Below, in pieces: positions 1-64,000 of a stretch of DNA of 64,000 nt. Positions within the stretch are counted from its first letter, which is position 1; each line of letters begins with the position of its first letter. The stretch is taken from the NCBI RefSeq assembly GCF_032118995.1, contig NC_092651.1:15749349-15813348 (forward strand), given 5' to 3'. A program made the translations under genes and the position numbers. Origin of the DNA: Asterias amurensis. Lineage: Eukaryota; Echinodermata; Asteroidea; Forcipulatida; Asteriidae. Below the pieces are notes generated by a model that worked only from the letters and a program-made list of their open reading frames with translations, did not search any database and was not told where the DNA came from.

Positions 1-860
1 TTGACTCTGTTTATCAGAGCTGTGTGTGTGTGTTTGTATTTTCATTTGTTAAATATTTTTGATATATTTTACCCGAGCTATTCTTGCTTCACCAAAATTA
101 AAGTTAATTATTCTGATAAAAAGGTCCTTTTAAAAGTTTTAACCAAGCAGAATGAAATGCCTTGCCCATTGAGAACAAAGAGTGTTGTAAATGTAGGTAA
201 TGGGCGTCAGACTTTGAATATAATAGTAATTCAAAATTTAGTCTGCGTCCGTTGCATAAAAATAATCAAAGCGCAAGTAGCCATAGCCTTATTTAAATTA
301 AACTGGCCATGGCCTTTGTTAGGCTTTATTAGACCTTATAAATATGTATCCAATATGCATATTATTAGCATAAATGTAAACAAGGAATTTTTCCGTAGAG
401 TTGCAAAGGTCTTTGAGAAATGTTACATGTGGTCCAAAAGATGCATGTGTGTAGACTCAGTGCCACTACACATTCTACCATGCCTAAGAAGTGCACAGAA
501 CTCAAGTTGGCTTCCCTCTTGGAATGAAATTCCTAGGGATGTAATTTGATACAGTTTTGTGTCAACATTTCATGTGTCAACTGCAATCTTTATCACAGAG
601 ATCTGATGGAGGTTAAAGCTACCATGAGGCAACAGCTTGCTCCATAGTCAGCAGAATAATCATGCTTGACTGCTTCAATTATAAGCAAAAGGAACACTGG
701 TTGTTTTTCTAGCCTGGCTGTGCAACAACTTTTCATTAGACTGCGTGTGTAACATCTTGCTCTATTGTCACATCAATTGCAATGGTTAGTACAGTGGCAT
801 ATGGATCCTGAAGGGTTTCCCTTATTGATCAATGATATTAAATAGTTTAGAGAAACTTAC
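1..860. other. FCHSD2 intron 3 (5' part of window), no other feature
   Basis: This stretch lies downstream (in gene direction) of the last visible FCHSD2 exon, so it is intronic. It starts with a short TG run near 23-36. The 182-codon plus-strand open frame at 1-549 has no recognisable domain and AT-rich, low-complexity composition. I see no exon continuing the F-BAR domain and no clear repeat. Confidence 0.5.
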
Positions 861-2519
861 CTGTGCATAAGTTTTTTCGATTGTTGCTCTTTGTTTACAG
901 AAATCCCTGCAACCAAAACAAAATGATAAAACATTGTAAAAGCAATTAGAGTGGCAACGTACTTTAGAATGAGAGGGACATGTGCTATGAACAGGAACTG
1001 CCATCTCGGATCGTACTTAATATAGGGACGGGCTAGAAGTGGTGCAGCCGAGCCTCATTTTGGATACATCGTGAATACAGAGATTTTCCATTTTGTAGCA
1101 TGTTTATCCCGTCACAGACAGACCCAACTCATTACCAGAAATTCCCTAAGGGTCACATATAGACATTGTCCGGCTAAAACTAAAGCTAGATACATTACTT
1201 TCCAGCCCGACCAAACCCGGCTATTTTGAGAACTAGTTAAGTGTGACCGAGCCTTTAAAGGCAGTGCACACTATTGGTAATTTTCTAAAAAATAATTATT
1301 AGCACAAAACCTTTCTTGGTGACGAGTAATTATGGGGAGAGATTGATGGTATAAAACATTGTGAGAAACGGCTTCCTCTGAAGTGACGTAGGAAGAAGTA
1401 ATTTTCCACGAATTTAATTTCAAGACCTCAAATTTAGAACTTGAGGTCTCGAAATCAACCATCTAAACGCACACAACTTCGTGTGACAAGGGTTTTTTCT
1501 TCTTTCATTATTATCTCGCAAGTTCGATGACCGATTGAGCTCAAATTTTCACAGGTTTGTTATTTTATGCATTATGTTGAGATACACCAACTGTGAGGAC
1601 TAGTCTTTAACAATTACCAATAGTGTCCACTGTCTTTAATATTAAGTCAGACTACATTTCCAAATCTTCAAATAAAAACCTCACCTTATTTCTTCCAATA
1701 AGTCAGATTCCTGTTGATGTTTGGCATGTAAATTAGAAAGTTGTTCAGTGTGTGTGACTCGCAGTTCCTGGCCAAGTTTCACCTTTAGTTCAAAGAAAAA
1801 TGGAAAAGAGAGATTATTCATCATCATCATCACCATCTACGGAAAAGTTTCTGTATCACAACACCACTTTTTCTTTCGATATGATAAAATATAGTGTATC
1901 TAATTAACCTCAATGAGATAGGCCTATCCCTTTTAGTAATGAATGAAAAAGTGGTGGCGTGATACGGAAAGTTATCCTCATCTTCCTACATGATTACATG
2001 TATACTGTGCAGAAACCTCCTCTGGACTCGCACATTGTATTGGTTGGAGGACCAGTTGGAATGCAAAACAGCAGGTGCAGACAACAAAACTCAAGGCATA
2101 CAAAAAATTATTTGTCTTGTTTCTTAACAAAAAGATCATTCGCCTTTGCCCTTGGCCTTTTAAAAACTTAGCATTTTACATCAACTTGATGATCAAGTAT
2201 AATTATAGAACTTGACATATGTTTATTTCCCCATTGACCATTCACATGCTGCTACTCACACTGTGTGGAAGGGGCTGAGCACTGACCGCCGTACCCTTCC
2301 GTTTAACCTCGGCTGCTCAGCACAGCTGAGTTTCAGTCAGGCAGGTGTTTACTTTTTCAACAAACGGATACTTATTGTTTTGTACGACATGTATGTACGG
2401 GTAGATACGATACTTTTTGAAAACATTAAAAAATGTAAACAATGACAAGTTATGATTTATTATATACACTTACATCGAAGCACAAGAATAAAACTTACCT
2501 TTCTCGGCGGTGGCTGCAT
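861..2519 (-). CDS. FCHSD2: FCH and double SH3 domains protein (nervous wreck family), first three coding exons
   Basis: F-BAR/SH3 membrane-curvature adaptor that links endocytic membranes to actin assembly; only the N terminus is in the window. Coding exon 1 is 2519-2499 and reads MQPPPRK, identical as I recall it to the vertebrate FCHSD2 start. Exon 2 (1782-1685) gives VKLGQELRVTHTEQLSNLHA and continues KHQQESDLLEEIR. Exon 3 (906-861) gives DFCKQRATIEKTYAQ, the start of the FCH helix. Donors are gtaagt, gtgagg and gtaagt; the 1/2 and 2/3 junctions keep frame (phase 0, then phase 2). The rest of the F-BAR domain and both SH3 domains must lie left of position 1. Intron 2 holds a MITE-A and intron 1 a MITE-D. 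FCHSD1 versus FCHSD2 cannot be separated for an invertebrate single-copy gene. Confidence 0.9.
1259..1635. mobile_element. MITE-A copy 1 (TTAA-flanked palindromic element)
   Basis: The 377-bp element is flanked by TTAA at 1255-1258 and 1636-1639. Its ends read AGGCAGTGCACACTATTGG and the complement of TAGTGTCCACTGTCT. The centre is a palindrome around a GAGGTCTCGAAATC type motif. It sits in FCHSD2 intron 2. TTAA duplication is typical of piggyBac and Kolobok transposons; AG-type ends fit Kolobok better, but no transposase is present. Confidence 0.8.
1841..1977. mobile_element. MITE-D copy 1
   Basis: About 137 bp in FCHSD2 intron 1, with arms reading GGAAAAGTTTCTGTATCACA and the inverted GTGATACGGAAAGTTATCC. 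The centre carries the family's TAATTnACCTCAATGAGATA segment. This copy has the variant inner arm (gtatcacaacaccac) rather than gtatggcgccaccac. Confidence 0.75.
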
Positions 2520-3400
2520 ATTTTCAGCTTTTACTGACATACCGGACTGAGCGAAAAGAGACACCAACTAAAAAAAAATCACCTTCTGCTGTGCATCGCC
2601 ATCTTGAATTTACGTTGAATTCCCACACAGTTTGCACAATTCACAAGCGCAATCTCAACTCGCGCAAATCATATTCCAGCTATATTCGGAGATTCCTATA
2701 TTCCTTTCGTACAATCAAGTGTTAAAAGAGAGCCGATCAACAAAATAGCGTGTTCTTGAGTTTTTGTGAATAAGAAGTGAACAATTGTTGAGAAAAAGTT
2801 GACTCAACAGATCGAAGTGGGGGATCCGGCAACGAACGTCCGTGTCCTTTCTTTTCTCTTGTCTACGTCTGTTTCATGTCTATTTTTGTTTGTTTAGCTA
2901 GTTAGAGAGCTAAAAACATTTACTATTATTTGCGCGAGAGGGCGCTATTTCATTTTAGTGGACGACAAACTTCTTCGTGTTACTAAAACCAGGGAGGAAT
3001 ACATTCTAAAACATAAAGCCCAGACTCATGATTACATAACGATTATAATTGATGAAAATACTAATAATGCTTCTATCCATTTGAAGTAAAGAATAGTAAA
3101 CTTTCCCGTATTGCTGTTTTCCTATACCGGGTATGCATTATATATTCACATTTAATGTTTATCTCCAACTTTCTTGGGAATTTTTATTGATTTTAAAAAC
3201 ATCTTTATTTGATCTCAATATTAAATGAAAAGCTTTTTTGGCTTGAAGATCAGTATTTGCAAGATAATGACATTTTTCTTCTTCTTATTGATGTAAGTAA
3301 CCTTACTGGACCTTGTCTAACTCACATTGATGTTAATCGTTTTAATTAACAGAAATTATTCCTCTATAATTAAATGTTACCCCTTATGATCCATGCCATG
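2520..3400. promoter_or_regulatory. FCHSD2 upstream region (5' UTR/promoter candidate) and intergenic DNA
   Basis: The interval immediately upstream of the FCHSD2 start codon (minus strand) must hold its 5' UTR and probably its promoter. I see no clean TATA box. The rest, to about 3400, has no recognisable gene or repeat. Confidence 0.4.
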
Positions 3401-3414
3401 ATTTGGGCAGGTTT

Positions 3415-3550
3415 GAAGTTGGTGCCCAAATATGGCAAACTGTGTACAAACTACTTCTGAAAGCGCCCTCTTTTGAATTATCCTCCTCTGTCCAGGTTAA
3501 CTTCCCACTGGGGGGCCGAATCTCCGCCGGACATGCACTATAGAAACCAG
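3415..3550. repeat. MITE-G copy 1 (fragment)
   Basis: Contains GGCAAACTGTGTACAAACTA followed by CTTCTGAAAGCGCCCTCTTT, the signature shared with 57785-57905 and, inverted, with 61038-61190. It ends near GGCCGAATCTCCGCC, a degenerate version of the family's GGACAGAATcTCC tip. Confidence 0.65.
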
Positions 3551-3974
3551 TTGCAACAACAATTAACGAAGGACAGAGTACAATGTGACTTTAAAATCAA
3601 CAATGTTAAAGTGAATCCATATCAGTTGTCCGCAAAAAAACTAAAATTCTTCATTATAGCAAAATTTGAGTAATATATCAATAATTATAAAACTCCCCCC
3701 TGAAATGAAATGAATTTGTCGCGACAGAAACAATTATTAAGAACCACATTGAAATGCATGCTTGTTTTTGTTTGTTTTAATTCCTTCTTCAAGATGTTAC
3801 AAATAGCAATTTGGTTTAAACATTATAAAATAAAGGTGTTCAAGTGAAATCTTAAATAATATTGATTTAGTTACAAGCACAATTTGATAAACATTAATTA
3901 TAAATTTTTAGTCATTGCCTTTTAAAATGTTGGAAATGGGGCATTGGTGATAATAGTTTTGTAACCAGCATATC

Positions 3975-4140
3975 AAGTGATACATATGCCTGGAATTTCA
4001 TGGAGGCCACTGTTGCCTTGGTGTCTTTAAAAAGTTTCCCATAGAATTTTCCAATGAAAGTACCTATTTCCAATAAAAATGGCCTTGCCCCCCCCCCCCC
4101 CCCCCCAGAAATTCCAGACCTGGATACGGGACGTTTGGTT
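3975..4140. repeat. MITE-H copy 1 with 20-nt poly-C tract
   Basis: A degenerate copy of a repeat also found at 19820-20012 and 38185-38345. Shared pieces are GGAGGCnnCnnTTGCCTTGG and CCTTGCCCC. A run of about 20 C lies at 4088-4108. No coding content is evident between 4140 and 4950. Confidence 0.5.
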
Positions 4141-4960
4141 TTCAGGTTTTATACAAAACCCCATTGCATGTCATTTTTTTGAACGTTTTAAAATATCTCA
4201 TTCTTTCTTGGTTTTAATTGCTACTTTACATATAAAAAGCATATTTTACATGTACTTTACAGACACTGAACTCTACTGTTTTTGTACTTTATCTTTCAAC
4301 TTTGTTGTTTTCTTAATTATCTTGTCAATGATAATGTCAGTAAATTTTGGGATTTGAAATGGTCCATATCAGGAAAAGAGGCCACAAAAGAAACAATCTC
4401 TCTATGGAATGTGCTTACTGTAGAGAATTGGTGTTGTAAAACCTTGATATATCGGTCTGTGTACTCTGAACTACATATATAGAGGAAAGTAAATTCAACA
4501 ATTTTTGCCTAAAGAACAAATACTTTTTACAAAATAACCACCGAAGTCAGAAACTGGGAGATGAACTTATAAAAATAAATTTCCTTGAAAGATTCTAATA
4601 TTTTTGTTTAAATAATGTCAACCTTTTGACAAAATGATATAATATTAGACTATCTTCATAACTGATACATACTTTAGCATTATTAATGTACAAAATGCTT
4701 TCTGATTCCCATATTGAAAAAACAGCAGCCGTTAATAATGTTAATGTGGTATCTGTTAATGAATGCTGTGGCCCCAAGTGCAGTTGGAATTCGGTACCTG
4801 CTGTTACTTCGCTAAATGTGGATGATTTGATGTTCTTGAATACTGTGAGTGTTTCGCTGTTGTCGCGACAAGCAGACACTACATTCAGCGGAAACTTTCA
4901 CAGGTGACTTTTTGTCCATATACCAGCTTTATAGAATCCAATCTGTGAAACTTACTTTAA

Positions 4961-5216
4961 AGGGACACGATGCCTTGGATCAGGCGAGTTGGTCTATAAA
5001 AGCGTTTGTAACTGTTTGTTATGAAATGCATATGCCATATGGTTGGAAAAATGTTTTAAAAGTGGAATGTTGTGATTTTAATTTATTATAAATATGTCTC
5101 GAAAATTGCAGTTTTCCTTTCCCTTAGCAAGCTATGGTCGGCCATTTTGTGGAGTCCACAAACTACAAATGTAGAGTGCCGTGTTAGTTCACAACGTATA
5201 AAGGCAACGTGTCCCT
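4961..5216. mobile_element. MITE-B copy 1 (shortened)
   Basis: Starts AGGGACACGATGCCTTGGAT after TTAA (4957-4960) and ends GGCAACGTGTCCCT. It is about 256 bp against about 380 bp for the full family, so it has lost central and arm sequence. The right-hand TTAA has changed to GTAA. It lies 3' of ALG11. Confidence 0.75.
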
Positions 5217-5454
5217 GTAAACAAACGCATTCCTCAAACTTGTTAAACTCCATTGCAATATGTAGCTGATCAAAATGTTACAATAAGATTGATGTTACTT
5301 TTCATAACTTTTTATTACTTTCAATGGTGTGTGGTTTTAATAATTGGTTGGTCCATTTTTTGTGGTTTATATTTTAAGAAATCTTGATATGCTCTTTGAT
5401 TATTTCCTCCTCTTGCTTGGAGCTATTTCCTCCTCTTGTTTGGAGCTATTTTAA

Positions 5455-5530
5455 TTTGTACAGCACCCTGGTGTCCAGTCAAGGATGTAAGGTGCTTTAT
5501 AAGCATTATTTATTATTATTTTTGCTATTA
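5455..5530 (+). repeat. SINE/LINE 3' tail with ATT repeats
   Basis: Reads AAGGTGCTTTATAAGCATTA followed by ATTATT repeats, the same kind of tail as the SINE at 7905-8262 (GCGCTTTATAAA then ATT repeats). Only the 3' part is present. It abuts the ALG11 stop codon and probably forms part of its 3' UTR or flank. Confidence 0.55.
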
Positions 5531-5548
5531 TTATGTAACCGTTTAACT

Positions 5549-8500
5549 TTACTTAATAAGAATTTCGGTAGCATCAATAAAACCTCTCTTAAATTCCTCC
5601 TCGGAGAAACGCCCGACCGATGCCCTAGCATTCCTTTGGATCTCCATCTGCTCCTCGTCACTCATTCTAAGGATCTTTTCAAAGGCATCAGCGTAGCTCA
5701 TCACATCGTCAGCAAGGAACCCCGTGGGTTTGCCATCAAAGTCAATGACAATGTCCATCATTGGTCCTCCTGAGTTGTGTGCCACGATAACTGTACCTGC
5801 TGCCATGCACTCAACCACACCTGTACAGAAAACAATTAGAAAATATGGCTTTGTTTGCTATCCATGTCAAATAAGCTGAATTTGTGTTGCTACGACCGTA
5901 TCCTAGTTATAAACCAAACATTTGCCCCAGATTCTTCCGAGACAAAAGCCCTGTGGTCTGGTGGCCCTGCTTCTCCATATCACTTCGAGAATTATTTACA
6001 CTCCTTCACCTACATTTTGATATGGCTTCTCTTGACACAGAACAACAAGAATTGTTTTTAATTGAGAAAATTGTACTGACCCATAGGGATTCGAAGAAAG
6101 CACACTCATCTTCTTTTCCCTGACAATGGTGTACATGCTTTATTCGGTCAAAATAAATATGGGGGTGGAAAATCAAATATAGGATAGACTAGGGGGCCTT
6201 TCTCAAACCTTGGCTTGGGCTCTGGCTTATACTTAGGCTCCGCGCGCTGCGTTACACATTGGAAACGCAACACGGCCTTTAACCTGCGTATTGCACACGG
6301 TAGTTTGAACATCAGCAGACAGAGCCTGGAGCCTAAGCCGGAGCCTGGGATGGATTTCACATAGAGTTAAGACTAGTCTTATCTCGAGTTAGGACAAGTT
6401 TCTCCTCCTAACTTAATAGGACTAGCCTTAAAGGCAGTGGACACTATTGGTAATTACTCAAAATAATTATTAGCATAAAACCTTACTTGGTAACAAGTAA
6501 TGGGGAGAGGTTGGTAGCATCAAACATTGTGAGAAACGGCTCCCCCTGAAGTAGAGTACTTTTCGCGAAAGAAGTAATTTTCCACAAATTTGATTATGAG
6601 ACCGCAGATTTAGAATTTGCGGTCTCGAAATCAAGCATCTGAAAAGCACACAACTCCATGTGACAAGGGTGTTTTTTCTTTCACTATTATCTCGCAACTT
6701 CGATGACCGATTGATCTCAAATTTTCACATGTTTGTTATTTTATGCATATGTTGAGATACAGCAAGTGAGAAGACTGGTCTTTGACAATTACCAATAGTG
6801 TCCAGTGTCTTTAAGTTTTTAATATCTCCTAGGACTAGCCCCAAATTCTTTGTGAAATCGACCCCAGCAATCATGGTTTCTTTGCAATGACAATACCTAC
6901 CAATGCCAAAGTGTTCATTCCACATGGTATGTAGCCCAATGGTGGCAGCAGACAAGTGCTCTTTGAGATCTTCGAATGAGATGTTCAGCAAAAAGTCCAC
7001 ATTGGCGCGTATATTGTGGTCCTCGCAAAGTTCCCGCAACGCATCCACACGGTCTGCATCGTCTTTATTTCGACAGCTCCCAATGAGTTCAAGTTTCAAA
7101 TTTTGCCTCTCTTCCATCGGGAGCCGTTTTAAGAGCTCAAAGAATGCTTCTACTTGTAATGGGTGGTTTTTCTCAGGACGGAACTGAGCTATGGAAACAA
7201 TCACCTGTTTCTTCTTTCCAGCTTTTGAGACCAAAGGTTTTTTTCGGAAGGCGTCTGTATCACAGGGTGGATACACTATGCTTGTTAGAGCTGGTATCTT
7301 CCAGATGCTTTGGATGTGACCGTTTGTCCACGATGAGTTGACCATCACAGCATCACTGCGTGCGCCCATAATTCCATATAGGTATGCAAACATATGGTAG
7401 TAGATCACCTTCAAGAAACTGAGGACACGGCTTCTGGCAACAAAACCTGGGTTGTTGTACGTGGCTGTGCGCTGGGTCACCCTGGTCAGCATGTCAGTGC
7501 TGATAGTGGGATAGTGCACATAACAGCCAACCTTACATAGACCGAGATACTTGAAGAGCGGCAACGTAAAGGCATAACCCATGGAGTCAATGTATACATC
7601 AGGTACACAGTTTATCAAAGCTTCCCATCCCAGTATCATAGACCCGAGGCTCTGCCCAAGAAGAGTGAAGTAGGGGTATGTCGATGCCTCAACAAGGTGG
7701 CGCTTTTTCAGAAACACAAATTCCACAGGTTTAGTGATGCTGATGTTGAAGCGTTGCTTTGCTTTTTGTATAATTTCTTCACCTCTCACGTCACTGTCAC
7801 CGGTATACACCAAACACTTCACAAAGGAATATCTAGAAGAAAAGTCAAATTAATGTGTTAACAATTGCAGTTAATTTCAGAAGGTTGGTAAGAATGACTA
7901 GTTAATAATAATAATTATCAGTTTTTATAAAGCGCTTTTCACACCTAAAAAGGGGTCTCAAAGTGCTTCCAACATTATCACCTCTGGTCACTGGGCCATT
8001 TAATACATTCCTCAAACCATCTCAGCTCCCTGTGGAGTATACAGCCGTGTGCAACAAATATGCGTTACTCGGCTAAATCAATCACAAGAACCATCTCTGC
8101 CCTCACAGGTACACATTTACCCCTGGGTGGAGAGAAGCAATAATAGCTAAGTGTCTTGCTCAGGGACACGAGTCACGACCGTGACTTGAACCCACACTCT
8201 GCTGAACAGAAGCACCAGAGCTTCAGTTCAGTACTCTTATCCGCTCGACCACGACACCCTACAACACCTTATTACATTAAAAAAATATGCTTTAGTAGCA
8301 ACAACTACTTTTTCAGCAAGCAATGCGATGAAAGGGACAAGCCAAGCCACACAGATTGACTAAGTGTTTTTAAAAAGTAAACAGTATAAAATTTTATAAT
8401 CCTAATGCTGAATTTCAAAACAAAAATTAATCCCTTCAACAAAAATTACATTTAAAATTTTTGTTTTGTTTTTAAAGTAAACTAGGTTAAAAAAGATTGT

Positions 8501-9573
8501 AAGACCTATTGTTTTAAACTTATCTGGACAATGCTTAGTATGTCCTGTGTATAACTCATTATAATTTTTCCCATCACCCCCATGGGTACAGCACAATTTT
8601 CACAATAAGGTTATTGAATTGCTTTCAGATGTCTATATATCAGGCTTCAGGTCTGAAGTCTATTTATATGCGAGTGAGAAATTACCTCTTTCTCAAAACT
8701 TTCTTACTTCAGAGGGAGACGTTTCTCACAATGTTTTAAACTTTCAACAGCTCTCCATAGTCAAGACCAAGTAAGTTTTAATGCTTTAAGTATTTACTCA
8801 TAGTGTCCAGTGCCTTTAAGTACAGGTTCAAATATTTTGTTAAAGCTTGTGGTTCCTTCATTCAGGCAAGAAACATCAAATCAGGCATGCTAAACAGGGC
8901 TCAATATTACAGAGCTTCTTTAAGCAGAAAAAGTATCAAAGTGCAAACAGAGTTTTGCTTACCAGAGTAAGTTACAAGCCAAAACATGTAGCGTGTACAA
9001 TTTGTGACTGGCTGGTGTCCTGCTCATCTCTGCTTAGCACAAAATGTTTTTAAAAGCAATGTTTTTTGCTTTTGAAAGCAGCTCTGTGAATTTAGCCCTG
9101 GACCAAATTTCATGGAGCTGTTTAAGCACAAAAAGTAGCTGACCACAACAAAATGTTGCTTACCAGAATAAGGTTACCAGCTGAGCTACCATGTAGTTAC
9201 AGGTAGAGTTTATGACTGATATCCTGCTCATTTCTGCTTAGCAATAATCTTGCCTAAATGCAGCTCAATGAAATGGGGCCCTGGTTGGAGCTCATCACCT
9301 AGGGTTGGGATGACTTGTCAATGTTTAATACCTGTCTTGCAGAGCAGCAATAGCACACCATAAAACCCTCTCACCACCACCTCCGGCATTACAGTACGGA
9401 TGGAAAAACCCCACCACAATCGGCTGTTGTCCATCACTGCCTGGCTCCCTCAGGTGGCCAAACTGGAGTCTCCCTTGGTGCTGGACTCTCCGCCTCAAGA
9501 AGTAGAAGAGTAAGATCCCCAGGGGGAGGAACGGCAATAACACAAACAGCATTGGTGTAAGTAGACCTAGCAT
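5549..9573 (-). CDS. ALG11: GDP-Man:Man3GlcNAc2-PP-dolichol alpha-1,2-mannosyltransferase
   Basis: Adds the fourth and fifth mannose residues, from GDP-mannose, to the lipid-linked N-glycan precursor on the cytosolic face of the ER. Exons are 9573-9332, 7832-6901 and 5820-5549; they join in frame (phases 2 and 1) to 481 aa, close to the roughly 490-aa human protein. Exon 1 encodes an N-terminal membrane anchor ([20 protein letters not shown]) and the [20 protein letters not shown] signature. Exon 2 carries [54 protein letters not shown] and [13 protein letters not shown]. Exon 3 gives [19 protein letters not shown], the GT4-family donor-binding end. All family motifs look intact. Intron 1 holds a SINE, a MITE-A fragment and MITE-F copies; intron 2 holds a MITE-E split by a MITE-A. 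Confidence 0.97.
6164..6345. repeat. Imperfect foldback in ALG11 intron 2
   Basis: GGCTTGGGCTCTGGCTTATA and CTTAGGCTCC on the left mirror GGAGCCTAAGCCGGAGCCTG on the right, around a GC-rich centre with GCGCGCTGCG. It ends where the MITE-E begins. No copy of this exact unit was found elsewhere in the window. Confidence 0.5.
6348..6865. mobile_element. MITE-E copy 1, interrupted by MITE-A
   Basis: Left half (6348-6431) starts TGGATTTCACATAGAGTTAA and contains GACTAGTCTTATCTCGAGTT. Right half (6811-6865) ends TTCTTTGTGAAATCGACCCC. Between them a complete MITE-A (6432-6810) is inserted at a TTAA that is duplicated. Without the insert the element is about 140 bp. Confidence 0.8.
6432..6810. mobile_element. 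MITE-A copy 2, nested in MITE-E
   Basis: 379 bp flanked by TTAA at 6428-6431 and 6811-6814. Ends are AGGCAGTGGACACTATTGGT and the complement of TAGTGTCCAGTGTCT. It carries the family's central inverted repeat (GAGACCGCAGATTT / AATTTGCGGTCTC). This gives a clear order of insertion: E first, A later. Confidence 0.88.
7905..8262 (-). repeat. tRNA-derived SINE, full length
   Basis: On the minus strand it begins GGGTGTCGTGGTCGAGCGGA (tRNA-like, A-box TGGTCGAGCGG). It has a B-box-like GGTTCAAGTCA, then CCTGAGCAAGACACTT, and ends AAGCGCTTTATAAAAACTGA followed by ATT repeats at 7908-7919. The head resembles a Ser/Leu-type tRNA. It lies in ALG11 intron 1 in the same orientation as the gene. A head-only copy is at 38030-38160. 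Confidence 0.85.
8625..8815. mobile_element. MITE-A copy 3 (half element)
   Basis: Keeps the right arm: TTCAGAGGGAGACGTTTCTC, ACAATGTTTTA and the terminal TAGTGTCCAGTGCCT followed by TTAA (8816-8819). The left end is lost or too diverged to place. Confidence 0.65.
8870..9283. repeat. Two adjacent MITE-F copies
   Basis: The copy at about 9090-9283 runs from GACCAAATTTCATGGAGCTG to CAGCTCAATGAAATGGGGCC and is palindromic, with AGCACAAAAAGTAGCTG and CATTTCTGCTTAGCAATAAT arms. A more decayed copy (8870-9080) with GTGTCCTGCTCATCTCTGCT precedes it. Both are in ALG11 intron 1. Confidence 0.65.
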
Positions 9574-9680
9574 ACACCTATTGAATGGTATGGAAAAGAA
9601 AACAACAATTATCTATCAACAAGCCTATCATTGAACGTTTTCATTGTTTGGCATCAAAGATGTTACCTTTTTGGTAAATT

Positions 9681-9810
9681 ATAACTTTCCATATCCTGCT
9701 GCCACCACTATTTCACTCATTTTAACAAAAAGGGATATCTCATTGAGGTAAATTAGATACCATATTACATATGGAATGAAAAAATGGTCGCGGCATACAG
9801 AAACTTTTCC
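9681..9810. mobile_element. MITE-D copy 2
   Basis: 130 bp just upstream of the ALG11 start codon. Arms are ATAACTTTCCATATCCTGCT and the inverted end reading CAGAAACTTTTCC. The centre reads GGGATATCTCATTGAGGTAA, identical to other copies. Confidence 0.8.
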
Positions 9811-9838
9811 TGCAATTATTTAGAAGCAAAAATCGTTA

Positions 9839-9939
9839 GAAAAGTTTTCCGTATGGCGCCACCACTTTTTCATTCGATTAATTTACCCTTTTTGTAAAAA
9901 ATGAGTGAAAAAGTGGTGGCGCCATACGGAAAGGTATCC
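9839..9939. mobile_element. MITE-D copy 3 (internally deleted)
   Basis: Arms GAAAAGTTTTCCGTATGGCG and CGCCATACGGAAAGGTATCC are close to perfect inverses, but the central CTCAATGAGATAT segment is missing, leaving about 101 bp. It is separated by only 28 bp from MITE-D copy 2, in the ALG11 upstream region. Confidence 0.8.
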
Positions 9940-10012
9940 AAATCGTTACCCTCCATCCTCCCGACAGTCACGGTCACACTCACAGGATGTTTGGAAGCTT
10001 TAATACAAACAG

Positions 10013-10072
10013 ATCAGCCCCACTTATATGTGGCCAACTCAACTCAAATTCGGCCACAAAAGTGGGGCTACA
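10013..10072. repeat. Short hairpin in ALG11 upstream region
   Basis: CAGCCCCACTTATATGTGGC is answered by GGCCACAAAAGTGGGGCTAC with about 15 nt of loop. It may be a stand-alone foldback relic; no second copy was seen. Confidence 0.4.
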
Positions 10073-10289
10073 AAATGAAAAGTCAAATAATCCTGCAAGT
10101 TTCCGTATCTTGCTCCATCCCACAAAGTACTTCTACCTAGAATCAATAGTACTCACGTCCGGGGCGGGGAGCCTTTTGCATAATTATAATATAGAAGTAC
10201 CCACCACGAAAAGCACAAAGTCAAGTGAGCTATATTTTGGTAAACCACGAAATGTAAATTTAAAGCAAAAATTAAACATTGAAAAGCGC

Positions 10290-10437
10290 TAGACCCAGTG
10301 ACTGGGGCGCTAGATTCCTTTTTTCCCGAAATTTTGACATTATCGGTCATTGCTCCATGGTCATCTAGACTAGATGACCGATAATGTCGACATTTCGAAA
10401 AAAGGAACTAGCGCCTCAGTCACTGACACTGTGTCTA
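10290..10437. mobile_element. 148-bp foldback element with 9-bp target duplication
   Basis: The arms pair over nearly the whole length: TAGATTCCTTTTTTCCCGAA with CGAAAAAAGGAACTAG, and ATTATCGGTCAT with ATGACCGATAAT. The centre is TCATCTAGACTAGATGA. The tips are TAGAC and GTCTA. It is flanked on both sides by the 9-nt direct repeat GAAAAGCGC (10281-10289 and 10438-10446). An 8-10-bp duplication is typical of Mutator-like and Merlin-like transposons; without a transposase the superfamily is open. Confidence 0.85.
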
Positions 10438-10490
10438 GAAAAGCGCACTGAGTGAATAGACTGGGTAAATTTTCAAAAAAAGTCAACCCC

Positions 10491-10742
10491 GAAGGCAAAT
10501 TGTGTTAATTTATGGCATACAAGTTTTTTAGGGGTATTGAGGGGTGCTGAGCTCGAATTTGCTGTATGCCAAGCTCAAAAATGTCCCATAATGCCTCAAA
10601 ATCCCAAAATCCAAGATGGCCGCCACTGACGCGTTAAAATACAGTTATGTGCATATCTTTTTTACTGAACAAGGTAGAAACTTAAATTAAATGTCCTTCT
10701 GTAGGTTATCATGTATGGGGAATCCAATGCAATCAACAATTT
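10491..10742 (+). repeat. Left inverted repeat core of the 6.3-kb transposon
   Basis: 252 bp beginning GAAGGCAAATTGTGTTAATT and containing CAAGATGGCCGCCACTGACG. The same length occurs inverted at 16433-16684, with CGTCAGTGGCGGCCACCTTG, a single visible difference. Confidence 0.92.
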
Positions 10743-10814
10743 CATAATAAAATGTGAAGAAATTTATTAAAACGAATATTTAATGCAAAAAAATTGGTTT
10801 TTTGGTAAAAATTT

Positions 10815-10860
<46 letters not shown>

Positions 10861-11257
10861 CAGTACATTAATCCTAAGTATCCCGGGATAACTTACTTAC
10901 CTTTCAGGTGTCTGTTAGGCAAAAAAATATATGTGGAATAATTGACGTGCCAACTTTGCAATTTGGATTGCAGATATTATTGTATTATCAAATACGCCAT
11001 AATAAAATAAAATAACTAATGTACATGTAATGGATCAGAAAACCCCATTCGTTGTTGTTCATTAATATCCCAGGCCACACTTCCATCAGCTGACCTCCTT
11101 TCTTTCTTTTGTTGGCCTAGTTTAGATTGATTTGTATTACTTTGTAATATTATTTTACTCTGTAATACTTAGTATTACATTGTTTTACTACATGTTGTAT
11201 TGCCAACTCTTGTTAATGCAGAGTGTCTGAATTAATCTATCATCAGTAACTGACAAA
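10743..11257 (+). promoter_or_regulatory. Leader/promoter region of the transposon ORF
   Basis: Between the left arm and the ORF. It holds degenerate inverted-repeat sequence to 10818, a 40-nt poly-A (10819-10858) and AT-rich DNA. The start codon at 11258 has the context GACAAAATGG (A at -3, G at +4), a good eukaryotic initiation site. Confidence 0.45.
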
Positions 11258-14200
11258 ATGGCTGAAAGCACAGAACGCCCTCGAAAAAGACCAGTGGTAC
11301 TTGATCCAAAATTATGCATAATATGCCAGCAGGCTAGTAACCAAAAGCTTATGACTGTAAGCGGTGATGGTCTTCCTTCAGTCAATACTATAAGGCAACT
11401 CCGGTCAAAATTAAGTAATGACAATTTCCGTGAAGCAACTGATCGACTAACTGGTTTTTTTAGTACAGATTTACCTTCACCATTCTTGTGGCATAAGGAC
11501 TGCCGGTCTAGTTATATGAGTAAATGTAAAGTTGAAAGATTAAGGAATGCCGGTTTAAAGCAATGTTCGTCTGCATCCACATTAACTCATCAGCAAAATG
11601 TTAGCTTACGGAGCAAAATGCCTCAGATAGATTGGAGGCAGTGTATCTTTTGTCAAAAAGTTCAAAGTGAAACGCTTCATCTCATACAAGAAATGAAAGT
11701 CAGTAAAAGAATATTAGAAGCAGCAAAGTATGACCAAATCTTAAGAGTTCAACTAGCTTGTGTAAATGATCTTACTGCTGCAGATGGAACATATCACAGA
11801 AGTTGCATTGTCCAGTTCGAACGTAGGACCAAGCGCATAGCAAATATATCACCCCAGAGCTCAGATATTACCCTAGCATGGCTTTGCCAAGAACTTGAAC
11901 ATTCAGCAGAGCAAGGTGATATACTGGATCTCATCAGTGTGTGGGAAAGATACTGCACAATAGCTAGCAATGCTCAGATAGATATACCACCTTCATTTCT
12001 CAGTCGGAGGAACACATTCAAGGACAAAATAGCCGAACGTCTTGAGGGCTTATTTGAAGTTATTGTACTGCATGATCAGCCTAGAAATGAGCCCCGTACT
12101 GTATTGGTTCCGACAAAATTTCGGCATATTCCAGTATCAGCAATGGTGAAAGACAGCATCACCGATAAACTCATCCCGTCAATAAAACAAGAAGATACTG
12201 ATACATTCTTGACCATGGTTCACGTGGCATTGCAAATCCGTGGTGACATGTTGTCACATCCAAAGCCAGAAGGGATAGACATCAGCGAAGACAGGGCAAT
12301 AAACAGCATACCCGATAGCCTGTATATGTTTCTGAACTTGTTACTAGGTGGTCAGCGTCTACTGGAGGAGGATGAAATAGACGATGATAGGAATGAAGCC
12401 AGACGGCGGCTTAGAATCATCAGCATTGCTCAGGATCTTATGTACACAGCCAGTGGAGACAAGTTCCTCACTCCGAAGCATATAGGGTTGGCCAGTACCC
12501 TTCATCAAGCTACACGTTCGAAAGAGCTGGTGAACATGTTTCACAGCGCAGGTCATGTCATGAGTTATCGAGACGTAATCAAACTCGACACTGCCCTGGC
12601 AAAGAAGACATTAGAAACCATAGATGACGAAGGTTCCGTTGTTCCCCAAAATCTGGTTAAGGGACGCTACGTCCATTTCTCTACGGACAACGTGGACATT
12701 AATGAATACACTCTGGATGGAAAAGGAACCTTCCATGCCACTCAAGTGGCCGCCTGGCAACGTGGTCCACCTGAAGATGATATCCTCAATGGAATAGATA
12801 TTTCTAAGACAGGAGCAATCCAAATCCCTGAGGCAATGACTGACCTCATACCTGTATCAAACAGAGGAATTACGGAGCGTCCATTCAGCGGTCTGATTGC
12901 AGCCGATTGTTTCACACAGTCATCTGAGGATTGTCTTTCAGCACAGAAAGCGCACGCAACTGACATGGCGTTCATCTTATCGCGGTCGGCTCACAAACCA
13001 ATGCCTTCCTGGACATTGTACAATCAAAAGGCAAGCACTGTTAATCCTGAGAAAACTACAGTTGGGTACCTACCTATCATACAGAATCCTGCATCTGAAC
13101 TCGAAACATTGAACACAGTTGTTAAGCGAGTGCTTCATGTGGCCAAATCGATGGAACAAAAGCATGTTGTACTGACAGTGGACGAGGCACTCTACCCAAA
13201 GCTGCTTGAATTGAAATGGTCAGTAGAAGAGTACAAGGACGTGCTTATACCTTGCCTCGGAGGACTTCACATTGCCATGAACTTTCTTGGTGTAATAGGG
13301 CGACACATGAGTGAGTCTGGCCTGAGTGAGCTGTGGGTAGGGTGCGATCTTTTGGGAGCCAATGCTGCGCAGAATGTCATGAAAGGAAAGGGGTACGCAC
13401 GTGCCATCAGGACACATAAACTTACCCTTCAGGCCCTTTGGCAACTACTCCTCCCACGGTTTTATACGTACCTAGATGGAGTTGATGTTACCCTGAGAGA
13501 CGAACTCTCCAATGTCTGCACAACCATAGACGCTGACCACATTGCACAGATAGTAAACAAACTGACAACCGATAGATTTCAGCTACCCATGAAAGAGTTT
13601 CCGGCAGCTCTTGCAGTTGATGACCCGAATGCTGAATTCTGGTGGAACTATATGACCATGGTCAGCATCCTACTCTGCTTCACAAGAGCGCAACGTGATG
13701 GATCTTGGGATCTCCACCTATACGCCTTCAAGCGTATGCTGCCATTCCTCTTCAGGTACGATCATGTTAACTACGCCAGGTGGGGTACTGTATACTTGGC
13801 TGAGATGTCGGTTCTCCCACCAGAAGTCCTCCATGAGTTCCAAGAAGGCAACTTTGTAGTAAAACGGGCCGATCGACGCTTCAATCAGGTTTCAGCTGAC
13901 CAAAGTACGGAATGGCTAAACGCTACAGGAAAAAAGAGTGGAGGCCTAGTAGGTATCACAAGAATAGCATCCGCACTCAGTAGATGGACATTGTCATACA
14001 ATCTGAGAACATTCATAGCTTCTCAGACAAAAACATTGCTGAGCCTGACAATGGACGATGAAGACGATGAGTACACACATAATGAGTGCACCAAAAGCAG
14101 GATGGAGAAAGATGACACCGATGAAGGCAGACTTGTTGTATCAATGAAACAGCATGGCGTGTTTCAAGAGGGCGGTGGCACATTGAAGAACATAATCACC

Positions 14201-15865
14201 AAGGATGTGGTCACGCCTGTGATTCAAGAATCTCTGCTTAGTGCGGAAAACCTCGGACAGGCGCAAATGACAGTCTTCGTAAACAAACGTCTGTGTGAGC
14301 CTCCAGAAAGTAACCAGCACATGGATCTAAAATCACCCATTCCAAAAAATAATGCTAAGACATTTGCCTCGTTGTACGATGTTGTGAAACCTTCCAAAAG
14401 CAAGCAAAACACTATCAAAGTGGACAGGAACATTCTGCAAAGGCTTTTAACAGCTTATAAAGCGGGGCGTGAGGTTAACCTAGAAAACATCCTCAAGCAT
14501 GAACTTATGACCATCCCACTATCTTTGGCCACAACTAGTGGTAGTCTACATTCTACCAACAAGTCTGTGTTAGCAAACATTCTGACACAACAAGTCCAAA
14601 CTCCAGCAAATATTACACTCAATCAGCCCAGCTGCCTGCTTATTGATGGCCAAGCACTGGTAATGGCAGTCGGAAAGCCCCCTGGCATTAGAACGTTTGG
14701 AGACTTTGCCAACACATTTGCTAACACTGTGTTTAAGATGGGAGCAGAATACCAGAGGATCGACGTAGTCTTCGACAGGTACCAAGGAGAGTCAATCAAA
14801 GCAGGTACAAGGACCAAGCGGAAGCAGCGCCACCGTCCAGTACGACGTGTGATAGAAAATGAATCATCAGTTCCTCTCCCGTCAGACTGGTCCAGGTTCA
14901 TGGCTCTCGAGGAAAATAAAGCAGACCTCGCACAACTACTTTCAAACCACCTGATTGAATACAACCCGGCAGATAAACCAGTGGTTGTAGTAGCTGGGGG
15001 GTTCGCTGAAGCAACCACTGTCAAGTCATCTGATCCAGATCTTGAAGTCTCCTCTCTGAGAGCTGACCACGAAGAAGCTGATACCCGGCTGATTCTGCAT
15101 TGCATCCATGCTAATATGGAAACGATAGTTGTGTCAGTACGTGATACAGATGTGCTTCTTCTACTTCTAGCACATTATGACAGAATGGGATGTACATCTC
15201 TCTACATGAAAGCGGGGACATCGAAGGCTCCAAAGTATTTCCCAGTTCATGAAATTCGAAATCTGTTATCTCCAGATCTAGTGGACACACTACTTGCATT
15301 CCATGCTGTAACCGGCTGTGATAGTGTTTCTCAGTTTAGTTGTCACGGGAAGAAAACAGCCTGGAAGGTGTTCGAGCAGCATCACACTGATCTGATTGGT
15401 CTTGGCAAAGGCCCTCTCACAAAAGAAACCGCTATATCAACCGAGAAATTCATCTGTAAGATATATGGCGTCCCTAAAGTAGATACATGCAACAAAGCAC
15501 GAGTCAAGTTGTTTTGTATTGGTCGTGCACAAGAGACTCTGCCACCAACCTCAGATGCTGCAAAATATCACATCATGCGTTCACACTATCAAGCAAGTGT
15601 CTGGAATCAAGCACACTTGCCACATCCTGATCTTCCTCCAGTCACTGAAATGGGATGGATGCACCTGGACGATCAGTTAGTGCCACGGCTACTCTCTCTG
15701 CCACCTATCCCTAAAGCTTGCAGGGAGATCACCTCATGTGGTTGTTCAAAGGGGTGCCTTAGCCTGCGCTGCAGCTGCAGGAAAGCTCGCATGAAATGCA
15801 TCGAGGCGTGCAACTGCAGGAAACTTAATGACAACTGCCGGAACACCCATGACGACCAGGAATGA
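11258..15865 (+). CDS. Transposon-encoded 1535-aa protein: zinc modules, PIN/XPG-like nuclease, CXC domain
   Basis: Single uninterrupted frame. Residues about 20-82 and 129-184 each hold a CxxC...HxxxC pair (KLCIICQQ with WHKDC; QCIFCQKV with YHRSC), likely DNA-binding zinc modules. The middle (about 200-1100) is unrecognised and predicted alpha/beta. From about 1125 there is a PIN/FEN1-XPG-like fold: LLIDGQALVMAVG, VVFDRYQGESIKAGTRTKRK (positive arch-like segment), DHEEADTRLILH (acidic cluster about 1268-1279), VRDTDVLLLL (about 1292-1301) and AFHAVTGCDSVSQF (helix-hairpin-like). The C terminus (about 1486-1528) is a CXC cluster: CGCSKGCLSLRCSCRK then CNCRK. It probably acts as the transposase or its nuclease partner. 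Proteins with this tail are, from memory, multicopy in marine invertebrates. Whether the middle contains a DDE-type core is unresolved. Confidence 0.85.
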   Translation: MAESTERPRKRPVVLDPKLCIICQQASNQKLMTVSGDGLPSVNTIRQLRSKLSNDNFREATDRLTGFFSTDLPSPFLWHKDCRSSYMSKCKVERLRNAGLKQCSSASTLTHQQNVSLRSKMPQIDWRQCIFCQKVQSETLHLIQEMKVSKRILEAAKYDQILRVQLACVNDLTAADGTYHRSCIVQFERRTKRIANISPQSSDITLAWLCQELEHSAEQGDILDLISVWERYCTIASNAQIDIPPSFLSRRNTFKDKIAERLEGLFEVIVLHDQPRNEPRTVLVPTKFRHIPVSAMVKDSITDKLIPSIKQEDTDTFLTMVHVALQIRGDMLSHPKPEGIDISEDRAINSIPDSLYMFLNLLLGGQRLLEEDEIDDDRNEARRRLRIISIAQDLMYTASGDKFLTPKHIGLASTLHQATRSKELVNMFHSAGHVMSYRDVIKLDTALAKKTLETIDDEGSVVPQNLVKGRYVHFSTDNVDINEYTLDGKGTFHATQVAAWQRGPPEDDILNGIDISKTGAIQIPEAMTDLIPVSNRGITERPFSGLIAADCFTQSSEDCLSAQKAHATDMAFILSRSAHKPMPSWTLYNQKASTVNPEKTTVGYLPIIQNPASELETLNTVVKRVLHVAKSMEQKHVVLTVDEALYPKLLELKWSVEEYKDVLIPCLGGLHIAMNFLGVIGRHMSESGLSELWVGCDLLGANAAQNVMKGKGYARAIRTHKLTLQALWQLLLPRFYTYLDGVDVTLRDELSNVCTTIDADHIAQIVNKLTTDRFQLPMKEFPAALAVDDPNAEFWWNYMTMVSILLCFTRAQRDGSWDLHLYAFKRMLPFLFRYDHVNYARWGTVYLAEMSVLPPEVLHEFQEGNFVVKRADRRFNQVSADQSTEWLNATGKKSGGLVGITRIASALSRWTLSYNLRTFIASQTKTLLSLTMDDEDDEYTHNECTKSRMEKDDTDEGRLVVSMKQHGVFQEGGGTLKNIITKDVVTPVIQESLLSAENLGQAQMTVFVNKRLCEPPESNQHMDLKSPIPKNNAKTFASLYDVVKPSKSKQNTIKVDRNILQRLLTAYKAGREVNLENILKHELMTIPLSLATTSGSLHSTNKSVLANILTQQVQTPANITLNQPSCLLIDGQALVMAVGKPPGIRTFGDFANTFANTVFKMGAEYQRIDVVFDRYQGESIKAGTRTKRKQRHRPVRRVIENESSVPLPSDWSRFMALEENKADLAQLLSNHLIEYNPADKPVVVVAGGFAEATTVKSSDPDLEVSSLRADHEEADTRLILHCIHANMETIVVSVRDTDVLLLLLAHYDRMGCTSLYMKAGTSKAPKYFPVHEIRNLLSPDLVDTLLAFHAVTGCDSVSQFSCHGKKTAWKVFEQHHTDLIGLGKGPLTKETAISTEKFICKIYGVPKVDTCNKARVKLFCIGRAQETLPPTSDAAKYHIMRSHYQASVWNQAHLPHPDLPPVTEMGWMHLDDQLVPRLLSLPPIPKACREITSCGCSKGCLSLRCSCRKARMKCIEACNCRKLNDNCRNTHDDQE

Positions 15866-16432
15866 GTTCACGTGTGCACGTCTACATCTACTGCAGATAT
15901 GGTAAGCTCATGTAAATTACTCAAAGTTAAAGTCTTGCCATTGCTGTCGCTTTACAACAAAACTTGCATGTCAAATTTTGGTTTAGGTTAAAGTGTGTGT
16001 CAGTGTTACTTGGAGGTTTTCCACTTAAGCCAAATGATATATGCCCTTTTAACCAAATGAACTGTCTGTTTGTTTGTTGTTGTTGTTGTTCAGATGTGCT
16101 TCCTGTCAAGCCGTCTATGTTCCTGGTGAGGAAAAAGAGCGAAGAGCCTTCGGATCTTTGGTAGAAAAACTAACAATCTTCAGAGAACTGTTTGCATTAA
16201 ATACAAGTTTAAACCAGTTTCTTACAATGTTATCTCAAAACTGCTTCTGGCATTGGATTCCCTGTACATGATAACCTTAAATTAAATTTGGTTTTCTAAT
16301 CTTGTGTAGGACTCTTAGGATTAACCTACTGGGTTTTAAAAAAAAAATTATAATTAATGTAAATTTTTAACAAAAAACTTATTTTTTTGCATGAAGTGTC
16401 AGTTTTAATCAAATTCTTCACATTTTATTGTA
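15866..16432 (+). other. 3' untranslated part of the transposon
   Basis: No coding content is evident. Includes a GTT/TTG run (16070-16090) and AT-rich DNA leading into the imperfect inner end of the right inverted repeat (from about 16355). Confidence 0.5.
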
Positions 16433-16684
16433 AAATTGTTGATTGCATTGGATTCCCCATACATGATAACCTACAGAAGGACATTTAATTTAAGTTTCTA
16501 CCTTGTTCAGTAAAAAAGATATGCACATAACTGTATTTTAACGCGTCAGTGGCGGCCACCTTGGATTTTGGGATTTTGAGGCATTATGGGACATTTTTGA
16601 GCTTGGCATACAGCAAATTCGAGCTCAGCACCCCTCAATACCCCTAAAAAACTTGTATGCCATAAATTAACACAATTTGCCTTC
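16433..16684 (-). repeat. Right inverted repeat core of the 6.3-kb transposon
   Basis: Inverted partner of 10491-10742, same length, about one mismatch. Outside it 43 nt run to the tip, against 34 nt outside the left core, and these two outer segments do not match apart from the terminal 11 nt. Confidence 0.92.
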
Positions 16685-16730
16685 AGCACTTTAAATATGC
16701 ACATTTTGACAGTATGTACCCAGTCTAGAA

Positions 16731-17170
16731 TACCTGCTGACGAAAAAGAATGCACAAGTGGTACAGGATACGGCAATTTGTCCACAACATGAATGAGAGA
16801 ACATAGAATACTATCCCAGAGAACATACATACCTCACAAATGTTTGAGCAGACATTATCCGTCAAATTGCATCATGCTAAAACTACCGGGAAATCACATT
16901 CTTCCAAGTTCCAGTCCACACGTCGTATTGACCTTGTCGACTGGCGTGCGTACGTGGTTCTGTTTGAAGTTACATTCGAGCGCATTCTCTACATTTGCTC
17001 AATCTTGGTGATAGCATCGAGAGTTTTTACTTAATATCTAGCTCAATTAGCGCAACAGCGAGATTGAACAGCGCAATCTCGAGATTGAGAGCAGGCGTAG
17101 CCGGCCAGGCAGCTCTTCCGGCCTTGTTTTGATGTCACAATATTTTGGCCCGCGCCCTCTCGCGGTGAGA
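16731..17170. other. Intergenic stretch right of the transposon
   Basis: No gene recognised. Contains CGAGATTGAGAGC and nearby AGCGAGATTGAACAGCGCAA, a small local repeat around 17055-17095. Confidence 0.4.
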
Positions 17171-17172
17171 GG

Positions 17173-17335
17173 GCTCAATTTCATAGAGTTGTATAATGCT
17201 AAGCAAAATAAAATATGCTAAGCAGAATTAGGTTAACTGTCCAAAAAAAACACACATGTAATTAACATGTAACAGTTTGTGACTAGTATCCATGGGCTCA
17301 ATTCGATAAAGCTTGTGAGCACAAAAACTTGCTAA
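17173..17335. repeat. MITE-F copy (decayed)
   Basis: Starts GGGCTCAATTTCATAGAGTT and contains TGCTAAGCAAAAT and TGCTAAGCAGAATTAGGTTA, matching the family's inner arms. A second end-like GGGCTCAATTCGATAAAGCT at 17294 suggests two overlapping fragments. 17340-17700 shows nothing recognisable. Confidence 0.55.
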
Positions 17336-17714
17336 ACCTAGAAAAGTATTAATTTGCTAAGCTGAGATTTTTCACCAGTGTGTTTTCTGTTTGTAAAATT
17401 GTTTCTTGAGTTGTTGTTTTTATGTTTTGTTTTCTTTTGTGCTTGAAAATTACCAGTTGTAGTGAGCCAACAGTTTCAATCTATTTCAGAAAATAATAAT
17501 AAAAGGGAAAATAGAAAGGTGACATGTCAACTGGAAAACAAACTGGACAAATATATTTGTATAATTAATTATGTTGATTCCTTTTATCCTTCTTTTTAGC
17601 CGCATTTAAATTTAATATTGGTTGAACCTTCTATCTCTGAAGGAGAGATAAACTGAAAGTATCTGCACTTTGGTTCTTTCTGGGCCAGAGACTGGGATTT
17701 TGATTTGAGGGTTA

Positions 17715-19222
17715 GGGGAGATGGACTAGTGATTATTCGCTGGGGGTGTGGCTGGTTGGATATGGGTATGGGCAATCTGGGTATAGATGACTGGGATTTT
17801 GATTTGAGGATGGAGATGTACTATATGTGATTGTTTTCTTGGGGTGGGGCTGGTTGGACATGGGTATGAGCAATCTGGGTATAAATGACTGGGATTTTGA
17901 TTTGAGGATGGAGATGTACTATATGTGATTGTTTTCTTGGGGTGGGGCTGGTTGGACATGGGTATGGGCAATCTGGGTATAGATGACTGGGATTTTGATT
18001 TGAGGATGGAGATGTACTATATGTGATTGTTTTCTTGGGGTGGGGCTGGTTGGACATGGGTATGAGCAATCTGGGTATAAATGACTGGGATTTCGATTTG
18101 AGGATGGAGATGTACTATATGTGATTGTTTTCTTGGGGTGGGGCTGGTTGGACATGGGTATGGGCAATCTGGGTATAGATGACTGGGATTTTGATTTGAG
18201 TATGGAGATGTACTATATGTGATTGTTTTCTTGGGGTGGGGCTGGTTGGACATGGGTATGAGCAATCTGGGTATAAATGACTGGGATTTCGATTTGAGGA
18301 TGGAGATGTACTTGTGATTATTTTGTTGGGGTGTGGCTGGTTGGACATGGGTATGGGCAATCTGGGTATAGATGACTGGGATTTTGATTTGAGTATGGAG
18401 ATGTACTATATGTGATTGTTTTCTTGGGGTGGGGCTGGTTGGACATGGGTATGAGCAATCTGGGTATAAATGACTGGGATTTTGATTTGAGGATGGAGAT
18501 GTACTATATGTGATTGTTTTCTTGGGGTGGGGCTGGTTGGACATGGGTATGAGCAATCTGGGTATAGATGACTGGGATTTTGATTTGAGGATGGAGATGT
18601 ACTATATGTGATTGTTTTCTTGGGGTGGGGCTGGTTGGACATGGGTATGAGCAATCTGGGTATAAATGACTGGGATTTCGATTTGAGGATGGAGATGTAC
18701 TATATGTGATTGTTTTCTTGGGGTGGGGCTGGTTGGACATGGGTATGGGCAATCTGGGTATAGATGACTGGGATTTTGATTTGAGGATGGAGATGTACTA
18801 TATGTGATTGTTTTCTTGGGGTGGGGCTGGTTGGACATGGGTATGAGCAATCTGGGTATAAATGACTGGGATTTCGATTTGAGGATGGAGATGTACTATA
18901 TGTGATTGTTTTCTTGGGGTGGGGCTGGTTGGACATGGGTATGGGCAATCTGGGTATAGATGACTGGGATTTTGATTTGAGTATGGAGATGTACTATATG
19001 TGATTGTTTTCTTGGGGTGGGGCTGGTTGGACATGGGTATGAGCAATCTGGGTATAAATGACTGGGATTTCGATTTGAGGATGGAGATGTACTTGTGATT
19101 ATTTTGTTGGGGTGTGGCTGGTTGGACATGGGTATGGGCAATCTTGGTATAGCTGACTGGGATTTCGATTTGAGGATGGAGATGTACTAGTGATTATTTT
19201 GTTGGGGTGTGGCTGGTTGGAT
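17715..19222. repeat. 98-bp minisatellite, about 15-16 copies
   Basis: The repeat unit contains GGGGCTGGTTGGACATGGGT, then CAATCTGGGTAT, then GACTGGGATTTTGATTTGAG. Variant sites (GAGCAATC with ATAAATGA versus GGGCAATC with ATAGATGA) mostly alternate, giving a 196-bp dimer pattern. Two units near 18300 and 19090 share an ACTTGTGATTATTTTGTTGG variant, as if a multi-unit block had been duplicated. Open frames on the minus strand are a by-product: 98 is not a multiple of 3 and frames rotate from unit to unit. Confidence 0.95.
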
Positions 19223-19815
19223 GTGTTGCTCCATATGGATAAGTCAAGATGAAAAATGAGGCTAGCTGGGGATGGCCGTGACTGGGATGGGTATAGGGTA
19301 CAGTATGTGGGTAGAATTGTTTTTAAATGTTGGTGTAGATTCATTGTGGGAGCTGGATCAAAATGGCCGCATGAAGAAATTGCGCAGAGGTATATATAAA
19401 CCTTTAAAAGAAGAAATTTTTGTTGGCGTCTATTAAATAATTGTTAGAAAGTTACAAAAACTATTTATTTTTTACAGAAATATGGGTCCTTTCTAAGTAA
19501 TTAAATTGAGGGTATTTCCGCCCGGATGAGGGCGTTTTTACCAATGAATTTCCCCACACCACAATTACAGTCTTAACTTTTTTAACTGCCTCTTGTAGCA
19601 ATGACCAAACAAACAAAACAAAACATTGATGACAATTTTGTATACTTATGTTGCATCACTTAACTAGGTTCATTAGCACCCTCACAAAGTCAAAAATACT
19701 GCGAATGGCTCAAACAATAATTTAGTTACTTCTTTTGTTTTTTTTCTTCAACCAATCTTTTTAAAGCAAAAACCACAACAATTTAAGTTGTCTAAAAATT
19801 ATAAAACAATGTATA
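19223..19815. other. Intergenic stretch after the minisatellite
   Basis: AT-rich DNA without recognisable gene or repeat family. Confidence 0.4.
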
Positions 19816-19819
19816 ATTC

Positions 19820-20012
19820 AGGCCTGACACTTCACGGAGGCAGCAAAGGCGATTGCCTCCATGCCCCCTGGTCATTGCCCTGGTGCCCTTAAAATGCCCT
19901 GGTGCCCTTAAAATGCCCCAGTAGAAATTTACAATTCCTCATAGGGTGCCCTTGACCAAGGAGAAAATGCCTTGTTGCCCCCTGCCCTTTTAAAAACGAA
20001 GGATACAGGCTT
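19820..20012. repeat. MITE-H copy 2
   Basis: Runs from GGCCTGACACTTCACGGAGG to ACGAAGGATACAGGCTTGC. It contains a local duplication of TGCCCTGGTGCCCTTAAAA (19877-19914) and TAGAAATTTACAATTCCTCA, which is found inverted in the 38185-38345 copy. Confidence 0.65.
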
Positions 20013-20258
20013 GCATTACTTACATAATTAAGATTAATTAAATACATAATAAAACATTTCTAAATATGAGTTTGTATGAAGAGAGTTCCCAAACTTATGA
20101 GAAACTTTTCAAATATTGGTGTTAATGCTTATCATAATGCACAATTATCTTGTCAAAAATGGCCTACACAGTCAGTAGTTACATTAATTTTAACCTATGT
20201 TCCATGTTGAACCTTTTAAAGAGACTTTCCTAAAGGCATGAGGTAGCCTACTGTTTAA

Positions 20259-20640
20259 AGGAACACGTTGCCTTGGATCGGTCGAGTTGGTCTTTGAAAA
20301 GCGTTTGTAACCGTTTTTTATAAAATGCATATGGGTAGAAAGATGTTGTAAAAGTAGAATACAATGATCCACACAAACATGCCTCGAAATTGCGTGGTTT
20401 TCCTTTTACCTTGTCGACTAACACGTCGGCCATTTATGGGGGTCAACATTTTGACTCCCATAAATGGCCGACCATGTTAGTTCGCACAGTAGAAGGAAAA
20501 CCACGCAATTTCGAGGCAAACTTGTGTGGATCATTGTATTCTACTTTTAAAACATCTTTCCAACCATATGCATTTTATAAAAAACGGTTACAAATGCTTT
20601 TGTTTTGACCAACTCGTCCGATCCAAGGCAACGTGTTCCT
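20259..20640. mobile_element. MITE-B copy 2, complete
   Basis: 382 bp between TTAA duplications (20255-20258, 20641-20644). Ends AGGAACACGTTGCCTTGGAT and ATCCAAGGCAACGTGTTCCT are perfect inverses. Arms pair almost throughout, meeting at CATTTATGGGGGTCAACATT / TTGACTCCCATAAATGGCC. This is the best reference copy of the family in the window. Confidence 0.92.
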
Positions 20641-20644
20641 TTAA

Positions 20645-21530
20645 ATATACCCAATATAATACAATTGTTATGCAGTTTGTATTTCCATTTCATTCTCATT
20701 CTCATTTGTAAAATACAAAGTTGTACAATCCAATCAACAAAGTACTCAAAGTACAACATAGTCATTTTAAGCTGAGTAATAAATTTAACATTTTTTTTAT
20801 GGGGAACAGTTCCTCATAACTATTTTTCTATCGATTACTGTCTCTATTAGAAAGAAGGTGATTCACAAAATTATAATTTAGGCCTAATAAGGCAAGAAAA
20901 TGGTTAAAAAGTATATTTGTATAGTTTAAGGTACTTATGTAAGTTTGATGTTCCAAATTAAATGTTCTAACTAAAATGTCCAATATAATCTCTTTGTTAT
21001 TAAAGTGATAATAATCAAGCTATAAAAGGCTTAAATTCAAATTAACACTTGTTAACAGAAAGGAAATGAGGTGCCTAGTCAGTGAAAACAAAATTATCAA
21101 TATAAACCACAAGGGAAACTGACTGGGTAAATTTTTTTGAAAACAAAATTGTTAGAAAAAAATAATTTCTCTGGTTTGGGTTTTGAGATCAGTGGAATAG
21201 TAATACATACAGCAGTGTGAGATCAAGACTATAAAACATTGCCTGATTTCATTAATTGCTACAATTGATCTAAAGATAGAGTTTTCTAGATCACTGTAGT
21301 GGATTGTATTGTGACATCACACTTTGCTTAGCATTTAAGATTTGATCATTGGATGACATATCATGGATCAATCTTGGTACTTGATGAGATCAGACCAGCT
21401 TGTACAGATACCTCAATGTACAAACTATACTGTACACAACTTCTTTTGCAAAATAATTATGTCAGTGTGTTTTTTTGTAACAAATACAACTTCAAAATCC
21501 ATACCACTAAAATAAAAATAAAAAATATCC
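20645..21530. other. Intergenic stretch 3' of the Ig-receptor gene
   Basis: AT-rich, no gene recognised. At 21122-21147 GACTGGGTAAATTTTTTTGA resembles the left tip of the 6.3-kb transposon (GACTGGGTAAATTTTCAAAA), possibly a relic of a related element. Confidence 0.4.
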
Positions 21531-21532
21531 TT

Positions 21533-21682
21533 GGGGTTGATTTCACAAAGAGCCAAGGTTGATCTTACCTGCAAATCAATCATAGTTGCTTATAGTAAAG
21601 TGTGGTGTCACCATGCAAATCACCATGGCAATACTAACAACTTGTCTTACGATGAATTTTATTGCTTTGTGAAATCGACCCC
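21533..21682. mobile_element. MITE-E copy 2 (variant interior)
   Basis: Ends GGGGTTGATTTCACAAAGAG and TTTGTGAAATCGACCCC. The interior differs from other copies (GCAAATCAATCATAGTTGC; ACCATGGTGATTTGCATGG-type hairpin). It is a sub-family or a different element using the same tips. Confidence 0.65.
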
Positions 21683-21787
21683 GGTTTAACAAACATGACA
21701 TAGGCACTTTGAGGCGACCCCTACTTTGGGAGTTTGTTAAATGGATGATAAATCCTCTGAGGGAACCATGATACACTGTCTTTGATT

Positions 21788-23261
21788 TTAACATCTTACA
21801 TTCTGATACACGGGGTTCTTGATGCTCTGTAAATCATCCATGTCTTCATAGGTACTGGAGACATCTTGTAAAGTCTTTTTGGATGACGGGACCTTGTAAA
21901 ATACCTTGTCACCTTCAAACTGTAACTCAACATTGCTGCCAGTCTTCACTGCGTTGGTTTGAACAATTTCCTTACTCGTAGATCTTTGCAGACGCTTGAC
22001 AATGAGGATGATGTTGAGGTTGACTGAGACAAGGAGAAGGAGAAGAGTGACCAGGAATGCGACAATCAAAGGGAGGGTAGATATCGATGAGGGGACCCCA
22101 TCAGCCTCTTCTTCAGAAGCGGTTGTACTTTTCCAAGACGCTGTGTGTTGTGATGCTGCTGTACTAATAGATGCATCAAGATGGTCTGTTTTTGGTTGGG
22201 TTGTTGTGCTTGGTGGTGTTGTGACTAGGAGGGCAGATATGGATGAGGTGTCATCAGCGTCTTCTTCAGAAGCTGTTGTACTTTTCCAAGACGCTGTGTG
22301 TTGTGATGCTGCTGTACTAATAGATGCATCAAGATGGTCTGTTTTTGGTTGGGTTGTTGTGCTTGGTGGTGTTGTGACTAGGAGGGCAGATATGGATGAG
22401 GTGTCATCAGCGTCTTCTTCAGAAGCTGTTGTACTTTCCCAAGACGCTGTGTGTTGTGATGCTGCTGTACTAATAGATGCATCAGGATGCTCTGTTGTTG
22501 GTCGGGTGGTTGTGCTTGATGCTGTCACAGGAGCCACGGTCGTTGGCACAGGAACCACAGTCACTGGACCGATGGTGCAAGTTCGTTCCATACCAGAGAA
22601 CCTTGATCCACTGGAGTTCATACTGCAGTCAAATGAAGAGCCATTATCAGCTGCTCCGACATTAACTAAGCGTCTCCAAATGTAATGGTTACTATTCTTG
22701 TGCCAAGTGTAACCCTCACCACTAGATAGAATATCTATGTTTACATTTGGTTTACCAATCTGAGAGGAACAATACATATATTTAGTCTTCCCTTCTTGTA
22801 CAGTAAAAGGACCCTTTGGACCGCAAGAGACTGATGGTGGAAAGTAGTGCACCCATATGAAGGACCCATCTGCAGCTAAACTGCCATTGTCTATCTGGCT
22901 ATGCACACTACACTGATAATACAGTGTCTCTGTTGATGCTTCTAATCGTGAGGACTTCAATCTTTGAACGCCTTGAAGTGTATGTTGTTTCAAGACTACA
23001 ACTTGGAACGATGCACTCTTCATTTCTTGTTATTTGCGTCATACTATCGCTGTAATATGCCCACCACTCCAGTTCATAACCAAACTGCATACCAGTAGCA
23101 TTACATCGTAATCTCACTGTGTCATCCTCCACTACATCACCAGTTGGTGATAATAATTGTACCTCGACAGTCAATCCATTCACACTGATGCAAAAGGTTG
23201 GAAATAAACCAAGCCAAATACACAGGAATAGTAGCTGTATGCAACAACACCCTCTATCCAT
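21788..23261 (-). CDS. Ig-domain, mucin-stalk single-pass membrane receptor (one apparent frameshift)
   Basis: Unrecognised family. The start at 23261 gives MDRGCCCIQLLFLCIWLGLF, a good signal peptide. An Ig-like domain follows (VRLRCNATGMQFGYELEWWA ... ETLYYQCSVHS), then a second cysteine-bearing Ig-like domain (VSCGPKGPFTVQEGKTKYMY to FDCSMNSSG). Next is a Thr/Ser-rich stalk of 51-residue (153-bp) repeats with HLDASISTAASQHTASWKST, a TM helix (LIVAFLVTLLLLLVSVNL) and a 60-residue tail with TYEDMDDL and the NPVY motif. The frame changes near 23020-23030, inside the first Ig domain, and no plausible intron fits there. It is therefore an assembly error, a polymorphic break or a pseudogene. It appears intronless. 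By architecture it could be an immune or adhesion receptor. Confidence 0.75.
22110..22560 (-). repeat. 153-bp in-frame coding repeats in the receptor stalk
   Basis: Two near-identical 153-bp units and a diverged third encode the Ser/Thr-rich stalk. Each holds GCATCAAGATGGTCTGTTTT (plus strand) and ends at an EEDADDTSSIS-type acidic segment. Homogenised units suggest copy-number variation of the stalk between alleles. Confidence 0.85.
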
Positions 23262-24890
23262 GGTCGCCTTAGTGTTGTAGATAGGGAAGCAAGACCCCAG
23301 GCTTGAAGCTGATAGCACTCTGTGGCTGGAGTTGGGAACAATCTTTGTAGAGTTGTAAAATTAACTCGTTCTGAAGAGAAGTGATGGGTCCAGCTTTTTT
23401 ATATCAGATTCCAAAGTGCGAAAAAAAAACTTTCTCACGTGCAACTAACTTACAATTTGCACGATTTATAGTTATTATTGTGATCCATATCAGTGAAACA
23501 ACATTTACATTTTAATAAACTCAGGAAGAGTTCCTCTTTTACTTCTTAAAAAATAAACTTGGAGTAATCTTAACTTTGAGCGTGTTCAAATTGTGGTGCC
23601 AAGATAAACATAAATCTTGATAATGCTTACCAAGTGTTTGCTTCTGTAGAAAATAATGTACACCCAACCTGATTAGTATTGTCATCCGTGACCGAGAACT
23701 ATAGTTCAATATAATCAAACAAACAATTCAGTTGGGCATAGTAATCTTTCCCGAATAGCAAATTTGAATTTTGTTGAATGAATATTTTAACTGACATGAA
23801 CATACGCCATCTAAAACTCAGACGTTTGACTATAACTTATCCATTTACTTTAGTGTTTCATTTATTTTGGTGTTCCAAAAAGAAAAGAGGACCTTCATCA
23901 GCTCAAACAGGATTTTCATAAATTGATATAAGAGAAGTTCCTTGTTTTCCTTTATACAAAACACAATGCTTGTTGTTTAAATTTGGTGCTGAAAATAGAC
24001 ATTGGCATGACTCAACAAAATATTGAAAGAGGAACAAAATGTTAGTCATAAGAAGAATTGAAGATCAATTGCCATGATTATGCCACGACCTACCTGTATA
24101 GTCTCAAGCAGGACAGATATTTTCAAAATCAAGTCGTCTCCTGAATTCAAAACTCTACTCACAGTCGTATAAATAGCGTGACAGGTTCTCAAAGAACAAA
24201 TCTACACACAGCAAAGTAGATATTAATACAAATGTTGCTACCACAAACACACATTGATAATTAATGATAACTCACTATGGAATGCCTCAAAACCCTTAGA
24301 CATTGGTAAATAGACATAATAACTATTTCAGTATTGACAAAGGATGACTAAGCCAGTATTCAAACTCCCATTCTTTGTTACAACGGAACTTGATACTCCA
24401 CAAATAGAGTCGTGTAAAAATCAGAAACAAAAACTAAAGTTGTGACCAAATTATTTTATTCAGCAAGTCATGATATCCGTAGAGCTTTGTAACTATGGCA
24501 ACTCAAATATTTTAAATAAAGTGGGAGACATTAATATAACCTCCATTAGTCATGTTGTGTACTTAACAATCTATCAGCTGTTACTTACAATACATTACAC
24601 TCTAAAAGAAAATCACAAATATAAACACTTTTGGGTGAGAAAGAGTTAAATTTTCCCCCAAAAAACGCGTATTTTGTAAGTGTCAAAAGCTTCTAGTATT
24701 TTAAGAGGCGAGACAAACATTGCTGTGAAATTATCATGTCAATAGTTAGCAACTATTAACATTTTTTTTTTATTTGGAAAGGAAGCAGACTTGGATAAGG
24801 AAGTACATCAATGTGAACTCCCTAAAAAAGAAAACTCAGAGGGTCAATAATACTGTTTCGGTTGCTACTGTTTTTCTTTAAGGGTGAATT
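23262..24890. other. Upstream region of the Ig-receptor gene
   Basis: AT-rich, no exon or repeat family recognised. The first few hundred bases must include the receptor's 5' UTR and promoter if the gene is functional. Confidence 0.4.
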
Positions 24891-24902
24891 TTAATAGAGC
24901 AG

Positions 24903-25008
24903 CCGTCGATTTCACAAAACTCTTCCTAACTTAAGATTAATCTTAGGACTTAGAACGAGTCCAAACCCTGCACTGTAGCATACAGACCTTTGTGAAATCA
25001 ACAGCAGG
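24903..25008. mobile_element. MITE-E copy 3
   Basis: Starts GTCGATTTCACAAAACTCTT, contains CTTAGGACTTAGAACGAGTC and ends CCTTTGTGAAATCAACAGC. It abuts the SINE head at 25010. Confidence 0.65.
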
Positions 25009-25009
25009 A

Positions 25010-25078
25010 TTTAAACCTGGGACGTCTGGATTAACGTGCCATCACTATACCAACTGAGCTATTTAGTCCTTATGTTAA
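25010..25078 (-). repeat. tRNA-derived SINE head (minus)
   Basis: Read on the minus strand it gives AATAGCTCAGTTGGTATAGT (A-box) and CCAGGTTTAAATCCTG (B-box-like). It lacks a complete acceptor-stem partner, so it is not a functional tRNA gene. Confidence 0.65.
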
Positions 25079-25104
25079 GAAGTATCCCTAAAAGGTCTCG
25101 CAAC

Positions 25105-25200
25105 ATTAGAGCTACATTAGTGCTCAGTTAAGTACGTAGAGCACTGGCACATTAATCAAGAGGTCGCAGGTTCAAATCCTGCTGTAGTTAATTGTTAAAG
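25105..25200 (+). repeat. tRNA-derived SINE head (plus)
   Basis: TAGTGCTCAGTTAAGTACGT, GAGCACTGGC and GAGGTCGCAGGTTCAAATCC form A- and B-box-like segments. It faces the head at 25010-25078, making an inverted pair 27 bp apart. Confidence 0.6.
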
Positions 25201-25815
25201 TTTTTACCCAATGTTATAATAAACATTTTTTTTTAAAGTTTATTTGTGCCTCTTTGGAACCTCTTTTTCTTTGGTGGTGGTTGGGGAATAACTGAGGTGT
25301 CTTCTGTTCGTAGCGTATTGAAAGTAATGATTTGTGATAAAATGTAGTTTAAAAGACATCTTTTCAAGAATTCAGATGGTCTTGGGTTCAACTCCAACTT
25401 GAGTGAGCCAGTTTAGTGTTTTTCTTTGGTGATGGTCTTGGGTTCAGATGGTCTTGGGTTCAACTCCAAGGGAGGTGGAACATGGTGGTTTGATTGAAGT
25501 TAATTAAACACATATCTCCTTCATTTTAACCATAAATGGAAAGTACACAACAAATTTTCTACCATGGAAGTTAACATCTTTAAAACACATAAATGTAAAA
25601 AAAAAAAAAAAAAAAAAAAACCTTCATTGGCCCCGTTAGCCAGGTTACATACAACACTAAAATGAGAAATGAAATCATCTGTTGCAAGGTGCTTACCAAC
25701 CAAAAGGACCTATGGTCTACATGCAAACATTAGTTAGTAGCCTGACGTCTTGACCCTAACATACAGTTGTAGAGTCTTTCTCGAATACTCAGGCAAGACT
25801 CTGCTAGGGTCAAAC
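25200..25815. other. Intergenic stretch with GGTCTTGGGTTCA duplication and poly-A
   Basis: CAGATGGTCTTGGGTTCAAC occurs at 25373 and again near 25446, a local duplication. A 24-nt A run lies at 25597-25620. No gene recognised. Confidence 0.4.
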
Positions 25816-25822
25816 AGGGCCC

Positions 25823-26013
25823 AATTTCATAAAGTCTACAAGCACACAAATGTGCTAAGCACACAAAAGTATTGCTCAACATAAACAACAGGTTACCAGC
25901 CATAATGAAATTAAGTGTACATCGTTATGACTGGTGCCCCACTCAATTTTTGCTAAGCAAATAAATTTGTCAAGCAGTATTTTCTGTCGAACAGCTTTAC
26001 AAAATTGGGCCCT
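25823..26013. mobile_element. MITE-F copy, complete
   Basis: Runs from AGGGCCCAATTTCATAAAGT to GCTTTACAAAATTGGGCCCT. Inner arms TGCTAAGCACACAAAAGTATT and TTTTTGCTAAGCAAATAAAT pair. At about 190 bp it is the best full copy here. Confidence 0.75.
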
Positions 26014-26262
26014 CACCACTAACTAATATTTGCAAAACTAAAATGACCTACATTAATTATAAGAGCAGTCTGGTGCCGATTCCTCCCCATCAAACCACAC
26101 ATTGTTAATTCTAATTCAGTAGTACTTTACTGAGGTCACTTAGTACACAGACTGAAGTCTTGAGGAATGATTCTATGATGTAGTTAAAATTACACAGAAA
26201 TGTTGCCTATTTATTGTAGATTTGCATTTACTCAATAACACTTTGTATTTGGTAATATAGTA

Positions 26263-26545
26263 CAGGGGTCGAAATTGCCACTAGCCCGCTAGCCCGGGAC
26301 TACCAGATTTACAGCCGGGCTACTCATTTTTCCAGTTTGATAGCCCGACGGGCTAGTGGAAAAATAATGGAAAAATCATCATCACAAACAATAAAGAACT
26401 ATGTTATTGGTGTATTGTAAAGTTTGAGCCGTGACGTGAGACATAATGTGTCTTTCGGGCTACCAAAATCTAATCAGGGCTACTAAAAATTATTGGTCAC
26501 TAGCCCTGCTGACTACCATGGAAATACACTTAATTTCGACCCCTG
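26263..26545. mobile_element. 283-bp palindromic element with CAGGGGTCGAAATT ends
   Basis: Ends CAGGGGTCGAAATTGCCACT and TTAATTTCGACCCCTG are inverses, and inner arms share CGGGCTA and CTAGCCC motifs. TAGTA is present on both sides (26258-26262 and 26546-26550), a likely 5-bp target duplication. The CAGGGG tips recall hAT elements, but those make 8-bp duplications, so the superfamily is uncertain. Confidence 0.8.
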
Positions 26546-26739
26546 TAGTACATTATGTAAGAGACTTGAGTGATGGACAAAAACACTCAAATTTGACCTG
26601 GACCCACTTTCATCAGGCTGGTTACAGAATAGACGCGATCTGATATTATGTTACCAGCCGAAATGCCTATGGTTCCCATTGCTGCCACTGGTGCCCAAAT
26701 ACTTATTTAGCAAGACATAAAACAAGCCTCATAAAATTG

Positions 26740-28000
26740 GGTTCTGGGGCCCAATTTGGTAAAGCTATGTACTCGCTAGGTAGTATTTGAATTTACTTTA
26801 GCAGAAAAATGTGGTATTTGAATTTACTATGTGAAAGAAAAATGTGGTAACCAAAAGTGTATTATAAAGATTTGTTTATAAGTGTGCATGTGCATTCGTT
26901 ATAACTTTCATTGTTTCAGCACTCATCCATACAAGAATCACTGGTAATTTAACATGCTTTGATTTTCAGCGCAGCAGCAGTTATGAGACTCTAGTAACAT
27001 GTAGTAAGAATAAAACGCCTGCTTAAAGGGTCTGGGTACTTATTGTAGGACTAAAACAAGTCGCGGAGATTATTTTAGCATGTAAAATGTATTTTCGTGT
27101 CATTGTTTTACTCATTTATCAAAAAACTACAGCACCTCAGCTAGTAATATTTTAAGGTATGCTTATCTACTATCATTATCTTCGAACGGTGTAAATTTAA
27201 TGTAAATCTGTGTGCATTGTGTTTTGTATTACAAAAAGTACCCAAATCCTTTAACAAGCTGTACAATATTGGCCCCCGCTGGGATGACTATGAATAAGAT
27301 TTTACAAAATACTATTCTGTTACTCATAAAAAATATATTCTTAAAACCTTTTCAGGCATTTGCAATAATCTTACAACTTTTTATACAATGAACCCTGTTT
27401 GCAGATGTTAAATTACTGTACCAACGAGTATAAACATTTAAAAAGAAACTCAAACATACATGTAAACACAAAATGCTGAAGTTACAAGCAAAACAAACAC
27501 AAATAAACAAATAGAACAACATTTTACAAGTGTTCAAGCATCTCACAATTAAGATACATCTAATGTATGGATTACATAGGGCATTTTGTGAGCTAAAACC
27601 TGGGTTCAAATATCATGATCTAAACACCTTTGTACAGAGCTCTTAAAGTGCCATAGAACTTATCAAGATCTGAACCATATATTATATATATATTTTTTAT
27701 GGGGAGGGGGGGGGGGGTCGGTGGTGGTGGGGGGGGGATGAATTATTCTCTAAAGATGAAGCCATCTTTTCTTCTTCATCTAAGTACAGAGGCTCAAACA
27801 GTCCATCCATGTTACTTAAGCAATTTCACATGGACACTTAAACTTGATATGGAAGCTTAAACTGACCATTTGTATTTCTATGTTTCTGAGCTAAATTATT
27901 GTAATTAAAGAAATTAATTATAATAATTTGGTTTGTGCAGCATTTGTGTCAATTCTGGATTTCACGGCGACATAATTGATTCCTCATGCACCAAACCATG
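26740..28000. other. Intergenic stretch; MITE-F end and G-rich tract
   Basis: A lone MITE-F tip (GGGGCCCAATTTGGTAAAGC) is at 26746. A G-rich tract at 27702-27737 (runs of 4 to 12 G) could form a G-quadruplex. No gene recognised. Confidence 0.4.
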
Positions 28001-28549
28001 CAATAGGCTAAGAACTATCTGTTATTAAATGTGGGCAGTAGACACAGGTTCCCAATTGACTTTGGCCAAGGTCAAGCTCAAAAGGGACACTGGATTCGCT
28101 GGAGAAGTATCCACATGCATGAGGGACAGGGAGATCTGGAGACAACTCTGCCGTAACATCAAAGACCGAGGACACCACTCGGAAAGAGAAGAAGACGGCA
28201 TCATAAAAAGGCACCCGAATCTCACTATCCAACTGAATGTTGTCAAAACTCATACTTCCCTCCAATATCTTCTAGAAAGACATTTCTACCGGTCAACGCA
28301 TACACAAACGAATCCCAAGAGATTTCCTGTTCGACATAAAGGTACGTTTTCTGTGAAAAAAACAGTTTTTGGTAACAGAAGTTCACGAACCGTACAGTAC
28401 TGTAGACAAAAATTAACATTCATAACCTAATTGGTCAAGATTACAAAAGTGTTTAAACATGGGAGTGACATGCGAAGGTGCACAGGTGAAAAAAATATCT
28501 TCTCCAGCTTTTCAAGAGATGCCCATCATGCTAGAGCAGTTAGCGAGGA

Positions 28550-28695
28550 AACCAGTTAGCGAGGAAAAGAAATAAAACTTCCCAGTCAACTCGGATATCT
28601 TAAGTGAAATGAAACACCGAAGGAAGGCAACTGTCTATTTCACTGTCTGGACAACCAGTTAGCGAGGACAAGAAATAAAACTTCCCAGTCAAACG
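28550..28695. repeat. Two-copy direct repeat
   Basis: CCAGTTAGCGAGGAAAAGAA with ATAAAACTTCCCAGTCAA occurs at 28550 and again at 28659 with one change (GACAAGAA). An acidic open frame follows at about 28685-28860 (NFDKINETILSQIAEDDETI), unrecognised. The nearby 28008-28430 frames were not accepted as genes. Confidence 0.5.
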
Positions 28696-29339
28696 GACAA
28701 CTTGTTCAAGTTCATAAAAACGACATGTGTAACTTTGACAAAATCAATGAAACTATACTCAGTCAAATCGCAGAGGACGATGAAACTATAGAGGAAGTTA
28801 CTCCAGCGCTACTGTACTGGATTCAGAGTGTTCGCTCCTTGAGTCAAGAACTGTTTTGAAACCTATCAATTAATGTTGTTGTTCCATGTGAAGAAAGTGT
28901 TGCATTCAGGGCATGCTGCGACGAGGTCAAGGTTTCACAGCTTGACCCCTTGGAAGATGATTGAAATTGTTAATTTGTATGTTCTGTGTATCACTTAATT
29001 AAAGGGCCATCGATTTGCTTCTGTAAATAAATGCTGATGCGAGTTGCTAATACTTTATTCTTAGTGGGTTTTTACTGATTATTTTTATCATACGGCTTGT
29101 GGAAGCAGAGAGGCTTGGGCAGTTTTTGCTTATGTGGTGTTTTTGTTTGGTTCTTTTGTGTTTTTAACTTATTTTTCATCAGTGTACATGTACATTGTAC
29201 ATGTAAATCCTACTTATAACAAATATTTCTGTATCTTTTAGTTTCCTGTCTTGGAGCTTTTTATCAATGTTTTGACATGTAATTTTTCCATTTTTATCTT
29301 TTTAATGGACAAATAAATTATTAAATAAAGAATCGTCGT

Positions 29340-29905
29340 CATGAGCGAAAGTGGTTAAAATCTGGCCTTGCTGTGCATGATGAGTTGTACAAAGAACAGT
29401 GTTTCATATACAGAGACCTTGTTAACAATGCTAAATCAAACTATCGTCGTCATATGTAACTGCCTCATCTGCAGAGGATACCAAAACCATAATCAAAGGT
29501 TTCCAACAGAAGTGGGGTTTCCCCAAATGTGGGGGTGCCCCCAAGTCATTCCACAAGGACTACCACAATAGCAAGGGGTGGTATAGTGTCATTCGGAAGG
29601 GACTTGTCGACTTCTGTTATAGGTTTACCGATATCAGCATTGGTTGGCCAGTTGGGTTTTTGAACATTCTTCACTGAAACACAAAATGACAAAAGGCAAG
29701 TTTTTCCCCCCAACAAGCTCAGGCCAATCAAAGGTGCAGATGTTCCAGTCGTCATACTTGGATATTCGGCGTATGAAGAAGAAACTTAACCCTAGGGAAA
29801 CTTGACCTGTCAACAGGCACACTATAATTATATTCACAGCAGAAGTCGTATGGTTGTTGAAAATGCTTTCAGGCGATTAAATAACAGATTGTGGTTTCTT
29901 TTGAA
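29340..29905 (+). pseudogene. PIF/Harbinger transposase remnant 1
   Basis: DNA transposon relic. A DDE-domain stretch at 29460-29665 has KGFQQKWGFPKCGG, then DYHNSKGWYSVI and GLVDFCYRFTDISIGWP, as in HARBI1-type transposases. The following 29690-29905 gives GKFFPPTSSGQS, a PVVILGYSAY-type segment and SRMVVENAFRRLNNRLWFLL, the family C-terminal signature. The frame changes several times and stop codons intervene; the catalytic AVDG motif has been lost. No terminal repeats were found. Confidence 0.75.
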
Positions 29906-29934
29906 AAAGAACGAGCGTGACATAAAGTAAGATA

Positions 29935-30195
29935 CCCCACATTGTTTGTGCTTGTGTGGCATTGCTGAGCAATATATGCAACCCCATACAGTAACTGCCC
30001 TATCTGCAGAGGATACAGCAGTCATCATTGAAGGTTTTGAACAGAAGTTGTGTTTTCCCCAATGTAGGGTTGCAGTTGATGGAAGCCACTTCCAAATTTC
30101 GGCCATCAAGACATTCTACACAGACTATCACAACCACAAGGGGGTGGTACAGGATAATACTGCAGGGACTTGTGGACTTGTCTCTTCGATGTCGC
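29935..30195 (+). pseudogene. PIF/Harbinger transposase remnant 2
   Basis: Partial second copy directly downstream. It reads GFEQKLCFPQCRVAVDGSHF (first catalytic Asp retained), then in another frame GWYRIILQGLVDLSLRCRK. It overlaps in content with remnant 1 rather than continuing it, so this is a partial tandem copy. It fuses at about 30200 to RecQ-like sequence. Confidence 0.75.
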
Positions 30196-30214
30196 AAGCA
30201 ACTTCAAGTAAAAG

Positions 30215-30620
30215 AAGCAAACAACCAGACTCTAAAATTTTGTCAAGCTTGCATTCGAAGAAAAGAAACGTAGACGACTAGCCATCCAGAACAACTTCCC
30301 ATCTAGTGGTGATGAAAGAGTCATTAAACACAACTGCTGTGACATTTGTGCAAAAACATGTACATGTGATGAAAACACATGCTCAGCTGAACCATCAAAT
30401 GCTGAACAAAAGATAAAGGATATCCTGCTGTATGGGCTAGGTACAGCTGAATGGTGAGCCGTTACTATGGAAGACAGCAATGTTTCAGAACTGAAAGAAA
30501 GTCTGCAAGAATACAGAGAAATATTACTGACAGACAGTAGTGACCAGGAAGAGAAAGCTTCCAGCTGGTTACCACAAAGGAGGGAAAAAGGAGAGAGTTC
30601 ACAGCAACTGAAATGAAAGT
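30215..30620 (+). pseudogene. RecQ-helicase-like C-terminal tail, remnant 1
   Basis: Contains RVIKHNCCDICAKTCTCDEN, a Cys-rich segment like the zinc-binding end of RecQ-type helicases that are multicopy in marine invertebrates. It is followed by GLGTAEW and SELKESLQEYREILLTDSSD. The helicase motor motifs are absent. The second half is duplicated at 33715-33835. Family assignment rests on recollection of this tail and is moderate. Confidence 0.45.
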
Positions 30621-30743
30621 GAATCTGCGTCAAATCCGGTCACATAATAAACTGCAACAATTATCAGATCCAGCAGAGTTTACCCAACAACATCAACAAC
30701 AACTTCAGAGGAGCTTTCATCAGCAATAGATAACTTTTCATCA

Positions 30744-31948
30744 GGGCCCAATTTCATAGAGCTGCTAAGACAAAAATTTGCTTAGCATGAAATTTCTTTC
30801 TTGATAAAAACAGGATTACCAACAAAATTTCTATTTGTTGCATATTGCTTGTTACTAGTAATCAACTGTTGCTTGTGTGACGGGCAGAAAAACGTGTGTA
30901 AAACGTACTTTTTATGCTTCTTCGTTGACTTAATATATTCATTTATTCACACTTCAAACCCCGGTTCAAGCGCCCCCAGCGTTGGCTTTATTTTCATATT
31001 TATCAATTTGGATCATTCTATACTTTGATGTCGAGAGAAACACATCTGACAACTTCATGTTATTTCTCCGACAGGTAATGATCTTTTCCATTTACTTATT
31101 TCACATTTCCCCTTTATCATAATTTGCATTTACCTTCTTACAATCCCTTGCATTTATACTTCAACTTGTTTCATACATTTTGCTTAGATTTATAGCCACT
31201 TTTTAATGTTGATTTTGCAAGATTCCGAATTGAGATTCGGCAATCGAGAGTTCCGCCCTTTTTCAGAACTTAGTTTAATCAACTTTATTTATTGTTATTA
31301 GAGTTATTAGAAAGAGATAGTTGAGCTCTTGAGTAATACTTCTTGAGGTATATTGTGCACAGTTTGCAAGGTTTATTTAGTTGAATATTTGGGCGTTTCC
31401 AAGAAGATTTTGGCGGGAACCTGCCAGAGGAAATACTGTTTTATATTATTTGCTTCTTTAATGTTGCCATCCAACTGCAATCGTTATTTGATGGCCTTAA
31501 TTAGTAATCGCTTAGACATTAATGTACATTTTCTAGCGATGTGTCTTTTTCTAATTGTTTAATTCCGGGGCTGAGAGAAACCCGCCCCGTTTGTGAGTTT
31601 AATAGTTGCCTTATTCTTTGAATAACTTGTAGACATAAGCACTGTATATATTAACGTTTATTTTATTTCAATGTTATTGTTTCTCATTAATATTATTCAT
31701 TCTATACTTTGATGTCGAGAGTACATCTGACAACTTCATGTTTGTTCTCCGACAGATTATATGAATAAAGCCCGGAGGCAAGAGATCTAAAGAATGTTTC
31801 CACATTAAAATCTTTCAATTAAACCGGTCACACTTGCTTATCCTGAAAATCACATGAACATTTGGTTGGTAATCCTGTTGTTATCAAGGAAGAAATTTCA
31901 TACTTAGCAAATTTTCGTGCTTAGTAGCTCTATGAAATTTGGCCCAGG
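30744..31948. mobile_element. MITE-F copy split by a solo LTR
   Basis: Left part (30744-30875) begins AGGGCCCAATTTCATAGAGC. Right part (31833-31948) ends GCTCTATGAAATTTGGCCCA. Both carry AGGATTACCAA-type arms (GGTTGGTAATCCTGTTGTTA on the right). A 957-bp solo LTR sits between them. Confidence 0.8.
30876..31832 (+). mobile_element. Solo LTR (LTR retrotransposon fossil)
   Basis: 957 bp starting TGTGACGGGC and ending CCGGTCACA, i.e. TG...CA ends with short inverted tips. It is flanked by CTTG on both sides (30872-30875, 31833-31836), a 4-bp target duplication. An AATAAA polyadenylation signal lies at 31763. A segment of about 57 bp ending in CTCCGACAG occurs twice inside (31013 and 31699). No internal coding part remains. 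Gypsy-like or similar; age not determinable from one LTR. Confidence 0.75.
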
Positions 31949-32282
31949 AGACAGAGATGAGTGCATTATAGATCAGAAGATGAAGATAGTTTAACAAAAT
32001 CCAAGATAAAGCAAGCCTGTGTAAATTCCCCAGAATATCTAAAGCAGAAAAGGTCACCATGAGGTTGTATTACTATCAAAATACAGATCGTTCCATCATC
32101 TGACTTTTTTCCCCTTTTGATTGTCATGGTTGAAATACATGTATGAGCCTCAAAACTTGTTGTAATGTTTTTCTAATTATAATTATTACTTTTTGATAAT
32201 TGTTTTTGAAAAGATGCAAGGGTGGTTGCTCTGACAACACTTTAAAAAATCTGGAATGTGGTCTGTCCATTCATGTTTTGCT

Positions 32283-32700
32283 GCAAACTGATCTCTGATG
32301 TTTGCTGGCAGTGTCAAAAAAAACAACAACCTAGTCTACAAATCTGCAAACCTTCCTGATGAACAGAAGCAGAAGCGCTGTAGAAAACAACAGGAGCATC
32401 TCACCAATGTGGCCATTATTACTGTTTGATAATTTTTGTCTGATATTTGCTGGCAGTGTCAGAAAAACAACAACCTAGTCTACAAATCTGCAAACCTTCC
32501 CGATGAACAGAAGCAGAAGCGCTGTAGAAAACAACAGGAGCATCTCACCAATCTGGCCATTATTACTTTTTGATCATTTTTGTCTGATGTTTGCTGGCAG
32601 TGTCAGAAAAACAACAACCTAGTCTACAAATCTGCAAACCTTCCGATGAACAGAAGCAGGAGCGCTGTAGAAAACAACAGGAGCATCTCACCAATGTGCC
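32283..32700 (+). repeat. Three tandem copies (about 146 bp) of a DUF7869-type gene segment
   Basis: Each copy contains TTTGCTGGCAGTGTCA, ACAACAACCTAGTCTACAAA and GAACAGAAGCAGAAGCGCTG. Translated they give CQKNNNLVYKSANLPDEQKQ, a segment normally found once just upstream of the DUF7869 domain. The duplication happened within the decaying gene. Confidence 0.75.
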
Positions 32701-33720
32701 CATGGAGAGGACCTTCTACCGGGATCTGAGGAAGCAAATCTAAAGAAACAGCAGAGTAGGAAGGAGTTCGTCTTGGACCAAACAACCCATGAAGCAGACC
32801 CATCAATATGCATTATTCCTTTGACTTCACATAGCAGGTGCATTATATCCATCTGACCCTTTACAGCCTGGCGCTGTCTACTTCCTGACTCCAAGGAAAC
32901 TGGGCATTTTTGGTGTCCACTGTGAAGGGGTAACCAAGCAGGTTAACTACCTGGTTGACGAGTCTGTGGTTATCTCAAAAGGTAGCAGTGACGTCATAAG
33001 CTTCGTCCACCACTTTCTCGGCCAGTATGGATTGGGTAAATCTATGTAGCCTGGCCTCGTCTACTTCCCGACTCCAAGGAAACTGGGAATTTTTGGTGTC
33101 CACTGTGAAGGTGTAACCAAGCAGGTTAACTACCTGGTTGAAAAATCTGTGGTTATCTCTAAAGGTAGCAGTGCCGTCATAAGCTTTGTCCACCACTTTC
33201 TCGGCCAGTATGGATTGGATAAATCTAATGTTCACCTTCACTGTGACAACTGCAGCAGCCAAAACAAGAACCGCTTCATGCTGATGTACGCGCTTTAGAC
33301 TGCATTTGTGGCCTCCACAAATCCATCTAGCTGTACTTCATGGTTGTTGGCCAAACAATGTTTGCATTTTTTTTTTTTTTTATTTGCATTTTGGTTCGTC
33401 CTTGGTTAGTTGTTTTAATGTTGTATAGGCCCTTTTAAGATGTTTATAGATGTTTTTTTTTATTTTTTATTCTCTTCATCTTATATTTGTTGTGTTTGCT
33501 TCATGATATTTTGTACATCTTTATTATTTTGAGCTGCTATATCTGTTTTTGTACATTTTGCGTTGTTTGGGTCAAAGATAATAATAATAATAAAAACTTG
33601 ATTGGTGCTTTGGCCTTGTTTAAGCAGCGATACCGGCAAACACAAGTGAGTTGCTTGGATGACATCGTGAACGTTGTCATCGATTGTACACCGTCAGGCG
33701 TTGACACCCTACAATAGGGG
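32690..33720 (+). pseudogene. DUF7869-domain gene remnant (C-terminal part)
   Basis: Pieces in order: NVPMERTFYRDLRKQ; LQPGAVYFLTPRKLGIFGVH; CEGVTKQVNYLVDESVVISK; SDVISFVHHFLGQYGL; HCDNCSSQNKNRFMLMYAL; and, after an AT-rich insert, LFKQRYRQTQVSCLDDIVNV. This order matches large uncharacterised proteins, multicopy in echinoderms and cnidarians, that carry DUF7869 (name from memory). A segment of about 183 bp is tandemly duplicated (32884 and 33067). Several breaks make it non-functional. The family may be transposon-derived; that is inference. Confidence 0.65.
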
Positions 33721-34085
33721 CTAGGATCAGCTGAATGCCAAGTTGTTACTGTGACAGACAGCAATGTTTTGGGACTAAAGTGCAAGCTGCTAGAATACAA
33801 AGAAACATTACTGACAGACAGCAGTGACCACTTGTACACAAGTCACGATTTAGCATGTGGACTTTCCGACTATTACAGAAATAGTCAATGAGTGTCACAT
33901 TGTTTTTCCCTTCAGTGAGTTTTGTGAGCGATACACATTTGCACGCCTTGAAAGTATGGAACACTGTAAAAAACATTGAGTGTGACCAAATTGTCCAACT
34001 AACTGAAGATGTTGCTGGTTTATTGGATATGTTGGAGTTCAACACTTACTCGGCTATTTCTGAAGAGGACTGGGGAGTACGCTGA
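33715..34085 (+). pseudogene. RecQ-helicase-like C-terminal tail, remnant 2
   Basis: The start repeats remnant 1 (CTAGGATCAGCTGAATG; LLEYKETLLTDSSD) and then continues further: LYTSHDLACGLSDYYRNS and, in another frame, ECHIVFPFSEFCERYTF and CDQIVQLTEDVAGLLDMLEF. The last pieces match what follows in RecQ-like tails. It is fused at its left edge to the DUF7869 remnant. Confidence 0.45.
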
Positions 34086-34299
34086 GCTTGAGGTTGTCAT
34101 GGGTACCAGTGAAAGCGTAGTAGTGTTTAAATTTGTTATTGTAATTTTCTGATGAATTCGTAACTTATTTATTGTAAGTGTATTTAGACGCAATTCAATC
34201 TTCTGATTGTGATGTCTCTTTTTTTCTCTTTTTTTTATTAATAAACCATTAATCTTCGTGTATCTGTTTATTTATGTAGCTATATATCTATATATCAAG

Positions 34300-34735
34300 G
34301 GTGTTAGCTACTCTTTGACCATTGGAGGATATGGACATGCTGATAGTCCTGGGCATTCAGTTAAATTCAGGACGTACACTGCCATAGAGCTAAGCATCAA
34401 GAAAATAGTCAAGGGTAATGTCTACTCTTTGACCATTTGAGGAGATGGACGTGCTGATAGTCCTGGGCATTCAGTTAAATACAGGACGTACACTGCCATA
34501 GAGCTAAGCAGCAAGAAGATAGTCAAGGGTGTTGGCTACTCTTTGACCATTGGAGGAGATGGTCGTGCTGATAGTCCTGGGCATTCAGTTAAATACAGGA
34601 CGTACACTGCCATAGAGCTAAGCAGCAAGAAGATAGTCAAGGGTGTTGGCTACTCTTTGACCATTGGAGGAGATGGTCGTAATGATAGTCCTGGGCATTC
34701 AGTTAAATACGGGACGTACACTGCCATAGAGCTAC
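34300..34735. repeat. 117-bp tandem repeat, about 4 copies
   Basis: Repeat unit contains GGCTACTCTTTGACCATTGG, GATAGTCCTGGGCATTCAGT and GCCATAGAGCTAAGCAGCAA. 117 is a multiple of 3, so the plus frame stays open (SLTIGGDGRADSPGHSVKYR) across units, but no protein family is recognised. Confidence 0.85.
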
Positions 34736-34744
34736 TGCCACTAG

Positions 34745-35580
34745 CCGATGTCGGTGTAAGAACCCATACAGAGGCCTTGGGTGCACACACAAGTTCACTG
34801 ATGACTACATCTTCCGTACGCATCTGCAAGTGAATGCCCTTAACCCACGGGAGAAAATGATGTTCTTGCTTGGGAAGTTGTCCACCAGTGGTGTTCGAGC
34901 CAGACCAATGACGGAGACCAAGAAACAAAAACAGAAAGAGCGGCAGCACAAAAGATCTACAATGGGCTACCATGTTGATGGGCTTCGAGTCTGTAGAGAC
35001 TCATATTGCTTCCTTTACAAGTAAGTTGGAAAATACATTTAAAGAATCAACCTAGGTTGTCGTTAGGAATTTTAAATGTGGTGGAAAGGCAAATTCCCCT
35101 TCCTATTTCCTGTACAGTTCTAGCTACGTGTAAGACATTTGTTTTGACTCTAGGTTTTGGAATCTAAAACCAAAACCTTCAATAAAGCAAAGGCTGATTT
35201 TGGTTGCTTTCTTTCGCAATTAACATTTTTCACATTACTTCATTGTAACTACTTATTTTCAAGGGCCAGTGACAAATACATAACTAAGCTGACAAAGCAC
35301 TATGTTGACAATGGGATAGAGATATGGAGAAGCACAGCGGTGGCGCTCAGCAAAACACTCGAAAATTTATCCTTGAAGACATTGAGAGAGCCGTGAGGTT
35401 TGTCACGATGTTTGCTGAGGAGAGAGCACTGACCATTCCAGGCTGAGTGCCATCAACAATGCCATCGGATCCATGGATATGGCTTCTCCCAGCAGTGGAA
35501 AATAGAACTTCAATTTGGAGGAGGTACCGAAAGAACTGAATGCAGCTAATGGAACAGGTAAGAAAATATGATTATATAGA
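34745..35580 (+). pseudogene. DUF7869-type gene remnant (N-terminal part)
   Basis: 34780-35022 gives FTDDYIFRTHLQVNALNPRE, MMFLLGKLSTSGVRARP and STMGYHVDGLRVCRDSYCFL, the family's N-terminal segment, ending at a good donor (TACAA|gtaagt at 35022). 35265-35545 gives YITKLTKHYVDNG, then FILEDIERAVRFVTMFAEER and ALTIPG, plus IWLLPAVE, the next segment. It lies downstream of the C-terminal part on the same strand, so the two are not one gene in order. Decayed. Confidence 0.6.
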
Positions 35581-35584
35581 GGTT

Positions 35585-36010
35585 AGCTATCAAACTCAAG
35601 TTACTGAAAATAAAACACCGTTTATGTCCCAGAAGACATTCGAAAGACTGGCGAGCAGTTGACAACTTCTGTAGCAGCCGAGTTTGTTGAACTTGCCTCA
35701 GTCTCTACCTCACCAATGAAAGCAAGAAGATCACTTATGTCAAGTGGTTAGAGATAATTCCTTAAAGAAATACATGAATGAGACTAAAAAATAAACTTTA
35801 TGTTTAATTTCTTGTTTGCTGGAGTGTAATAATGACCTAAGTTTTACTAAAACAGGGTTTAAAAATGATGAAAAAGTGACCCGAATGTCGTCATCAAGTC
35901 ATTTACATATATCATGCTTGATACATTTCTCTGGTTCTTGTACGCGTACGGCCAATCAGCCATGGATGCGCTGTTTGGACCCCTGGGAGTTTAAATTCGG
36001 GAACATGGAA
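35585..36010. other. Intergenic stretch
   Basis: AT-rich DNA with no recognisable gene; possibly the decayed tail of the preceding remnant. Confidence 0.35.
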
Positions 36011-36014
36011 ATTT

Positions 36015-36415
36015 AGTTGGTCACTTTAAGCTTACATTGTACTGGAGTTTAGGTTGGGGAACACAGAAATGTGGACGGTCAGTTTAAGCTTCCATTGCAC
36101 TTGAGACAAGGCTCGGAAGCACTAGAAATGTGGATGGTCACTTTAAGCTTACATTGTTCAGGAGTTTAGGTTGGGGAACACTAGAAATGTGGATGGTCAC
36201 TTTAAGCTTACATTGTTCAGGAGTTTAGGTTGGGGAACACTAGAAATGTGGATGGTCACTTTAAGCTTACATTGTTCAGGAGTTTAGGTTGGGGAACACT
36301 AGAAATGTGGATGGTCACTTTAAGCTTAGATTGTACAGATGTTCAAGTTGGGGAACACAGAAATGTGGACGGTCACCTTAACAACTTATGTTGTAGAGGT
36401 GATTACGATTGGGTA
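36015..36415. repeat. 59-bp satellite, about 7 copies
   Basis: Repeat unit GGAACACTAGAAATGTGGAT followed by GGTCACTTTAAGCTTACATT and GTTCAGGAGTTTAGGTTG. Central copies are nearly identical; the outer ones (36050, 36350) are more diverged, the usual pattern of unequal exchange. Confidence 0.93.
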
Positions 36416-36419
36416 ACAA

Positions 36420-37325
36420 AGAAATGCAAAATGTCTTTTTAAACTTCTGCACCATAAATTGTTTATCATAAGATAACTGTAGCTAAGGGTCCCAAAGAAT
36501 CAGATGGCACTTCTAGAGCTCTGTCCTATGTTTTTTTTTATGATGGGGGAAATTGTAGGCTTAAAATTGTAGGCTCAAATTCTCCGTCGAGGCTTGAACA
36601 CCAGGAATCTGCTCAACTATTCAAGCCACAAACTGTTTTCTGGAATCACAGATGGCTCTGCGGTCAAAATACACCTAAAGTTCCTATGAGTGGACCATGA
36701 GTGCATTTTCTTGGCTGTAATCAAAAACTGTTACAGTTATTGACCAGTGATGTACCAATGGCCACTTCAACTGAAACTGGTATTGGATGACAACCAAGAA
36801 TCCGTACTCTCGTCAGAGCATACTTAGACACACCACTGGTTGACACCACTAACATGACGCACTACACACACACACAAACCTGGACACTCTAAATATTGCT
36901 TAGAAACCAGCCAAGGATTTCTTTAGAGGTACATGTATTACTACTAAAAGAGCGAAAATAGAAGTAGGAGCCAAATTCTAAAGACCTGCTTTGCAGAAGA
37001 CTTCACGGATTCAATTTTGTATGACACACTTCGAAAGGGAACCGGTCACTAACCCTATACATCCTATGGTAATTTGACTGGTTATCAGCAAATTTAAGTA
37101 TCTCGTTAAATATTAGGTGCTGTTATAGTCAACAGCCTCATTAAAAAATATATATATATATATGCACAGCATACCTATATACATACATGTTCATATATGT
37201 ATCAGTACAATAAGTTGATAAATGGAACTAGAGCGAAATACCTAGGGACGAACTGACTCGTTTATGATGGGAAGCAGTCGACCCTGTTCATAGCGAGAAG
37301 ATTGTAGAAAAAAGAGAACGTCCAC
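36420..37325. other. Intergenic stretch 3' of CHIC2
   Basis: No gene recognised. Contains a TATATA run near 37150-37163 and ACACAC near 36865. Confidence 0.4.
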
Positions 37326-37329
37326 TACA

Positions 37330-40914
<3,585 letters not shown>

Positions 40915-41023
40915 GTTTCTGGAGTTCATGGAGGAGTTTGTTGTGACTTCACTTTTTCTGACGAGAAGAGAGAGGGCGATCTAGAGCCCGCCCTCTTGTG
41001 ATACTATTTGCAGCCTACGCATG

Positions 41024-41390
41024 ATGGGGTGGATTTCACATCAACGGCGACTTCGGCTACAGCTGCTACGGCTAGATCGCGCGCGTCTGCCTATTCTTCA
41101 ACACTGGTAGACGCGCTGATCTAGACGTAGCTGCAGCCGAAGTCGTCGTTTCGGACACGGCCGTAGTCCTAACTTAGGACTAGTCCTAGGCAATGCTAAG
41201 AGATAGGACCAGTCCTAAGTTAGGATGAGTTACTGGTCCTAACTTAAGTTAGGATGAGTTAATGGTCCTAACTTAAGTTAGGATGAGTTACTGGTCCTAA
41301 CTTAGGACCAGTCCTATCTCTTAGCATTGCCTAGGACTAGTCCTAAGTTAGGACTACCTTTGTGAAATCCACCACTGGACGACTTTGGTG
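41024..41390. mobile_element. Stacked palindromes (MITE-E copy 4 plus a GC-rich foldback) upstream of CHIC2
   Basis: 41029-41039 is the MITE-E tip TGGATTTCACA. It is interrupted by a GC-rich foldback (ACGGCGACTTCGGCTACAGC mirrored by GCAGCCGAAGTCGTCGTT, 41040-41155). The MITE-E interior then follows as three tandem GTTAGGATGAGTTA units within a larger palindrome (TAGTCCTAGGCAATGCTAAG / CTTAGCATTGCCTAGGACTA), ending TTTGTGAAATCCACCACTGG. It starts only 110 bp upstream of the CHIC2 start codon. Confidence 0.75.
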
Positions 41391-43380
41391 GTGTGTACGT
41401 TCTCCGCGTGATTATTTTGTATTATTTTCTCCGTGAATGTACTAAAATCGTTGCGGTTCGAAGTAGAAAAAACTCACGTTTCAGTTGTTACAGCAAATCT
41501 CAGTATATCATTTTCTTTTCAGTTTCAAGGGCATAGCTAAGTCAGCAAGTCAGATCAGATTGTGTGACTTATGCCTACTACTTAATAACCGAGAAGTAGC
41601 CGCCTAGCTCCGTGAACCTGTTTTCTTAGTCACGCCTAAATAAGGCTTTTTTTCCAGTGTGACCCTAAAATATTGTATATTTCTAAACGGTGTTAAACAT
41701 AACTATGACCCTATTGTGGTCAAAGTTATCCCCAATGGCGAAACAGAACAAGAGACCGTCCACGAGACTCCTCGGCTTCTCAAAATGAATTTATCCTGCA
41801 ACACCACAAAACATCACAATGAATGCTGCTATATTGAAACACACGCTGTTTAAGTTTTATTGGATTACACATGTTTCATAAAGGTGTGGGTCCAAGACCA
41901 AGTCGTCTCGTTGAGATACACAGACAAATCAATTCCGAAAAAAACTTTAATTTTGAATAATGGTTATGACTTTAGAAAGCTTTAAATGACACCACGTCAT
42001 GCGAAAACATTACCGAGCATTCTAATTAAATATGTATCGACAGGGTGACTGAGCTTTAGAAATAAATATAGCTGATCAACAGACACAGAAAGGGCGAAAT
42101 TAGAATGATACGGAGACGGAGCTCTAGAAGGGCCACCACACTTATTTAGTGGAATGACGACTCCCCAAGAACCCCATGGCATAAGACAATCGAGATTCTA
42201 CAAAATGGATGTGATGATACTTCCAGGACTCATTAGTAACTAGAAAACAAATAGTTTCAACTTACTGTTTTTTTTAACAAGCAATACAAATCATTGTCTA
42301 ATGCTCTAGCTTTTTTTGCACACATGGGCCCGCCCAACCAAAATGTTTCCACGTGTCTTACTGACTGTTACGTCAGAAAAGTAATCTGGGCCCTAATAAT
42401 TATGCCCGACCCTTTGTCCGAATTGTCGAACAAACAGTTTGTCTGACAAACAGTTAATAATGTCCGCGGATCAATTGTGTCCAACAATCCATGATGTCGG
42501 CAAAAAAGTCGGACCTAATGTGTTCTTCACTGTGTCAGACTAACACTGTATCTAGTGTCAACAATTTTGTATAGTTTTATGATATCGTTTCGTATAGTAA
42601 AACAATAGCATAGTCGAATATTAAAAACTTTGATATACAGCAGCACATGCTTGAAATCATTGCAACCAAACGAGTCAAAAATAATCACTGCTTTATATGC
42701 TTTATAACAGCACGAAGGGAAAGGGGTTAATATTATGGTAGCATTGAGCACCCCATACAGCAAGGGGTCATGTTGGGAGCAGTGTACCCAATTTGGATAC
42801 CCCCACTCGCACCCAATCAACCAGACCCGATCCCCTAGTGTTCCACTCTTCCCAAACCAGTGGCAAGTTATGATTTGCTGAAGTTGTGTAATATAGGGCG
42901 ACACTCTGGGACACACTATAATTATGTACTATTTTCCCTTGTCCCCCCTCCCTCCCCTCAACACCCCACCCAAAAGCTTATGGCAATGGTAGGACGCACA
43001 TTTTTGAAGCCGATCATCTTTTAAAGATAACTTTTAAACATTTAAGTTGTACGAACAAGCAAGTTAAACATTGCATTAAACACTCTTTTTTATAAAACAA
43101 AGCTTTTAAAATAATATAGCTTTTAAAAAGTCTATGATAACATTACAGGTTGTAGAACAAGCAAATTAATACAGTGCATTTAATACTTTGTTTCATAAAA
43201 CATAAACAACAACCAACGTGCAACTTATACTTAATATTTGTAAATTAATTTTAAGAAAAGAAAAACACTCTCAGGCAAGATTCCTCACTCTCAGGCAAGA
43301 TTCCTCTCCTTTCAGGTCATCTGAGGAAACTCCCCATCGTCAAAAGAAAACCTCCATTTCATTCCAACTCCAACTAAATG
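41391..43380. other. CHIC2-TMEM272 intergenic region
   Basis: No gene recognised. ORFs at 41659-41853 and 42527-42916 have no family signature. A C-rich tract lies at 42940-42975. Confidence 0.4.
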
Positions 43381-43382
43381 AC

Positions 43383-43688
43383 CTGGGTGGATTTCACAAA
43401 GAGTTAAGACTATAGTCTTAAGTAGGATTTGAAACTTTGCATGTTGGAAATACGATATGGAAAGTTTTGCGGTAACACCATGTAAATGACTATATCTCTA
43501 AATGAGTTTGGTGGTATTGAAAAGAACCATTGGTTTCAACTCGACGTTTCGATGAGTATGCTCTGATCGTCTTTTGGAAAAGACTAGTCTTATCTCTCGA
43601 GTTCCTAACTTAGGACTAGCCTTAAGTTTTTAATATCTCCTTAGGACTAGGCTAGTCCTAACCTAACTCTGTGCGTAATCGACCCCTG
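43383..43688. mobile_element. MITE-E copy 5 carrying a module of about 130 bp
   Basis: Ends GGTGGATTTCACAAAGAGTT and AACTCTGTGCGTAATCGACC. Between about 43440 and 43575 it contains GCGGTAACACCATGTAAATG and TCGACGTTTCGATGAGTATG, then CTCTGATCGTCTT, a module also found alone at 55078-55195. Confidence 0.65.
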
Positions 43689-43710
43689 ACCTCGCATCAT
43701 CCTCGCATCT

Positions 43711-46700
43711 TTATGTGATCAATCCAATCCCCACAACAGAGACGGTACAGCATGCACAGCAACAGCCTAATATCAGGACGATGTAGGTTAGCGTGAGTAG
43801 CCAGAAGGAAAAGTAATACACAGATGGGTGGCAGTAGCTAGGGCTGGTCGGATCCTCGTCGGGTTTGAAGTTGCCATACACCCAAACGTTACCTGTAAGA
43901 GATACGAAGAACACGATAGACATGACATCATGTTTCAGTATGGTTTCAAAATCCTAAATTTCTAACAGTACTGTAACCGATAAAGGCATTGGCCGTTTGA
44001 TATAAAAAATATGTTGTAAACTTTAGGCCTGACTCACTTCTGTCAAACTGCTCACGTTGTCTGTTCATACAGCTCACTCCAGGACCCCCAAAAGCTGACA
44101 GAACAGAGCTACACTCACAGGTACAACAAACTGTGGTGTTAAAATGCCACATGGGTTTAGACGTTTATCATGGTGCAGCCATCTTGAATTTCCCCCATTG
44201 ATATCAATATTACCAAACCGAGGCTGGAAGAACAAACTAGTATTGTTCCTAATTGCAAAACTATTGTTATAGCATTCATTATTGTTATTCGATACGAGAA
44301 ACATGACCAAGATGGAGGCAGCATGATAAATGTCAATATTGTCACATAGGCCTACAGATGCCAACAAAGAATAGAAATGTACGCCCCCAAATTCCTGACG
44401 AAACAAAGCTGTTTTATTGACCCACACACCAAAATTTACTGATTATGTCTTGCTTTACCCAGGATGAAGAAGACGAGAAGGACACAAGCGAAGACCCTGC
44501 TGACGGAGTTGTGTGCGTTGAATGAGAAGTCAGCGTCTTGACCTTCCCGTTGTTTCTTAACCCTGACACACAGATCCAACAGCGTCTTGATGATGTAGAT
44601 AGTCCCAGAGACGATCAGAAAGACGGGTATGAGGCTCTGGACTGGGCAGTCATTCACGTGAATAGCACCTGGTGAAAAATATGAAAGGGGGAGGGGGGAG
44701 TAGGGAAGAATAAGGTTAACACTAGTATTTTGTATTTTGCACCAATGTCATTATCAATAGGGATACCTGTCTCCCGGACACCACTTTTGTTTATGTACAT
44801 ACAAATTGCCACTGTCGTATAGTGTTTTTCAAAGGGGAAATGTTGTGCTTCTAAAATCGATTCAAAAAGGGAAACCTTAAAGGCAGTGGACACTATTGGT
44901 AATTGTCAAAGACTAGCCTTCACAGTTGGTGTATCTCAACATATGCATAAAATAACAAACCTGTGAAAATTTGAGCTCAATCGGTCATCGAACTTGCAAG
45001 ATAATAATGAAAGAAAAAACACCCCTGTCACACGAAGTTGTGTGCGTTTAGATGCTTGATTTCGAGACCTCGAGTTCTATAAAATCCGAGGTCTCGAAAT
45101 CGAATTCGTGGAAAATTATTTCTTTCTCGAAAACAATGGCACTTCAGAGAGAGCCGTTTCTCACAATGTTTTATACCATCAATCTCTCCCCATTACTCGT
45201 CACCAAGAGAGTTTTTATGCTAATAATTATTTTGAGTAATTACCAATAGTGTTCACTGCCTTTAAAAAAATCAGGACCATTTTTGAAGATGGAAATTCTA
45301 TACTAGAGCCTCCCGGAGATTCCGCCCCTATTATGTGAAATAATAAGCTGAGGGAGGATGATTTAAAAGAGTGCGCTACCAGAAAAAGTTATATACAGTA
45401 TGTGCCGTATTGGAGACAGAATCTCCTGATATCGGCAGCAATCATTTTAGAGTCTAACTTGTCCATGCTGCCACGCTTAACACTCTCTCAAACTCTTCAA
45501 TTAGGATGATTCAAAAGAGTGCGCTACCAGAAGAATGTATACACAGTGTGTGCTGTATTGGAGGCAGGCTCTCCTGATATCGGCAGCAATCATTTTAGAG
45601 TCTAACTTGTCCATGCTAACACTCTCTCAAACTCTTCAATTTGAATCGTGTTTCAATTAACGGTTTCAAGTTCCTACTTACCCACGATAACCATGGCAAT
45701 CGGTACAGCAAGTACCACAGCCATCAACACCGTGAAAAGTACTGAAAGGTAAACGAATAAGTAGAAACATTTTAAACAGATGGGCCTTTATCCCCAGGAT
45801 CGAATTCATCATTATCAACCGGCTAGAAATCTCACGTTCAAAGAACAAAAATCTTCTGTCAGCCCCAGGTATCACAAATACTTCCTATATATGGTTCTCG
45901 CTCCTTCTTGCTGTGCATCTTTGGAACAGCTTACCACAAAATGTCAAACATGCTGAAACTACTGATCAATTTTTAATTACGCTCCGTGGTAACGTAACAC
46001 AAAAAATTGCTAATGCAAGGTGTTAAAAAAACCAATTCCTGCAAACTGCAAAGAGCTCGGCGGACAACTCTTTTTAGAGTGAAAGACGGGTACTTTCAAC
46101 TCGATTTACGAGTGAAGTTCGTTACATTTTCACTCAAAAAGAGTGACACGACTTAAATTTCACTCTCAAAAGAGCGAAACTGACACCACTTGGACAAGAG
46201 AGTGGATTTTTTGCTCGTTCACATTAAGAGTATGAACTCTTATCTTACCCGTATTGATGAGTATAGTCAAGACCTTGGTAGCTAAGTCCACGGAGCCACT
46301 CGACGTCTTCTTTGCGTCTCGAAGCTCCTGCATCACCGATTTATAAGACGGAGGATCTGACAACAGAATGAAAACAAGTATTTATATCTTATAATGTTCT
46401 GACGTTTTTATTTATGTATTAGCGATTAAGAAGTTTACCTTTAAACTCAGATCCTTAGAGATTACAATGAGTTAAAATATAACGTTTGGGACGCTAGGTG
46501 GCAGCAAACTTACCAGGTAAAATCCATGGTTCTCGAGAATGTACGCATGCTCAGAACCACGCAATCGATGGAAACTGATCTGTTGAGTCTGCTGCCACCT
46601 AACATTCCAAGCTCTCCAGTACAACTAACCAACGCATGATACAATGATCAGATGCAATCAGATATAATCTCCTTCAACACAGCTGGCCAAAACTTCGAAT

Positions 46701-49700
46701 CACTTCACTGCTTCGAATACCGTTTTGGGGAGTTTCCTTTGAGATTTTCTTTCAAAATAGTCAATGTCTTCAGCGTGGGTTTTATCGGGCCTCAAATTGA
46801 CATGCTTATTACAATATTTTAATACCATAATAAGCACGTCAATTTGAGAGGTTAAAACCTCTGAAGTGTAACGGTCCAATTGCCACAATTTCAATTAATT
46901 ATAATGATCTCATGTTATTACTGTCCAACTATATAAGGCAAACTTCCGTCTGGGCAGAGGTGCAACAAAGAGCATTTCAATCATGTTAACATCACACTGA
47001 GTACCGTTTGCTAATTATAACGTGTACGCATGGCAAGCCATGCAGATACAAAGAACGACCACTGATCATAAACATCACCAATATGCTGTAGGCCTATATA
47101 TGGTGTCGTCATGTCATTTGAATCAATCACCATTCTCCACACTTCAGAAAAAGAAAAAAACTTTGCTATACTACTTTGTGAGGCAATGTGCAGTCGTCAG
47201 GCATCCATTAGCGGTATCATTTCAATTTATCATATAGCCATCATTCATTATACAATGTTCGCTAATTTCCCTTGTGTAGAGTGCATAAAGTGGGTCAAAT
47301 TACTCTCCACCAGCCACCTGGAGATGTGAGATAAAAAGGCGGCATGGAAAGCGGTGTCCAAAATAGGAGTATATGGGTTTGGAGTTCGTAATGGTTTGCC
47401 TCTGAGAGTCTTCAATGTGTGCAAGCAATTAGTCTGCGTAGAAACTACTTAAGAATGGAAGATTTTTTTCAAGGCAATATCAGTGCCGTGGTGCAATATG
47501 ATTTATGAAAAGTTGTGTAGGTTCGAAGTCCCCGTTGTTTTGTGAAATTGGCAATTTGCGAATTCTTATTGAAAATCTATTGAAGTTCTCCGTATTACCA
47601 AGATTCTGTAGTGTCTGAAGTCTACGCAGATACTCAGATTGGTTAATGGCCCTTTTTGTTTTTGCGTGAAAGAAATTCCCAAAGTCAAAGAAGCTTTTAG
47701 GTATTGGTGCCGAAGTTGCATGATAACAAAATAAGTTATAGTCGCGCTGTTCAATTTTGTGGAATAAATCGAGAGTGTGTTGAATCACTGAAACTGCTCA
47801 TTATGCGCAGTCCGACGGAAATGTATCTGGTATCCTACATCAAGAACCGAGATGCTGTTTAACCTTGACGAAAACTCATCCAGCTATCCTTGGGATTGGA
47901 TATCCCTGCTAATGTTTTTCCAGTCTGAACATGACTTATGCCTATCATGCATATAGCATGTTTTCGGCAAGGACTATACGTAAAAGCAACTTCAGTATAA
48001 TGTCTTGGTGCCCGTACATTAAAGACACTGGACACCTTTGGTAATTGTCAAAGACCAGTCTTCTCACTTGGCGTATCTCAACATGTGCACGAAATAACAA
48101 ACCTGTGAAAATTTGAATTTAGCTGGTCGTCGAAGTTGAGATATAATGATGGAAAAAAAACCCTTTACCACACGAAGTTGTGTGTTTTCAGATGCTTGAT
48201 TTCGGAACCTCAAAATCTAATTCTGAGGTCTGTAAATCAAGTTCAAATATTAGTGGAAAATTACTTTTTTTTCTTGAAAACTACGTTACTTCAGAGAGAG
48301 CCGTTTCTCACAATGTTTTATACGATCAACAACTCTCCATTTCTTGTTACCGGGTAAGTTTTTATTCTAACAATTGTTTTGAGCAATTACAAATAGTGTC
48401 CTTGAGCCTTTAACACATTGTCGATTTATATTGAACTAAAACATATATTAACCTTCTCCAGGTACAGCGTCAAATGGGGGCGGTTTGTCCGTTGCCCCCG
48501 TGTCAGCCGAACCATAGGTCGTGGGTTCATCGCTCGTATCTCCCTTGACAAGTCCTTCTTCAGCGTCGGCCTGAAACAACAAAGGGTCACATCATTAGCC
48601 ATTAATAATAATCATTGCTAATCATTGCTGATCCCTGCAGTGCAAAGTGACGTGTCATACAACACACTCAGTGTGCCCTTTAAAAGTTTAGATGAATCCT
48701 AATACACCCGGGGGTTTGAACAATTTGAACGTTGAAGCCAGATGTGAAATTTCCCGTGTTGAATTGTGTTTTTTTCTCGCGGTTTTTTGCCCTTCTGTGC
48801 TCAACATTTATATTAAGGGCTGTACAAATTAATGCATAGATAACACTGATCAGTGTCCAGTGTCTAAATACCTGTAATCAATTATTTAAGTGGTAATGTT
48901 TCCATAGCACCAATGGCATACTTGACAAAGAATGTAATAAATGGAACAACAGAAAATGCGTATACGGAACGAAGATAATACACAAAAACAACAAAGTAAT
49001 TTATGCCCTGCATATTCCCCATTATACACCACCGGCCTTTCAATACGTACAGGTTCTAGGTAGGCAAATTGCAATTGCTATAATTGCTCCACGAAGTGGA
49101 ACTAATTATTATATAGCATTGTACGAGGCATCTATATAAAATAATTGTATTTCTGGGGTACATGTATTGCCGCCATCATGGGCAATTAGTTAACACTTGT
49201 GTGTTCCTTTCTGTGAGTGGAGGAAAGGTGTTCTGTAATTTGTGCACACAAAGGACACATTTCCTCCATTTCCTCGATATACGTATATAGCCTCCAACCA
49301 AGACGCTCGTGTGCATTCCAGATGTCCCCTCACTATACGCTGTTTGGCTCTTCTGTGTATTATTTGTACATAAATATAGAAAAGTATCTTGGTGAATTGA
49401 TTCGTAAGATCTAATTAAGATGCATGACGTCAAACATGACGTCAAACAAATTAACATGAACGGAGTTCAGGTCATTAAAGCTGAGATTTGCGGTTGTTCA
49501 GAAACCTTGTGATGGTTGACTGAAATAATATGTTAAAGACAAAACGCATTTGTGCGTGACTTTGCTGGATGTGCGTACAATGTGACGCTACACAAGGCGA
49601 TGAGTCCCATTGTCTTCTGATGCTGGTCTCTTTCGCCACGAACGGCTTGAGAAAAGGCTAATCAACAATGGACTCGAGGAGAACATGAATTAGTTCAACA

Positions 49701-52502
49701 TTCTGTTTGTTTTTGCAATATTGTTTATTTTCTCTGCAGCAGGTATGATTCGTGGCCATTGACTCGTAAATTAACACCTCCAAACTGTCCCGTTATACAA
49801 TATCCATTGCTTCCCAAAAAGGGGCAAAAATACACTTCAACCCTTTGGTATTTTGCTTCAATTCATAATGATTATTTATAAATAGCAGAACACATTTCGA
49901 AAGCTTTGTATTTCGGTTAATCAATACGGATTACCCACAAAATCTATTTCAATGTTGTTTTGTTTTCTATTTTGCAACAATGTCATCTAGCATTTGGAAT
50001 AATAATTGTCATTAAACGCAAAATAGGCCTACAGTTTTGAATTATCGCACACATACTGAAAGCATTAGACCCTAGAGGCTGGACCCTGATTACATCAACC
50101 AGTGCATTACTTTAACGTTGTGGAAAAATTATTTACATAGCAAAGTACTTGCTAGGTTAATTAGATGAAATTGAAAGTTTACCGAAGTTCATACAAAAAA
50201 CAGTCATACATATAGATACCGTATGAATCAGCTTGCCAATCACTGACAGCCTTGTGGCATTTTGAAAACTTAACAGAACATGGCATGGCATTATAATGGC
50301 ATGGACACGATTTCAGTTGAACCATAAACCGAAATAGTTCCTAAATGTTGTTGTATAATATTTGTTCATTGTAAAACTAGAAGATGTGAGTTACTACACT
50401 ATAAAAACTAAAGAGTTGAATCCAACACTTGCATGAGTTCGGTGAGTGACTTCACTTTGAAAGTGTTGGATCGAGCGTTTTGTTTGTAAAATCTAGCATT
50501 TAATTTTTTGGATCCAACGCAAAAAGGGTTGATTCAACAATTTAAGTGTTATTTCAACATTTCGCAAAAAAATATTCTTTGAACTGTTGGATCAGCTTTT
50601 TAAATGTTAAACTTGCACTGAAATTGTTGACAGAATACTTTAAAATGCTGGATTTAACATATAAAATGCAGGATTCAACACTTTCAAAGAGTAGTCACTC
50701 ACCGAACTCATGCTAGTGTTGGATTCAACTCTTTAGTTTTTAGAGTGTACCAAAGTAAAACGGAAAACTCTGCTTTGAAATCACAACTTCAACAGTCCAT
50801 GACGGCCATTAACCATAAGAGAAGTTCCCCACTGCTATAACATGCATTTCATTTCACACCATCTGGTGTGATTTGATATCATGCAAGGCCTATTGCAATT
50901 GTGTTTAAAGGTACCGGACACTGTTGGTAATTACTCAAAATAATTGTTAGCATACAAACTACTTGATATTGGGCAATTGTTAAGAATTGTTACGGCTCCC
51001 TCTAAAGTAACGTATAGTTTTGAGAAGGGGTAAATTCTCATTCAAATTTTAAAAGACTTCAGATCAAAGCCTTTTGAAACGTTTGGAAGCGCACAAATGT
51101 GTACAGCAAGGGTGTTTTGTCATTATTCTCTTGCAACTTCGACGACCAATTGAGTCAAAATCTTCACAGGTTTGTTATTTTACGCATATTATGTTGGGAC
51201 ACACCAAGTGAGAATACTGTCTTTGACAATTACCAACAGTCCATGCCTTTAAGATAATCCACACGATAAATGCGTCTGTATATCTAAGTATGAAATTGTT
51301 GCCTTGTGTGGTTTTGAGACATAACTGACATCGATTTCCATGGCATTATATTCCACGCGGTTGAATCAGAAATAATATTTAACACTCTTCATAGACAACA
51401 GCAGGCCTTGGCCAAAAAGAGGGATTGATAAAATGCGATGCATGGAAACGATGCGCCTCATTAATCATAATTGCATCCTATACAGAACACATACCTGCTA
51501 TCATGAACCACATCGTATCTAGGCCTATTAAAAATAATAGTAACTTTAAAGGCAGCGGACACTATTGGTAATTACTCAAAATATTTATCAGCTTAAATGG
51601 GAAGAGGTTGATAGTAAAAAACAGTGTGAGAAACGGCTCCCTCTGAAGTGATGTAGTTTTCGAGAAAGAAGTAATTTTCCACGAATTTGATTTCGAGACC
51701 TCAGATTTAGAATTTGAGGTCTCGAAATCAAGCATCTGAAAGCACACAACTTCGTGTGACAAGGATGTTTTTTTTCTTTCATAGTTTACTCGCAACTTCG
51801 ACGACCAATTGAGCTCAATATGTTATTTTATGCATATGTTGAGATACACCAAGTGAGAAGACTGGTCTTTGACAATTATCAATAGTGTCCATGTCTTTAA
51901 TGAGTAGGCCTCTCGTGTTCATTTACAAGGCATCTGGCACATGGATTTCCACCTCCCTAAAATATAGTTTTGTGTTTGCAATACCTGCCAGTATTTGCAT
52001 CCCTTGGCTGAGGGCTGACATTTTATTGGTCCGAGTTGGTGTGTTTGGCAAGTTTGGATTTGATTTGACATTACCGGGCGTCGTACATTGACGATAGTCG
52101 TATGGCTTACACTGGACTGTAATTTACCTGGATACAATGATGCATCTTCATAATCAGCTCAGATAATACAAAATTAATAAATTAATTGCAAAACAAATAG
52201 GCCTAAGATAAATAAATAACTGAATGTGCATAAAAAGTCAACACAAAATACCAGTATGAGATACCATATAAATACTATGAAAATAATCTGAAATGAAATA
52301 AGGACAGAAATCCAGCAGAAAAAAACCACCATATAATATTGCAAAAAAAAAAATGTTTTGGACAGAACAGCCATAACAGAATAATAACAGGCATTGTTTG
52401 AGTTATAAAGTCAACACTGAAGTAAAAACATATCAGCAGCTGTATTGTCTTTGTTTAAACAAACACCGTATACAAAAACCACAAACACCAAAATCTTACC
52501 AT
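43711..52502 (-). CDS. TMEM272: Transmembrane protein 272-like (four-pass membrane protein)
   Basis: Six exons: 52502-52500 (only the ATG), 48570-48453, 46356-46249, 45741-45682, 44668-44459, 43892-43711. All internal junctions are phase 1 with GT-AG, giving 226 aa. The N-terminal cytosolic part reads MADAEEGLVKGDTSDEPTTY and contains PPPFD and a PPSYKSV (PPxY) motif. TM1 is VLMAVVLAVPIAMVIVGA, then NDCPVQ, the family hallmark. TM2 is SLIPVFLIVSGTIYIIKTLL, TM3 SRVFACVLLVFFILGNVWVY, TM4 VYYFSFWLLTLTYIVLILG, followed by CCCACC, a likely palmitoylation site. Function is unknown; PPxY suggests binding of WW-domain proteins such as NEDD4 ligases. Intron 1 is 3.9 kb. The family call is good; one-to-one orthology to human TMEM272 is less sure. 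Confidence 0.88.
44881..45261. mobile_element. MITE-A copy 4
   Basis: 381 bp between TTAA at 44877-44880 and 45262-45265. Ends AGGCAGTGGACACTATTGGT and ATAGTGTTCACTGCCT. The centre has the paired GAGACCTCGAGTTCTATAAA / GAGGTCTCGAAATCGAATTC. In TMEM272 intron 4. Confidence 0.92.
45295..45655. repeat. MITE-G fragment and tandem duplication of about 150 bp
   Basis: AGGATGATTTAAAAGAGTGC with GCTACCAGAAAAAG and GGAGACAGAATCTCCTGATA (45353-45500) is repeated at 45503-45655 with about 10% differences. The AGAGTGCGCTACCAGAAG and ACAGAATCTCC pieces match MITE-G (61038-61190), so a G fragment was captured in the duplicated unit. Confidence 0.75.
45790..46025 (+). pseudogene. LINE 3' remnant (CR1/Jockey-like reverse transcriptase C terminus)
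   Basis: Plus-strand frame reads SRSKNKNLLSAPGITNTSYI and then LAVHLWNSLPQNVKHAETTD with QFLITLRGNV. The xLWNSLPxxxRxxxTxxxFKxxLK pattern ends many CR1, L2 and Jockey-group LINEs. Only the last 70 or so codons remain; it ends at a TAA after ANARC. In TMEM272 intron 3, antisense to the gene. Confidence 0.65.
46030..46195. repeat. ACTCTTTT-type repeat fragment 1
   Basis: GACAACTCTTTTTAGAGTGA, then TTTTCACTCAAAAAGAGTGA and CACTCTCAAAAGAGCGAAAC. The same alternating motif fills 58795-58930 and 58330-58395. Likely a decayed palindromic element. Confidence 0.5.
46496..46601. mobile_element. 106-bp foldback with GGTGGCAGCA ends, copy 1
   Basis: Ends TAGGTGGCAGCAAACTTACC and TGAGTCTGCTGCCACCTAAC are inverses. 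The interior has GAGAATGTACGCATGC. A second copy is at 59262-59358. In TMEM272 intron 2. Confidence 0.7.
47470..47800 (-). other. Unrecognised open frame in TMEM272 intron 2
   Basis: A 102-codon minus-strand frame (47788-47480) has balanced composition, unlike the AT-rich noise ORFs: KTKRAINQSEYLRRLQTLQN and SIRIRKLPISQNNGDFEP. No family recognised; it could be a decayed transposon fragment or chance. Confidence 0.25.
48023..48409. mobile_element. MITE-A copy 5
   Basis: 387 bp between TTAA at 48019-48022 and 48410-48413. Ends AGACACTGGACACCTTTGGT and AAATAGTGTCCTTGAGCCT. It ends about 40 bp from the donor of TMEM272 exon 2. Confidence 0.88.
48571..50390. other. TMEM272 intron 1, part without recognised repeats
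   Basis: AT-rich DNA; no exon, SINE or palindromic element recognised in 48571-50390. Confidence 0.4.
50395..50749. mobile_element. 355-bp element with TACACTnTAAAAACTAAAGAG ends
   Basis: Ends TACACTATAAAAACTAAAGA and the inverse of CTTTAGTTTTTAGAGTGTA pair, and the arms continue with GAGTTGAATCCAACACT and GAGTTCGGTGAGTGACT (mirrored as AGTCACTCACCGAACTC). The interior has several GTTGGAT/ATCCAAC motifs. One copy in the window, in TMEM272 intron 1. Confidence 0.8.
50909..51248. mobile_element. MITE-A copy 6
   Basis: 340 bp between TTAA at 50905-50908 and 51249-51252. Ends AGGTACCGGACACTGTTGGT and TTACCAACAGTCCATGCCT. More diverged than other copies. Confidence 0.85.
51550..51896. mobile_element. 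MITE-A copy 7
   Basis: 347 bp between TTAA at 51546-51549 and 51897-51900. Ends AGGCAGCGGACACTATTGGT and CAATAGTGTCCATGTCT. Confidence 0.9.
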
Positions 52503-52755
52503 ATTATTTGCCCGTGATTGCAACTGACCCGCCTTTTCCCACAATCACCTGATGCATCAACCACAAGCTCACTATACTCTTCGATCTCGGAGTCTCAATT
52601 GCCCGCGCTGAGAGCTCAACCGACTACCCTGGTCGTCTGGTTGATAAGCACAGTGGTTTCAGCCTATGGATCTCTGCATTTTTTTTGAAAACGGTCTGCT
52701 GCTTATACGTCTGGCCACACCTCATTTGCATAAACAGCAGAACTAGCCAATGGTA
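52500..52755 (-). promoter_or_regulatory. TMEM272 first exon and core-promoter candidate
   Basis: Minus strand: CCAAT is present in reverse (ATTGG, 52751-52747), then the octamer ATGCAAAT (52731-52724), then a TATA-like GTATAAGCAGC (52708-52698). A transcription start would fall near 52670-52680. About 170 nt of 5' UTR lead to AATAATATG followed at once by the donor gtaaga (52499-52494). The elements and spacing are seen; promoter function is inferred. Confidence 0.55.
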
Positions 52756-52919
52756 GTGATTGTTTACAGCTATTTATCAACATAAAAAGCCAGGGGAGAA
52801 GTGTTGATTTTTTTTTTTTGGTGGAAAAAGATAACTATTATATTTTTGTAGAATCTTTAATGCAATTTGGAAAAGGTTTGGATTTTAAATCCCCTCGCGA
52901 CGAGGAACTGGATTTATAA

Positions 52920-52941
52920 TGGGGGGGGGGGGGGGGGGGTG
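52920..52941 (+). repeat. Poly-G tract
   Basis: About 19 consecutive G followed by T and GGGGGTG. Likely length-variable, and able to form a G-quadruplex. Confidence 0.8.
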
Positions 52942-53156
52942 GGGGTGAAATCATTACCAATGCAATCCAGAGAAATAGGGTCTAAAATTAATCAAAGATC
53001 AGAAAATTGATTGCCAAAATAGATAAGCCCAATCTTACCAATGTTGTGCACACCGTTAATTTTTATAGCTGATGTTGATTTTGCATCGGGGATAAACAAA
53101 ATTTACATTTTATGTGAACTTTGGTTTGTCTGATTATTTTGTGTTTATACCACCTG

Positions 53157-53344
53157 GGCCCAATTTCATAGATCTGCTTATAAGCACACAATGTTGCTTT
53201 AACCATTTTCTGCCGAGCAGATATGAGCAGGTAAACATGTGACAAGGCTGGCACTTCGCTGGTAACCTTACTCTGTTTAACATTATTTTGCTGTGCTTAG
53301 ACATTTTGTGATTAATAAGCAGCTCTGTGAAATTTGGCCCAGGT
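53157..53344. mobile_element. MITE-F copy, complete
   Basis: From GGGCCCAATTTCATAGATCT to AGCTCTGTGAAATTTGGCCC, 188 bp. Arms share GCTTATAAGCAC and CTGCTTATTAATC segments. Confidence 0.75.
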
Positions 53345-53586
53345 CCCATCATCGACTGTGTGTGCTTTTACAATCCACTGTAAGATAAGCGCAGAATTCT
53401 GCTGTAAACCGTGCAATTAATTCGGGCCCTTATTTTTGTTACAGTCATGTGACTGTTTTTCATTGAGTGCATTTTATGAATGCGTGCCTCATTATAATAA
53501 TGCACCATATGGACCGTCAAAACAAGGTTACCATAGTAATATTTTAAAGAATTATCATCAGAATGTCATTGTAGGTATAATCAATA

Positions 53587-53732
53587 GGAAAGACTTCCGT
53601 ATCCTGTCACCACCACTCTTTCACACGTGTTTACCAGAAGGAATATCTCACCATTTGAGTCAATTAGTTACTAATTTATTTCAAAATTGTAACGAATTAA
53701 AAAAGTGGTGGGCAGGATACGGAAATTTGTCC
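53587..53732. mobile_element. MITE-D copy 7 (variant arms)
   Basis: GGAAAGACTTCCGTATCCTG to CAGGATACGGAAATTTGTCC. The CACCACTCTTTCA / AAAAAGTGGTGGG inner parts match the family. The inner arm has TATCCTGTCACC rather than TATGGCGCC, as partly in copy 2. Confidence 0.75.
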
Positions 53733-54009
53733 AATACAATATTATATGGTGCATGTGGTTCTAGCATTTGATAAACTGACCATGTCCTTTTTTTAAATCT
53801 TCTCTTTTGGACGTGGATAGAGTATCTTAGTTGGAGTTGGCTGATGAAGGTGTGGGACTGTGTTAACATTTGGATGGCTATGAACCACAACTAACAACTT
53901 GTTGAACAAACACATTCCATTTTTTGCATTCCTGTGGAGACATCTTTTATTCTTTCCTTTGTTCCCAGTCTTAAGATTTTCCCATAGACTTTGTACACGA
54001 AATTCCCTG

Positions 54010-54100
54010 TGGGTTTTTTGTTTGTTTGTTTGTTTGTTTGTTTGTTTGTTTGTTTTAGTTTTTGTTTGTTTGTTTGTTTGTTTGTTTTTTTGTTTTTTTT
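54010..54100. repeat. TTTG microsatellite
   Basis: Repeated GTTT units in two blocks separated by TAGTTTTT, then a G run at 54099-54108. Confidence 0.9.
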
Positions 54101-54439
54101 GGGGGGGTGGGGGCAACCAGCAGCGCTTACAACTTGGTCTCCTGCCTAATTGCATGGCAATACCTGCACCTTTAGATGCCGTGGGATATCCAGGTGTAAA
54201 TTTTAATCAAGGCTCTTCACTACACTATGGGCATGAGGTAGTCATCGTCAAATATTGCAGAATGATAAAAATACAATAATTACACATTGTGGATCCTCAT
54301 TGTTTAGGAGAAATAATTGAACATGGAACAAGCGTTACTGTAGTAACGCTTCTCAGTTTGTGTATACCTCAGAGATTATGATTCGCGCGGGATAGGATTG
54401 ATTTCCACCAATATCTAAAAAATGCAAATACCTTTTGAA

Positions 54440-54880
54440 ATGAATTGTTCGCAGTTTTATTGCATAGGCCTACATCAACATTTTAGGCCTTTAGGCTTAT
54501 ATGATGAAAAGAAACTGAGAGTCACAGAAAGAGCAATGGAGAGGATCATGGTTGAAGTTACAAGAAAGGGCAGGGTCAGAAATGAGGACTTACAAAAAAA
54601 AAGAAAAACAAATGCCAGGAAATAAAAACCAAGAAATGGAGGTGGACAGGCCACCTTGCAAGACGTCATGACAAAAGATGGACACATTGCATTACGGAAT
54701 GGATCACAAGAACGCATTATACGAGACGTAGAGGCAGACCAAGCAGGCGTTGGATGGACGACATCACAGAGTTCGGAACCGTCACATGGATGCGACGCGC
54801 ACAGGAAAGATCGAGGTAGAATAATGAATAATGATGAAGAGGCCTTCCTTCTTCAGTGGAGCGACATTATCTAGATAGAC
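54440..54880 (+). pseudogene. LINE 3' remnant (RTE-like endonuclease-reverse transcriptase C terminus)
   Basis: Plus-strand pieces: LRVTERAMERIMVEVTRKGR, then after a frame change KWRWTGHLARRHDKRWTHCI, TEWITRTHYTRRRGRPSRRW and MDDITEFGTVTWMRRAQERS, ending LEEAFLLQWSD. This is the typical tail of endonuclease-reverse transcriptase LINEs (AMER..L, W.GH.AR, RGRP..RW, WR..AQ.R). At least two frameshifts; 5' parts absent. Confidence 0.75.
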
Positions 54881-55077
54881 AAATACAGGCCTATATAATG
54901 ACAACACTTGAACGATTCCAAAAACCGAAGGAATACTTCGCCTTTAAACAAGATTGTCGTTCAGTTATACAGAATTTTTTTCATCAGACCTACTGTAACA
55001 GTTGTCAGATGATCACCCTTTTTTAATAATTGTTTTTTTGGGGGAGGGGTCATTTATTTAAATAAATATCTATAGAA

Positions 55078-55195
55078 GAGTTTGCGGTAACACCATGTAA
55101 TAACAATCTCTAAATGAGTTGGGGTGGTTCTGAAAAGAACCGTTGGGTTAACTCGACGTTTCGATCAGTATGCTCTGATCGTCTTCTGGAGAATC
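55078..55195. repeat. Module with TCGACGTTTCGAT, copy 2
   Basis: TTTGCGGTAACACCATGTAA through AACTCGACGTTTCGATCAGT and TGCTCTGATCGTCTTCTGGA matches 43455-43575 at most positions. It stands alone here. The ACGTTTCGA...CTCTGATCGTC arrangement recalls Penelope-type element ends, but nothing coding supports that. Confidence 0.6.
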
Positions 55196-55483
55196 CTACT
55201 TAAATAAATATCTCTACCCAAGATGAATCTTTTATTTCTCAAACAAGATTCGTTCAAACCAACACGCCAAAAACAAAGAACCAGAGAGCAGAGTTCTTAC
55301 ATGACTAATGAACATTGTATTTATTACGCGAACAACAGAAAGTGATAAGAATAATAACAGGTTCATTAAAAATAAATAAAGGAAAATAGCGTCAACGCAT
55401 GATAACATTAAAGAGGGGAAGCACATGCCTATGGTAAGATATTCAAAACATTTATAGTTAGGCTACATGCAGTTGGTTCCTGC

Positions 55484-55664
55484 CCCCGATTTCACGAAAC
55501 TCATCGCAAGTAGCGACGCATCGTAGGGTTTGCGATGCGTCGCTGGATGCGTCGCAGTCCTATAAGACACGTCACGGCTGCGACGAGTTCGCAACTTACG
55601 ACTTGTAACCGGTCGCAACTTTCACTTGCGACGCGTCGCAGCGCTTCGTGAAATCGGGGGCTGC
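55484..55664. mobile_element. 181-bp GC-rich foldback with CCCCCGATTTCACGAA ends
   Basis: Ends CCCCCGATTTCACGAAACTC and TTCGTGAAATCGGGGG are inverses. The interior is full of GCGACGCATCG, GATGCGTCGC and GCGACGCGTCGC, so it can fold in several ways. The tips resemble MITE-E with a C/A change. Confidence 0.8.
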
Positions 55665-57780
55665 TTCTTTCTAAAATGGCTTCTTCGTAAACCTCACATA
55701 ATACAACGATAGTATTCACCAGTTATAGCGAGTCACACTTTTATTTTGCTTGATTATAGTGAGCCACACTTTTGTTTTGCTTGGATGATTCCATCTACAA
55801 TAAAATAATGATTATTTTGTCCACCCAGCCCCGCTTTGGTGAAAGAGATTTCAGTATGAGGTAACAATGAGAAAACAGGATGGAAACCACTATAATAACA
55901 AAAGTATAGTAAAATGCACTTTCTAAGGATTCCCGACCAGCAGGATCTAAAATCAACGAACAAACAACTCATTTAACATCTTAGATTCGTCTTATATGCC
56001 TATTAAAACAATACAGCTGTAAGTACTACAACGCCACAATGTGTAGGCCTTCATAGTAAAAAGAGCGCCTTATATAAGTTATACTGAACTAATGCTATGA
56101 ATAGACATACATATTCCAAATGAAATTTAAAGACGTTTTAAAAATCAACTCAATACGAATGCTTGAAAATGAAATTGGCTGCTGGTTATTTTTTTTGCAA
56201 AAAAAACCCTATATTTTGAACATTTTCAGAATCAGAATATACTATAATAATGACATCTTATTAAGAGGCCTATATATTTAATTAAGTTTGTCTTATTTAA
56301 AAATTAACTTGATCGTTGTTTGAAGAGGCTATAGTCAATATATTTCGTTTCGGTAGAAGGTCCAACAATGGATAAAGTTGAAGCAAATTTCCTTGGCCCT
56401 TCTCTCTTTTCTATCGTAAAAACGGAACATTCGAAGAAACATAAACTTGAAAAAGAAAGAAAGAATAAAAAACATAACTGGCCATAGTTATATAAAAATT
56501 GATTGCATTTTCTAAGCTACTATAGACATGTTAAGAATGTGCGCTTTTTCATTCATTTTTTTAATATACAGCAATAAGGCCTATATTTACCTATAACTAT
56601 ACTATATTTTTGGTATCGTTGATAGCTTAGTATATTTTGTAACAACCTACTGAATACGGATGCTATGCAACTATTCCGATAGATAATATCTATAGTACTA
56701 TATAATACATTTCTGGAAACTTTCCTTCCACCGCTTTTAAATTTGGACTGTTTGAAGCTGTTAAAGTACATTATTTTTATCATTTCTTTAATTGCATAAA
56801 ATTGCATAGATATATTTTCAATTAGACGCCAGTTGAACACTCTGCGGTATAAGTACAGAATCAAGTTACTATGATTAAGGGATAGATTTTATTATTTAAA
56901 AAAAACCATGCTATTTGTGTAAACAAAATCCTCCACCTTTTCGATGATTATTATGGTGTAAATTAATATAAGTAATATAAAATGTTAATTAAGTAAGTTT
57001 AGTATATAGTCAAAGTGAACGAAATTTCACAATGCAAATGTCGGTAAATTAATAATAATAATTATTAAACATTCATAATAACATACATTTTATGTAAATA
57101 TAATTTCAAAAATATCTAATATGTATTAAAATTACAAATGTCACTCTAATGTCACTCATAATATTTCACATTTAGTGATAGATTTATAATAATAAAAATG
57201 TCTAATAGTAATACATCTTCTTTTTCTTCTGTTTTTTGAGGGGAATGGTTTGGTTTTCACTAATTTCAATAACACACCAAATGTCATCAAAAGGTTTAAG
57301 GTACCAGAAACAACAGGAATAAGGTACCAAAAGAATAGGTTTAAGGTACCAAAGAACAAAGTTTTTGTCAGAGACATTACTGTGCACATTGTTTTGTTGT
57401 AAACTACAGAATAAACCGGTATACGAGTTTGTGGAAGTATCTCGCATGGAGGTATTTCGGTGATATTATATTTCACAGGACCAATTGATGCTTTGTTATC
57501 GCATTTTTTTGGTGTTTTATCTTTGCCAAAACAATTTTTTCATAATTATAAAAAACATTGTGAAAATGTTATGTTAAAATCTTCAAAACGTATGCATGAT
57601 AATGTCTGGCATTTAGTGGTACTATTCTTCAAATTGTCATTGCAATGTAGATATTATGCGTTTTCCTTCAATGGGATATGGGGCCACAGGTCATTAACCA
57701 TAGTAATCAATTCTCTTAGTTTTTTTATGAACAATTATATGGCGCCGGTGTGGCAGGAGATTATGTGTGTCCCCCCCCCC
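55665..57780. other. Intergenic stretch, AT-rich
   Basis: No gene recognised. AGTTATAGCGAGTCACACTT and a near repeat occur at 55722 and 55750. GGTTTAAGGTACCA-type motifs recur at 57294-57352 three times. Confidence 0.4.
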
Positions 57781-57784
57781 CTGG

Positions 57785-57915
57785 AGAGTCCCCATATGTG
57801 GCAAACTGTGTACAAACTACTTATGAAAGCGCCCTCTTTTGAAACATCCCCCTTCAGCCCACTCATTTTGCATATATGGGGACAGAATTTCCAGCCGACC
57901 TTTTCCCCTGGGACA
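57785..57915. repeat. MITE-G copy 2
   Basis: GTCCCCATATGTGGCAAACT, GTGTACAAACTACTTATGAA, AGCGCCCTCTTTTGAAACAT and ATATGGGGACAGAATTTCCA. Inverted tips CCCCATATG / CATATGGGG frame it. Confidence 0.65.
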
Positions 57916-58110
57916 CTGGCATGCATTTGCTCTCAAAATATACCCATGTAATACTCCTGGGTGTAGATTAAGCAATTGGCATGAACAAGATTCTAGCACA
58001 CACTATGATATCCCAATACAACAAAACTTAAGTACGGTGCACCTGACTATTTTTGTATGATATAAACAAGACGTTGTTGAAACATGAAGCAATTTAAGCT
58101 CAATCCCTCT

Positions 58111-61100
58111 TTACTCTTCATCATCTTCCTCTTCTACTTCTCGGCGAAGTTGACCTGGTGTAATCAAAAGAAAAACATTCAAATCAAAAACATAAATTAA
58201 GGCTACTTATAGTCATAGAGTCTTTTCGAAACCACGGCTTGTTGGGCTTAGGTTCTGTCAGATATTTAGAAAAAGTGTTCGTTGTTGGGCTTCCGAAAAG
58301 AGCTCATTCGAAAATGTCAAGTTGTGAATGTTAAAAGGCACCTGACTTCCTCTCTAAATGTAAAAGAGTGAAAAACACCACTCTTTACATTTAGAACTGT
58401 CCCTAATATGGCTCTTTAAAGCCATTATACAGTTTCGGTAAACAGTATTGTTCAAGCCCCACACTTCGTGTATCACAACTTATATATCAAATAACAAACC
58501 TGTGAAAGTTAGGCTCAATCGGTCATCGGAGTCGGGAGAAAATAACTGGAAAACCTACTCTTGTTTCCGCGCGTTTCGCCGTGTCATGACATGTGTTTTA
58601 AAAAAAATCCGTAATTCTCGCTATCGAGACTTGATATTGTTTTAATGTTTTCTCAAAAAGTAAAGCATTTCATGGAACAATATTTCAAGAGAAGTCTTTC
58701 ACCATTACCTTCTGTAAGCCCTGTAAATTATTTGTAAATCTGTGAACTTTTTTTCCTTTTCTGTACCGAAAGTGTATAATGGCTTTAACAAGAGTGGTGG
58801 TTATTTCACTCTTTTAGAGGGGTTTCACTCCAGGACAGAGTGAAAAATCACTCAAAAAGATGCAAACTTCAATCTGAAAGAGTGGAAGACCACTCGAAAA
58901 AGAGTTGTCCCTCATTTGGCTCTTCAAAGAGTGTTTTGTTTACTCCTTACCATTTAGAGAGATGCAGGGGCTGAACATTTCGGCTTTATACGTGGGTGGG
59001 CTGGGTGGCTGGCCTTTAAAGAGTAACATCAAACTTAAATTGTCTTTTTGATAACCATTTTCCTCTCCCTTTTTCTTTTGAGCCCCCTTATATACTTAGT
59101 GACCGGCAAAACATCAACAACAATCAACTTACGTTTGATTCTGGCTATTTCGTCATCACTGCTGTCATATTCTGCGTCATAATGTGCAGTGCTGAAAACG
59201 GAATGGAATTAAGGCTCAGTTTCGGTAAACATTATCTTGCAAAGATTGTCAAGAAAACAGTTTGAAAACACCAGATGGCAGCAGACACATGGAATTTTAC
59301 CCAGTGCACGCGATTGTTATTAATTTGATATTTTACTAGCAAGTCTGCTGCCACCTCGTTTCTGAAGTCTCTAAACATATTTCATTTATGGAAAAAAACA
59401 CATCCACAAAACTGTAAGGTATCAGCAATCCCATGAAGATATATCAAATCATGCCGGTTAAAAGACAAAGTATAATTATAGCCCATGGTTGCTCATAAAT
59501 ATAATTGTTTCAATATAAAATTCCCTCCTGGTTGTAAAGTTCGAAGCAGACCGATCCTCCAAGGAAATGTCACGCTATAAAATTAAAATCACTTTCTCAA
59601 TTACTTACTTTGGATCTTTGATAATGGAACCCTTGCCGTTCTTTCTCGACCTGTCCCTCTGCCGAACTGCACGGGGATCATCATAGGTGTTTTCTTCAGC
59701 CCTTACTTTAGGCTGTTTTGAACGAGATGGGTCTCTATTCGGTATAGGTCGAGATGACCCCGCGGAGGTGCCAGCAGCGTGACTCGGCCCAGCTCTCGCC
59801 TCCTCAGCTATCCGGTACCCAGGGCCTCTACTCTCGGTGGCCGACACCCTGTAGACTGGTCGGTCTTCAAGAGGTGCAGCACGGTGGTGTCTAGCGGCCT
59901 CACTGGTACTCGTTGGATGCCTATCACCGGTCATGACCGCGTACCCATTGGTGTCTGGGAAACGGAATGCCGTCTGGGGGTTGTCCCTGCTATGGTGGTT
60001 TCTCTGCATGGAGTTTTCGTAGTTGTGATCGCCGGTGATTGAAGAAGTGGGTGTGTCTGACGGGGTGCGGTCTGAAGCCAGGGGTGTGGTTACAAGAGCG
60101 TGGTTATGGATACCTCCATTTTCGGGTAGCGTACTGTTTGAGAAATTTATATGAATTTATATGAATTAATTCATTTCATTTAACCTGTCTCGCTCAATTA
60201 GGGAGGAAAATGTGCTATCCAAACACCATCACCAAAGACACAAATCTCAATATAAACGAGACCCAACAACTTATGTGGGATAAAGCAACCTGGCACCATC
60301 TAGCTGCTTCGTCTATTCCGTCCAGGAACGAAGGATGACGATGATGATAGGTTATCTATATTATGTTCATAATATGTTCTATGGTTGTTATTAAAAGCAT
60401 TGAGACAGTATCGTACACAATCATGAACTATTCAACTCACCCAAGTTCTAGTCCTGCGTGTTTCTCCTTTCTGTTCCTCTTCTTCTTCCTACTACTAATG
60501 CAGCATAGGAGGCAGATTAAGCAAATCCCGATCAGTAGAAGACCAGCCAAGACAGCGGCCACGATGATGACAATTAACAGATCACGTAAAGGAGATGCAA
60601 CTGCAGCTGTTCGAGAAAAACATTCAATTCAATCAACAATCAACTTTTTTTCCCATATTGGTCACAATAAAAGGAGAATAGTAAACAATAAAGTACCATT
60701 ATTTAAGTCAAAGACAGTCAAGAACTGGGGTGGATTTCACAAAGAGTTAGGACTAGTCTTATCTCGCGTTAGGACCAGTTACTCGTCCTCACTTGGGACT
60801 ATCCATGCAATGCTAACTCTTTGTGAAATCGACCCCAGATCAAGAAAATAGTTAATGAAAATGAAAAGAAACAATATATTGTAATGGATACGGAGTAATG
60901 GACTATGGGTCTAAGCAGGATTGGAAAAGCAGGATTTTAAAGCAGGATTGGAAGTAATCTGTATGGGGCAATCAAATGATTCCACTTGCAAATTATACAC
61001 AGATTCTGAGTGTAGGTGTCTCAGGGAATTCTGTACACCAAGAGATTCTGTCCCCCATGGGAAATTAACATGGGCTGGAGGAGGAGGATTCACAAGAGGG

Positions 61101-63537
61101 CGCTATCAGAAGAAGTTTGTACACAGTTCGCCTTGTGTGGACAGAATCTCCAGGGACAGAATATCCTGCCACATAGGACCTACAACCCGCTAAGAATATA
61201 TACAACAAATGTACACCAGGAAAGTTCCATATTGACATTCTGCATATTATAGGCCTGCTGATAAATCTAACAATAAACATATTGAAATCGACTTATAGAA
61301 AGGGTAAAAAAATAGCCCACTACTAAAATCAATATCACTCAGGGAAAATTAAGACATGTTGTTATTTAACATTATATTTTTGTAGTATTTTATATTTGTT
61401 TTAAATAAATAATTGTGCTACATGCTGATTTAAATTTTTGTAGTTCTGCAAAATTGAATACTTACTGCATAGTGTGACATTTCCCTGCCATACTCTATCT
61501 ATGCACTTCCTGGAGGCAGAGCCCGTCATGGTGAACCCTTCAGAGCAGTTGAATGTGACCGTCGATTGATTCAAATACACGGTACCCAACTTACTCCCTC
61601 CGCTCGGTGGAGATAGGTAACCGCAGCTCGCAACTAGAAAGATATTGAAAGTAATTGCCATTACGTTTCTTTGCTAATTCTGTTGTTGTGCTGAGTATCA
61701 AAACGTAAATTTTGCAAAATTAGCTTAGTTTTCAAGATGTTTTTTTCCGAATTATTTTGCTCGTCACAACTTGACGATATTTGTTGGTTATATTATTATA
61801 TTACCGTTTAAAGTTAATCGGTTAAAGTTAATGAATTCGCGCGTAAAACTATACAGCCAATTTCGATCAACAACACTGAGGCAATTCTTTGTGTTTTTCC
61901 TATTATAACAGAATCCGGTGCCCCATTAATTTTTTTGCTTAGCAAAGAAATATGTCAAGCAGTATTTGAGTGTAAGTATATTTTTAAGTGATGTTTTTCC
62001 TTATCCTCATTTTTAAGACACAGGACCATATTTGTAAAACAGCCGTGTGCTGGTACTTGTATTCTGATCTATAAAGACCTTTAAAGGCAGTGGACACTAT
62101 TGGTAATTACTCAGAATATTTGTTAGCATAAAACCTTACTTGGTGACGAGTAATAGGGAGAGGTTGATAGTATATAAACATTGTGAGAAACGGCTCCCTC
62201 TGAAGTAACGTAGTTTTCGAGAAAGAAGTAATTTTCCACGAATTTGATTTCGAGACCTCAGATTTAGAATTTGAGGCCTCGAAATCAAGCATCAGAAAGC
62301 ACACAACTTCGTGTGACAAGGGTGTTTTTTTTCATTATTATCTCGCTACTTCGACGACCAATTAAGCTCAAATTTCCACAGGTTTGTTATTTTATGCATA
62401 TGTTGAGATACACCAAGTGAGAAGACTGGTCTTTGACAATTACCAAAAGTGTACAGTGTCTTTAAATAAACAAATAAAGAAATACACTTTTTGCTTGACA
62501 GCTTTATAAAGTTGGCCCCTTGTCTTCACAGACGTGTTAGATGGTAAACATCGGAATTGCTTGTATATACATACCTGGCTTGGTGCTCTCGTTGGTATCC
62601 TCGTAATCCTCTTCCGCATCTCTAGCAGCATCACCCATATCACTTGATGACGTCTTCTTGTAGTCATAGCGACAGACCTCGCTATCACCACACACTGTGT
62701 TCAGTTCATCCTCAGTCAGTGTGGAGACTAGGTCATAGCTCGCCTGGAAATACGGCTGGTTGACCAGGGTGTAGTTGATACTGATGTCGTCTCGGAATAA
62801 TCGGTCGGCTCCTTCAAGAATCCCTGGAGAAACAAAATGGACGTCAACATAATTATTGTAAGTCAGCAAACAAACAACCAAACTCCTCCAATAAACTCCA
62901 AAACGTGATATCGTCGGCTCAGTTCTATAAGTTTAGAATGGCTTTCCAAGTAACAGTTATTTAGGTAACCTTTTTTTTAAATCCAGACATGTGCCATTGG
63001 TCTCTTTCAAGTATGGACGTCAATTATTTTGTTCAGAAACAAAATGGACGTCAATCATTGTTATCTTTCCATTGGCTGCTTTGCCAGGTACACCATCATT
63101 TTGCTCTTTTTCATTATACATCATAATATTTTCATTTTTAGTCACATAGACTAAGCGTTCTTGTTATTTGTAAGTTTCTTTGTATATTGGTAAAACTCAT
63201 ATTGGTAAACCTCTAACCTTTATCCCGATGCAAAATTCCATTTATTATAAGTAAAACTTTGTTTCCTCCTTACATTTCAGGCCGAAGAAATCGTGCAGTT
63301 GAGTCAATGGATCCCTTGAGAAAATATTTCCACTTGGTGCCGTCAGGTCGTCACTCGGGTCATCGTTCCATCTCCCAAGAAGACCTCTAGTTTGATCTTT
63401 GAGTGAAGATGAAGCCAGTATCATGAGTGCCATGGCTGATCCACCAGCGGGAGCTTTGGCTTCGAAGGCCGTGCCATCGTTGAAGATCACCCGTACACCT
63501 TGCCTCTCATCGGCACCTATCAGCTCGACAATAGGAC
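58111..63537 (-). CDS. SUSD2: Sushi domain-containing protein 2-like membrane protein, 3' seven exons (partial)
   Basis: Exons: 63537-63274, 62823-62575, 61633-61466, 60606-60441, 60133-59609, 59191-59133, 58154-58111. Every junction has GT-AG and matching phase. The first two carry the end of a von Willebrand D domain (GLLGRWNDDPSDDLTAP, DFFGLKW) and the VCGDSEVCRYDY module shared by SUSD2 and MUC4. Exon 3 is one sushi domain (ASCGYLSPPSGG to WQGNVTLC). Exon 4 is the TM helix (LLIVIIVAAVLAGLLLIGIC) and a CLLCC / RKKKRNRK stop-transfer. Exons 5-7 encode a long cytoplasmic tail of about 200 residues, with HNYENS, PVYRV, NTYDDP, YDAEYDSSDDE and an acidic end EVEEEDDEE. AMOP and N-terminal parts must lie past 64000. 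Human SUSD2 has a very short tail, so the tail is lineage-specific. Confidence 0.88.
58300..58930. repeat. ACTCTTTT-type repeat fragments around MITE-C
   Basis: 58340-58415 has AATGTAAAAGAGTGAAAAAC / ACCACTCTTTACATTTAGAA. 58790-58930 has GGTTATTTCACTCTTTTAGA, GAGTGAAAAATCACTCAAAA and GAAAAAGAGTTGTCC. MITE-C is inserted between these blocks, so they were probably one element. Confidence 0.55.
58420..58784. mobile_element. MITE-C (TTAA-flanked, AGCCATTATACA ends)
   Basis: 365 bp between TTAA at 58416-58419 and 58785-58788. Ends AGCCATTATACAGTTTCGGT and ACCGAAAGTGTATAATGGCT are inverses. The left arm contains ATAACAAACCTGTGAAAGTT and GCTCAATCGGTCATCGGAGT, nearly the sequence found in the MITE-A arms, linking A and C. 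Confidence 0.88.
59262..59358. mobile_element. Foldback with GGTGGCAGCA ends, copy 2
   Basis: CCAGATGGCAGCAGACACAT to GCAAGTCTGCTGCCACCTCG, about 97 bp, pairing with 46496-46601. Lies in the SUSD2-like intron between exons 5 and 6. Confidence 0.65.
60727..60837. mobile_element. MITE-E copy 6, compact
   Basis: GGGGTGGATTTCACAAAGAG to CTCTTTGTGAAATCGACCCC, 111 bp, with GACTAGTCTTATCTCGCGTT and GGACCAGTTACTCGTCCTCA inside. The cleanest uninterrupted copy. In the SUSD2-like intron between the sushi and TM exons. Confidence 0.85.
61038..61192. repeat. MITE-G copy 3 (inverted)
   Basis: AGATTCTGTCCCCCATGGGA, CAAGAGGGCGCTATCAGAAG, AAGTTTGTACACAGTTCGCC and GGACAGAATCTCC. It is the reverse complement of the 57785 and 3415 copies with both tips visible. 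Confidence 0.7.
61915..62525. repeat. MITE-F copy interrupted by MITE-A
   Basis: Left piece from GGTGCCCCATTAATTTTTTT with GCTTAGCAAAGAAATATGTC; right piece TTGACAGCTTTATAAAGTTG followed by GCCCC (62494-62520). MITE-A copy 8 (62085-62461) lies between them. Confidence 0.5.
62085..62461. mobile_element. MITE-A copy 8
   Basis: 377 bp between TTAA at 62081-62084 and 62462-62465. Ends AGGCAGTGGACACTATTGGT and CAAAAGTGTACAGTGTCT. Central pair GAGACCTCAGATTTAGAATT / TTGAGGCCTCGAAATC. In an intron of the SUSD2-like gene. Confidence 0.92.
62825..63270. other. Intron of SUSD2-like gene with short duplication
   Basis: AAACAAAATGGACGTCAA occurs at 62830 and 63039, and ATGGACGTCAATTATT at 63013, a dispersed local duplication. 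No other feature. Confidence 0.4.
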
Positions 63538-63884
63538 CTGCAAAGTCAATACGAGAACAACACAATTTAACTTTTTGAAGGTATGGTGGACACCATAAGA
63601 GTGCACTGCTTAATGGCACTGCTTGGTTTGGGCAATGAGGTTGAATTCTAACTCCATGGTTTGGGTATATACACAGATAAATTTACCCAAACCTAATAGT
63701 GTCGTATAGTATTGTGTCCGCCATGTTTCAAAATGGCTCATACTATATGAATGCAGGTAAAGATGTTGTTTGGTTTTACCCATACAATACTTTTAAAAAA
63801 TGAGCAATTACAAATTATGAATGTACATGTATATACAATTTGAAGAGCTTTACCACTCTTTACCATTTCAGAAAATGTACTTCT

Positions 63885-63957
63885 GTGGTCGATTTCACAA
63901 AGAGTTAGGACACGTCTTATCTCCAGTTAGGACGAGTTAACTTAGGACTAATCTTAA
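63885..63957. mobile_element. MITE-E copy 7 (left half), interrupted by MITE-B
   Basis: GTGGTCGATTTCACAAAGAG through GGACGAGTTAACTTAGGACT, then the TTAA at 63954-63957 and the start of a MITE-B. The other half should follow the MITE-B outside the window. Confidence 0.75.
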
Positions 63958-64000
63958 AGGAACACGTTGCCTTGGAGCGGACGAGTTGGTCATAACAAAA
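63958..64000. mobile_element. MITE-B copy 4 (left end, cut by window edge)
   Basis: AGGAACACGTTGCCTTGGAG then CGGACGAGTTGGTCATAACA after TTAA. The first 43 nt match the 20259 copy with a few changes. Confidence 0.8.

Follow-up and report, generated by a model that had tools for sequence, protein, structure and literature searches.

Here, we describe a 6,271-bp transposon in Asterias amurensis that occupies positions 10457–16727 of the window (the whole 64,000-nt stretch of DNA analyzed) and consists of identical 11-bp tips, long inverted arms, and a single ORF. We put the probability at about 0.9 that it is an autonomous, recently mobile cut-and-paste DNA transposon of the Academ superfamily, of the nuclease-bearing AcademX kind, a placement made by described features. 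The family is new but its lineage has been described before, an assignment made by those features and not by kinship to reference Academ proteins. Structure models predict that its single protein combines a DDE transposase core with a FEN1/EXO1-like nuclease. A preliminary description of this DNA had proposed an intact-looking, Academ-like transposon, and the anatomy, the sister copies, and the features ascribed to AcademX in the source passages all support that proposal. The same description spoke of an “undescribed active system”, which overstates the case: the architecture agrees with that of AcademX as published in those passages, and present-day activity of the family is something we infer. 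Among the papers listed in literature searches on Academ and its sub-names, we saw no account of this element, which is no proof of absence.

Anatomy of the element

The coordinates of the element, its protein domains, and its surroundings are collected in Table 1.

Table 1. Features of the transposon and its neighborhood, in window coordinates
Feature	Position	Strand	Remark
ALG11 mannosyltransferase gene exons	6728–9573	−	ALG11_N, E 8.4e-74 and 4e-14
Imperfect palindrome, arms 28 and 30 nt	10296–10425		86–87% complementary; ~30 bp left of element
Left target site duplication (TSD) copy, GAA, 3 bp	10454–10456	.	Exact flank repeat
Left tip, TAGACTGGGTA	10457–10467	+	End comparison
Left long inverted arm, 252 bp	10491–10742	+	One difference from right arm
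Uninterrupted ORF, 1,535 aa, transposase-nuclease protein	11258 (ATG)–15865 (stop)	+	Without internal stop
First CxxC...HxxC zinc-ligand module, residues 20–82 (C20 C23 H79 C82)	11315–11503	+	Invariant in 45/45
Second CxxC...HxxC module, residues 129–183 (C129 C132 H180 C183)	11642–11806	+	Invariant in 45/45
Possible winged-helix DNA-binding domain, residues 198–288	11849–12121	+	
DDE (RNase H-like) transposase core with helical insert, residues ~403–932	12464–14053	+	Model
FEN1/EXO1/XPG-type 5′ nuclease domain, residues 1101–1462	14558–15643	+	Model
CXC-type nine-cysteine cluster, residues 1484–1531	15707–15850	+	
Right long inverted arm, 252 bp	16433–16684	−	
Right tip, inverted TAGACTGGGTA	16717–16727	−	End comparison
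Right TSD copy, GAA, 3 bp	16728–16730	.	Exact flank repeat
Tandem array, 98-bp unit, 15.7 copies	17690–19221		94% matches; ~1 kb right of element
411-aa ORF, threonine/serine-rich repeats (153-bp unit)	21788–23023	−	

Much of what had been read from the letters holds up. The 252-bp inverted repeats, said to have about one difference, have a single mismatch, at 10616; the matching tips share 11 bp at both ends; and the 1535-codon frame runs uninterrupted from its ATG to its stop. Weaker similarity extends the left arm to 10821 and the right arm inwards to 16354, for a whole of 331 bp with 14 mismatches. The longest exact run common to the arms is 126 bp; shuffling the letters 20 times gave ≤12 bp. 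Between the tips and the long arms lie stretches of differing sequence, ~23 bp on the left (within 10457–10490) and ~32 bp on the right (within 16685–16727), so that the arms begin further inside. The left and right stretches differ likewise in all three full copies of the element (see below), so the two ends are not equivalent; they might have different roles. Target duplications of 3–4 bp had been named as a mark of Academ transposons, and one of 3 bp was found: directly next to the tips, no exact repeat is longer than GAA.

The element lies ~0.9 kb upstream of the first recognized coding ORF of ALG11, which starts at 9573. The palindrome on its left is perhaps a small fold-back transposon. 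The threonine/serine-rich ORF further to the right has weak matches, below cut-off, to LAT2 and C2-set immunoglobulin domains.

Sister copies and recent movement

An arm search of the source genome had been suggested as a way of counting copies. Querying the host assembly (491.5 Mb, 23 contigs) with the element's left end gave two further full-length copies, L009 and L010, both on contig C10. L009 retains the full ORF; in L010, insertions or deletions interrupt the frame. Pairwise divergence among the window copy, L009, and L010 is 1.23%, 1.47%, and 1.34%, and the three TSDs are all different (GAA, CAC, and TAA). For the two intact ORFs (window and L009), dN is 0.0048 and dS is 0.0176 (dN/dS 0.27); in this pair of copies, the two non-coding parts diverge by 2.4% and 2.7%. 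Together, the low divergence between copies, the dN/dS ratio, and the higher non-coding divergence point to recent movement of the family and to probable selection on its protein.

Related families in the same genome

A protein search of the host genome yielded at least 40 matches, merging into at least 25 loci; both counts are lower bounds because 30 of 133 candidates were scored. Six further loci, L059–L064, were examined. L059 and L060 are 99.6% identical across 6.6 kb, and L061 and L062 are 99.76% identical across 7.0 kb; these near-identical pairs, which represent two more Academ-like families, therefore also moved recently, or were duplicated together with their surroundings. With the window copy, L009, and L010, nine elements were examined in all, and each of the seven with both ends readable has a TSD of exactly 3 bp (GAA, CAC, TAA, TTA, TAA, TAA, and TAA, four of them from related families). 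The left end of L060 runs into N, and the ends of L063 were searched for but not found. TAG starts all seven readable tips. For the related families, tips were located by eye at the junctions and then checked computationally; because the first family guided their placement, they are less independent than the tips of the window copy, L009, and L010.

Contig C10, with 4.6% of the assembly, holds 13 of the 25 Academ-like loci from the 30 of 133 candidates scored, where 1.1 would be expected. Most of them (e.g., L009, L010, and L063) lie at 7–10.5 Mb, a count made for Academ-like elements only.

Captured ends in a Helitron-like repeat

Besides the three full copies, 30 places share the outer 170 bp of the element in part or whole. 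Small non-autonomous offspring would be one reading of these places; they are instead copies of a Helitron-like repeat that has captured an Academ end. In 15 of the 18 places examined (L011–L028), an exact Academ tip follows nearly identical non-Academ sequence; in L025, the same sequence precedes a changed tip, and L017 and L023 are without a tip. The offspring reading was dropped because this near-constant non-Academ sequence precedes the tip in 16 of the 18 copies. From the left end of the Academ element, the repeat contains ~170 bp (e.g., in L013, where the tip is at 768). Of 16 copies scanned, 8 have a motif that ends in CTAG, mostly after a hairpin, and T follows it every time. Just 2 of the 30 places with captured Academ ends are on contig C10.

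Domains of the encoded protein

The two N-terminal CxxC...HxxC modules presumably bind zinc. The middle of the ORF is modeled as a DDE-transposase-like core, a feature that the first reading had missed. Its candidate catalytic residues are D477 or D480, D642, and E885, and the nearest solved folds to the model are those of the P element and Hermes. Further downstream, the preliminary description had seen a FEN1/XPG or PIN-type nuclease, and the predicted structure indeed has a FEN1/XPG-type fold. The acids of this domain (D1130, D1173, E1273, D1275, D1296, D1298, and D1355) correspond, we assume, to those of FEN1. The C terminus had been called a tesmin/TSO1-type CXC cluster. The CXC-type cysteine cluster is there; as for the tesmin/TSO1 label, the window protein scores 13.8 and, as a fragment, 16.5 bits against Pfam TCR, below the cut-off of 23.5. 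With E up to 1, TCR is matched by eight of 13 fragments, the best at 6.2e-4. Described Academ proteins carry a C-terminal cysteine motif.

Residues 591–889 of the window protein match Pfam DUF6589 (E 5.9e-6, 25.7 bits; cut-off 27), and three of six homologs scanned (P0006, P0049, and P0063) pass that cut-off. This suggests that DUF6589, a family left unassigned in Pfam, overlaps the DDE transposase core; no mention of DUF6589 was found in the literature searched. Sequence searches of Pfam and PDB gave no match for the whole 1,535-aa protein, nor did searches of PDB with profiles A3 and A4. Pfam scans of the whole protein and of its four pieces found no helicase family. For the N-terminal model, Foldseek returned nothing at E ≤ 0.001; a second structure aligner returned matches mainly over residues 199–286 and 388–932, outside the zinc modules. 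KDZ transposases are absent from this aligner's fold list, an absence that excludes nothing.

Homologs and conservation

The window protein has 80 homologs with E up to 1e-3, and a profile built from ten of them gave 230 relatives at E ≤ 1e-5 (120 of them listed). Among the matches listed, named hosts include Porites, Apostichopus, Coilia, Uroleucon, and Frankliniella, as well as the molluscs Mytilus, Mercenaria, Mya, Patella, and Littorina; that is, corals, molluscs, a fish, a sea cucumber, an aphid, and thrips. Most listed relatives have no host name. One is named after a bacterial bin, Sedimenticola, and we take it for host DNA within that bin. Scans of genome-contig and viral-contig collections found no relative.

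In an alignment of 45 proteins (the window protein and 44 of the 80 homologs, with shorter ones omitted), the eight zinc-module ligands are invariant in 45/45, as are D477, D480, D642, H671, and E885 and the nuclease acids D1130, D1173, D1275, D1296, D1298, and D1355. The position of E1273 is E in 41 proteins and D in 4, and the nine CXC cysteines are kept in 44 or 45 of 45. The suggestion that the CXC cluster and the paired CxxC...HxxC modules may set this element apart as a lineage of its own was not supported by this comparison: they mark no special lineage because they are family-wide.

A quick tree of 33 proteins (32 of 198 relatives and the window protein) has two deep clades, with Porites proteins in both; in one clade, two coral proteins group as the sister of a fish protein (SH-aLRT 100). 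Such a tree fits mobile DNA that does not track its hosts, through either horizontal transfer or old paralogy.

Alternative readings

A domesticated host gene of transposase and nuclease ancestry, sitting between old terminal repeats, could account for one long intact frame and for the fact that dN/dS is less than 1 when the two intact copies are compared. It would have to be reconciled with three full copies that have identical tips, 1.2–1.5% divergence, and different 3-bp TSDs, with arms in the window copy that differ at 1 of 252 bases, and with relatives patchily spread over phyla. The ORF, with its sister copies, is no single-copy host gene. We reject domestication, which is extremely improbable, because several copies carry different TSDs.

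An Academ-type transposon must also be weighed against an element of another DDE superfamily (hAT, P, KDZ, or Transib) that acquired an XPG-like nuclease outside Academ. P element and Hermes are the nearest solved folds, and the comparison with Academ is by description only. TSDs are 8 bp in hAT, P, and KDZ and 5 bp in Transib. Because they are exactly 3 bp here, in all seven readable elements, we do not adopt membership in any of these superfamilies; AcademX, by contrast, is described in the source passages with both a nuclease and a 3–4 bp TSD. We regard the acquired-nuclease origin as very unlikely. It is very improbable, too, that the XPG/FEN1-like domain, whose fold the model does show, is itself the transposase, acting by flap-nuclease chemistry next to a purely structural middle region. 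That region is modeled with a DDE-like fold and has invariant D477, D480, D642, and E885, and to our knowledge strand transfer is not a known activity of FEN1-type nucleases.

Possible mechanism

For the AcademX-type element, the following mechanism may be proposed. The element's ends and arms would be held by modules at either end of the protein, namely the zinc modules and winged helix on the N-terminal side and the CXC cluster at the C terminus. The DDE core would pair the ends, free their 3′ ends, and join these to the target with a 3-bp stagger, a cut-and-join step proposed because of the fold, the invariant acids, and the duplications. Gap repair by the host would then produce the 3-bp TSD. 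The fused 5′ nuclease would cut or trim the non-transferred 5′ strand or clear flaps, in excision or repair; handling of 5′ strands or flaps is its most likely function.

A more specific possibility, which we consider doubtful, is that two unrelated metal-dependent nucleases share the strand work, with the P/hAT/RAG-like DDE core acting on the 3′ transferred strand and the FEN1/EXO1-like nuclease on the other. We know of no cut-and-paste transposase for which such a division of labor has been shown. If true, it would account for the different TSDs of Academ lineages that encode different partner enzymes. The literature passages seen gave no answer as to what a fused flap nuclease does in Academ transposition. 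As a transposon find, the element is otherwise ordinary, but a near-intact element with a second intact copy, exact ends, TSDs, and domain models makes this role directly testable.

Comparison with known systems

The AcademX lineage of the Academ superfamily goes back to Kapitonov and Jurka 2010 and Kojima 2020, in the passages available. Academ is counted among the DDD/E superfamilies in the part of PMC9587614 consulted. According to the relevant passages of PMC10045372, AcademH has TSDs of 9–10 bp and AcademX of 3 or 4 bp, and the difference is linked to the encoded helicase and nuclease. The element described here has three features described for AcademX: (i) a DDD/E transposase, according to the model; (ii) an element-encoded XPG-like nuclease, likewise modeled; and (iii) a TSD of 3 or 4 bp. 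As in AcademX, the element is ~6 kb long, and molluscs and corals are among the hosts. With AcademH, it shares the superfamily and a DDE transposase; unlike AcademH, which encodes a helicase and has the longer TSDs just mentioned, it has a 3-bp TSD and no helicase family in our Pfam scans. An excerpt of PMC10294476 reports that Academ elements abound in bivalves but are scarce in other molluscs, and gives a mean consensus length of 5,565 bp. Among the mollusc hosts of the relatives found here are bivalves but also two gastropods, Patella and Littorina.

The DDE core is 7–15% identical, in the aligned part, to the transposases of the P element, hAT (Hermes), and RAG1/Transib. Those systems have other TSD lengths and are not known to carry a fused flap nuclease. 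The nuclease domain resembles FEN1/EXO1/XPG/GEN1 and XRN 5′ nucleases in its modeled fold and its catalytic-acid set, at 8–16% identity in the aligned part. These are host repair or RNA-decay enzymes, whereas here the domain is part of a transposon protein.
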